Assembly (NCBI GenBank): GCA_017852335.1
Contig: JAFMLG010000004.1
Location: 1 to 52,391, forward strand
DNA length: 52,391 nt
Direction: 5' to 3'
DNA from: Actinomycetota bacterium
GTDB lineage: Bacteria > Actinomycetota > Nitriliruptoria > Nitriliruptorales > Nitriliruptoraceae
In this document: in pieces, positions 1 to 52,391 of the stretch
How the letters are laid out: each line of letters starts with the position of its first letter
Position numbering within the stretch: position 1 is the stretch's first letter
Notes under the pieces: model-generated
Told to the model about the DNA's origin: nothing
Databases searched by the model: none
Seen by the model: the letters and a program-made list of their open reading frames with translations, nothing else
Translations under genes and position numbers: made by a program

Positions 1-1066
1 CGGCGGTCGGCACGCCCGGCGCCGTCGGCGCGTCCGGCGCGTCCGCGGCGGCCACCGCCGGCGCGGGCCGTTCGATCGGGGACGTCCGCGCCCCGGGCCG
101 GTCGAGGTCGAGCGAGGGCAGCGGCGCCGTCGCCCGGGGCCGCGGCGCCGGCGGGTCGCCCCCCGGTCGGACCCGGCGGTAGGTCGCGCCGTCGACGAGC
201 GCGACCTGCGGGGCGCAGCCGGCGACGCGGAGCGCGTCGAGCGAGGCCATCAGCTCGACCCGGGACGTGAGGTTCGCCTCGGCGACGAGCACCACCTGGT
301 CGAGGACCCGCGCGGCGTTCACGACGGCCCGGGTGCTGACCTGGGGCAGCGCGACGAGCAGCACGCCGACGTCCTCGGGCAGCAGCGTCGGGAGGGAGAC
401 GACCGCGCCGAGCGCCGCGACCGGGTCGCCGCCGGGACCGATCGTCGCGACGGGGGCGCCGTCGGCGTACGTGACGACGTCGGCCAGCGGCAGGCGGTCG
501 CGGACCACCTCGAGGACGCCCGGTCCGTCCGGCGCGGCGGTGAGGTCGGCGAGGAGCACCGTCGTCCCGGCCCGACCCAGCGCCGCGGCCAGCGCCCGGG
601 TCCAGGCGACGGCGGCGAGCGGCTCGGCCCCCACGGGGGCGAGTCCGAGGTGCATCGCGGCCCCGTCCGGCCGCGCCTCGAGGACGGCGGCCGCGAGCTC
701 GTCGGCGTCCGCGTCCGTGACGCCGACGGGGAGCAGCGCGACGAGGTCCCCGCCGCCGCTGCGGACGTGGCGCGGCCCGCGGACGCGGACGTCCAGCGCG
801 TCGAGGGCGGCCGCGACGGCGACGCCGGCGGCCAGGGCGGTGGCGCCGACGACGAGCCCGACGGCGGCCGACGCCGGGACGACGGTCGGGGCGAGGGACG
901 CGATCAGCAGGACGAGGGCGGCGAGGACGCCGGCGGCCCAGAGCGCGACGGGACCGCGGCGGTCCAGCACGTCGAGGAGCTCGATCGCCCACAGCGGGGG
1001 CCGGCGGCGGGCGCCGGTGGCGTCCGTCGCGTCCGTCGTCGTCCCCGTCGTCGTCGCGGCGCCCAT
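1..1066 (-). CDS. Membrane-anchored BY-kinase-like protein lacking a P-loop (3' end cut by window)
   Basis: Translated by eye from the ATG at 1064-1066; about 355 codons are present and the frame stays open to the window edge. Residues about 45-62 and 66-88 are two hydrophobic segments. Then comes an alpha/beta domain that follows the order of ParA/MinD-like bacterial tyrosine kinases: a strand ending in APVGAEPL where a Walker A should be, a helix, the strand TVLLADL, and later the strand VGVLLVALPQV followed by VVLVAEANLT. The usual GKS/GKT of Walker A and the Walker B aspartates are absent, so it probably cannot bind or hydrolyse ATP normally. The tail from about residue 300 is Pro/Ala-rich. 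A role in cell-surface polysaccharide length control is only an inference from the architecture. No Shine-Dalgarno sequence precedes the ATG; see the -10 element at 1075. Confidence 0.6.
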   Translation of the reverse strand, partial: MGAATTTGTTTDATDATGARRRPPLWAIELLDVLDRRGPVALWAAGVLAALVLLIASLAPTVVPASAAVGLVVGATALAAGVAVAAALDALDVRVRGPRHVRSGGGDLVALLPVGVTDADADELAAAVLEARPDGAAMHLGLAPVGAEPLAAVAWTRALAAALGRAGTTVLLADLTAAPDGPGVLEVVRDRLPLADVVTYADGAPVATIGPGGDPVAALGAVVSLPTLLPEDVGVLLVALPQVSTRAVVNAARVLDQVVLVAEANLTSRVELMASLDALRVAGCAPQVALVDGATYRRVRPGGDPPAPRPRATAPLPSLDLDRPGARTSPIERPAPAVAAADAPDAPTAPGVPTA

Positions 1067-1074
1067 CGTCGGCG

Positions 1075-1080
1075 AGGCTA
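1075..1080 (-). promoter_or_regulatory. -10 element placing transcription start at the ATG (leaderless mRNA)
   Basis: The minus strand reads TAGCCT, matching TANNNT, with 8 nt between it and the ATG at 1064-1066. Transcription would therefore start on or within a base or two of the start codon, which fits the missing ribosome binding site. I see no convincing -35. Confidence 0.4.
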
Positions 1081-1127
1081 GCGGTGGGGGTCGGGACGGC
1101 CGCGGAGCGCCGGACCGGCCCCGGACG

Positions 1128-1161
1128 CCGGTGGGCCCCCGCTCGCGCGGGGGCCCACCGG
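1128..1161 (-). terminator. Strong hairpin after groEL
   Basis: Perfect 13-bp inverted repeat (CCGGTGGGCCCCC at 1128-1140 and its complement at 1149-1161) with an 8-nt loop, 21 nt after the groEL stop. There is no T-run, which is common for terminators in very GC-rich actinobacteria. Confidence 0.75.
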
Positions 1162-1181
1162 TCGTGCGGTCGGACGGTGGC

Positions 1182-3183
<2,002 letters not shown>

Positions 3184-3268
3184 CGTTCGCCCTCCTGGGG
3201 ATGGTTCGGTGGGTGGTCGGCCGGGGCCGCGGGAGCGCGGTCCCCGTCCGGGTCGGGCCCGGGGCCCG

Positions 3269-3295
3269 TTCGCACTCTCGGTCGCCGAGTGCCAG
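3269..3295 (-). promoter_or_regulatory. CIRCE operator (HrcA binding site) before groES
   Basis: On the minus strand the site reads CTGGCACTC-N9-GAGTGCGAA, against the consensus TTAGCACTC-N9-GAGTGCTAA. The GCACTC/GAGTGC core is perfect and the spacer is exactly 9. It begins 4 nt after the -10 at 3300-3305, so it covers the transcription start, where HrcA would block initiation. Confidence 0.85.
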
Positions 3296-3299
3296 ACGG

Positions 3300-3328
3300 A
3301 CGCTAGCGCTCGCCCCCTCCGAGTGCCA
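3300..3328 (-). promoter_or_regulatory. Promoter of groES-groEL
   Basis: Minus strand: -35 TGGCAC (3323-3328), 17-bp spacer, -10 TAGCGT (3300-3305). The predicted start, near 3293, falls inside the CIRCE element, which supports the assignment. Confidence 0.65.
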
Positions 3329-3354
3329 GCGGCGGGCGGTCCGGCCGGGCCGGT

Positions 3355-3375
3355 CCTGCGCCGACCCGGCGCAGG
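3355..3375 (-). terminator. Hairpin closing the glmM...tsaD-GNAT run
   Basis: 8-bp perfect stem (CCTGCGCC at 3355-3362, GGCGCAGG at 3368-3375) with a 5-nt loop, 34 nt after the stop of the GNAT gene and before the groES promoter. No T-run. Confidence 0.55.
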
Positions 3376-3409
3376 GACGTCCGCCGGGGCGTCCGGCCCG
3401 GGCCGGGGC

Positions 3410-4297
3410 TCAGGGTCGCAGGGCGAGGCACCAGTCCTCGCCGGGCCGGAACCCGGCGGCGGCGTAGGCGCGGAGCGCCGGGGCGTTCGCGGCCCGCGTG
3501 TGCAGCGTGACCGGCGGCGGGACCGCCGGGGCGTCGGCCAGGAGCCGCCGGACGACCTCGGCGACGACGGCCCGACCGAGCCCGCGCCCGCGGGCGCCCG
3601 GCCGGACCACGATCCCGGCGAGCTGCGCGCCCCACCGCGCGGACCGGACGGCCCGCTCGATCTTCGCCTCGGGCGCACCCACCGGCCCGACGCAGTCGAC
3701 GGTCCCGGCCCGGACGGCCGCGCGGAGCCGCGTCCGGTACCCGGCCCGGCCGCCGGGCCCCGGGTCGGGCCCGAACCCGTCGTCGACGTGGAGCCGCACC
3801 GCGAGCTCGGCCAGCCCGTCGAGGTCGGCCTCCTCGGCGGGGCGCAGCCCCGGGTCCGGGACGGCGTCGCGGTCGGGGACGCGCGAGGGGTCGAGGACCA
3901 TCAGCCGCTGGGCCAGCACGACCCGGGCCGGCCGGGCGCCGGTCGCCAGCACCGCCGCGCAGGCGGCACGGTCGCCGACGAGGAGCCGCCAGCCCGGCGG
4001 CGTCCCGACCGCGCGGCGCAGCGTCCCCGGATCCCCCGCGACCGCGAGCACCTCGCCGCCGGTCCGCACGGCGAGCCCGACGGCCGCCCGACCGTCCGCG
4101 TCGCGGCGGCCCGGGTCGCCGGTGATCCGGACCGCGTCCGGCCCGCCCTCCTCCAGCCCGATCAGCGGCAGCTGATGCCGGACGACGCCGCCGTCGGGCG
4201 CCGGCCAGTCCGCGAGCAGCCGGACGAGGTCGGGCAGCTCGCGGGCCGAGGGCCGTCGCCAGCGCCGACCGCGGAGCGACCCGGGCAGGACGATCAC
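3410..4297 (-). CDS. Two-part GNAT acetyltransferase (DUF4081-like N-terminus)
   Basis: 295 residues. The C-terminal half (about 150-295) is a GNAT N-acetyltransferase domain with the acetyl-CoA loop [19 protein letters not shown] and the ending [18 protein letters not shown]. The N-terminal half resembles the DUF4081-type domain seen in front of some actinobacterial GNATs: [11 protein letters not shown], then a segment ending [10 protein letters not shown]. The substrate is not predictable. The GTG start overlaps the tsaD stop by 4 nt (GTGA), so it is probably translated by coupling with tsaD; it is the last gene of the run. Whether it acts on tRNA or ribosome targets, like its neighbours, is open. 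Confidence 0.75.
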
Positions 4298-5313
4298 GCC
4301 GGCGCCCGCGTCGCCAGCAGGAGCCCCGGGTCCGCCTCGAGGTCCGGACCGGACACGACCCCGGCCGCGAGCAGGTTCGCGCCGGCGGCGGCGACCATCG
4401 CGCCGTTGTCCGTGCAGAGCCGCGGCGAGGGCAGGACGGCGCGGACCCCGGCCGCGTCGCAGGCCGCCGCGATGCGGGCGCGGAGCCGGGAGTTCGCCGC
4501 GACCCCGCCGGCCACGACCAGCGTCGGCGCGTCGAGGTCGACGACGGCCCGCATCACCTTCGCGACCTGCACGTCGACGACGGCCTCCTGGAACGAGGCG
4601 GCGACGTCGGCGACCGCCGGCGTCGTGCCGGCGGCGTCCGACGCCTCGAGGGTCCGGACGAGGGCCGTCTTCAGGCCCGAGAGCGAGAGGTCGTACCCCG
4701 GCGCGTCGAGCATCGGCCGGGGCAGGTCGAGCGCGTCGATCCGTCCGGTGCGGGCGGCCGCGTCGATCGCCGGGCCGCCGGGGAACCCGAGCCCGAGGTA
4801 CCGGGCGACCTTGTCGAACGCCTCCCCGGCCGCGTCGTCGACCGTCGCGCCGACCTCGCGCATCGTCCCGGTGGCGTCGCGTGCGACGATGCTGGTGTGG
4901 CCGCCCGACACGACGAGGGCGACGAGCGGTCCGTCCAGCTCGCCGTGCTCGAGCTGCGCCACCTCGACGTGGGCCCGGAGGTGGTTCACGCCGACGAGCG
5001 GGACGTCGAGGCCCAGCGCCAGTCCCTTCGCGGCCGCGACGCCGACGAGGAGCGGTCCGGCCAGACCGGGCCCGTGCGTGACGGCCACGCCGTCGAGGTC
5101 CTCGGCACGGACCCCCGCCTCGTCGAGGGCCCGCTCGACCACGGGGAGCAGCGCCTCGAGGTGGGCCCGGGCCGCGACCTCGGGCACGACGCCGCCGAAC
5201 CGGGCGTGGAGGTCGACCTGCGACGCGACGACGTCGGCCCGCAGCCGCAGACGGTCCTCGACGACGCCGACGGCCGTCTCGTCGCAGGACGTCTCGATGC
5301 CGAGGACGAGCAT
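4294..5313 (-). CDS. tsaD: tRNA t6A threonylcarbamoyltransferase TsaD
   Basis: 339 residues. TsaD moves the threonylcarbamoyl group from TC-AMP to A37 of ANN-reading tRNAs, with TsaB and TsaE. The start [17 protein letters not shown] is the family signature; the metal-binding histidines lie in [12 protein letters not shown], and GGHTS and [12 protein letters not shown] mark the ATP-binding region. The ATG at 5311-5313 was chosen because the signature starts there and the codon overlaps the rimI stop by 1 nt; the longer open frame upstream is Arg-rich shadow sequence. It sits in the overlapping cluster tsaE-tsaB-rimI-tsaD. Confidence 0.96.
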
Positions 5314-5768
5314 CAGCCGGCCGGCCGCGTCATCAGCACCGCGTCCTCGCCGTCGGCGTAGTACCGGCGGCGCCGCCCGACCTCGGCGAACCCAGCCCCG
5401 GCGTACAGCGCCCGGGCCGCCGCATTCCCGGTCCGGACCTCGAGCGTCACCGCGTCCGCCCCGGCCGCGTCGGCCCAGGCGAGCAGTCCGGCGAGGAGCG
5501 CCCGGCCGTGCCCGCGGCGCCGGTGCTCGGGCGCGACGGTGCAGCGGAGGACGTGGGCGGTGCCCGCGAGCAGCCGGGCGCTCGCGAACCCGCCGAGCCC
5601 CCCGTCGGCGCCGCGGAGGACGAGGAGGCAGCCGTCGTCCCACCCCGCCTCGGCCCCGAGCGCCGCCCAGCCGAGCGGCCGGGCCTCGACCGCGGTCTCG
5701 AGGGCGAGCAGCGCCGCCCGGTCACCGTCGGCGACGGGCGCGCGGAGCCGCTCGACCGTCGCGCTCAC
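5313..5768 (-). CDS. rimI: RimI-type GNAT N-terminal acetyltransferase
   Basis: 151 residues, one GNAT domain. RimI acetylates protein N-termini, classically alanine of ribosomal protein S18. The acetyl-CoA site is [40 protein letters not shown] and the [14 protein letters not shown] ending are typical of RimI. The GTG start overlaps the tsaB stop (GTGA) and the stop overlaps tsaD, the usual tsaB-rimI-tsaD arrangement. Substrate assignment rests on that context. Confidence 0.88.
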
Positions 5769-6469
5769 GCGCCGACCACCCGGCCGCCACCCCGCGCGGC
5801 CCAGCCGATGCGGACGTCGGCCTCGCGGAGGTAGACCGGGTCGAGCTTCGCCGGGCCGGTGCCACCGGCCCGCAGCGCCGGGACCGCGAGGCGGGCGATG
5901 TCGGCGGCGTCCGGCCGGAGCGCCCCGCCGTCGGGACCGCCGCCGGGTCCGCCGTCCGGCCGCTCGCCGACGGCGACGGCGTCCGGACCGGCGGCGGCGA
6001 CGGCTGCCGCGACGGCCGCGGCGTCGCCGACCGCGGGCCGGACCGGTCCATCACCGGGGAGCGCCGTCGCGTGGAACCACTGGCCCCGCCGGGCGTCCAG
6101 CACGGCCACCAGCGGGACCCCGGCCAGTTCGGGGCGACGACGCGCGGCCCGCACGACGGCGTCGAGGCCGCCGACCCCGGCGACTGGGATCCCGCGGGCC
6201 CACGCCAGCGCCGCCGCGGTCGCCAGTCCGATGCGCAGCCCCGTGTACAGCCCGGGGCCGGTCCCGACGGCGACGCCGTCGAGGTCGACGACGCCGAGGC
6301 CGGCCTCGGCGCAGCAGGCCGCGATGGCGGGTGCCAGGAACGCGCCGTGACCCCGCGGGTCGTCGTTCGCGGCCGACGCCAGCACGACGCCGTCCGGACC
6401 CCCGCGGTCGGCGTCCAGGACGGCGACCGACGACCGCGCGGTCGAGGTCTCGACGCCGAGGACGATCAC
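5765..6469 (-). CDS. tsaB: t6A-synthesis scaffold protein TsaB
   Basis: 234 residues. TsaB is a TsaD paralogue without catalysis that dimerises with TsaD. It starts VIVLGVETSTARSSVAVLD, the degenerate form of the ASKHA opening motif, and has GTGPGLYTGLRIGLATAAAL, diagnostic of TsaB. The GTG at 6467-6469 overlaps the tsaE stop (GTGA) and puts the motif at residue 3; the 22 codons upstream in frame are not conserved-looking. The C-terminus ends PVYLREADVRIGW, the usual TsaB ending before rimI. Confidence 0.94.
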   Translation of the reverse strand: MIVLGVETSTARSSVAVLDADRGGPDGVVLASAANDDPRGHGAFLAPAIAACCAEAGLGVVDLDGVAVGTGPGLYTGLRIGLATAAALAWARGIPVAGVGGLDAVVRAARRRPELAGVPLVAVLDARRGQWFHATALPGDGPVRPAVGDAAAVAAAVAAAGPDAVAVGERPDGGPGGGPDGGALRPDAADIARLAVPALRAGGTGPAKLDPVYLREADVRIGWAARGGGRVVGA

Positions 6470-6999
6470 GCGCCGACCTCCGTCCCGTCGGGGGTGGTCA
6501 CGGCGGCGGTCAGATCGGCCGCGAGCGCCGGCCACCGGTCGGCCCAGGCCGACCCGTGCGCGACGAGCAGGACGTCACGCGGGGCGACCGGTGCGGCGGT
6601 CGCGACCGCCACGTCCGCCGCGACGGGCGTGAGCGTCACGTCGAGCCGCGTCGCGGGCAGCGCGGCGGCGACGGCGTCGCCCCACTCGACGCAGGTCACG
6701 ACGTCGGGGGCGAGGACGTCGTCGTCGAGCGTCACGAGGTCCCCGACGCGCTCGAGGCGGTACGCGTCGCAGTGCAGCAGCGGCAGCCGCCCCCGGTGGC
6801 GCCGGACGAGCACGAACGTCGGCGAGGCGACCCGCCCCTCGACGCCGAGGCCGGCGGCCAGGCCCTGCACGAACCGGGTCTTCCCCGCACCGAGCGGTCC
6901 GGCCAGCGACACGACGTCCCCCGGGAGGAGGTGCGGCGCGACGACGGCGCCGAGGGCGGCGGTCGCGTCGGGGGTCGGCGCGCGCAGTTCGGCCCGCAC
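6466..6999 (-). CDS. tsaE: t6A-synthesis ATPase TsaE
   Basis: 177 residues. TsaE is the P-loop ATPase that resets the TsaB-TsaD complex. Walker A is GPLGAGKT near residue 34, followed by ASPTFVLV and the HCDAYRL strand, then CVEWGDAV. It is a little longer than usual, with an Ala/Val-rich tail from about residue 125. GTG start 4 nt before the alr stop region; the gene overlaps tsaB. Confidence 0.93.
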   Translation of the reverse strand: MRAELRAPTPDATAALGAVVAPHLLPGDVVSLAGPLGAGKTRFVQGLAAGLGVEGRVASPTFVLVRRHRGRLPLLHCDAYRLERVGDLVTLDDDVLAPDVVTCVEWGDAVAAALPATRLDVTLTPVAADVAVATAAPVAPRDVLLVAHGSAWADRWPALAADLTAAVTTPDGTEVGA

Positions 7000-7003
7000 C
7001 GGC

Positions 7004-8167
7004 TCAGCCCGCCGCGCCGACGACGACCCGCGGCAGCCGCGGCCCGAGGCCGGTCGCGACCTCGTAGGTGATGGTCCCGGCCGCCGCGGCCCACTCCCCC
7101 ATGGCGACGTGCGCCTCGCCCTGCGTGCCGAGCAGCACGACCTCGTCGTCGACGTCCGGCACGTCGTCGCCGCACCACAGCAGCAGCTGGTCCATCGTGA
7201 CGGTCCCGACGACCGGCCGCCGCCGGCCGCCGAGGAGGGCCTCCCCGTGGCCGCCGAGGGCGCGGGGGACGCCGTCGGCGTACCCGACGGGGACGGTCGC
7301 GAGCCAGCCGTCGACCGGGGCCGCCCACCGGTGGCCGTAGGAGACCGGCGTCCCGGCGGCGATCCGCTTCACGAACGACACGGCGCTGACCAGGCGGAGC
7401 GCCGGTTCGAGGCCGTGGTCGACGGCCCGGACCTCGCCACCGGGGTCGAGGCCGTACACGCCGATGCCGGCCCGCACCAGCGGCGCGGCGTCGGGCAGCC
7501 CGGCCCCGGCGGCCCGGACCGCGTCGCCGTGGACCAGCGCCCCGGCGGTGTTCGCGACGTGGAGCAGCCGCGGCGCGAGCCCCCGTGCACGGAGCTCGGC
7601 CAGACCCGCCGCGAACCGCGCGAGCTGCGCGCCGGTCGTCGGGGCCGACGGCTCGTCGGCACGGGCGAGATGCGTCTCGACGCCCTCGAGCGCGAGACCG
7701 GGGGCGGCGGCGATCGCGTCGAGGAGCGCCGGCCAGTCCTCCGGCGGCGCGCCGACGCGACCCATGCCGGTGTCGAGCTTGGCGTGGACGGCGACGCGCC
7801 GTCCACGCGCGCGCGCCGCCGCGTCGAGGGCCGCGACGAACGCCGGTGCGTACACGGTCGGCGTCAGGTCGAGGTCCAGGAGGTGCGGGATCGCCGCGGG
7901 GGTCGGCTCGGAGAGGAGCAGCACCGGCGCGGTCACCCCGACGTCGCGGAGGACGGCGGCCTCCTCGACCAGCGCGACGGCCAGCCAGGTCGCCCCACCG
8001 GCCAGCGCGGCCCGGGCCGCGGTGACGGCGCCGTGCCCGTACCCGTCGGCCTTCACGACGGCGCAGACGTCGGCGCCGGCCGCGGCCGCGATCCGCCCGA
8101 CGTTGCGGGCGATGGCGCCGGCGTCGACCTCGGCCCGCGTCGGACGCAGATCGGGCACGGGACTCAT
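7004..8167 (-). CDS. alr: Alanine racemase
   Basis: 387 residues. This PLP enzyme interconverts L- and D-alanine for peptidoglycan. The PLP lysine is Lys39 in AVVKADGYGHG. The other catalytic residue, tyrosine, is in the VSYGHRW segment of the C-terminal beta domain, followed by TVPVGYADGVPR. The ATG at 8165-8167 overlaps the nnr stop (ATGA), which fixes the start; the frame is open 74 codons further but only as Arg-rich shadow of nnr. Alr next to nnr and tsaE is a common actinobacterial arrangement. Confidence 0.96.
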   Translation of the reverse strand: MSPVPDLRPTRAEVDAGAIARNVGRIAAAAGADVCAVVKADGYGHGAVTAARAALAGGATWLAVALVEEAAVLRDVGVTAPVLLLSEPTPAAIPHLLDLDLTPTVYAPAFVAALDAAARARGRRVAVHAKLDTGMGRVGAPPEDWPALLDAIAAAPGLALEGVETHLARADEPSAPTTGAQLARFAAGLAELRARGLAPRLLHVANTAGALVHGDAVRAAGAGLPDAAPLVRAGIGVYGLDPGGEVRAVDHGLEPALRLVSAVSFVKRIAAGTPVSYGHRWAAPVDGWLATVPVGYADGVPRALGGHGEALLGGRRRPVVGTVTMDQLLLWCGDDVPDVDDEVVLLGTQGEAHVAMGEWAAAAGTITYEVATGLGPRLPRVVVGAAG

Positions 8168-9822
8168 GCGGACACCGCCGGCCTCGTCGGGACCACCGGC
8201 GCCGCGGTCGCCGCGGTCGCCGCGACGCCGAGCAGCTCGTCCATGGCGACCCGACCGGCGGGGCCGCGGTCGAGCGGCCCCGGCGCGGCGGCGCAGGCGT
8301 CGAGGGCCGCGGGGACGGCGGCCACGACGACGGCGGCGTCGGTCCGGCCGACGGCGCCTCCGGCGACGCGGCCGGCGACCGCGTGCCACCGCACGGCCCG
8401 GGCGACCGCCCGCAGGACCCCGTCGCCACCGGCGTCCGGAGCGGCGGCGAGGACGGCCCCCACCATGCCGACCAGCACGTCGCCGGTCCCGCCGGTCGCG
8501 AGCGCCGACGTCCCGAGCGGCTCGACGAGGACGCCGTCCGGGCCGGCGACGACCGTGCCCGGCCCCTTCGCGACCACCACGGCGCCGAGATCGCGCGCGA
8601 GCGCGGGCGCGGCGACGGCGCGGTCGGCGTCCCCGCCGGTCAGACGGGCGAGCTCGCGCGCGTGGGGCGTGAGGACCAGGGTGGCCCGACGTCCGCGGAG
8701 CGGCGCGACCGCGTCACGATGGAGGTTCAGCGCGTCGGCGTCGAGGACGAGCGCCACGTCGTGGGCGAGCAGCGCCGCGACGACGGCGGCGGCACCGGCC
8801 CCGAGCCCGAGCCCCGGTCCCGCGACGACGACGTCGACGTCGGCGAGCAGGGGCGGCAGCGCGTGGACCGCGTCGGCGTGGACGGCCCCGTCGGCGTCGG
8901 CCGGCAGCCCCACCACCATCGCGGCGGGGTGGTGGGCCGCGACCTCGGCCCGGACCGGCGCGGGGACGGCCACGCGGACCAGACCGGCCCCGGCGGCCAG
9001 CGCCCCGTGGGCGGCCAGCGCCGCGGCGCCGCTCGCGCCCGCCCGGCCGGCGACGACGAGGACCGTCCCCCGGCGGCGCTTCTCGGTGTCGACGGGGAGC
9101 GGAGCGGGCCGCGCGCCGTCCGCGTCGAGGACGCCCCAGGTCGTCCCGGACGGGTCGACGGGGTGCGCCGGCCCGAGGCGTCCGACGTGGAGCCGTCCGA
9201 CGTGGGCCGCCCCCGGGTGCAGGACGTGACCGGGACGCGGCGCGCCGAAGGTCACCGTCGCGTCGGCCAGCACGGCGCCCGCGACGGTCGCCCCCGTGTC
9301 CGACGCGACCCCCGTGGGGAGGTCCGCCGCGACGACGCGGGCGCCGGCGGTCCGGGCCGCCACGACCGCGGCCGCACCGGCGGCGACCGACCCGCGGAGC
9401 GGTCCCGCCGCGCCCGTCCCGAGCAGGCAGTCGAGGACGACGTCGGCCGGTCGGTCCGCCGCGGCGTCCGCGACCCGACCCCCGGAGGTCGTCCAGGCGG
9501 CGCTGGCGGCCGCGGCGGCAGCGGACCGGGGCGCCGGCGTGCCGGCGGGGACGAGGACGCGGACGTCGGCCCCGGCCGCGGCCAGCAGGGGTGCGGCGGC
9601 CCAGCCGTCCCCGCCGTTGTCCCCGGGCCCGACGACGACGTCGACGCGGAGGCCGTACGCCCGACCGCCGACCGCCAGCGCCGTCCGCGCGAGGTGCCCG
9701 GCCGCCCGACGCATCAGGTCCCCGGGCGCGACACCGGCGGCGATCGCCGCGGCGTCCGCGGCCCGGGCGCCGGCCGCGTCGACGAGCGGGACGACCCCGT
9801 CGGCGGAGAGGTGCGCGCCCAC
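8164..9822 (-). CDS. nnr: Bifunctional NAD(P)HX epimerase / dehydratase
   Basis: 552 residues with both repair domains fused. The N-terminal YjeF-type epimerase (about 10-210) has GPGDNGGDGW. The C-terminal ADP-dependent dehydratase (about 225-520) is ribokinase-like and has VVAGPGLGLG, VLDADALN, LTPHARELARL and GTSALATGGTGDVLVG with the catalytic aspartate. Together they return damaged hydrated NAD(P)H to the normal cofactor. GTG start, 7 nt after glmS; the stop overlaps alr. An acpS gene often found next to nnr in actinobacteria is absent here. Confidence 0.93.
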   Translation of the reverse strand: MGAHLSADGVVPLVDAAGARAADAAAIAAGVAPGDLMRRAAGHLARTALAVGGRAYGLRVDVVVGPGDNGGDGWAAAPLLAAAGADVRVLVPAGTPAPRSAAAAAASAAWTTSGGRVADAAADRPADVVLDCLLGTGAAGPLRGSVAAGAAAVVAARTAGARVVAADLPTGVASDTGATVAGAVLADATVTFGAPRPGHVLHPGAAHVGRLHVGRLGPAHPVDPSGTTWGVLDADGARPAPLPVDTEKRRRGTVLVVAGRAGASGAAALAAHGALAAGAGLVRVAVPAPVRAEVAAHHPAAMVVGLPADADGAVHADAVHALPPLLADVDVVVAGPGLGLGAGAAAVVAALLAHDVALVLDADALNLHRDAVAPLRGRRATLVLTPHARELARLTGGDADRAVAAPALARDLGAVVVAKGPGTVVAGPDGVLVEPLGTSALATGGTGDVLVGMVGAVLAAAPDAGGDGVLRAVARAVRWHAVAGRVAGGAVGRTDAAVVVAAVPAALDACAAAPGPLDRGPAGRVAMDELLGVAATAATAAPVVPTRPAVSA

Positions 9823-9829
9823 GCCGCGA

Positions 9830-11668
9830 TCACTCCACCGTCACGGTCTTGGCGAGGTTCCGCGGCTGGTCGACGTCCGCGCCGCGGAGCACCGCCACGT
9901 GGTACGCGTACAGCTGCAGCGGCAGCACCGTCAGCACCGGCGTCGCCAGCTCGAGCGGTGCGTCCGGGACGGTCAGCACGACGTCGGCGTGCGGCTCGAG
10001 CGCCGCCCGCGAGCCCTCGGTCGCGACGGCGAGCACGGCGGCGCCGCGGGCCCGGACCTCCTGGACGTTCGAGACGAGCTTCGGGAAGACGTGGTCGTCC
10101 GGCGCGACCGCGACGACGAGCGCCCCCGGTTCGATCAGCGCGATCGGCCCGTGCTTCATCTCGCCCGCGGGGAACGCCTCGGCGTGGAGGTAGCTGACCT
10201 CCTTCAGCTTCAGCGCGCCCTCGTACGCGATGGGCAGCCCGCCGTGACGACCGATGAACATCGTGTACCCGACATCACGGAACCGCTCGGCGGCCGCGAC
10301 GATCGCGGCGTCGTCCTCGACGACGCGGCGGACCAGGTCGGGCAGGACCGCGAGCCGTTCGAGCACGTCCGCGGCCTCCGACGGGAAGAGCCGGTCCCGC
10401 CGCTGCGCGAGGTACAGCCCGAGGAGCAGGCCGGCGACGATCTGCGTCGTGAACGCCTTCGTGGACGCGACCGCGACCTCCGGTCCGGCGCGCGTGTGCA
10501 GCACGCCGTCGGCCATCCGTGCCAGCGTCGAGCCGACGACGTTGCTGACGGCGATGACCGGCGCACCCTGGTCGCGCGCGTGCTCGGCCGCGGCGATCGT
10601 GTCGATCGTCTCGCCGGACTGGGAGTACGCGATCACGAGCGTGCGCGCGTCGACGATCGGGTCGCGGTAGCGGAACTCGCTCGCCACCTCGACGTCGACC
10701 GGGACGCCGGCCCAGTGCTCGATCGCGAGCTTCCCGACCATCCCGGCGTGCAGCGACGTGCCGGCGGCCAGGATGAAGACCTTGTCGACGCGGGCGAGCA
10801 CGGCCGGGTCGATCCGGAGGTCGTCGAGCAGCACGTTCCCGGCGCCGTCGTCGTGCCCCAGCAGCGTCTCGCGGACCGCGGTCGGCTGCTCGTGGATCTC
10901 CTTCAGCATGAAGTGCTCGTACCCCTGCTTCTCCGCGGCCGAGAGGTCCCAGTCCACGCGGTACGTGTCCGGCTCGGCCGGGGCGCCGTCGGCGTCGACG
11001 ACCTCGACGGCGCCGGCCCGGACCCGGGCGATCTGGCCGTCGAGCAGGGCCGCGCAGGTGTCGGTGTGCTCGATCAGCGCGGCGACGTCGGAGGCGCAGA
11101 ACCCGACCCCGTCACGGGCCGCGACGATCAGCGGGGCCTGCTGGCGGGCGACGACGATCGTCCCCGGCTCGCGGTCGGACATCACGCAGAGGGCGTAGGC
11201 GCCCTCCAGCCGGCCGACGACGCGACGGACGGCCTCGAGCAGGTCCGGCCCGTCCGACGCGTCGAGCTCGCGGGCGACGAGGTGGGCGACGACCTCCGTG
11301 TCGGTCTCGGAGGCGAACACCGCACCGTCGAGCTCGGCCCGGAGCGCGCGGTAGTTCTCGATGATGCCGTTGTGCACGACCGCGACCCGGCCGGTCGGGT
11401 CAAGGTGCGGGTGGGCGTTCTCGTCGTTCGGGGCCCCGTGCGTCGCCCACCGGGTGTGCCCGATGCCGACGGCCCCCTCGAGGGGCGAGCCGTCGAGCGC
11501 CTCGACGAGGCGGTCGAGCTTGCCGGCGCGCTTGACGACGCCGAGCCGGTCCCCCGCCTGCGCGACGACGCCGGCCGAGTCGTACCCGCGGTACTCGAGC
11601 CGGCGCAGGCCGGCCACGATGTCCGCGACGGCCGAGGGACGGCCGGTCACGCCGATGATGCCGCACAC
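9830..11668 (-). CDS. glmS: Glutamine-fructose-6-phosphate aminotransferase GlmS
   Basis: 612 residues. GlmS makes glucosamine-6-phosphate from fructose-6-phosphate and glutamine, the entry to UDP-GlcNAc. It starts MCGIIGVTGRP, so Cys2 becomes the N-terminal nucleophile after Met removal. The glutaminase domain holds GIGHTRWATHG; two SIS domains follow with AAGTSLHAG and AYSQSGET, and the end is NLAKTVTVE as in the family. GTG start with GGAGG 8 nt upstream. No glmS ribozyme fold is apparent in the short 59-nt leader. Confidence 0.98.
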   Translation of the reverse strand: MCGIIGVTGRPSAVADIVAGLRRLEYRGYDSAGVVAQAGDRLGVVKRAGKLDRLVEALDGSPLEGAVGIGHTRWATHGAPNDENAHPHLDPTGRVAVVHNGIIENYRALRAELDGAVFASETDTEVVAHLVARELDASDGPDLLEAVRRVVGRLEGAYALCVMSDREPGTIVVARQQAPLIVAARDGVGFCASDVAALIEHTDTCAALLDGQIARVRAGAVEVVDADGAPAEPDTYRVDWDLSAAEKQGYEHFMLKEIHEQPTAVRETLLGHDDGAGNVLLDDLRIDPAVLARVDKVFILAAGTSLHAGMVGKLAIEHWAGVPVDVEVASEFRYRDPIVDARTLVIAYSQSGETIDTIAAAEHARDQGAPVIAVSNVVGSTLARMADGVLHTRAGPEVAVASTKAFTTQIVAGLLLGLYLAQRRDRLFPSEAADVLERLAVLPDLVRRVVEDDAAIVAAAERFRDVGYTMFIGRHGGLPIAYEGALKLKEVSYLHAEAFPAGEMKHGPIALIEPGALVVAVAPDDHVFPKLVSNVQEVRARGAAVLAVATEGSRAALEPHADVVLTVPDAPLELATPVLTVLPLQLYAYHVAVLRGADVDQPRNLAKTVTVE

Positions 11669-11692
11669 GACGTCGCCTCCGGCCGAGCGGCG

Positions 11693-11698
11693 AGCCTA
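11693..11698 (-). promoter_or_regulatory. Possible -10 element before glmS
   Basis: TAGGCT on the minus strand, 24 nt before the GTG, followed by CGCC exactly as at the rplJ -10 candidate. No good -35 is visible, so an internal promoter here is tentative. Confidence 0.25.
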
Positions 11699-11727
11699 CT
11701 GCCGGGCGGTCCCGCGGCCCGGGCCCG

Positions 11728-12756
11728 TCAGGCCGCCGCGGCCGTCCCGAACGTCTCGAGGATCGCCCAGAGGTTCTCGGCCATCCGCTGCGGCGGGACG
11801 CGGTACCACGCGCCGCCGAGGATGAGGTGGTCGACGTGCGCACCGAACTCGGCGACGCGGTCGCGGACCTCGTCGGGGGTGCCGGCCACCGCGTACCGCT
11901 CGACGACCTCGTCGGGGACGGCCGCGACCATCGCATCGAGGTCCCGGCCCGACGCGACGAAGACGCGGCGGAGCTCCTCCATCAGCGCCTCGTCGCCGTG
12001 CGACGCGAACACCGGCCGGTAGTTCGGCGTCGTGCCGTAGAACGCGATCTGGGCCTTCGCCTCGCGGACCGCGACGTCGCGGTCGTCGGCGATGCAGAGG
12101 ATGAGGCCCTGGGCGACGGTGAACGACGAGCGGTCGCGGCCGGCCCCGGCCAGCGCGCCCTCGATGCGGGGCAGGACCTCACCGGTCAGGTACTTCAGCG
12201 ACGTGAAGGGATGCCCGAGGATCCCGTCGGCGTGCGTGGCGGCCGCCGCGACCATCAGGGGGCCGACGGCGGCGACGTAGCACCGGGGCTCGGGCCGGTC
12301 GGCGGCGCGTCCGCGGCCGGCCAGCCCGGGCCGGAGCACGCGGTACAGCTCGCCGTCGAAGGTGACGTCCTCGCCGCGCTCCATCGCCCAGACGGCCCGC
12401 ATCGCGCGGACGTACTCGCCCATGCGGTGCGCCGGCCGGTCGAACGCCGCCGAGAACCGCTCCTCGACGATGCGTCGCACCTGGCTGCCGAGGCCGAGGA
12501 CGAACCGCTCGCCGGAGAGCTCGTTCAGGTCCCAGGCCTGCATCGCGGTCACCGTCGGCGAGCGCGGGAAGGCCAGCGTGATGTTCGTGCCGACGTCGAT
12601 GCGCGACGTCGCACCGAGGCAGACGGTCGCCTGGACGATCGACTCCTGACCCGTCTCGGAGACCCAGGCCGCGTCGAACCCGTGCGCCTCGACCTGGCGG
12701 GCCAGCTCGGGCAGGACCGCGTACGGCCCGCCGACGGCGACCCCGAGGGACGTCAT
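11728..12756 (-). CDS. F420-dependent-type (LLM family) oxidoreductase
   Basis: 342 residues in the luciferase-like monooxygenase TIM-barrel family, many actinobacterial members of which use coenzyme F420. Visible are GFDAAWVSETGQE, DVGTNITLAFPRSP, GERFVLGLGSQ with R/VEERF, and the C-terminal AVAGTPDEVRDRV, a typical LLM ending. The substrate is unknown. The ATG at 12754-12756 overlaps the glmM stop (ATGA), so it is translationally coupled to glmM and sits between two amino-sugar genes. That position suggests co-expression but does not prove a role in cell-wall synthesis. Confidence 0.85.
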   Translation of the reverse strand: MTSLGVAVGGPYAVLPELARQVEAHGFDAAWVSETGQESIVQATVCLGATSRIDVGTNITLAFPRSPTVTAMQAWDLNELSGERFVLGLGSQVRRIVEERFSAAFDRPAHRMGEYVRAMRAVWAMERGEDVTFDGELYRVLRPGLAGRGRAADRPEPRCYVAAVGPLMVAAAATHADGILGHPFTSLKYLTGEVLPRIEGALAGAGRDRSSFTVAQGLILCIADDRDVAVREAKAQIAFYGTTPNYRPVFASHGDEALMEELRRVFVASGRDLDAMVAAVPDEVVERYAVAGTPDEVRDRVAEFGAHVDHLILGGAWYRVPPQRMAENLWAILETFGTAAAA

Positions 12757-14168
12757 GCGCCCGTCCCGACGACGACCCCGTCGGCCGCTCCGGCGTCGCG
12801 GCCGAGCTCGGCGCGGACGACCTCGACGAGGCCGTCCGCCACCTCCTGCGCGACGCCCTCCTCCAGCGCCTCGACCATGACGCGGACCAGCGGCTCGGTC
12901 CCGCTCGGGCGGACGAGCACGCGTCCGTCGGCGCCGAGCCGGGCCTCGGCCGCGGCGACGGCCGCGGCGACGGTGTCCGACCCGGCGAGCCCCGCGCGGT
13001 CGACGTCGGGGACGTTCACGAGCACCTGGGGCAGACGACGCATGATCGTCGCGAGCTCGGCCAGCGGCGTCCCGGTGGTCCGGACCGCCTCCATCAGGCG
13101 GAGCGCCGTCAGGACGCCGTCGCCGGTGGTGGCCCGCTCGAGGTCGATGACGTGGCCGGACTGCTCGCCGCCGAGGTTCAGACCGCGGCTCCGCATGGCG
13201 TCGAGGACGTACCGGTCCCCGACCGCCGTCTCGAGGACCTCGATGCCGAGCTCGCGCATCGCGCGGTGGAACCCGAGGTTCGCCATGACCGTCGTCACGA
13301 CGGTGCCGTCGATGAGGCGGCCCTGGAGGTGGGCCTGCCGCGCGAGGACCGCGAGGATGGCGTCGCCGTCGACGACGTCCCCGAGGTGCGAGGCGGCGAC
13401 GACCCGGTCGGCGTCCCCGTCGTGCGCGACCCCCAGGTCGGCGGCGTGGGCGACGACGGCCTGCGCGACCACCTCCGGGTGGGTCGAGCCGCAGCGGTCG
13501 TTGATGTTCGCGCCGTCGGGGCTGCAGTGCAGCTGGACCACCTCGGCACCGAGCTGGCGGTAGACCTGCGGGGCGACGCTGTGCGCCGCGCCGTTCGCGC
13601 CGTCGACGACGACCCGCAGCCCCGTGAGGTCGACGTCGACCGACCGGGCGAGGTGCTCGATGTACCGGGCGACCGCCGCGGGGTCGGTGAGCCGGCGGCC
13701 GATCCGCGTCGAGACCGGTCGGCGTCCGCCGCCGGCGGCCAGCGTCGTCGCGACGCGGAGCTCCTCGTCGTCGGAGAGCTTGAACCCGTCGGGGCCGAAC
13801 AGCTTGATGCCGTTGTCGCCGACCGGGTTGTGCGAGGCCGAGATCATCACGCCGGCCGCGGCCGAGGACCGCGCGGTCAGGAACGCGACCCCGGGGGTCG
13901 GCACGACGCCGACGCAGACGGCGTCGCCACCGGCCGAGGCGATCCCGGCGACCAGCGCGGCCTCGAGCATGTCGCCGGACCACCGCGGGTCACGACCGAC
14001 GAGGATGGACGGCCGGCGCTCGCCGTCGTCGTGCAGGACGGTGACGAGCGCCCGCCCGATGAGCAGGGCCAGCTCGGGCGTGAGGTCCTCGTTGGCACGA
14101 CCGCGGACCCCGTCGGTGCCGAACAGCCGCTCGGGGTCGACGTCGACCTCGGCTCCGGGACCCGCCAC
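12753..14168 (-). CDS. glmM: Phosphoglucosamine mutase GlmM
   Basis: About 471 residues with this start. GlmM converts glucosamine-6-phosphate to glucosamine-1-phosphate. RLFGTDGVRG opens the conserved part, the phosphoserine loop is ISASHNPVGDNGIK, the Mg-binding loop is DGDADR, the sugar loop is GGEQSGH, and RPSGTEPLVRVM binds phosphate. Two adjacent starts are possible: TTG at 14169-14171 or GTG at 14166-14168; both lack a clean ribosome binding site and precede RLFGTDG by about 15 residues. A hairpin separates it from rpsI. Confidence 0.94.
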   Translation of the reverse strand: MAGPGAEVDVDPERLFGTDGVRGRANEDLTPELALLIGRALVTVLHDDGERRPSILVGRDPRWSGDMLEAALVAGIASAGGDAVCVGVVPTPGVAFLTARSSAAAGVMISASHNPVGDNGIKLFGPDGFKLSDDEELRVATTLAAGGGRRPVSTRIGRRLTDPAAVARYIEHLARSVDVDLTGLRVVVDGANGAAHSVAPQVYRQLGAEVVQLHCSPDGANINDRCGSTHPEVVAQAVVAHAADLGVAHDGDADRVVAASHLGDVVDGDAILAVLARQAHLQGRLIDGTVVTTVMANLGFHRAMRELGIEVLETAVGDRYVLDAMRSRGLNLGGEQSGHVIDLERATTGDGVLTALRLMEAVRTTGTPLAELATIMRRLPQVLVNVPDVDRAGLAGSDTVAAAVAAAEARLGADGRVLVRPSGTEPLVRVMVEALEEGVAQEVADGLVEVVRAELGRDAGAADGVVVGTGA

Positions 14169-14198
14169 CAACGCCCCCGCCCTCGGACCGCGTGGGCC

Positions 14199-14224
14199 CC
14201 CGTCGGCGCCAGGGCGCCGGACGG
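14199..14224 (-). terminator. Hairpin after rpsI
   Basis: 7-bp core CGGCGCC / GGCGCCG with a 2-nt CT loop, extended by 4 more pairs across a one-base bulge, 3 nt after the rpsI stop. Probably ends rplM-rpsI, perhaps incompletely, ahead of glmM. Confidence 0.5.
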
Positions 14225-14227
14225 AGG

Positions 14228-14611
14228 TCAGCGCTTGGAGTACTGCGGCGCGCGCCGCGCCTTCTTCAGACCGTACTTCTTCCGCTCGACGGCGCGGGCG
14301 TCCCGCGTCAGCATCCCGGCCGCCTTCAGCGGTGCGCGCCACTCGGGGTCGTGCGCCGCGAGGGCGCGGGCGATGGCGAGACGGAGCGCCCCGGCCTGGC
14401 CCGTGGTGCCGCCGCCGGCGATGCGGGCGTCGACGTCCCAGGCGCCGAGCTGCTCGAGGACGACCAGCGGCTCGACCGCGTGGGCGCGGAGCTTCTCGGT
14501 CGGGAAGTACCGCTCGAGCGGGCGGCCGTTCAGCGTGACGTTGCCGGCACCGCGACTGATGCGGGCGCGGGCGACGGAGGTCTTGCGCCGGCCGACGAAG
14601 ATCGCGGACAT
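14228..14611 (-). CDS. rpsI: Ribosomal protein S9
   Basis: 127 residues. S9 is a small-subunit head protein whose C-terminal tail reaches the P-site t[15 protein letters not shown] opens it, [19 protein letters not shown] is the core signature, and it ends [12 protein letters not shown] with the terminal KR expected for S9. ATG start 1 nt after the rplM stop; cotranscribed with rplM as in most bacteria. Confidence 0.98.
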
Positions 14612-14612
14612 C

Positions 14613-15056
14613 TCAGGCCTTCGTGACGGCGCCGGGCAGCGGCTTCGGCTGCTGCGCGGCGTGCGGGTGGTCGGGACCGGGGTAGACCTTCAGCTTGCCG
14701 AGCATCGTCCGCCCGAGCGAGTTCTTCGGCAGCATGCCGCGGACCGCGGTCTCGACGACCTGCGGCGAGGAGCGCTGCATCTGACGGAGGAACGGCACCG
14801 AGCGGAGCCCGCCCGGGAAACCGGAGTGCGAGTGGTACGTCTTCGCGTCGGCCTTGCCGCCGGTCAGCACGACGCGGTCGGCGTTGACGACGATGACGAA
14901 GTCGCCCATGTCGAGGTTCGGGGTGAACGTCGGCTTGTGCTTGCCGCGGAGCACCGACGCGACCCGGGTCGCCAGCCGACCCAGCGTCATGCCGTCGGCG
15001 TCGACGACGTACCAGTCGCGCGGGATGTCCTTCCCGCTCGGGGTGAACGTTCGCAT
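14613..15056 (-). CDS. rplM: Ribosomal protein L13
   Basis: 147 residues. L13 is an early-assembly 50S protein. It has [39 protein letters not shown] with the conserved YxHSG, and [14 protein letters not shown] start preceded by AGAGGA. First gene of rplM-rpsI, with its own promoter overlapping the truA stop and a leader of about 140 nt. Confidence 0.98.
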
Positions 15057-15195
15057 GACCGGTCCTCTTGCGCCGCCGGGGCGGGCGATCGTGTGGGCGT
15101 CGGGGCGTCGACGCCGGCCGCCGCGGAGGCCCTCCGAGGGAGGGGTCCGGGCGCGACCCGCCGTGACGTGACGATGCGCGGCCGACCGCGCCGCG
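15057..15195 (-). promoter_or_regulatory. rplM 5' leader
   Basis: About 140 nt between the predicted transcription start and the rplM ATG. It can form small hairpins, for example CCCTCC-CTC-GGAGGG (complement at about 15127-15141). L13 leaders control their own operon in some bacteria; I see no match good enough to call a known family. Confidence 0.35.
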
Positions 15196-15202
15196 CGGGG
15201 CG

Positions 15203-15232
15203 AGGGTAGCCCCGGTCCGGAAGGGGGGTCAA
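15203..15232 (-). promoter_or_regulatory. Promoter of rplM-rpsI
   Basis: Minus strand: -35 TTGACC (15227-15232), 18-bp spacer, -10 TACCCT (15203-15208). The -35 contains the truA stop codon (TGA in TTTGACC). Confidence 0.8.
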
Positions 15233-16143
15233 ACGCCGTCGGACGCCCCGGCGAGGGCCTCGGAGGCCCCGGGGCCCGGCCGGCCCCGCGCGCTCGGCGG
15301 CGGGGCCGATCCGACCCCGCGCCCGTACCGGACCTCCTCGAGCGTCAGCCCGTGGGGCGGGGCCAGGGCGGCCGCGGCCGACCGGTCCCGGGCCGCGAGG
15401 ACCTCCCCGACCCAGCCCGGGGGCCGCCGACCCCGCCCGACCTCGACGAGGCAGCCGACGACGGCCCGGACCTGCTGGTGGCAGAACGCGGGCCCGACGA
15501 CGCGGACGTCGATCCGGCCGGGACCGACGCGCCGGCCGGCCCGGACGGCGTCCACGGGCAGGCGGCGCAGGGTCAGCGCGTCGACCCGGCGGACGGTGGT
15601 CCGGCCCGGGGCGCGCCGGCAGAAGGACGCGAAGTCATGCTCGCCGAGGAGGTGGCGGCCCGCCCGCCGCATGGCGGCGACGTCGAGGTCGGCCGTGAGG
15701 CTCCAGACGTCGCCGGGGTCGCGGGCGACACCGCGACCGGCCCGGCCGCGGCCCCGCGGGTCGACGCCGTCGCGCAGTCGGTACCGGTAGACCCGGGCCG
15801 TCGCGGCGAACCGGGCGTCGAAACCGTCCGGGACCCGGCGCACCGCGTGGATGCGGATCCCGTCCGGCACCGCCGCGGCGAGCCGGCGGTGCGCCCGGAC
15901 CGGGTCGGCGAGCAGCCGCGCCGCCGCCGGCACGGCCGGATCGACGTCCAGGTGCAGGACCTGCGCGTCGGCGTGGACGCCCCGGTCGGTCCGACCGGCG
16001 CAGGTCGTGCGGACCGGCGTGCCGAGCAGCCCCGCGAGGACGTCCTCGACCGCGCCCTGCACCGTCGGCAGCCCCGGCTGGCGGGCGAAGCCGTGGAACG
16101 GCCGCCCGTCGTACGCGAGGTCGACGCGCAGGCGGACGGTCAC
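15229..16143 (-). CDS. truA: tRNA pseudouridine(38-40) synthase TruA
   Basis: 304 residues. TruA makes pseudouridine at positions 38-40 of tRNA anticodon arms. It has [16 protein letters not shown], the catalytic-aspartate motif [26 protein letters not shown] and [22 protein letters not shown] start overlapping the rplQ stop (GTGA), the common rpoA-rplQ-truA order. Length is slightly above average because of a Gly/Ala/Pro-rich C-terminus. Confidence 0.96.
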
Positions 16144-16733
16144 GCCGAGGCGTCGTCCTCGTCCTCGGCGGTGTCGGCGTCGGCCGCGTCGGCCGTCGCG
16201 TCGGCCGCGGCCTCCGGCGCCCCGGCCTCCGGGGCCCCGACCGTGTCGTCCGCCGCGACCTCCGCGACCTCGGACCCGTCCTCCTCGGCCGGAGCCGACG
16301 CGGCGGCACGACGGCGCTCGGCCGCGGCCTGCGACGACGACGCGGCCGCCGGACGGGCCGCCCGGCGCGGGCGGTCGCCCTCGGCGACCAGCTCGACCAG
16401 CGCCATGCGGGCGCTGTCGCCCTTCCGCGGGTCGAGCCGGAGGATGCGGAGGTACCCGCCGTCGCGCCCGGCGAACCGCGGCGCGACCTCGTCGAACAGC
16501 CGGGCGACGACGTCACGGTCGCGGAGCCGCGACAGGACGGTGCGGCGGGCGTGGAGGTCCCCCCGCTTCGCCTTCGTGATCAGCCGCTCGGCGAACGGCC
16601 GCAGGGCCTTCGCCTTCGCCTCGGTCGTCGTGATGCGGCCGTGACGGAACAGGTCGGCCGCGAGGTTGGACAGCATCAGGCGCTGGTGGGCCGGGCTGCC
16701 GCCGAGCCGTGGCCCTCGCTTCGGGGTCGGCAT
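16140..16733 (-). CDS. rplQ: Ribosomal protein L17 with acidic C-terminal tail
   Basis: 197 residues; the L17 core is the first 118 or so ([54 protein letters not shown]). L17 lies near the peptide exit of the 50S subunit. From about residue 128 the protein becomes an Ala/Glu/Asp-rich tail ending EDEDDASA, nearly 70 residues beyond the standard core. Tails on L17 are known in actinobacteria but this one is long. ATG start; between rpoA and truA. Confidence 0.96.
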
Positions 16734-16809
16734 CTCGGGGGTCTCCTTCGCGCGCGCGGCGCGTCGTGCGGGTGGTGGACGGGGCGGCGGCCGGGCCGGC
16801 CGCCGGGGG

Positions 16810-17841
16810 TCACTCGCGGATGCCCACGCCGAGCGCCGCGAGCTTCTCGCGGATCTCGTCGACCGACTTCGAGCCGAAGTTCCGGATCTCGAGCAGCTCC
16901 TGCTCGGTCCGGTCCATCAGCTCGCCGACCGTGGCGATGCCCTCGCGCTTCAGGCAGTTGTAGGTCCGGACGGTGAGGTCGAGGTCCTCGACGGTGGTCT
17001 CGCGGATCGGGTCGCCGCCGAGCGAGGACAGGACCTCCTCGGGGTTGATCACGATGCCGCCGGGGCCGGTCTCGTCGTAGGTCGCGAACTGCTCGAACAG
17101 CGCCCGCAGGGTGGAGCCGGCCGAGGCCAGCGCCTGGGCGGGGTTGACCGAGCCGTCGGTCTCGACGTCGAGGACGAGCCGGTCGTAGTTCGTCATCTGC
17201 GCGACACGGGTCGACTCGACGCGGTACGCGACGCGGCGGACCGGGCTGAACACCGAGTCCACGGCGATGACGCCGATGGCGTCCTCGGAGCGCTTGTTCC
17301 CGTCGGCGGTCCGATAGCCACGGCCCCGCTCGACGGTCAGGTACAGCTCGAGGTGCCCGTCGGCGTTCAGGGTGGCGAGGACGAGGTCCTCGTTCACGAT
17401 CTCGACCTGGGTCGGCGCGTAGATGTTCTCGGCCGTCAGCACGCCCGGTCCGTCACCGCCGAGGAAGATCTCGACCGGCTCGTCGGAGGTCGACCGGACC
17501 ACCAGCTCCTTGATGTTCAGGATGATGTCGGTCACGTCCTCCTTCACGCCCTCGATCGCCGAGAACTCGTGGAGGACCGAGCCGCCGTCGGCCGCGCGGG
17601 CCGAGGTGAACCGGATGCGGGTCACCGCGGCGCCCGGGACGGAGGAGAGCAGCGTGCGGCGCAGCGCGTTGCCCAGCGTGTAGCCGAAGCCGGGGTCGAG
17701 CGGCTCGACCGTGAACCGCGACTTGACGCCGTCCTCCAGCGTCTCCTCGGTCAGGGTCGGGCGGTAGGAGACGAACGGGGAGCCGCTCTCGGGCTCCTCC
17801 AGGAACGCCGCCTCGTCGTCGTAGAAGCCGAACTCGGACAT
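16810..17841 (-). CDS. rpoA: RNA polymerase alpha subunit
   Basis: 343 residues. The N-terminal domain dimerises and nucleates the core enzyme ([25 protein letters not shown]); the C-terminal domain (about 265-335) binds UP elements and activators ([32 protein letters not shown]). The ATG at 17839-17841 has GAGGAGA 7 nt upstream; the frame is open for 29 further codons but those lie in the spacer after the rpsD hairpin. Last part of the alpha operon. Confidence 0.98.
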
Positions 17842-17955
17842 CTCTTCTCCTCGTGCCGGCGGGGACGTCCCCCCGCCACGCGCCGCCCTCGATCCCGGGG
17901 CCATCGGCGGCACGTCCTCGGTCGCCACCGTCGGGGTCCCGGGCCCGGCGATGGG

Positions 17956-17975
17956 CCGCGGGCGGGCGCCCGCGG
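17956..17975 (-). terminator. Hairpin in the rpsD-rpoA spacer
   Basis: 8-bp perfect stem CCGCGGGC / GCCCGCGG with a 4-nt loop, 11 nt after the rpsD stop. It may be a partial terminator or processing site adjusting rpoA relative to the ribosomal proteins. Confidence 0.45.
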
Positions 17976-17986
17976 CGGTGGTCAGG

Positions 17987-18592
17987 TCACTTCGAGTACA
18001 GCTCGACGATCATCTGCTCGGTGACCGGCGCGTCGATCTGGCTGCGCACCGGCAGGTCGAGCACGGTCACGCGGTGCGCCGAGGCGTCGCTCTGGAGCCA
18101 GCCCGGCACGTCCCGCTGCCCGAACACCTGCAGCGACCCGATCACGGCCTGCGACTCGCGGTGGCCCTCACGGACCTCCACGACGTCGCCCGGCTTGACG
18201 CGGTACGACGGGATGTTCGTCGTGCGGCCGTTCACGGTGACGTGGCGGTGGCTGACCATCTGGCGCGACTCGGCCCGCGAGCGGCCGAAGCCGCCGCGGT
18301 ACAGGACGTTGTCCAGACGCAGCTCGAGCAGGATCAGCAGGTTGTCGCCGGTGCGGCCGGGGCGGCGCGAGGCCTCCTCGTAGTACCGACGGAACTGCTT
18401 CTCGAGCACGCCGTAGAAGTAGCGGGCCTTCTGCTTCTCGCGGAGCTGGAGCAGGTACTCCGACTCCTTGATGCGCCCGCGGCCGTGCTGGCCCGGCGGG
18501 TAGGGCCGCTTCTCGAAGCTCTTGTCGTTGCCCTTGAGGTCCACGCCGAGTCGGCGGGACCGCTTGGTCATCGGGCCGGTGTAACGGGCCAT
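17987..18592 (-). CDS. rpsD: Ribosomal protein S4
   Basis: 201 residues. S4 is a primary 16S-binding protein and, in several bacteria, the alpha-operon repressor. It opens MARYTGPMTKRSRRLG, has LRLDNVLYRGGF and the S4 RNA-binding domain VSHRHVTVNGRTTNIPSYRVKPGD. There are no N-terminal zinc-binding cysteines, so it is the C-minus form. ATG start; 25 nt after rpsK. Confidence 0.98.
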   Translation of the reverse strand: MARYTGPMTKRSRRLGVDLKGNDKSFEKRPYPPGQHGRGRIKESEYLLQLREKQKARYFYGVLEKQFRRYYEEASRRPGRTGDNLLILLELRLDNVLYRGGFGRSRAESRQMVSHRHVTVNGRTTNIPSYRVKPGDVVEVREGHRESQAVIGSLQVFGQRDVPGWLQSDASAHRVTVLDLPVRSQIDAPVTEQMIVELYSK

Positions 18593-18617
18593 GGTCGTCT
18601 CGCTCCTCGGTCCCGGG

Positions 18618-19001
18618 TCAGGTGCGGCGCCGCTTGGGCGGGCGGCAGCCGTTGTGCGGGACCGGCGTGACGTCCCGGATGGAGAGCACCTCGATGCCCA
18701 TCGCCGCGAAGGTCCGGATCGCGGTCTCGCGACCGGCCCCCGGACCCTTGACGAGCACGTCGACCTTGCGGACGCCGTTCTCGATCGCGGCCTTCGTCGC
18801 CGCCTCGGCGGCGAGCTGGGCGGCGAACGGCGTCGACTTCCGCGAGCCCTTGAAGCCCGCGTTGCCGCCCGTCGACCACGACAGCACGTTGCCCTGGAGG
18901 TCGGTGAAGGTCACGATGGTGTTGTTGAACGAGGACTTCACGTGCGCCTGCGCGTGCAGGACGTTCTTCCGCTCGCGCTTCCGCTGTCGCTTCTGTGCCA
19001 T
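18618..19001 (-). CDS. rpsK: Ribosomal protein S11
   Basis: 127 residues. S11 is part of the 30S platform near the E site. It has [41 protein letters not shown] and the C-terminal [16 protein letters not shown], all canonical. ATG start with GAGGAGTC upstream; between rpsM and rpsD. Confidence 0.98.
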
Positions 19002-19011
19002 CGCCGACTCC

Positions 19012-19395
19012 TCAGCTCTTCCGGGTCGGCTTACGGATGCCGCCCACGGCCCGGCGCGGACCCTTGCGGGTGCGCGCGTTGGTGTGCGTCCGCTGGCCGC
19101 GGACGGGGAGCCCGAGACGGTGACGGATGCCCTGGTAGGACCCGATCTCCATCTTGCGCTTGATGTTCTCGGCGACCTCGCGGCGCAGGTCCCCCTCGAG
19201 GCGGAACGTCCCCTCGAGGTAGGACCGCAGCCGCTGGACCTCGTCGTCGCCGAGGTCGCGGACGCGGGTGGACGCGTCGACGCCGGTCTCGGCGAGCGCC
19301 TGACGGGCCCGGGTCGGGCCGACGCCGTAGATGTAGGTGAGCGCGATCACCACGCGCTTGTCGCGCGGGATGTCGACGCCTGCGATGCGTGCCAT
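19012..19395 (-). CDS. rpsM: Ribosomal protein S13
   Basis: 127 residues. S13 sits in the 30S head and contacts tRNA and the 50S subunit. [24 protein letters not shown], the helix-hairpin signature [28 protein letters not shown] and the basic end IRKPTRKS are canonical. ATG start with GAGGGT upstream, 11 nt after rpmJ. Confidence 0.98.
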
Positions 19396-19406
19396 GCCGA
19401 CCCTCC

Positions 19407-19520
19407 TCAGCCCTGCCGCTGGCGGTGACGCGCGTTCGTGCAGATGACGCGCACCACGCCGCGACGGCGGATGACCCGGCAGTTGTCACACATCCGCTTC
19501 ACGGATGCCCTGACCTTCAC
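19407..19520 (-). CDS. rpmJ: Ribosomal protein L36 (zinc-ribbon form)
   Basis: 37 residues, read directly from the sequence. It reads [19 protein letters not shown] at the start and ends NARHRQRQG. The CxxC plus C-x4-H ligands (Cys11, Cys14, Cys27, His32) mark the zinc-binding C-plus form. GTG start with AGAGGAA 6 nt upstream. It lies between infA and rpsM, its normal position in the alpha operon. Confidence 0.95.
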
Positions 19521-19699
19521 GTGCGGTTCCTCTCTCGGCGGTCGCCGGTGTGTCCCACCGGCGCGGACCGGGGCTGCCACCCGCGGTCCGGGGCCCCCAC
19601 GCGGGCGCGCGGGCCGGCCGTGTCGGCGTCGCGCGGTCGCGCGCGCCGGATGCGGCGCCGGTGGCCCGGCGCGTTGTGCCGCGCGGTCGCGGGGTCCGG

Positions 19700-19716
19700 G
19701 GCCCCGGCAGGGGGCC
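19700..19716 (-). terminator. Weak hairpin in the infA-rpmJ spacer
   Basis: GGCCCC / GGGGCC, 6 bp with a 5-nt loop, 26 nt after the infA stop. The rest of the 222-nt spacer is GC-rich with no promoter I can recognise. Confidence 0.3.
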
Positions 19717-19742
19717 GCGGCGCGCCGCGCGGTTGGTGCGGA

Positions 19743-19964
19743 CTACTTGTAGCGGTAGGTGATCCGACCCCGTTCGAGGTCGTAGGGCGAGAGCTCGACC
19801 ACCACCTTGTCGCCGGGGAGGATCCGGATGTAGTGCTGCCGCATCTTCCCGCTGATGTGGGCCAGGACGCTGTGGCCGTTGTCGAGGTCGACGCGGAACT
19901 GGGTGTTGGGCAGTGCCTCGCGCACCGTGCCCTCCACCTGGATCGCGTCCTCCTTGCCTGCCAC
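19743..19964 (-). CDS. infA: Translation initiation factor IF-1
   Basis: 73 residues, exact family length. IF-1 is an S1-type OB-fold protein that blocks the A site during initiation. [27 protein letters not shown] and [15 protein letters not shown] are canonical. GTG start preceded by GGAGGC. Its own promoter lies about 130 nt upstream, after map. Confidence 0.98.
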
Positions 19965-20096
19965 CGTGCCTCCGTGCCGGACCGGCCGGGGCCGGTGCGA
20001 GGGTCGGACCGGGCGCAGCCGAGGACGGCGGACGACCGGGGGCCGACGAACGAGCGCCCTGTCGCGCGGGCCACCGCGCAGCAGGGCGTGGACGGA

Positions 20097-20126
20097 AGGC
20101 TACCGGCTCGGGGGGCGGGCCGGCAA
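20097..20126 (-). promoter_or_regulatory. Promoter of infA-rpmJ
   Basis: Minus strand: -35 TTGCCG (20121-20126), 18-bp spacer, -10 TAGCCT (20097-20102). Located after the map stop, giving an untranslated leader of about 125 nt before infA. Confidence 0.6.
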
Positions 20127-20134
20127 CCCGGCCC
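20117..20134 (-). terminator. Hairpin after map, overlapping the infA -35
   Basis: 7-bp perfect stem GGGCCGG / CCGGCCC with a GTTG loop on the transcript, 37 nt after the map stop. The loop supplies the first bases of the infA -35 hexamer. Confidence 0.45.
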
Positions 20135-20170
20135 GGGGCCGCCCGGCCACCACCGGAGCGCCGGGATCCG

Positions 20171-20965
20171 TCAGGCGGCGACGGGATCCGGCCGGGCCGG
20201 CTCGTCGTCCCGGGCGGTCAGGACCCACGGCCCCTCGGGGGTGATCGCGATCGTGTGCTCCCAGTGGGCGGAGGGGGCCCCGTCCGCCGTCACGACCGTC
20301 CAGCCGTCCTCCAGGGTCAGCGTCTCGGCCGTCCCGAGGTTGAACATCGGCTCGATGGCGATGACGAGCCCCTCGGCCAGCCGCAGGCCCTTCCCGGCCC
20401 GGCCGTAGTTCGGGACCGACGGGGCCTCGTGGAGGTCCCGGCCGACCCCGTGGCCGACGTACTCCCGGACGAGGCCGTAGCCGTGGAGGTCGGCCAGCTC
20501 CTGCACGGCCGCCCCGATGTCCCCGAGGCGGTTGTCGATCCGCGCGGCGTCGATCCCCCGCCACAGCGCCTCGCGGGTCGTGCGGACGAGGTCACGGACC
20601 TCGGGCGACGCGGCGTCCTCGCCGCCGACGATGAGGGTCATCGCCGAGTCCCCGTGGAACCCCTCGACGATGGCGCCGCAGTCGACCGAGATGACCGCGC
20701 CCTCCTCGAGGACGACGTCGGCCGACGGGATGCCGTGGACGATCTCGTGGTCGCGGGAGGTGCAGAGGGTCGCCGGGAACCCGCGGTAGCCCTTGAACGA
20801 CGGCACGGCCCCCGCCCCGACGATGACCTCCTCGGCGATGCGGTCGAGGTCCAGCGTGGTCATCCCCGGCCGGAGCCGGTCGCGGACCGCCTCGTTCGCC
20901 CGGGCGACGACGGCACCGGCGCGGGCCATCGACGCCAGCTCGGCCCCCGACTTGCGGATGATCAC
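20171..20965 (-). CDS. map: Methionine aminopeptidase, type I
   Basis: 264 residues. It removes the initiator Met from nascent proteins. Metal ligands are in VISVDCGAIVEGFHGDSA (two Asp), YVGHGVGRDLHE (His), VIAIEPMF (Glu) and AHWEHTIAI (Glu). The GTG at 20963-20965 overlaps the adk stop (GTGA) and begins VIIRKSGAEL, the family opening; the frame is open upstream only as adk shadow. secY-adk-map is the usual order. Confidence 0.97.
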   Translation of the reverse strand: MIIRKSGAELASMARAGAVVARANEAVRDRLRPGMTTLDLDRIAEEVIVGAGAVPSFKGYRGFPATLCTSRDHEIVHGIPSADVVLEEGAVISVDCGAIVEGFHGDSAMTLIVGGEDAASPEVRDLVRTTREALWRGIDAARIDNRLGDIGAAVQELADLHGYGLVREYVGHGVGRDLHEAPSVPNYGRAGKGLRLAEGLVIAIEPMFNLGTAETLTLEDGWTVVTADGAPSAHWEHTIAITPEGPWVLTARDDEPARPDPVAA

Positions 20966-21627
20966 GAGGCCGGACCCGGGTCGTGCGCCGCGAGGGCGGC
21001 GAGGGCCCGGTCGGTGACCTCGTCGACGGTCCCCGTCGCCTGGACATCGCGGAGCAGTCCCCGCTCCCAGTAGAACCGCTCGAGCGGCTCGGTCTGGGTT
21101 CGGTAGACCTCGAGACGGTTCACGACGACGTCGTCGCGGTCGTCGTCGCGCTGGACGAGCGCGCCGCCGCAGTCGTCGCAGGCGCCCTCGGTCGCCGGCG
21201 GCCGGTGCTCGACGTGGAAGACGCGGCCGCACTCGCCGCAGGTCCGACGTCCGGTCAGGCGGCCGACCAGCTCGTCGCGGTCGACGACCATCCGCAGCAC
21301 GACGTCGATCGGCGTGCCGCGGCCGTCGACCAGCTCCTCCAGGGCCCGGGCCTGCGGGACCGTCCGCGGGAAGCCGTCGAGGAGGAAGCCGGAGACCGCG
21401 TCGGGCTCGTCCAGCCGCCCGCCGACCATGCCGACGATGACGTCGTCCGGGACGAGTTCACCGGCGTCCATGTACCGCTTCGCGGTCGCGCCGAGCTCGG
21501 TGCCCTCGCGGACGTTCGCGCGGAGGATGTCACCGGTCGAGATGTGCGGGACCGCGCGGGCCGCGACGATGCGCTCCGCCTGGGTGCCCTTGCCGGCACC
21601 CGGGGGTCCGAGGAGGACGATCCGCAC
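20962..21627 (-). CDS. adk: Adenylate kinase with four-cysteine lid
   Basis: 221 residues. It equilibrates ATP + AMP with 2 ADP. The P-loop is LLGPPGAGKGTQ, the AMP site has STGDILRANV and FLLDGFPRT, and the lid has GRRTCGECGRVFHVEH followed by ACDDCGG: four cysteines in CxxC pairs, a zinc-binding long lid. Most well-known actinobacteria have a short lid, so this is notable. GTG start at 21625-21627 with GGGAGG upstream; the open frame beyond is shadow of secY. Confidence 0.97.
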   Translation of the reverse strand: MRIVLLGPPGAGKGTQAERIVAARAVPHISTGDILRANVREGTELGATAKRYMDAGELVPDDVIVGMVGGRLDEPDAVSGFLLDGFPRTVPQARALEELVDGRGTPIDVVLRMVVDRDELVGRLTGRRTCGECGRVFHVEHRPPATEGACDDCGGALVQRDDDRDDVVVNRLEVYRTQTEPLERFYWERGLLRDVQATGTVDEVTDRALAALAAHDPGPAS

Positions 21628-21641
21628 GGCCCCGCCTCCCT

Positions 21642-22922
21642 TCAGCCGATGAAGCCCTCGTAGTTCCGCTGGAGCAGCTGGCTCTCGACCTGCTGCGCGG
21701 TCTGGAGGGCGACGCCGACCATGATCAGCAGGCTGACGCCGCCCAGCGGGAACGCCTGGATGTTCGCGACCGCGAGGAGCACGAACGGCAGCACCGCCAC
21801 GGCCGCGAGGTACAGCGATCCCGGCAGGGTGATGCGCGTGAGCACGCGGTCGAGGAACTCGGCCGTCTGCCGGCCGGGCCGGATGCCGGGCACGAACCCG
21901 CCGTACCGCTGCATGTTGTCGGCGATCTCGACGGGGTTGAACGTGATCGCCGCGTAGAAGTACGCGAAGAACACGGTCAGGACCGCGAAGACGCCGATGA
22001 AGACGGGACTGGACGCGTCGCTGAGGTTCGCGTCCACCCACTGCTGGACCGACGCGCTGCCCGAGAGCGAGGCCCCGAGCGCCGGCAGGTACAGCAGCGA
22101 CGAGGCGAAGATGACCGGGATGACCCCGGACTGGTTCACCTTCAGCGGGATGTACGTCGACTGCCCGCCGACCGTCCGGCGGCCGACCTGCCGTCGGGCG
22201 TACTGGACGGGGATGCGGCGCTGGCCCATCTCCATGAAGACGACGGCGACGGTGAGCAGGACGCCCATGCCGAGCACACCGACGACCCAGCCCCAGCCGT
22301 TCGAGACCCGGACGATCTGGAGCTGCGACGGGAACTGGCTGATGATCGAGACGTAGATCAGCAGCGACATCCCGTTCCCGACCCCACGGGCCGTGATCAG
22401 CTCCCCGAGCCACATGATCACGGCGGTGCCGGCGGTCAGGGTCATCACCGCGACGATGACGGTCGCGGTCCCGGCCCCCGGCATCACGTCGACGCCGTTG
22501 AAGGCGGCGCCGTTCCGGGCCAGCGCGACCAGGGTCGAGGACTGGATCAGGGCCAGGGCGATGGCCGAGTACCGCGTGTACTGCGTGATGCGCCGGCGCC
22601 CCTGCTCGCCCTCGCGGGAGAGCTCCTCGAGCCGCGGGATCACGACCGTGAGCAGCTGGATCACGATGCTGGCCGTGATGTACGGCATCACGCCGAGGGC
22701 GAACACCGCCATCTGCTGCAGCGCACCGCCGGCGAAGACGTTGATGATGCCGACGATGTTCGCCGCCGCCGCGCCGGCCGTCGCGTCCCGGAGGATGTCG
22801 ATGTCGACGCCGGGGACCGGGATCCAGGCCCCGACCCGGTACGCGACGATCATCGCGAACGTGAACAGCATCTTGCGGCGCAGCTCCGGCACGCGGGCCG
22901 CGTTCGCGAACGCTCTGAGCAT
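21642..22922 (-). CDS. secY: Protein translocase subunit SecY
   Basis: 426 residues, ten hydrophobic segments. SecY forms the Sec channel in the plasma membrane. Segments can be seen from residue 18 (MLFTFAMIVAYRVGAWIPVPG) to the last near 375-395; the plug and the cytoplasmic loops with RRITQYTRY and the QVGRRTVGGQSTYIPLKVN stretch are typical. ATG start with GAGGCGG upstream. Follows rplO; a hairpin occupies the 85-nt spacer. Confidence 0.98.
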   Translation of the reverse strand: MLRAFANAARVPELRRKMLFTFAMIVAYRVGAWIPVPGVDIDILRDATAGAAAANIVGIINVFAGGALQQMAVFALGVMPYITASIVIQLLTVVIPRLEELSREGEQGRRRITQYTRYSAIALALIQSSTLVALARNGAAFNGVDVMPGAGTATVIVAVMTLTAGTAVIMWLGELITARGVGNGMSLLIYVSIISQFPSQLQIVRVSNGWGWVVGVLGMGVLLTVAVVFMEMGQRRIPVQYARRQVGRRTVGGQSTYIPLKVNQSGVIPVIFASSLLYLPALGASLSGSASVQQWVDANLSDASSPVFIGVFAVLTVFFAYFYAAITFNPVEIADNMQRYGGFVPGIRPGRQTAEFLDRVLTRITLPGSLYLAAVAVLPFVLLAVANIQAFPLGGVSLLIMVGVALQTAQQVESQLLQRNYEGFIG

Positions 22923-22967
22923 CGCCGCCTCGCTCGGGACCGGGGACCGCCGCTGGCCGGAGGCGCC

Positions 22968-22995
22968 GTCCCGTGCCCCCGCGGGGCGCCGGGAC
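22968..22995 (-). promoter_or_regulatory. Hairpin in the rplO-secY spacer
   Basis: Outer stem GTCCCG / CGGGAC and inner stem GCCCC / GGGGC around a GCG loop, 12 nt after the rplO stop. It could lower secY expression relative to the ribosomal genes. Confidence 0.4.
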
Positions 22996-23007
22996 GACGG
23001 TACCGGT

Positions 23008-23445
23008 TCAGCGGACGGTGCCGCCGGCCGCCTCGATCTTGGTCCGCGCCGTCGCGCTGACCGCCTCGACCTCGACCGTCAGCGCCTTCGTGAGCTCGCC
23101 GTGGCCGAGGACCTTCACCGGACGTCCGCGCTTCACGAGGCCGCGCTCGCGGAGGAGCGCGGTCGTGACCTCGTCTCCGGCGGTGAACGCCTCGTCGAGG
23201 CGGCTGAGGTTGATGACGGCCGAGACGACCTTGTCGGGGTTCTTGAACCCGCGCCGCTTCGGCTGGCGCCGGATCAGCGGCATCTGCCCGCCCTCGAACC
23301 CGGCGGGCACGTTGCCGCGCGCGCCGGTGCCCTTGGTGCCGCGGCCGGCCGTCTTCCCGCCCTTGCCGGCGTCGCCCCGCCCGACGCGCTTGCGTCGGTG
23401 GGTGGCGCCCGCGGCGGGCTTCAGGTGGTGGAGCCTCGTCGTCAC
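23008..23445 (-). CDS. rplO: Ribosomal protein L15
   Basis: 145 residues. L15 is a late-assembly 50S protein. [31 protein letters not shown] and GGQMPLIRRQPKRRGF are canonical. The GTG at 23443-23445 was chosen because TTRLHHLKP is the expected opening; it lies 2 nt after the rpmD stop. The longer open frame upstream is shadow of the rpmD repeat tail. Confidence 0.96.
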   Translation of the reverse strand: MTTRLHHLKPAAGATHRRKRVGRGDAGKGGKTAGRGTKGTGARGNVPAGFEGGQMPLIRRQPKRRGFKNPDKVVSAVINLSRLDEAFTAGDEVTTALLRERGLVKRGRPVKVLGHGELTKALTVEVEAVSATARTKIEAAGGTVR

Positions 23446-23447
23446 GG

Positions 23448-23882
23448 TCAGCCCTTCCCGCCCGTGGCCTTCTTGGTGGCCTTCTTGGTGGCCTTCTTCG
23501 CCGGCGCCTTCTTCGCGGCCGGCGCCTTCTTCGTCGCGGTCGCCTTCTTCGCCGGCGCCTTCTTCGCGGCCGGCGCCTTCTTCGCGGCCGGCGCCTTCTT
23601 CGCGGCGGTCGCCTTCTTCACGGCCGGCGCCTTCTTCGCGGCCGGCGCCGCCTCGGCGGGCGCCGCCGCCGGCGCGGCCGTGGACGTCGCGGCGACCGCG
23701 GCCGTCGTCTCGACGGCGACGAGGTGCGCGACGCGCCGGACCATGCCCCGGACGTCCGGCGAGTCCGGCCGGACGACGCTGTGGCGGATGCGGCGCAGTC
23801 CGAGCGACCGGACCGTCGCGCGCTGCGCGTCGGTCCCGCCGATCACGGACCGGACCTGGGTGATGCGGAGCATGCCGGACAT
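23448..23882 (-). CDS. rpmD: Ribosomal protein L30 with histone H1-like Lys/Ala/Pro tail
   Basis: 144 residues, more than twice the usual 58-62. The first 62 or so are a normal L30 ([29 protein letters not shown], then [10 protein letters not shown]). The rest is a low-complexity linker followed by about ten [12 protein letters not shown] repeats ending [12 protein letters not shown]. Such tails are known from histone H1 and from the HU/HupB and some DNA-binding proteins of actinobacteria, not as a standard part of L30. The repeats are in one frame with no stop or shift. ATG overlaps the rpsE stop by 1 nt, as in a normal rpsE-rpmD-rplO order. Confidence 0.93.
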
Positions 23883-24475
23883 CAGCGACCCCCGGCGAGC
23901 GTCTCGAGCATCGCCCGCGGCGCCACGTCCTCGACGGCCTTGTCACGGAGCGCCGCGACCTGCTTCGCGGAGCGGAGGTCCTTCAGCCCGGCGATCGTGG
24001 CGTGCACGACGTTGATCGGGTTCGAGGTCCCGAGCGACTTCGCGAGCAGGTCGGCGATGCCGGCCGCCTCCACGACGGCCCGGACGGGACCGCCGGCGAT
24101 GACCCCGGTACCCGGCGAGGCAGGACGCAGCATCACGCGCCCGGCGCCGGCCCGACCCTGGACCGGGTGGACGATCGTCGAGCCGACCATCGGGACGGTG
24201 AAGAAGTTCTTCTTCGCCTCCTCGACGCCCTTCTGGATGGCCGACTGGACCTCGCGGGCCTTGCCGAGCCCGACGCCGACCGTGCCCTTGCCGTCACCGA
24301 CGACGACGAGGGCCGTGAACTGGAAGCGGCGTCCGCCCTTCACGACCTTCGCGACACGGTTGACGGCGACGACGCGCTCGTCGTACTGCTCGCGCTCCTG
24401 CTCGCGACCGCGGCCACGGCGGTCGCCGGGCCCACGCCCGCGGCCGGGGCCGCCGCCTCGCTGGTTCGCTGCCAT
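23882..24475 (-). CDS. rpsE: Ribosomal protein S5
   Basis: 197 residues. S5 helps decoding accuracy and the 30S mRNA channel. The S5 N-domain [27 protein letters not shown] and [11 protein letters not shown] are canonical, with [21 protein letters not shown] in the C-domain. An Arg/Gly-rich segment fills the first 30 residues. ATG start with GAGGAGCG upstream. Confidence 0.98.
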
Positions 24476-24494
24476 GTGATCGCTCCTCGTGCCG

Positions 24495-24857
24495 TCAGAA
24501 GGTCAGTCCGGCCTCGCGCGCACCCTCGGCGAGGGACGCGACGCGGCCGGCGTAGCGGTTACCACCGCGGTCGAACACGCAGGCGGTGACGCCCGCGGCC
24601 ACCGCGCGCTCCCCGAGGAGCGCCCCGACCCGGCGGGCGACGGCGGTCTTCCCGCCCTCGCCGTCGGTCGGGACGCCGGCCTCGCGCGACGACGCGGCGG
24701 CGACGGTGTGCCCGCGCCGGTCGTCGATCAGCTGCGCGTAGATGTGCGCGTTGCTGCGGTACACGGAGAGGCGCGGTCGCTCCGCGGTGCCCGTGATGCG
24801 GCGCCGCAGGGAGACGTGGCGCCGCCGACGGGCGGCCCGCTTCTCGGTCGTGTGCAT
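24495..24857 (-). CDS. rplR: Ribosomal protein L18
   Basis: 120 residues. L18 binds 5S rRNA with L5. [34 protein letters not shown] and the ending [24 protein letters not shown] are canonical. ATG start with GGAGGACTCC upstream; between rplF and rpsE. Confidence 0.97.
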
Positions 24858-24892
24858 CGGAGTCCTCCTGGCGGGGGGTGAGCCCCGCGACG

Positions 24893-25432
24893 TCAGCGGC
24901 CCGCGGCCTTGCCCGCCTTGCGCTTGACGACCTCGTCCTCGTACCGGATGCCCTTGCCCTTGTACGGCTCGGGGGGTCGGACGCGCCGGATGTCCGCCGC
25001 GACCTGCCCGACGAGCGCCTTGTCGATGCCCGAGACGACGATCCGCGTCGGCGCCGGGACCTCGAACGAGATGCCCTCCAGGGCGGCGATGCGGACCGGG
25101 TGCGAGAACCCGACCTGGAGCTCGAGGTCACGACCCTTCAGCGCCGCGCGGTACCCGACGCCGACCATGTCGAGCGTGATGGTGTAGCCGTCCGTGACGC
25201 CGGTGACCATGTTCGCGATGAGCGACCGGACCAGGCCGTGACGCGACCGCTCGCGCGGCGAGTCACCGGCCCGCTCGACGACGAGCTGCTCGCCGTCCGC
25301 ACGGATCGAGACGCCCGAGGGCATCGTGGCCTCGAGCTGGCCCTTGGGCCCCTTGACACGGACGTGGAGACCGTCGATGGCGGTCTCGACGCCCGAGGGG
25401 ACCGGGACGGGGTTCCTACCGATGCGCGACAT
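24893..25432 (-). CDS. rplF: Ribosomal protein L6
   Basis: 179 residues. L6 lies near the GTPase-associated centre of the 50[26 protein letters not shown], the L6 repeat with [11 protein letters not shown], and the C-terminal [21 protein letters not shown] signature are canonical. ATG start 10 nt after rpsH. Confidence 0.98.
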
Positions 25433-25442
25433 GGCTACCTCG

Positions 25443-25841
25443 TCACCACACGTAGGCGACGAGCTCGCCGCCGAGGCCGCGCTTCCGCGCGGTCCGGTCG
25501 GTGACGAGCCCCTCGTTGGTGGACAGGATGGCGACGCCGAGGCCCCCCAGCACGCGGGGGATCTCGGTCCGCTTGACGTAGACGCGCAGCCCGGGCTTCG
25601 AGATGCGGCGCAGGCCCGCGATGACGCGCTCGCGGTTCGGGCCGTACTTCAGGCGCATGGTCAGGGTGGCCTGGGGCTCGGTCGGCTCCACCGACCACCC
25701 CGCGATGTAGCCCTCGTCCGCGAGGACGGCGGCGATGGCCGCCTTCATCCGGGACGACGGCATCGTCACCGTGTCGTGGTACGCGAGCGACGCGTTGCGG
25801 ACACGCGTGAGCATGTCGGCGACGGGGTCGGTCATCGTCAT
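25443..25841 (-). CDS. rpsH: Ribosomal protein S8
   Basis: 132 residues. S8 binds helix 21 of 16S rRNA and is the spc-operon repressor in E. coli. [47 protein letters not shown] and the terminal GGELVAYVW are canonical. Two ATGs are possible (MTMTDP); the first, at 25839-25841, is given. The spacer upstream holds one copy of the CCGCACCACCG motif. Confidence 0.98.
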
Positions 25842-25940
25842 CGGTCTGGCTCCATCGGGGTTGCGGGGCCCTGCCCCGTACTTCCCTTCGAGGTCGGTGG
25901 TGCGGTCGTGGCCGGCACCCGGGCGGGCGCCGGGGTGCGG

Positions 25941-26126
25941 CTACCAGCTGGCCTTCTGGACGCCCGGCAGCTCGCCGGCGTGGGCCATCTCGCGCAGGCA
26001 GATCCGGCAGAGGCGGAACCGCTGGTAGACCGACCGGGGTCGGCCGCAGCGCTGGCACCGCGTGTACTCGCGGACCTTGAACCGCGAGCCGCGCTTCTGG
26101 GCCGCGATCTTGGACTTCTTCGCCAT
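25941..26126 (-). CDS. rpsN: Ribosomal protein S14, short zinc-binding type
   Basis: 61 residues. This is the type Z (C-plus) S14: [27 protein letters not shown], then [22 protein letters not shown]. The four cysteines Cys24/27 and Cys40/43 form a zinc site. Assembles in the 30S head. ATG start 1 nt after rplE; spc operon. Confidence 0.98.
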
Positions 26127-26127
26127 G

Positions 26128-26706
26128 TCAGGCCTCCTGGCTGCGGACGAACGGGAACCCGAACGCGTCGAGGAGCGCGCGGGCCTGCTCGTCGGTGGTC
26201 GCCGTGGTGACGATCGTGACGTCCATGCCCCGGACGGCGTCGACCTGGTCGTACCGGACCTCGGGGAACACCAGCTGCTCCGTGAGGCCGAACGTGTAGT
26301 TCCCCGCGCCGTCGAACGACCGCGGGTTCATGCCGCGGAAGTCGCGGATGCGCGGGAGCGCGACCGTGATGACGCGGTCGAGGAACTCCCACATCCGGTC
26401 GCCGCGGAGCGTGACCTTGATCCCGATCGGCATGCCCTCGCGCAGCTTGAAGGCCGCGATGGACTTCCGGGCGCGGTTCACGCGGGGCTTCTGCCCGGTG
26501 ATGGCGGCCAGGTCCCGCATCGCGCCGTCCAGCGCCTTCGAGTCGGTGATCGTCTCGCCGAGGCCGACGTTCACGACGATCTTCTCGAAGCGGGGCGTCT
26601 GCATCACGTTCGCGAGCCCGAGCTGGGTGCGCAGCGCCGGCGCCACCTCGTCGAGGTAGCGGCGCTTGAGGCGCGGCACGGGCCGTGCGGCGGTCGCGGT
26701 GCTCAT
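26128..26706 (-). CDS. rplE: Ribosomal protein L5
   Basis: 192 residues. L5 binds 5S rRNA in the central protuberance. [65 protein letters not shown] and [20 protein letters not shown] are canonical. ATG start with a modest ribosome binding site; 31 nt after rplX. Confidence 0.98.
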
Positions 26707-26737
26707 CGTGGGGTCCTGGGGTCGCGGTTCGGGCGGC

Positions 26738-27067
26738 TCAGAAGGTCGCGCTGCAGCGCTTGCAGACGCGGGACTTGCTGCGGCGGTCGCCCTCGGTCTC
26801 GTAGGCGAAGCCGACGCGGGTCGCCTCGCCGCAGGACGGGCAGACCGGCATGACGTTGCTGAGGTGGACGGGGGCCTCCATCTCGACGATGCCGCCCTCG
26901 TCCACGCCCGACGCCGTCTGGCGGGGACGCTGGTGCTTCTTGACGCGGTTGACGCCCTCGACGAGGACGCGGTCGCGGCCCCGGAGGACGCGGACGACGC
27001 GACCGGAGCGGCCGCGGTCCTTCCCCGCGATGACCTTGACCTCGTCGTCCTTGCGGATCCGCTCCAT
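26738..27067 (-). CDS. rplX: Ribosomal protein L24 with zinc-ribbon end
   Basis: 109 residues. L24 is one of two initiators of 50S assembly. The KOW part is [24 protein letters not shown]; the C-terminal part has [12 protein letters not shown] and VCKRCSATF, a two-CxxC ribbon. The ATG at 27065-27067 overlaps the rplN stop by 1 nt and fits the family start; 64 extra open codons upstream are rplN shadow. Confidence 0.97.
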
Positions 27068-27435
27068 CACAGCACCTCCGGTGCCAGCGAGATGATGCGC
27101 ATGAACTTCGCGTCCCGGAGCTCGCGGGCGACGGGACCGAAGATGCGGGTCCCCCGCGGCGTGCCGTCGGGGCGGATGATCACGCAGGCGTTGTCGTCGA
27201 ACCGGATGTACGAGCCGTCCGGACGGCGGCGCTCCTTGGTGGTCCGGACGACGACGCACCGGACGACCTCGCCCTTCTTGACGTTGGCCGAGGGGATCGC
27301 CTGCTTCACGGTGCCGATGAAGACGTCACCGAGCGACGCGTACCGGCGGTTGGACCCGCCGAGCACGCGGATGCAGAGCACCTCGCGCGCGCCCGAGTTG
27401 TCGGCCACGCCGAGCCGCGATTCGGTCTGGATCAT
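27067..27435 (-). CDS. rplN: Ribosomal protein L14
   Basis: 122 residues, exact family length. L14 contributes to an intersubunit bridge. [53 protein letters not shown] and [26 protein letters not shown] are canonical. ATG start with GAGAGGGA upstream; a CCGCACCACCG copy lies 29 nt before it. Confidence 0.98.
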
Positions 27436-27475
27436 CGGTCCCTCTCCGTCCCCGTGGGGCGGTCGGTGGTGCGGG

Positions 27476-27742
27476 TCAGACGGCGCGCTCGACGACCTCG
27501 ACGAGGCGCCAGCGCTTCAGCTTGGACATCGGCCGCGTCTCGGCGATGCGGACCGTGTCCCCGACCTTGGCGTCGTTCACCTCGTCGTGGGCGTGGTACC
27601 GCTTCGAGACCCGGATGGTCTTGCCGTACAGGCGGTGGGTCGTCGTGCGGTCGACGCGGACGATGATGGTCTTGTCCTGGACGTCGGACACCACCACGCC
27701 CTGCCGCTCCTTGCGGACCCCGCGCTCGTCGGATGCCGTCAT
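27476..27742 (-). CDS. rpsQ: Ribosomal protein S17
   Basis: 88 residues. S17 is a primary 16S-binding OB-fold protein. [43 protein letters not shown] and [27 protein letters not shown] are canonical. ATG start 2 nt after rpmC. Confidence 0.97.
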
Positions 27743-27744
27743 GG

Positions 27745-27954
27745 TCAGACCCTCCCGCGCGCGGCGGCGATCTCGCGCTCGCGCATCACCGTCAGGACCC
27801 GCGCGATGTCGCGCCGGACGCGGCTCAGGCGTCGCGGGTCGTCCAGCTGGCCGGTCACGGCCTGGAAGCGGAGGTTGAACAGCTCCTCCTTCGCCTCGGC
27901 GTAGCGCTGGCGCAGCTCGTCGTCCGGGAGCTCCCGGAGCTCGGTCGCGGTCAT
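27745..27954 (-). CDS. rpmC: Ribosomal protein L29
   Basis: 69 residues. L29 lies at the peptide exit and helps dock trigger factor and [30 protein letters not shown] and the [15 protein letters not shown] ending are canonical. ATG start 1 nt after rplP. Confidence 0.96.
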
Positions 27955-27955
27955 C

Positions 27956-28372
27956 TCAGGCGTCCTCCCGACTCACGAACCTGGTGCCGACCGGCAGCTT
28001 GTGGGCCGCCTTCCGCAGCGCCTCGCGGGCGAGCTCGGGCGGGACGCCGCCGATCTCGAACATGACGCGCCCCGGCTTCACCGCCGCGACCCAGTGGTCC
28101 GGCGCACCCTTCCCGGACCCCATCCGGGTCTCGAGCGGCTTCCGGGTGATGGAGCGGTCCGGGAAGATCGTGATCCGGATCTTCCCGCCGCGCTTCACCG
28201 CACGGGTCATGGCGATACGGGCGGCCTCGATCTGCCGCGCCGTGATCCAGCCCGGCGTCGTCGCCATCAGGCCGAAGTCGCCGACGTGCACCTCGGTGTG
28301 CCCCGTCGAGAGGCCCTTGAGGGGCCGCGGACGGTGCTGCTTGCGGTGCCGGACGCGCTTGGGGGACAGCAT
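27956..28372 (-). CDS. rplP: Ribosomal protein L16
   Basis: 138 residues. L16 lies close to the A-site tRNA and is needed for peptidyl transfer. [45 protein letters not shown] and [23 protein letters not shown] are canonical. ATG overlaps the rpsC stop by 1 nt. Confidence 0.98.
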
Positions 28373-29379
28373 CAGGCCTCACCCCCCGGACGCTCCTCGG
28401 CGGGGGCGTCGGTGGGCGCCTCGGCGGACTCGGTGGCCTCGGAGGCCTCCGGCGCCGCGTCGGCCGCGGGGGCCTCGGCGACGACCTCGACCGCCTCGCC
28501 CGCGGCGGCCGGCTCGACCGGCGCCTCGACCTGGGGCTCGGCGGGCGTCTCGGCCGGGGCCTCCGCGGGCGCCTCGCCGGCCGCGGCCTCGGCGGCCGGG
28601 CGGGCCGGACGGGTCCCGACACCGGTGACGCGCTTCGCGACCGTGGCGGCCTTCCGGGTCGCCTTGCGGCGCGGCCGGTCGTCGACCGGACGGCCCTCGG
28701 CCAGGGCACGGGCGCGGTCCATGGCGCGCTGCGCCTCGGCCTCCTCGCCCGACCCGATCATGTCCCCGGTGTAGATCCAGACCTTCACGCCGATGCGGCC
28801 GTAGGTCGTGCGGGCCTCGTCGAAGCCGTAGTCGACCTTCGCCCGCAGCGTGTGCAGCGGGACGCGGCCCTCGCGGTACCACTCGGACCGGCTCATCTCG
28901 GAGCCGCCGAGGCGGCCACCGACCTGGATCCGGATGCCCTTCGCGCCGGCCTTCTGGGCCGTCTGGACCGCGCGGCGCATGGCCCGGCGGAACGAGACGC
29001 GGCCGCGGAGCTGCTCGGCGACGTTGTACGCGATGACCTGGGCGTCGAGGTCGGGGTTCTTGACCTCGTGGATGTCCAGCTTGACCTTGTGCCCGACGAG
29101 CTTCTCGAGGCTCTCGCGGATCAGGTCGGCCTCGGTCCCGCGCCGCCCGATGACGATGCCGGGCCGGGCCGCCAGCAGCGCGACCTCCGTCTTGTCCCGG
29201 GTCCGCGTGATGTCGATGCGGCTGACGCCGGCGTGACGGACGCGCTCACGCAGGTACGACCGGATGCGGGCGTCCTCGTGGACGTAGTCCGCGTAGGAGC
29301 GCCGGTCGGCGATCCACCGCGACGTCCACTCGGTGGTGACGCCGAGCCGGAAGCCGTTCGGGTTGACCTTCTGCCCCAT
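28372..29379 (-). CDS. rpsC: Ribosomal protein S3 with long acidic Ala/Glu/Pro tail
   Basis: 335 residues; a typical S3 is 210-280. The core (about 1-220) has [13 protein letters not shown], the KH domain [16 protein letters not shown], and IPLHTL-type [18 protein letters not shown]3 frames the mRNA entry tunnel and has helicase activity. A basic patch follows ([16 protein letters not shown]), then about 85 residues rich in Ala, Glu and Pro ending EERPGGEA. Composition suggests a disordered tail. ATG start 1 nt after rplV. Confidence 0.97.
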
Positions 29380-29380
29380 C

Positions 29381-29737
29381 TCAGCGCTCCTCGGCCGGCG
29401 CGACCACCACGGTGATGTGGCTGGTGCGCTTGCGGATGCGGTAGGCGCGGCCCTGCGCGCGCGGACGGAACCGCTTCATGGTCGGTCCCTCGTCGGCGTA
29501 CGCGTTGGCCACGACGAGCTCCTCCGGGTCGTACCCGTCGTTGTTCTCGGCGTTGGCGACCGCGGAGCCCAGCACCTTCAGGATCGGCTCGGCGACGGCC
29601 TTGCCGGAGAGGCGGAGGATGGTCGCGGCCTCGGCGACGGGCCGACCGACGATCAGCGGCGTCAGCTGCCGGATCTTCGAGGCGCTGACGTGCACGTGCT
29701 TCGCGGTCGCGCGGACCTGGACGGCGTCGGTGCTCAT
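29381..29737 (-). CDS. rplV: Ribosomal protein L22
   Basis: 118 residues. L22 lines the nascent-chain tunnel; its loop is a macrolide-resistance site. [37 protein letters not shown] and the loop [22 protein letters not shown] are canonical with no loop change apparent. ATG start overlapping the rpsS stop (ATGA). Confidence 0.98.
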
Positions 29738-30021
29738 CGACGGCCCTTCTGCGCCTGCTTCTCACCGGCGCCGCCCCACTTGATGGACCGCGTCGGCGCG
29801 AACTCGCCGAGCTTGTGCCCGACCATCGACTCCGAGATGAACACCGGGACGTGCTGGCGGCCGTCGTGCACGGCGATCGTGTGCCCGACCATCTCCGGGA
29901 AGATGGTGGAGCGGCGCGACCACGTGCGGATGACCCGCTTGTCGTTGCGGGCGTTCTGGTCGTCCACCTTCTTCATGAGGTGGTCGTCGACGAACGGACC
30001 CTTCTTCAGACTGCGGGGCAT
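29734..30021 (-). CDS. rpsS: Ribosomal protein S19
   Basis: 95 residues. S19 is in the 30S head with S13. [42 protein letters not shown] and [16 protein letters not shown] are canonical. The ATG at 30019-30021 fits the family and overlaps the rplB stop by 1 nt; the longer open frame is rplB shadow. Confidence 0.98.
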
Positions 30022-30854
30022 CAGCGGCTCCGGTTCCGGCCACGGCGACGGATGATCGCCCTGTTCGAGGCCTTCTTCTTGCTGCGCGTGCGGCGCTCGG
30101 GGTTGCCCCACGGGTCGACCGGGTGACGGCCGCCCGACGAGCGACCCTCACCACCACCGAGCGGGTGGTCGACCGGGTTCATCACGACACCGCGGGACTG
30201 CGGACGGCGTCCGGCCCACCGCGAGCGGCCGGCCTTCCCGAGCTTGATGAGCTCGTGCTCCTCGTTCCCGACCGAGCCGACCGTGGCGCGGCACCGCGCG
30301 TCGACCAGCCGGATCTCGCCGGAGGGGAGGCGGAGCGCCGCCGTCGCGCCCTCCTTCGCGAGGAGCTGGATGGCGGTCCCGGCGGAGCGACCCATCTTCG
30401 CCCCGCCACCGGGCCGGAGCTCGACGGCGTGGACGACGGTCCCGACCGGGATGTTCGCCAGGGGCAGGGCGTTGCCGGGCTTGATGTCGGCCTCGGAGCC
30501 GGACTCGACCAGCTGCCCGACCCGGAGGTTCCGCGGGGCCAGGATGTACCGCTTCTCGCCGTCGTGGTAGTGCAGCAGCGCGATGCGCGACGAGCGGTTC
30601 GGGTCGTACTCGACCGCCGCCACGGTCGCGGGGACGCCGTCCTTGTTCCGCCGGAAGTCGACGATGCGGTAGCGGCGCTTGTGGCCACCGCCGCGGTGCC
30701 GGCTGGTGATGCGGCCGTAGGCGTTGCGACCCGCCCGCGAGCGGCCGGGGGCCAGCAGCGACTTCTCGGGACGCGAACGCGTCACCGCCTCGAAGTCGCT
30801 GACCGAGGCCCCCCGCCGCGAGGCGGTGGTCGGTCGGTACTTGCGGATGCCCAT
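30021..30854 (-). CDS. rplB: Ribosomal protein L2
   Basis: 277 residues. L2 supports the peptidyl transferase centre and subunit joining. [36 protein letters not shown], and the C-terminal [16 protein letters not shown] with the key histidine are canonical. ATG start; S10 operon, 20 nt after rplW. Confidence 0.98.
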
Positions 30855-30874
30855 CGTCGGTCTCCGGTGGCCGG

Positions 30875-31165
30875 TCAGATGCCGGCGTCGAACAGCTCGA
30901 TGCGGTCGCCCGGCGCGACCGTCACGATCGCGCGCTTGGTGTCCGGACGCTTCCCCACCTGGAGGCCGCGCCGCTTCACCTTGCCACGCCGGTTCAGCGT
31001 GTTCACCGACAGCACGCGGACGGCGAAGATCGCCTCGACGGCCTGGCGGATCTGCGTCTTGTTCGCCCGTGGGTCGACGACGAACGTGTACTTGTTCTCC
31101 GAGATCATCTCGTAGGACTTCTCCGAGATGACGGGGCGGAGGATGACGTCGCGGTGGTCCCTCAT
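30875..31165 (-). CDS. rplW: Ribosomal protein L23
   Basis: 96 residues. L23 is the main docking site for trigger factor and SRP at the tunnel exit. [31 protein letters not shown] and [15 protein letters not shown] are canonical. ATG overlaps the rplD stop by 1 nt. Confidence 0.98.
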
Positions 31166-31860
31166 CAGGCGCCCTCCCCCGCGTCCACGACCTCGACCTC
31201 GGCGTCCCCCGAGCGGCGGCCGGTCCCGATCAGCTCGATCGCGGCCCGCTCGATGAGGACGACGTCGCTGGTCAGGACGTCACGGGTGTTCAGCTGGTCG
31301 ACGAGCAGGGTGTGCACGTCGCCGAGGTTCCGGACCGAGAGCACCGCGGTCGCGTCGAAGTCGGCGAGCACGAGCAGGACCCGGCCCTCGGCGCCGAGGG
31401 CCGAGAGGGCCGCCACGGCGTCCTTGGTCCGGGGGGCCGCGAACGTGAAGCGGTCGACGACGGTGATGCGCTCGGCGAGGAGCCGGTCGGCCAGCGCCGA
31501 GCGCAGCGCGCCGCGCCGCATCCGCTTGTTGACGCGCTGCCGCCAGTCGCTGGGGGTCCGGCCGTGCGCCACGCCGCCGCCGACCCACTGCGGGGAACGC
31601 GTCGAGCCCTGACGGGCGCGGCCGGTCCCCTTCTGCTTCCACGGCTTGCGGCCGCCGCCCCGGACCTCGGCGCGGGTCCGGGTCCGGTGCGTGCCCTGGC
31701 GGGCCGCGGCGAGCTGGGCGGTGACGACCTGGTGCATGACGGGGATGTTGACCTCGCCACCGAACCACTCGGCGGGGAGGTCGACGGTGCCGACCTTCTT
31801 CCCGGCGACGTCACGGACGTCGACGGTGGCGGCGACCTCGGTCCCGGAGCGGGTGGCCAT
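31165..31860 (-). CDS. rplD: Ribosomal protein L4
   Basis: 231 residues. L4 extends into the nascent-chain tunnel and in E. coli represses the S10 operon. The tunnel loop has [35 protein letters not shown], canonical; [15 protein letters not shown] lies near the end. ATG overlaps the rplC stop by 1 nt. A short tail follows the core. Confidence 0.98.
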
Positions 31861-32522
31861 CAGGCCTCACCTCCCTGCGACGCGACGGCCGGGGCCTTGA
31901 CGGCGTCCCGGACCAGGACGACCGAGCCGTCGGCGCCGGGGACGGCCCCGCGGATCAGGATCAGGTCGTTCTCGGCGTCGACGTCGACGACCTCGAGGTT
32001 CTGGACGGTGACGCGCTCGCCGCCCATGCGACCCGCCATCCGGGTCCCGCGGAAGGTCCGGCCCGGGGTGGAGCAGGCGCCGACGGAGCCGGGGTGGCGG
32101 TTCTTCTTCTTGACGCCGTGGCCGTCGCCCATGCCGCCGAAGTTGTGGCGCTTCATGACGCCGGCGTACCCCTTGCCCTTGCTGGTGCCGGTGACGTCGA
32201 CGAGCTGGCCGCGATCGAAGGTCGTGACGGCGACCGTCGCGCCCTGCTCGGGCAGGCCGTCCTCGTCGGCGAACCGGACCTCGGCCAGACGGCGGGCCGA
32301 GGCGACCCCGGCCTTGGCGAGGTGCCCCGCCAGCGGCCGCGTGACGTGCTTCCGGGTCCCGTAGGCCAGCTGGACGGCCGTGTAGCCGTCCGTCCCGACG
32401 CGCTTGACCTGGGTCACCGTGTTGGGCGACGCGTGCACGACCGTGACCGGGACGATGCGGCCCTCGTCGTCGAAGACCTGCGTCATCCCGAGCTTGGTGC
32501 CGAGGATGCCCCTCGTGCCCAT
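31860..32522 (-). CDS. rplC: Ribosomal protein L3
   Basis: 220 residues. L3 is an assembly initiator close to the peptidyl transferase centre. GILGTKLGMTQVFDDEGR, TGTSKGKGYAGVMKRHNFGGM and the methylation-type region PGSVGACSTPGRTFRGTRMAGRMG are canonical. ATG start with GGAGGA upstream. Confidence 0.98.
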   Translation of the reverse strand: MGTRGILGTKLGMTQVFDDEGRIVPVTVVHASPNTVTQVKRVGTDGYTAVQLAYGTRKHVTRPLAGHLAKAGVASARRLAEVRFADEDGLPEQGATVAVTTFDRGQLVDVTGTSKGKGYAGVMKRHNFGGMGDGHGVKKKNRHPGSVGACSTPGRTFRGTRMAGRMGGERVTVQNLEVVDVDAENDLILIRGAVPGADGSVVLVRDAVKAPAVASQGGEA

Positions 32523-32559
32523 GTCGTCGTCCTCCTGCGGATGCTGCGGCGGGTGGTGG

Positions 32560-32868
32560 TCAGGCGCCGATGACGATGTCGACGCCGGCCGGGAGGCTGA
32601 GGCCCCGCAGCTTGTCGACGGTGCTGGCGGTCGGGAGGTGGATGTCGATGAGGCGCTTGTGCGTCCGCATCTCGAAGTGCTCCCGCGAGTCCTTGTGCTT
32701 GTGCGGCGACCGGATGACGCACCAGACGTTCCGCTCGGTCGGGAGCGGGACGGGACCGACGACGTGCGCGCCGGTCGACGTCACGGTGTCGACGATCTCC
32801 CGCGCGGAGCGGTCGAGGACCTCGTGGTCGTACGACTTGAGGCGGATGCGGATCCTGGCGTCGGCCAT
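32560..32868 (-). CDS. rpsJ: Ribosomal protein S10 (NusE)
   Basis: 102 residues. S10 is in the 30S head and, as NusE, links NusG and ribosomes in antitermination. [59 protein letters not shown] is canonical. ATG start. The upstream spacer after the tuf hairpin carries two tandem CCGCACCACCG copies but no clear promoter. Confidence 0.98.
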
Positions 32869-32951
32869 CGGGGTCCCTCGCGGCGCTCGGTGGTGCGGTC
32901 GGTGGTGCGGCGTGCGGTGCTGGGCGGTGCTCGTGCGGTCCGGCCCGCCGG

Positions 32952-32985
32952 CCCCGGTCCGGGCCCCGAGGGACCCGGACCGGGG
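32952..32985 (-). terminator. Strong hairpin after tuf
   Basis: Perfect 12-bp stem (CCCCGGTCCGGG at 32952-32963, complement at 32974-32985) with a 10-nt loop, 5 nt after the tuf stop. Marks the end of the str operon. Confidence 0.75.
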
Positions 32986-32990
32986 ACCGG

Positions 32991-34178
<1,188 letters not shown>

Positions 34179-34222
34179 CCCTCAGTCCTCCTGTTGAACC
34201 GTCGCGCTGCCGCGACCTCTGG

Positions 34223-36343
<2,121 letters not shown>

Positions 36344-36360
36344 GTCGATGCTCCCTCAGC

Positions 36361-36834
36361 TCACCAGCGGTAGTGGGCGAAGGCGCGGTTCGCCTCGGCC
36401 ATCTTGTGCGTGTCCTCGCGGCGCTTCACGGCCGCGCCGACGCCGTTCGAGGCGTCCATGATCTCGCCGGCGAGCCGCTCGCCCATCGTGTGCTCGCGGC
36501 GGATGCGCGCGTACCCGACCAGCCAGCGGAGGGCCAACGAGGTCGAGCGGGTCGGACGGACCTCGACGGGGACCTGGTAGGTCGCACCGCCGACGCGGCG
36601 GGACTTGACCTCGACCTGCGGACGGACGTTCTCGACCGCGCGCTTCAGCACGCTGATCGGGTCGCCGCCCTGGGTGCGGTTGCCGATGTTGGCCAGGGCG
36701 TCGTACACGATGCCCTCGGCCAGCGACCGCTTGCCGTCGCGGAGGATGCGCGCCGTCAGCTGCGTGACCAGCACCGACCCGTACTTCGGGTCGGGCCGGG
36801 TCGGGGTGCGGTCCGGGGAGCCCTTGCGCGGCAC
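36361..36834 (-). CDS. rpsG: Ribosomal protein S7
   Basis: 157 residues. S7 organises the 30S head and controls the str operon in E. coli. MPRKG opening, [56 protein letters not shown] and [14 protein letters not shown] are canonical. GTG start, 1 nt after the rpsL stop. Confidence 0.98.
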
Positions 36835-36835
36835 G

Positions 36836-37207
36836 TCAGCCCTCCTTCTTCACGCCGTAGCGCGAGCGCGCCTGCTTGCGGTCGCGGACCGCGGCGGCGT
36901 CGAGGGCCCCGCGCACGACCTTGTAACGGACGCCCGGCAGGTCCTTCACCCGGCCGCCGCGGACGAGCACGATCGAGTGCTCCTGGAGGTTGTGGCCCTC
37001 ACCCGGGATGTACGCGGTGACCTCGGTGCCCGAGCTGAGGCGGACGCGGCAGACCTTCCGGAGGGCCGAGTTCGGCTTCTTCGGCGTGGTCGTGTAGACG
37101 CGCGTGCACACCCCGCGGCGCTGGGGCGAACCCTTCAGCGCCAGGGTGGTGTTCTTGGACGGCTTGCGCCGCCGTCCCTTCCGCACCAGCTGCTGGATGG
37201 TGGGCAC
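36836..37207 (-). CDS. rpsL: Ribosomal protein S12
   Basis: 123 residues. S12 sets decoding accuracy. The [11 protein letters not shown] opening, [19 protein letters not shown] (with the streptomycin-site lysine) and [17 protein letters not shown] are wild-type for streptomycin sensitivity. The GTG at 37205-37207 has GAGGAG 8 nt upstream and fits the family start; the open frame beyond lies in the leader. First gene of the str operon, with its own promoter and a structured leader of about 290 nt. Confidence 0.98.
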
Positions 37208-37492
37208 CTGCGGTCTCCTCGGTCGGCGGGGTCGTCGGGCGGGGGTCCCGCCGTCGGCCCGCGGCCGTGCTGCGTCGTCGGGGCGCGCCGGAGCGCGCCG
37301 GGATCGGGGATCCGCCCGTCGGAGGGCGCGGTGGAGCGCCGTTCCACCGCAGGGCGGTCCCGTGGGCCGGTCCGAGCCCCCACGGGGCCGGGCGTCCCAC
37401 GGTGTCGTGGTCGTGCTGCGATCCGCGTGCTCGCCGGGGAGCCTGCTGCGCGAGTGCGCCGGAACACAGGCTGCGGCCCGAGGGCCGCAGCG
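37208..37492 (-). promoter_or_regulatory. Structured 5' leader of rpsL
   Basis: About 290 nt of untranslated transcript. It begins with a perfect 10-bp hairpin GCTGCGGCCC-TC-GGGCCGCAGC (37470-37491), then a long-range CCGTGGG / CCCACGG pairing, a perfect 8-bp hairpin GCGGTGGA-N7-TCCACCGC (37328-37350), and GGCGCGC-TCC-GGCGCGCC nearer the gene. No good reading frame with a start and ribosome binding site is evident. I do not recognise a known riboswitch or ribosomal-protein leader. Confidence 0.5.
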
Positions 37493-37498
37493 GGGCGG

Positions 37499-37528
37499 AC
37501 GATACCGGCGGCCGCGGCGGCCTGTCAA
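37499..37528 (-). promoter_or_regulatory. Promoter of the str operon (rpsL)
   Basis: Minus strand: -35 TTGACA (consensus, 37523-37528), 18-bp spacer, -10 TATCGT (37499-37504). About 290 nt before the rpsL GTG. Confidence 0.85.
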
Positions 37529-37553
37529 ACGGCCGCCGGGCCGGGGGTGGGGA

Positions 37554-37578
37554 CGGACCCCGCCCCGGCCCCGGTCCG
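37554..37578 (-). terminator. Hairpin after rpoC
   Basis: CGGACC / GGTCCG stem with a G/C-rich 13-nt loop that may add inner pairs, 4 nt after the rpoC stop and 26 nt before the str promoter. Confidence 0.45.
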
Positions 37579-37582
37579 GGGG

Positions 37583-41551
<3,969 letters not shown>

Positions 41552-41656
41552 CTCGGACGGCCCTCCTCGCCCCTGCGGGGGCGGTGCGTCTGGCGTGCGG
41601 CGGGTCGTGCGGTGGTGCGGCTGCGGTGGTGCGGGTGCGGCGGCGGCCGCGGCGGG

Positions 41657-45166
<3,510 letters not shown>

Positions 45167-45560
45167 CGTGGACCTCCCTCGGCGACGCGCCCCCGAGGGG
45201 GCGCGGGTCCCTGCGGCGCGGCGACGAGCCGGCGGGACCGGTGGTGCGGCGGCGTGCGGACCGCGCGGACCGTCGGACGGGACGGGGAGCGCGGGCGGTG
45301 CGGGTCGGTGCGGCGGATGCGGTGGCGCGGGGGTCACGGACCCCGCGGCGTCACCGCCCGTCGGGTGGGGCGTGGGGAGCGGGACCCGCCGAGACGTCCC
45401 CGACGGCACCGTGGCGGACGACCCCGACGGACGGCGCGCAGGGCGCCTCGGGGCCGCGGCGGGCCGACGGGCGGGGACGGGGGATGGCGGGACCTCGGGG
45501 CACGGACGCGGCCACGGGGGAACCCCGGGGCGGTGCGTGGGACGGCGCGGGCGCAGGCGA
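45167..45560 (-). promoter_or_regulatory. Long 5' leader of rpoB
   Basis: About 390 nt between the predicted start and the rpoB TTG, without a recognised gene. It includes CGCGGGGTC-CGT-GACCCCCGCG (one bulge) mid-leader, one CCGCACCACCG copy (45239-45249), and a perfect 9-bp hairpin at 45186-45205 right before the ribosome binding site. The rpoB frame is open through much of it, but it is low-complexity Pro/Ala sequence with no family similarity. Confidence 0.5.
45186..45205 (-). promoter_or_regulatory. Attenuator-like hairpin against the rpoB ribosome binding site
   Basis: CGCGCCCCC-TC-GGGGGCGCG, 9-bp perfect stem, ending 8 nt before GGGAGG. Could be a pause or terminator stem or an mRNA stability element; function inferred only from position. 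Confidence 0.45.
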
Positions 45561-45566
45561 TTCCGG

Positions 45567-45596
45567 ATGCTACCGACGGCGTCCGCGGACCGTCAA
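45567..45596 (-). promoter_or_regulatory. Promoter of rpoB-rpoC
   Basis: Minus strand: -35 TTGACG (45591-45596), 18-bp spacer, -10 TAGCAT (45567-45572). Lies 12 nt after the rplL terminator. Confidence 0.85.
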
Positions 45597-45607
45597 ACCC
45601 CGACCCG

Positions 45608-45648
45608 GCCGGCCGTCCGGGACCCGCGGGGCGGGCCGGACGGCCGGC
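45608..45648 (-). terminator. Terminator of rplJ-rplL
   Basis: Perfect 13-bp stem GCCGGCCGTCCGG / complement with a 15-nt loop, 9 nt after the rplL stop. With the promoter just beyond it, this separates rplJL from rpoBC. Confidence 0.75.
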
Positions 45649-45657
45649 GCGGACGGA

Positions 45658-46044
45658 TCAGGCCAGCTCGACGGTCGCCCCGGCCCCCTCGAGCGCGGCC
45701 TTGGCGGCCTCGGCGGCCTCCTTGTCCACGCCCTCGAGCACCGGCTTGGGCGCCCCCTCGACGAGGTCCTTGGCCTCCTTGAGGCCGAGGTTCGTCAGGG
45801 CGCGCACCTCCTTGATGACCTGGATCTTCTTCTCGCCGCCGTCCTTCAGGACCACGTCGAACGAGGTCTTCTCCTCTCCCGCGTCGCCACCGCCGGCCGC
45901 GGGCGCGCCGGCCGCGGCGACGGCCACCGGGGCCGCCGCGGTCACCTCGAACGTCTCCTCGAACTTCTTGACGAGCTCGGACAGCTCGAGGAGCGTCAGC
46001 TCCTTGAACTGGTCGATCAGCTCGTCGGTGCTGAGCTTGGCCAT
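45658..46044 (-). CDS. rplL: Ribosomal protein L7/L12
   Basis: 128 residues. L7/L12 forms the multi-copy stalk that recruits translational GTPases. The N-terminal dimer domain is [20 protein letters not shown], the hinge is an Ala/Gly-rich stretch (about 35-57), and the C-domain has [35 protein letters not shown], canonical. ATG start with GGAGGC upstream. The 96-nt spacer to rplJ is built from GCACGACCGCACC-like repeats. Confidence 0.98.
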
Positions 46045-46140
46045 GACTGCCTCCGTCGGGTCGGGTCCTGCGTGGTGCGTCGGTCGTGCGCGGATGGTGC
46101 GTGGGTCCTGCGGTCGCTCGGTGCGGTCGTGCAGGTCTGA

Positions 46141-46770
46141 TCAGGCCTCGGCGGCCCCGTCGGGCGCGGCGTCCTCGGCCGATGCCTCGGGAGCCTCCGC
46201 CGGCGCGGCCTCCTCGGCCACGGCCTCGGCCGGCGCGGCGGCGGGGGCGCCCGGGGCGCCGCCCTTGTCGAGCAGCGCCTGGATGAGGCGGGCCTGGTGG
46301 GCCAGCGGGGCCTGGAGCAGGCGGGCCATGCCGGACAGGGCACCCTGCATGAGGCCGGCGAGCTTCGCGAGCAGCTCCTCGCGGGAGGCGAGGTCGGCCA
46401 GCTTCACGGCCTCGTCGGCGTCGAGGACGGCGCCGTCGAGCCAGCCGCCGCGGATCACGAGCTCGGGGTGGTCCTTCGCGAACGCCTTCAGGGCCTTCGC
46501 CGGACCGACCGGGTCGGTGCCGCAGAACACGAGGCCGGTCGGGCCCTCGAGGAGCTCGTCGAGGCCCTCGACACCGGCCTCGGCCACGGCCCGCTTCGCC
46601 AGCGTGTTCTTCACGACGCGCAGATCGGCGTCGGCCTCGCGCAGGGCGGTGCGGAGCGCCGCCAGGTCCTTGACGCCGAGGCCGCGGTAGTGCGTCAGCA
46701 GCATCGCGGCGCTGTCCCCGACGCGGTCGCGGACCTCGGTGACGACGGCGGCCTTGTCCTCGCGGGCCAC
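46141..46770 (-). CDS. rplJ: Ribosomal protein L10 with Ala/Glu tail
   Basis: 209 residues, about 35 longer than usual. L10 anchors the L7/L12 stalk and autoregulates its operon. HYRGLGVKDLAALRTALREA, VVKNTLAKRAV and GPTGLVFCGTDPVGPAKAL are canonical; helix alpha-8 for L12 dimers is near GMARLLQAPLAHQARLIQALL. The last 38 residues are Ala/Glu/Pro. GTG start with GAGGAGG upstream. Confidence 0.97.
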   Translation of the reverse strand: MAREDKAAVVTEVRDRVGDSAAMLLTHYRGLGVKDLAALRTALREADADLRVVKNTLAKRAVAEAGVEGLDELLEGPTGLVFCGTDPVGPAKALKAFAKDHPELVIRGGWLDGAVLDADEAVKLADLASREELLAKLAGLMQGALSGMARLLQAPLAHQARLIQALLDKGGAPGAPAAAPAEAVAEEAAPAEAPEASAEDAAPDGAAEA

Positions 46771-46964
46771 GGCGTGCCTCCTCGTCCTCTCGGACGTCCT
46801 GCGGTCGGCGCGCAGGCGGAGGCGGACGGACGCGCCCCGTGGGGCGGCGCCGTGCCCTCACCTGCGCGGGACGCTCCCCCGGGGTCCCCGGCGGGAGTCC
46901 TTCGGCCCGGCGTGCGGGCGTCCGGCGGTCTTCGGTGCGGTCGTGCGGTGGAGCGGTCGTGCGG
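46771..46964 (-). promoter_or_regulatory. rplJ leader, candidate L10 autoregulatory region
   Basis: About 190 nt before rplJ. It contains GCCGGGCCGAAGGACTCCC followed by a complementary GGGGGAGCGTCC, giving a stem with a purine-rich internal loop like that of L10 leaders. Assignment rests on position and this possible fold; an RNA-family search was not done. Confidence 0.45.
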
Positions 46965-46970
46965 GCGGCG

Positions 46971-46976
46971 AGCCTA
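46971..46976 (-). promoter_or_regulatory. Possible -10 element before rplJ
   Basis: TAGGCT on the minus strand, just after the rplA terminator. No good -35 at 17-18 bp, where the hairpin lies. Confidence 0.3.
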
Positions 46977-46993
46977 GCGGCCCCCGGCGAGGT

Positions 46994-47017
46994 CGGCGGA
47001 CGGGACCCCGTCCGCCG
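46994..47017 (-). terminator. Terminator of rplK-rplA
   Basis: Perfect 11-bp stem CGGCGGACGGG / CCCGTCCGCCG with a 2-nt loop, 9 nt after the rplA stop. Confidence 0.7.
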
Positions 47018-47026
47018 CGGCGGCGG

Positions 47027-47737
47027 TCAGGCCGCCTCGCCCCGGACCGGACCGGTGTCCAGCGGGACGCCGGGGCTGGTCGAGGTCGAGACGGTCGCGG
47101 ACCGGACGTACCGACCCTTCGCGGCCGAGGGCCGGAGCCGGATCAGCTCGTCGTACAGGGCGGCGTAGTTCTCGAGCAGCTGCTCGGGGCTGAACGAGAC
47201 CCGGCCGATGACCGCGTGGACGTTGCCGTTGCGGTCGGCGCGGAACTCGACCCGGCCGGCCTTGATCTCGCGGACGGCCTTCGCGACGTCCATCGTGACC
47301 GTGCCCGACTTGGGGTTCGGCATCAGGTTGCGCGGGCCGAGGACCTTCCCGTGACGGCCGAGCTTCCCCATCATGTCCGGGGTCGCGATGATCGCGTCGA
47401 GGACGTCGAGGTGCTTCCCGGCCCCGAGCTCGTCGACCAGCTCGTCGGCGCCGACGAGGTCGGCACCGGCCTCGCGGGCCGCGGCCGCCCGCTCGCCGCC
47501 GGTGACGACGGCGACCCGGACGTCCTTCCCGGTGCCGTGCGGCAGCGAGACCGCCCCGCGCACCATCTGGTCCGCCTGGCGGGTGTCGACCCCGAGCCGG
47601 ACGACGGCCTCGACCGTCGCGTCGTACCCGGCCTCGCCGATCTCCTTCAGGAGGGCCAGGCCCGGGGCCGGGGCGTAGAGGGTGTCGGGCTCGATGCGCT
47701 CGAGCGCCGCGCGGTACCGCCTGCTGCGTGTCGCCAT
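47027..47737 (-). CDS. rplA: Ribosomal protein L1
   Basis: 236 residues. L1 forms the mobile stalk that guides the leaving t[48 protein letters not shown] and [19 protein letters not shown] are canonical. ATG start with GAGGAGCAG upstream; 94 nt after rplK, with one CCGCACCACCG copy in the spacer. Confidence 0.98.
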
Positions 47738-47831
47738 CGTGCTGCTCCTCGTGGTCCGGACGACGGCCGGGGCCGTCTCCCACGTCGTGTCGGTGGATCC
47801 TGCGGGTCGTGCCGGTGGTGCGGGACGCCGC

Positions 47832-48257
47832 TCAGGCGTCGACGGTGATGCCCATCGATCGGGCGGTGCCCTCGACGATCCGCATCGCCATCTCGACGTC
47901 GTTGGCGTTGAGGTCGACGAGCTTCCGCTCGGCGATCTCGCGGACCTGGTCCTTCGTGACGCGTCCGACCTTCACCGTGTGCGGGGTCGGCGAGCCCTTC
48001 GGGACCCCGGCCGCGCGCAGCAGCAGCTGCGAGGCCGGGGGGGTCTTCAGGACGAACGTGAACGACCGGTCCTCGTAGACCGTGATCTCGACGGGGACGA
48101 TGTCCCCGGTCATCGCGGACGTGGCGTCGTTGAACGCCTTGCAGAACTCCATGATGTTCACGGACTGCTGACCGAGCGCCGGACCGACCGGCGGGGCCGG
48201 GTTGGCCTGACCGGCCGGGATCTGGAGCTTGATGAAGCCCTTGACCTGCTTCGCCAT
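47832..48257 (-). CDS. rplK: Ribosomal protein L11
   Basis: 141 residues, exact length. L11 with 23S rRNA forms the GTPase-associated, thiostrepton-binding centre. [35 protein letters not shown] has the N-domain with the proline-rich thiostrepton site in wild-type form; [24 protein letters not shown] is canonical. ATG start with GGAGGG upstream; 32 nt after nusG. Confidence 0.99.
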
Positions 48258-48289
48258 ACGGGTCCCTCCGTGCGCCGCGCGGGGCGGCG

Positions 48290-49105
48290 TCAGATCTTCG
48301 CGACGTTGTCGAACGGGAGCTCGAGCGGGGTCTCCCGGCCGAACACGCTGACCAGGACCTTCACCTTGGCCTGGTCGAGGTTGATCTCCGAGATCGTGCC
48401 GGTGAAGTCGGCGAACGGGCCGCTGGTGACGCGGACGGTCTCGTCGACCTCGAGGTCGATGGTGGCCGTGGCCCGCTCGACGGCGGCCGCACGGGCGTCC
48501 TCGGCCGTCTCCTCCTGCTCCTCGACGTAGACCGCGGGCAGCCGGAGGATCCCGGCGACCTCCTTGGCCTGCAGCGGCACCGGCCGCGTCCCGGGCGAGC
48601 CGACGAAGCCGGTCACCGCCGGGGTGTGGCGGACGATGCCCCAGACGTCGTCGTCCATGTCCATGCGGACCAGGACGTAGCCGGGCAGGAACTTCTTCTG
48701 GGAGATGGTCTTCTTGCCCTTCTTGTACTCCGTGACCTCCTCGGTGGGGATCACGATCTCGTGCACGCGGTCCTGCGCCTCGAAGGTCTCGACCCGCTGC
48801 TCGAGGTTGTCCTTCACGCGCTGCTCGTACCCGGCGTAGGTGTGCACGACGTACCAGTCGCCGACGAGTCGGGCGAGGTCCTTCTGGTCGCGGACGTCGG
48901 CGAGGCTGCGCGGGCGGGGCCGGGGCGCCGCCTCGGCGGCCGGGGCCGTCGTCGCGTCGGGGCCGTCCGCGGCCGGAGCCGCCGCCGCGGGGGCGTCGTC
49001 GGCGGTCCCGGCGGGCGCGTCGGTCGCGGCCCCGGCACCGGCCAGCGCCAGCAGGTCGTCGACGTCGCCGTCGGACACGGTCGTGGTCTCGTCGTTCACG
49101 CTCAC
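48290..49105 (-). CDS. nusG: Transcription factor NusG with acidic N-terminal extension
   Basis: 271 residues; the NGN domain starts only at about residue 82 ([21 protein letters not shown]). NusG binds the RNA polymerase clamp and couples to Rho or S10. The KOW domain (about 215-271) has [22 protein letters not shown]. Residues 1-75 are Ala/Asp/Glu-rich, probably disordered; extensions occur in actinobacterial NusG. The GTG overlaps the secE stop (GTGA). Confidence 0.97.
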
Positions 49106-49305
49106 CCCAGCGTCTCCAGGACGATGCGGCGGATGCCCTCGTCGACGCCCCAGACCAGCGTCGTCAGGACCGTCGTGATGACGAGGACCACCACCGTGTA
49201 GGACACGATCTGCTCGCGGCTCGGCCAGTTGACCTTGCGGAGCTCCTGCCGGACCTCGCGCAGGAACTGCGGCGGGGACGTACGGGGTCGCTCGTCGTCC
49301 GTCAC
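49102..49305 (-). CDS. secE: Protein translocase subunit SecE
   Basis: 67 residues, the short single-span type. SecE clamps SecY in the membrane. [19 protein letters not shown] is the conserved amphipathic helix, followed by one membrane segment (about 29-52, [20 protein letters not shown]). The GTG at 49303-49305 has GAGGAGG 8 nt upstream; the longer open frame runs through the tRNA and is not coding. tRNA-Trp/secE/nusG is the standard order. Confidence 0.96.
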
Positions 49306-49381
49306 GTCCTCACCTCCTCGCCGCTTCCCTCGGTGCGCCGGCCCGGACGGGTCCCGGGGCCGCCGGGCACCGGCCGGCTCG

Positions 49382-49455
49382 CACGGGAGGAGGGATTCGA
49401 ACCCCCAACCGCCGGTTTTGGAGACCGGTGCTCTACCAGGTTGAGCTACTCCCGT
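49382..49455 (-). tRNA. trpT: tRNA-Trp (CCA anticodon)
   Basis: 74 nt. Acceptor ACGGGAG/CTCCCGT, D-arm AGCTCAACCTGGTAGAGC, anticodon loop CTCCAAA with CCA, T-arm GGTTCGAAT. No encoded CCA end. It lies between a promoter and secE, 76 nt before the secE start. Confidence 0.95.
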
Positions 49456-49528
49456 GGACGGTCGGGGACCCCGGAGGGCCGGACGACCGGCGCCGGACCC
49501 GCGTGCGAGGGCGGCCCCGACAAGGGAA

Positions 49529-49551
49529 CGCTGCCCCACGGGGAGGCAGCG
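49529..49551 (-). promoter_or_regulatory. Hairpin at the 5' end of the tRNA-Trp/secE transcript
   Basis: CGCTGCC / GGCAGCG, 7 bp with inner C/G pairs, beginning at about the predicted first nucleotide. Same placement as the rpsL leader hairpin. Confidence 0.35.
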
Positions 49552-49556
49552 CGCGC

Positions 49557-49586
49557 AGCGTACCCCTCCCCGACGGGGCCGGACAA
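49557..49586 (-). promoter_or_regulatory. Promoter of tRNA-Trp, secE, nusG
   Basis: Minus strand: -35 TTGTCC (49581-49586), 18-bp spacer, -10 TACGCT (49557-49562), about 95 nt before the tRNA. Confidence 0.7.
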
Positions 49587-49607
49587 CCCCGCCCGGACGG
49601 GGCGGGG
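49587..49607 (-). terminator. Terminator of the MaoC pair
   Basis: Perfect 8-bp stem CCCCGCCC / GGGCGGGG with a 5-nt loop, 32 nt after the stop, immediately against the next -35. Confidence 0.6.
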
Positions 49608-49639
49608 ACCCGCCCCCGACCCCGGGTCCGGACGCCCGC

Positions 49640-50029
49640 TCAGGCCCGGATGCGGGCCGTGCCGGTCAGGATCCGGGTGCCGTCCTCGAGCTCGCCGCCG
49701 ACCTCGACGGTGGCCACGCCGTCCTCGACCGCGGTCACGGTCCCGGAGAACGTCGCCGTGGCCCCGAGCGGCCAGGGCTTCGAGAACCGGACCTGGAGCT
49801 CGAGGACCCCCTCGGGGCCGCCGGCCGCGGCCGCCAGCATCCGGGAGGTCAGCCCCATGGAGTACATCCCGTGGGCGATCGGGCCGCCCGTCGGCGAGAC
49901 CTGGCCGGCGAACTCCGGGTCGTAGTGCAGCGGGTTGTAGTCCCCGGACGCCGCCGCGTACATGACGGAGGTCACCAGCGACGACTGCTGCGTGACCGGG
50001 TCGAGGACGTCGCCTACCGCGAGGCTCAT
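49640..50029 (-). CDS. MaoC-type (R)-specific hydratase, HadB-like
   Basis: 129 residues, one hot-dog domain. The hydratase motif is ASGDYNPLHYDPEFA (catalytic Asp and His) followed by GGPIAHGMYSMGL. In mycobacteria the gene at this place, between tRNA-Met/rpmG and tRNA-Trp, is HadB, the (3R)-hydroxyacyl-ACP dehydratase subunit of FAS-II. Whether this organism makes mycolate-like lipids is unknown, so I name it by similarity only. ATG overlaps the preceding gene (ATGA), so the two subunits are probably coupled. Confidence 0.88.
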   Translation of the reverse strand: MSLAVGDVLDPVTQQSSLVTSVMYAAASGDYNPLHYDPEFAGQVSPTGGPIAHGMYSMGLTSRMLAAAAGGPEGVLELQVRFSKPWPLGATATFSGTVTAVEDGVATVEVGGELEDGTRILTGTARIRA

Positions 50030-50484
50030 GCCGCCGCCTCCCCCGCGCCGTCCTGCGGCGCGGACCCGAGGAACACGATGGTGGTCTCGGCCGTCAGCGC
50101 CGGCTCGCCCGAGCCCTCGTGCACGCAGTCGAGCTCGATGACCAGGAACTCGTTGCGGCCCCGGGCCGTGATCGACGCGATCCGGGGCGTGCAGGCCAGC
50201 ACGTCGCCCGGACGCAGCGGCCGGCCGTGCCAGACGAACCGCTGCGAGCCGTGGACCAGGGCCGGGTGGGCGCCGAGCTCGGGGTCGGCGAACAGGTCCA
50301 GCGCGCCGCGGGTGATCGTGAACGCGGCGACGAACGTCGGCGGGGCGACGCAGTCGTCGCCCTCGGCCGTGTAGCGGGGGTCGGACTCGCCGAGGGCCGT
50401 CGCGTACTCGCGGATCTTCTCGCGGGCGACCTCGTAGCGGTAGGTCGGGTAGACGGCACCGACCTTCGCGGGGTTCAGGGCCAT
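50026..50484 (-). CDS. MaoC-like N-terminal dehydratase subunit, HadA-like
   Basis: 152 residues. It is the non-catalytic-type hot-dog partner (FAS1-like dehydratase family): YPTYRYEVAREKIREYATALGESDP, VAPPTFVAAFTI, LVHGSQRFVWHGRPLRPGD and GRNEFLVIELDCV. It is expected to pair with the downstream hydratase. ATG at 50482-50484 with GGAGG upstream; the longer open frame overlaps tRNA-Met. L33 (rpmG), usually just before this gene in actinobacteria, is not present. Confidence 0.88.
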   Translation of the reverse strand: MALNPAKVGAVYPTYRYEVAREKIREYATALGESDPRYTAEGDDCVAPPTFVAAFTITRGALDLFADPELGAHPALVHGSQRFVWHGRPLRPGDVLACTPRIASITARGRNEFLVIELDCVHEGSGEPALTAETTIVFLGSAPQDGAGEAAA

Positions 50485-50516
50485 CGCGGCGCTCCTCCGG
50501 CGATCGGGTGGACCGG

Positions 50517-50588
50517 TAGCGGCGGGTGGGATCGAACCACCGACACAGCGATTATGAGTCGCTTGCTCTGCCACTGAGCTACGCCGCC
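50517..50588 (-). tRNA. tRNA-Met (CAT anticodon, elongator type)
   Basis: 72 nt. Acceptor GGCGGCG/CGCCGCT with a G-U last pair, D-arm AGCTCAGTGGCAGAGC, anticodon loop CTCATAA with CAT, T-arm GGTTCGATC. No full CCA encoded. The first pair is G-U, not the unpaired C1 of initiator tRNA. Confidence 0.92.
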
Positions 50589-50598
50589 GGGCCTCGGG

Positions 50599-50604
50599 AG
50601 GCTA
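50599..50604 (-). promoter_or_regulatory. Possible -10 element of tRNA-Met
   Basis: TAGCCT, ten nt before the tRNA 5' end; its TAG is the stop codon of the PIN toxin gene. The -35 region would lie inside the toxin gene and is poor. Confidence 0.3.
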
Positions 50605-51051
50605 CCGGTCGCGTCCGGGAGCGGTCCGGGCCATCCCCTGCAGGTCCGCGGCGTCGGCGAGCCGCTGGTCGTAGGTGACGACGCCGGCCAGCGCGGCACC
50701 GAGCTGCAGGGCGGCGGCGAGGTGCAGCGCGTCGAGGGTCCGGAGGGTGGGCGGATGGATCGTCGCGGCGCGGTCGAACGCCTCCGGCGGGACACCGACG
50801 ATCTCGAACTCCGTCAGGATCCTGTGCGCCGGGGACAGCAGGTCATCGGGGCTCCGGCGCGCGACCCGCAGCACCTCGGCCCGCGTGAGGTCGCTGACGA
50901 CCGCCCGCTCGTGCCTCCCGACCAGGTCGGCGCACCAAGCCCGCAGGGCGTCGGACTCCGGCTCCGCGACGACGAGCTTGGCGGCGGCCGACGCGTCCAG
51001 ATACCAGAGCCGTGACGGGGCCCGGCCGGCGGAGGTTCGGTCGCTCCTCAC
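50602..51051 (-). CDS. PIN-domain toxin, VapC-like RNase
   Basis: 149 residues. PIN RNases cut tRNA or mRNA. The acidic residues are in LWYLDASAAAKL, LTRAEVLR, TLDALHLAAAL and VVTYDQRLADAA, the full catalytic set. The GTG at 51049-51051 overlaps the stop of the HTH antitoxin (GTGA); the frame is open further upstream but that is antitoxin shadow. It ends 13 nt before tRNA-Met. The partner is not a VapB-type AbrB or MetJ/Arc protein but an XRE-type regulator. Confidence 0.9.
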   Translation of the reverse strand: MRSDRTSAGRAPSRLWYLDASAAAKLVVAEPESDALRAWCADLVGRHERAVVSDLTRAEVLRVARRSPDDLLSPAHRILTEFEIVGVPPEAFDRAATIHPPTLRTLDALHLAAALQLGAALAGVVTYDQRLADAADLQGMARTAPGRDR

Positions 51052-51521
51052 CGTGGCTCGGCCTCGCGGTCGGCGATGATGACCTCGCTGAGGGTCCGGC
51101 CGCCGAGCGCCTCCCTGAGCCGCTCGGTCATCGGTGCGGGCGGCGGGAGCTCGCCGAGGTCCCCCGTGGCCGGCCGCAGCACCCCCTCGGCCCGCAACCG
51201 TGCCAGGACCTCCTCGGGCGACTCGGTCGGAGGTCGCCGGACCGCCACGTAGCCGCCCATCACCTCGGCCGCCAGGACGGGCAGGGTCCCCGCGCGGTCG
51301 GGGTCGGGCAGGAGCTCGATCCGGACGCGGTACCCGAGCGCGGTGGCGAACCGGCGGAGGGTGTCGAGCCGGAGCGAGCCGTCCACCTCCGAACGCTCCA
51401 CCTGCGAGACGCGGCTGCCCGACACGCCCGCGAGGTCCGCCGCCGCCCGGACGGTGAGGCCGCGCGCGGTCCTCGCGGTCCGGAGCAGGCCGTCCGGGCG
51501 TCCCGGCCGGGTGGATCCCAT
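51048..51521 (-). CDS. XRE-type HTH antitoxin/repressor of the PIN toxin
   Basis: 157 residues. A helix-turn-helix of the XRE type spans about 12-65 (LTVRAAADLAGVSGSRVSQVE). The middle is Pro/Arg-rich; the C-terminus TLSEVIIADREAEPR may be the toxin-neutralising part. ATG at 51519-51521, 2 nt after a perfect palindrome that overlaps the ribosome binding site, so it should repress its own operon. HTH first, PIN second with a 4-nt overlap is typical of toxin-antitoxin pairs. Confidence 0.85.
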   Translation of the reverse strand: MGSTRPGRPDGLLRTARTARGLTVRAAADLAGVSGSRVSQVERSEVDGSLRLDTLRRFATALGYRVRIELLPDPDRAGTLPVLAAEVMGGYVAVRRPPTESPEEVLARLRAEGVLRPATGDLGELPPPAPMTERLREALGGRTLSEVIIADREAEPR

Positions 51522-51523
51522 CG

Positions 51524-51539
51524 TGAAGTCCTGACTTCA
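51524..51539 (-). promoter_or_regulatory. Palindromic operator of the toxin-antitoxin operon
   Basis: TGAAGTC-AG-GACTTCA on the minus strand, a perfect 7-bp repeat, with one more GACTT half-site 8 nt upstream (at 51548-51552). It covers the antitoxin ribosome binding site (AGGA). Confidence 0.65.
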
Positions 51540-51552
51540 TCTCATAAAGTCG

Positions 51553-51580
51553 AAGGTACCGACGTGAGGGCGCGCGTCAA
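51553..51580 (-). promoter_or_regulatory. Promoter of the toxin-antitoxin operon
   Basis: Minus strand: -35 TTGACG (51575-51580), 16-bp spacer, -10 TACCTT (51553-51558). The start would fall between the two operator half-sites. Confidence 0.6.
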
Positions 51581-51622
51581 CGGGTCCGTCGGGAAGGGAT
51601 GCGACGGGATGGGGTCCGACGG

Positions 51623-51647
51623 GACGGCCCCGTCGGCGGGGGCCGTC
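51623..51647 (-). terminator. Hairpin after the ABC permease
   Basis: Perfect 9-bp stem GACGGCCCC / GGGGCCGTC with a 7-nt loop, 33 nt after the permease stop. Confidence 0.6.
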
Positions 51648-51680
51648 AGCGGGACCGCCGCGCTCGAGTCGCGGCGCCGC

Positions 51681-52391
51681 TCAGCGCAGCGCGGCCCGCC
51701 GCAGCTGCCGGGTCGAGAGCGGCACGAACACGACCAGCAGGATCGCGACCCAGAGCAGCGTGTACGCCACCGGATGCTGGAGCGGCCAGACCTCGGGCGT
51801 CGGAGCGAGCGGACTGGTATTCCCGAACGCCCGGCGGGCCGCCTCGGTCACGGCCGAGACCGGGTTCCACTCGGCCAGCGTCCGCAGCGGCCCCGGCAGG
51901 TTCTCGGCCGGGACGAACGTGTTCGCGACGAACGTCAGCGGGAAGATCACGACGAACGCCGTGTTGTTCAGGACCTCGGGCTTCGGCACGAGCAGTCCCA
52001 GGTACGCCATCACCCAGGACAGCGCGTACGCGAACGCGAGCAGCAGCAGGAACCCGCCGAGCGCCTCGAGGACCGAGGACCGGACCCGCCACCCGACGGC
52101 GAGCCCCGCCAGGGACATCACGACGACCGTCAGCACGTTGTAGATGACGTCGCTGGCGGTCCGGCCGACCAGCACCGCGGACGGCGCCATCGGGAGCGAC
52201 CGGAACCGGTCCATGATGCCCTTCCGGACGTCCTGGGCCAGCCCGGCGCCGGTGAACGTCGCCCCGAACACGACCGTCTGGGCGAAGATCCCGGCGATGA
52301 GGAACTCGCGGTAGCTCAGCCCCTCGATCGGGATGGACGACCCGAACACGTAGGCGAACAGCAGCACGAACATGATCGGCGAGACCAGCAC
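51681..52391 (-). CDS. ABC-2 type export permease (DrrB-like), 5' end cut by window
   Basis: 236 residues present; the frame is open to the window edge, so perhaps 25-40 N-terminal residues are missing. Six hydrophobic segments are visible. The sequence PIMFVLLFAYVFGSSIPIEGLSYREFLIAGIF, RFRSLPMAPSAVLVGRTASDV and the later NTFVPAENLPGPLRTLAEWNPVSAVTEAARR are characteristic of DrrB-like ABC-2 permeases that export drugs or glycolipids with a separate ATPase. The ATPase should lie upstream, outside the window. The substrate is unknown. Confidence 0.9.
   Translation of the reverse strand: MLVSPIMFVLLFAYVFGSSIPIEGLSYREFLIAGIFAQTVVFGATFTGAGLAQDVRKGIMDRFRSLPMAPSAVLVGRTASDVIYNVLTVVVMSLAGLAVGWRVRSSVLEALGGFLLLLAFAYALSWVMAYLGLLVPKPEVLNNTAFVVIFPLTFVANTFVPAENLPGPLRTLAEWNPVSAVTEAARRAFGNTSPLAPTPEVWPLQHPVAYTLLWVAILLVVFVPLSTRQLRRAALR

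Follow-up and report, generated by a model that had tools for sequence, protein, structure and literature searches.

The first gene of the 52,391-nucleotide stretch of DNA analysed here (hereafter the window) very probably encodes a dead BY-kinase, that is, a protein whose sequence is related to the polysaccharide tyrosine kinases of the Wzc/CpsD type and in which the nucleotide-binding motifs have degenerated. The family to which it belongs is apparently an order-specific variant of the BY pseudokinases, an already known kind of protein. The gene lies on the minus strand (positions 2–1066), starting from an ATG at 1066 and running to the window edge with no stop codon, so that the N-terminal 355 amino acids of the product are available. 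As the window edge coincides with base 1 of contig C33 of the host genome (G000; 1.7 Mb, 97% complete), the gene has been cut by the assembly. Among the named records retrieved, the nearest was an uncultured Nitriliruptoraceae MAG with 64% identity in the best segment, which suggests a lineage in or close to the Nitriliruptoraceae. Genes located upstream in the window are housekeeping ones, the nearest being groEL (1182–2813, minus strand; named by eye from the sequence and considered as context only). The intergenic region between groEL and the pseudokinase gene contains a perfect GC-rich inverted repeat with 13-base arms and an 8-base loop (positions 1128–1161), which is a possible terminator of groESL; no run of T follows the repeat.

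Hydropathy analysis predicts two membrane helices close to the N-terminus of the window protein, spanning residues 40–58 (893–949, minus strand) and 67–85 (812–868, minus strand) and separated by 8 residues. The second helix aligns with the second transmembrane helix (TM2) of active BY-kinases. It is followed by the juxtamembrane motif RGPRHV (residues 96–101; 764–781, minus strand), in which R96, G97, R99, H100 and V101 are invariant in all 28 family members and which aligns with the stretch after TM2 of the active enzymes. The cytoplasmic domain comes next, and the available part of the protein ends with the beginning of a proline-rich low-complexity tail (2–184, minus strand), recognized from the translation of the open reading frame and from the tails of the homologues.

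The window protein did not produce any match at cut-off in searches against Pfam and NCBIfam. Among the 28 family members the lowest E-values were 0.0012 for Pfam, to an unrelated transporter family, and 0.0024 for NCBIfam, to the tyrosine autokinase model TIGR03018. The latter model weakly matched nine of the 28 members, and the chain-length determinant model TIGR03007 matched seven, also weakly. For profile–profile comparison with hhalign, a profile was built from the aligned core of the 28 family sequences (A3) and another from a domain-only alignment (A4), and both were compared with active BY-kinases from the relatives. The active set comprised 13 of the 20 loci matched by TIGR01007, picked by a P-loop pattern; the other seven (L057, L059, L064, L068, L069, L072 and L073) were set aside, although L059, L068 and L069 are also P-loop carriers that the selection pattern missed. 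The A3 profile matched the 13 active BY-kinases of the class with a probability of 93.5% (P = 2.3e-7) over 233 columns, which span TM2, the juxtamembrane stretch and the kinase domain. Within the juxtamembrane stretch, D..D..VRGPRHV of the family is aligned to D..D..IR...D of the active enzymes. The A4 profile obtained a score of 50.5 against the same set, while 30 column shuffles reached at most 17.4. Control clusters (UDP-glucose dehydrogenase [UGD], TsaD, GroEL, SpoIID-like and acetyltransferase-like) gave probabilities of at most 1.8%, and the reversed-alignment control of at most 0.4%. The N-terminal part alone matched the N-terminal helix region of active Wzc-type BY-kinases with a probability of 54.9% (P = 1.2e-4), which is only suggestive of homology in this region. 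When the domain profile was searched against all PDB sequences, the BY-kinase BceF ranked first (E = 5.2e-5), followed by IMP dehydrogenase, FleN, Etk, VpsO and MinD at E-values of 0.015–0.11 (Etk, 0.026; VpsO, 0.1). The relationship to polysaccharide tyrosine kinases proposed in the initial annotation thus holds, as do the two membrane segments that it had described.

The ParA-like fold predicted for the domain is also that of proteins of the CpaE/TadZ/MinD type, and some members of that group likewise have degenerate P-loops. It could be argued that the window protein acts in positioning, as ParA/MinD/CpaE proteins do, and would mark the pole or the septum for envelope growth, outside polysaccharide synthesis. 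The appearance of FleN and MinD in the PDB profile search (E = 0.016–0.24) and the weak matches of MinD models to two or three of the 28 members are in line with such a possibility. However, a CpaE/ParA-like set (11 of 20 loci, among them a BY-kinase-like protein and an unrelated ATPase) was matched with a probability of only 4.8% by A3 and 7.5% by A4, against 93.5% and 91.1%, respectively, for the BY-kinases, and the alignment with the latter takes in TM2 and the juxtamembrane stretch. We therefore disfavour CpaE/MinD ancestry and consider a positioning factor unlikely. An AlphaFold2 model was also built, from two sequences only (the window protein and L031), and reached a pLDDT of 47 and a pTM of 0.54. 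Foldseek searches of the PDB with this model placed UMP kinases first, with no BY-kinase on top and no match at E ≤ 0.001; a model of such low confidence speaks neither for the BY-kinase fold nor for a UMP-kinase fold.

The dead-kinase reading is carried by the loss of catalytic motifs throughout the family. Profile alignment and motif counts place the Walker A motif at residues 143–150 (617–640, minus strand), which in the window protein read APVGAEPL, and the Walker B motif at residues 236–241 (344–361, minus strand), which read LLVALP; the initial annotation had reported both the degenerate Walker A sequence and the loss of the Walker B aspartates. The signature GK[S/T] was found in none of the 28 family cores. 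The columns corresponding to the P-loop contain no lysine in 27 of the 28 members, and the 355-residue window protein has no lysine at all. The position of the Walker B aspartate is occupied by alanine in 21 members and by serine in the remaining seven, with no acidic residue in any. The sole exception among the P-loop columns is L045 (L045:9909-10733, genome G027), which reads GDGKR, apparently a remnant of the BY-kinase P-loop; the presence of such a remnant at the aligned place lends support to the alignment.

Two acidic residues have nevertheless been retained, and might be taken to mean that nucleotide is still bound and hydrolysed via an unusual site: D174, the remaining first aspartate of Walker A' (545–547, minus strand), and D232 are both invariant in 28 of 28 members, and L045 keeps its GDGKR. 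Against this, the lysine of the P-loop and the acid of Walker B are missing as described above, and the loop after D174 lacks, in the profile alignment, about 10 residues relative to active BY-kinases. Residual nucleotide binding and hydrolysis thus appear very improbable, and the protein is best regarded as a dead member of the BY-kinases.

Catalytic motifs are not the only elements missing. In 10 of the 13 active relatives, those in which both helices were detected, the two membrane helices are spaced by 165–258 residues, in contrast to at most 16 residues in 24 of the 28 members of the dead family (in three of the other four the helices were probably merged by the hydropathy method, and one is truncated). 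The Wzz-type ectodomain, which measures about 200 residues in Wzc-type proteins, is accordingly missing between the helices of the window protein. Several active relatives carry YYYSYYY-like runs behind the kinase domain. The tails of 27 homologues contain zero to three tyrosines per tail of 42–509 residues (five of these tails being cut at the 3' end). In the 22 relatives with the 3' end present, the tails measure 129–509 residues. With the ectodomain, the catalytic motifs and the tyrosine cluster all gone, the protein resembles, at the sequence level, a Wzc emptied of its outer domain and of catalysis. Compared with PCP-2a proteins of the Wzc type (TM1, Wzz ectodomain, TM2 and BY-kinase), it shares a colinear TM2, juxtamembrane stretch and kinase domain as well as a weakly matching N-terminal helix region, but has an ectodomain of about 8 residues, a dead kinase and no tyrosine cluster. 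Single-chain PCP-2 proteins with a BY pseudokinase, such as SMc01795, are described as keeping the transmembrane/periplasmic part (PMC12004946); the window protein is likewise a pseudokinase fused to a membrane part but is devoid of the periplasmic part, a distinction drawn here from the description of these proteins.

In order to establish the distribution of the family, 101 genomes, including that of the host, were searched at the protein level. Matches at E ≤ 0.01 were obtained in 34 genomes; 28 of them were strong (E ≤ 1e-25), contained no internal stops and came from the same family or order. Within the class, 28 of 66 genomes matched: 27 of 35 in family f1, the single genome of f2 and none of the 30 in f3–f5. 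Four further f1 genomes (G007, G023, G024 and G031) possess the tail end only, directly before the lipoprotein gene discussed below and on short stretches or contig ends. In a sample of the phylum, 11 of 296 genomes matched, all from f1 and f2. The family is therefore apparently confined to one order within the genomes searched, f2 being represented by a single genome. Assembly breaks are frequent inside or beside the low-complexity tail, as at the starts of C33 and C9 in the host genome and in G005, G006, G007, G009, G021, G023, G024 and G031, and the presence of the gene is for this reason undercounted in draft genomes.

The core of the protein is under purifying selection in the relatives. 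Ratios of dN/dS for the core, calculated by the Nei–Gojobori method, were 0.07–0.12 in five close pairs of relatives and 0.14–0.34 in five other pairs; the comparison of the window with L032 gave 0.545. The ratios are probably inflated, as extreme GC content would lower dS. In view of the values of 0.07–0.34 in ten of the eleven pairs, together with the absence of internal stops, we reject a decaying pseudogene.

The lost 3' end of the gene could be traced through synteny. In a sister genome a lipoprotein gene lies downstream of the homologue, and its counterpart is located near the beginning of contig C9 in the host genome. This contig opens with the last 49 codons of a pseudokinase gene and its stop codon (L078:1-150), and the encoded end, which finishes in EEEDLLRTTVQLSAFEEELDLRDDRD, is of the type seen in the family. 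Synteny with L032 and L033 leads us to infer that C33 and C9 adjoin; no overlap was found between the two contig ends. The 49-codon end contains no tyrosine. A P-loop in the missing C-terminus, which the initial annotation had named as evidence that would speak against its reading, was not found: GK[S/T] is absent both from the C9 end and from 27 homologous open reading frames, 20 of which are complete at both ends. The lipoprotein frame on C9 starts from a GTG at L078:143 and overlaps the end of the pseudokinase gene. It is followed by a gene for UGD, a gene for a DUF2142 protein on the opposite strand, genes for an ABC-2 permease and its ATPase, and a glycosyltransferase gene; further on, past a stretch of about 2 kb, there are genes for a Bac_transf enzyme, another glycosyltransferase and a second UDP-sugar dehydrogenase. 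The initial annotation had pointed to the genes beyond the left edge as a place where glycosyltransferases or an active paralogue could be sought. The former are present, together with UGD and an exporter; the latter was not detected, as no BY-kinase scoring above the family cut-off was found in the same genome.

The extreme C-terminus of the family carries a short motif of the LRTTAQLA type, which is readily recognized by eye in 17 of the 23 C-terminal ends, 13 of them also caught by a pattern search. The second threonine of the motif is preceded by acidic residues and followed by a hydrophobic residue at +3, and a loosely similar pattern has been reported for sites whose phosphorylation decreased after depletion of PknA (PMC7164672). 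In the host genome, a single Pkinase-domain match and three FHA matches were obtained. The protein might consequently be a phospho-threonine adaptor, in which Ser/Thr kinases phosphorylate the end motif, FHA proteins dock onto it and envelope growth is thereby tied to kinase signalling. However, the similarity of the motif is loose and would equally suit an amphipathic docking helix, and the motif is, by eye, strongly altered in four of the 23 ends and absent in two, so that we regard such an adaptor as improbable.

The lipoprotein gene is a nearly constant companion of the pseudokinase gene. It is located directly 3' of the latter in 21 of the 22 loci that reach past the stop codon (19 from the neighbourhood count, and those of G033 and G004 by position), the exception being G035, and it also follows the gene in the host genome, on C9. 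The lipobox cysteine is invariant in 19 of 19 lipoproteins (alignment A6). The lipoprotein was detected in 29 of the 66 genomes of the class, all belonging to f1, and 25 genomes have both genes. Three genomes have the pseudokinase core only; in two of these (G009 and G021) the sequence stops at a contig edge, whereas G035 seems to be a true exception. A search of solved structures with the lipoprotein profile returned a single match at E = 0.24; of two members compared with Pfam, one gave a match at E = 0.2 and the other nothing. Genome G018 contains a second pseudokinase–lipoprotein pair (L128, G018:C154, 1078–3421), so that both genes were apparently duplicated or acquired together. Given this second copy and the near-constant association, the two genes constitute a two-gene module. 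Neither the loss of the Wzz-type ectodomain nor the lipoprotein partner and the conservation of this arrangement among the relatives had been noticed in the initial annotation.

Genes further downstream are less constant. Among the 15 loci whose downstream sequence extends for at least 4.6 kb, 10 encode UGD there and the other five (L036, L046, L048, L050 and L056) lack it nearby; the UGD cluster was defined by blast, and the Pfam name was obtained for L032 and L078 only. As five of the 15 longer loci are without UGD and the upstream genes are housekeeping ones, the link to polysaccharides depends on the gene neighbourhood of only some family members. In several genera with a more distant UGD or none (L046, L048, L050, L039 and L036), the pair is followed by large proteins that group into a single blast cluster; the one in L050 has, by eye, a SpoIID-type and S-layer-homology look. 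A HEAT-repeat protein is encoded just 3' in two divergent members (L054:11267-13249, Pfam HEAT_2; L052:11142-13121, assigned by clustering).

The region upstream of the gene also displays features common to the family. In the window, a putative −10 box, TAGCCT (1075–1080, minus strand), ends 8 nt before the ATG, and no Shine–Dalgarno (SD)-like sequence precedes the start, precisely as had been stated in the initial annotation. The position of the box is conserved in the homologues: a TANNNT hexamer 6–10 nt before the start was present in 23 of 24 upstream regions, the window included, but in only seven of 218 other starts, and in 15 regions the spacing was 9 nt. SD-like tetramers occurred in none of the 24 regions against 93 of the 218 other starts. 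Four loci were left out of the comparison, L036 and L055 having no 5' end and L052 and L056 no assignable start. These counts are to be read with regard to the way they were obtained, since the starts were chosen once the upstream sequences had been inspected (for L038, L039, L044, L047 and L018, an upstream ATG was taken from several candidates), many of the 218 background starts are wrong because they were called mechanically, and the counts are not independent because the homologues are related. A predicted leaderless-type promoter is thus conserved across the family. That bacteria, Mycobacterium tuberculosis among them, have leaderless genes is well known (PMC3160421, PMC3898074), and their occurrence here is therefore a confirmation and not a surprise. 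An additional element precedes the −10 box, 20–39 nt upstream of it (1100–1119, minus strand). Its family pattern is GGnnGGnnnnnCCTCCnnGG, which may be written as GGnnGG-N5-CCTCCnnGG; the window reads GCTCCGCGG in the 3' part of the element, and the T at −26 from the −10 box is invariant in 23 of 23 upstream elements. The element may be the site of a regulator.

The closest functional precedent is provided by EcpK (MXAN_7447) of Myxococcus xanthus, which is described as lacking Walker A, A' and B and the tyrosine-rich tail; it binds the co-polymerase EpsV, and a scaffold role has been proposed for it (PMC12004946). According to the same source, EcpK and HfsB are stand-alone BY pseudokinases of Wzx/Wzy pathways in the Gram-negative bacteria Myxococcus and Caulobacter and act on separate PCP-2 proteins, EpsV and HfsA, respectively (PMC12004946). 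The window protein shares with them a BY-kinase-like domain devoid of catalytic motifs and tyrosines as well as polysaccharide genes nearby, but differs in having two membrane helices of its own, a long tail and a lipoprotein partner. It might be supposed that it operates in the same manner, associating with a Wzz-type co-polymerase made as a separate protein and, with no phosphorylation involved, driving the assembly cycles of the latter. Besides the same motif loss, the polysaccharide neighbourhood and the precedent itself, this possibility is favoured by the presence of Wzz in some of the relatives: of 22 f1 genomes covered by the search, eight gave matches at E ≤ 0.001, with scores under the family cut-off in three of these. 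However, no Wzz (PCP-2) match was obtained in any of the four genomes of the genus (G000–G003), although one of these is 78% complete and a divergent Wzz could escape such a search. No BY-kinase was found above cut-off in the same four genomes, TIGR01007 matches reaching at most 42 bits versus a cut-off of 108, and the neighbouring exporter in the host genome is of the ABC type. With neither a Wzz nor a BY-kinase above cut-off in the genus, the protein probably does not work exactly like EcpK, and an EcpK/HfsB-like mode of action is, in our opinion, rather improbable. The literature searched on BY-kinases and pseudokinases, on actinobacterial co-polymerases and on Nitriliruptor polysaccharide (the listed papers on its exopolysaccharide being covered by title) yielded no report of the protein.

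We consider it somewhat more probable than its negation that this BY pseudokinase is a membrane-anchored, non-enzymatic scaffold of a surface-polysaccharide, or otherwise envelope, pathway. The initial annotation had likewise suggested a catalytically dead scaffold; the loss of catalytic motifs extends to the entire family, while the scaffold half of that proposal is an inference. For a role specifically in polysaccharide biogenesis, to which the gene neighbourhood and the EcpK precedent point, we would put the chances at about even. Both helices, the stretch that follows them and the ParA-like domain on the cytoplasmic side would have been retained from a Wzc/CpsD-type ancestor; the extracytoplasmic Wzz domain, the tyrosine cluster and the motifs for nucleotide binding would have disappeared, and an extended tail of low complexity would have been acquired in their place. 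UGD, glycosyltransferases and the exporter ATPase could then be held at the membrane by the dead domain together with this tail, whose short end motif would serve as a docking or phosphorylation site, with the co-encoded lipoprotein forming the outer part of the same device. Such a scaffold would gather enzymes of envelope polysaccharide synthesis independently of ATP. Wzc phosphorylates the UDP-glucose dehydrogenase of Escherichia coli. Tyrosine phosphorylation of the E. coli enzyme is the subject of a published study (PMC2516531), and UGD is, by analogy, a plausible client of the window protein. More tentatively, it is conceivable that a hollowed-out Wzc and its dedicated lipoprotein form an order-wide envelope module, a membrane scaffold that is independent of phosphorylation or controlled by Ser/Thr kinases and that, even in bacteria with no detected Wzz, would serve an ABC-exporter-type polysaccharide pathway.

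According to recent descriptions, BY pseudokinases are scaffolds that work on a partner of the Wzz type. The domain reported here is conserved in the majority of the genomes sampled from one actinobacterial family, is associated with a single lipoprotein and persists in a small genome (1.7 Mb) that yielded neither Wzz nor an active BY-kinase. If confirmed, this would give the BY-kinase fold a structural function in the envelope for which kinase activity and a co-polymerase are both dispensable, and a two-gene module would be available for testing it.
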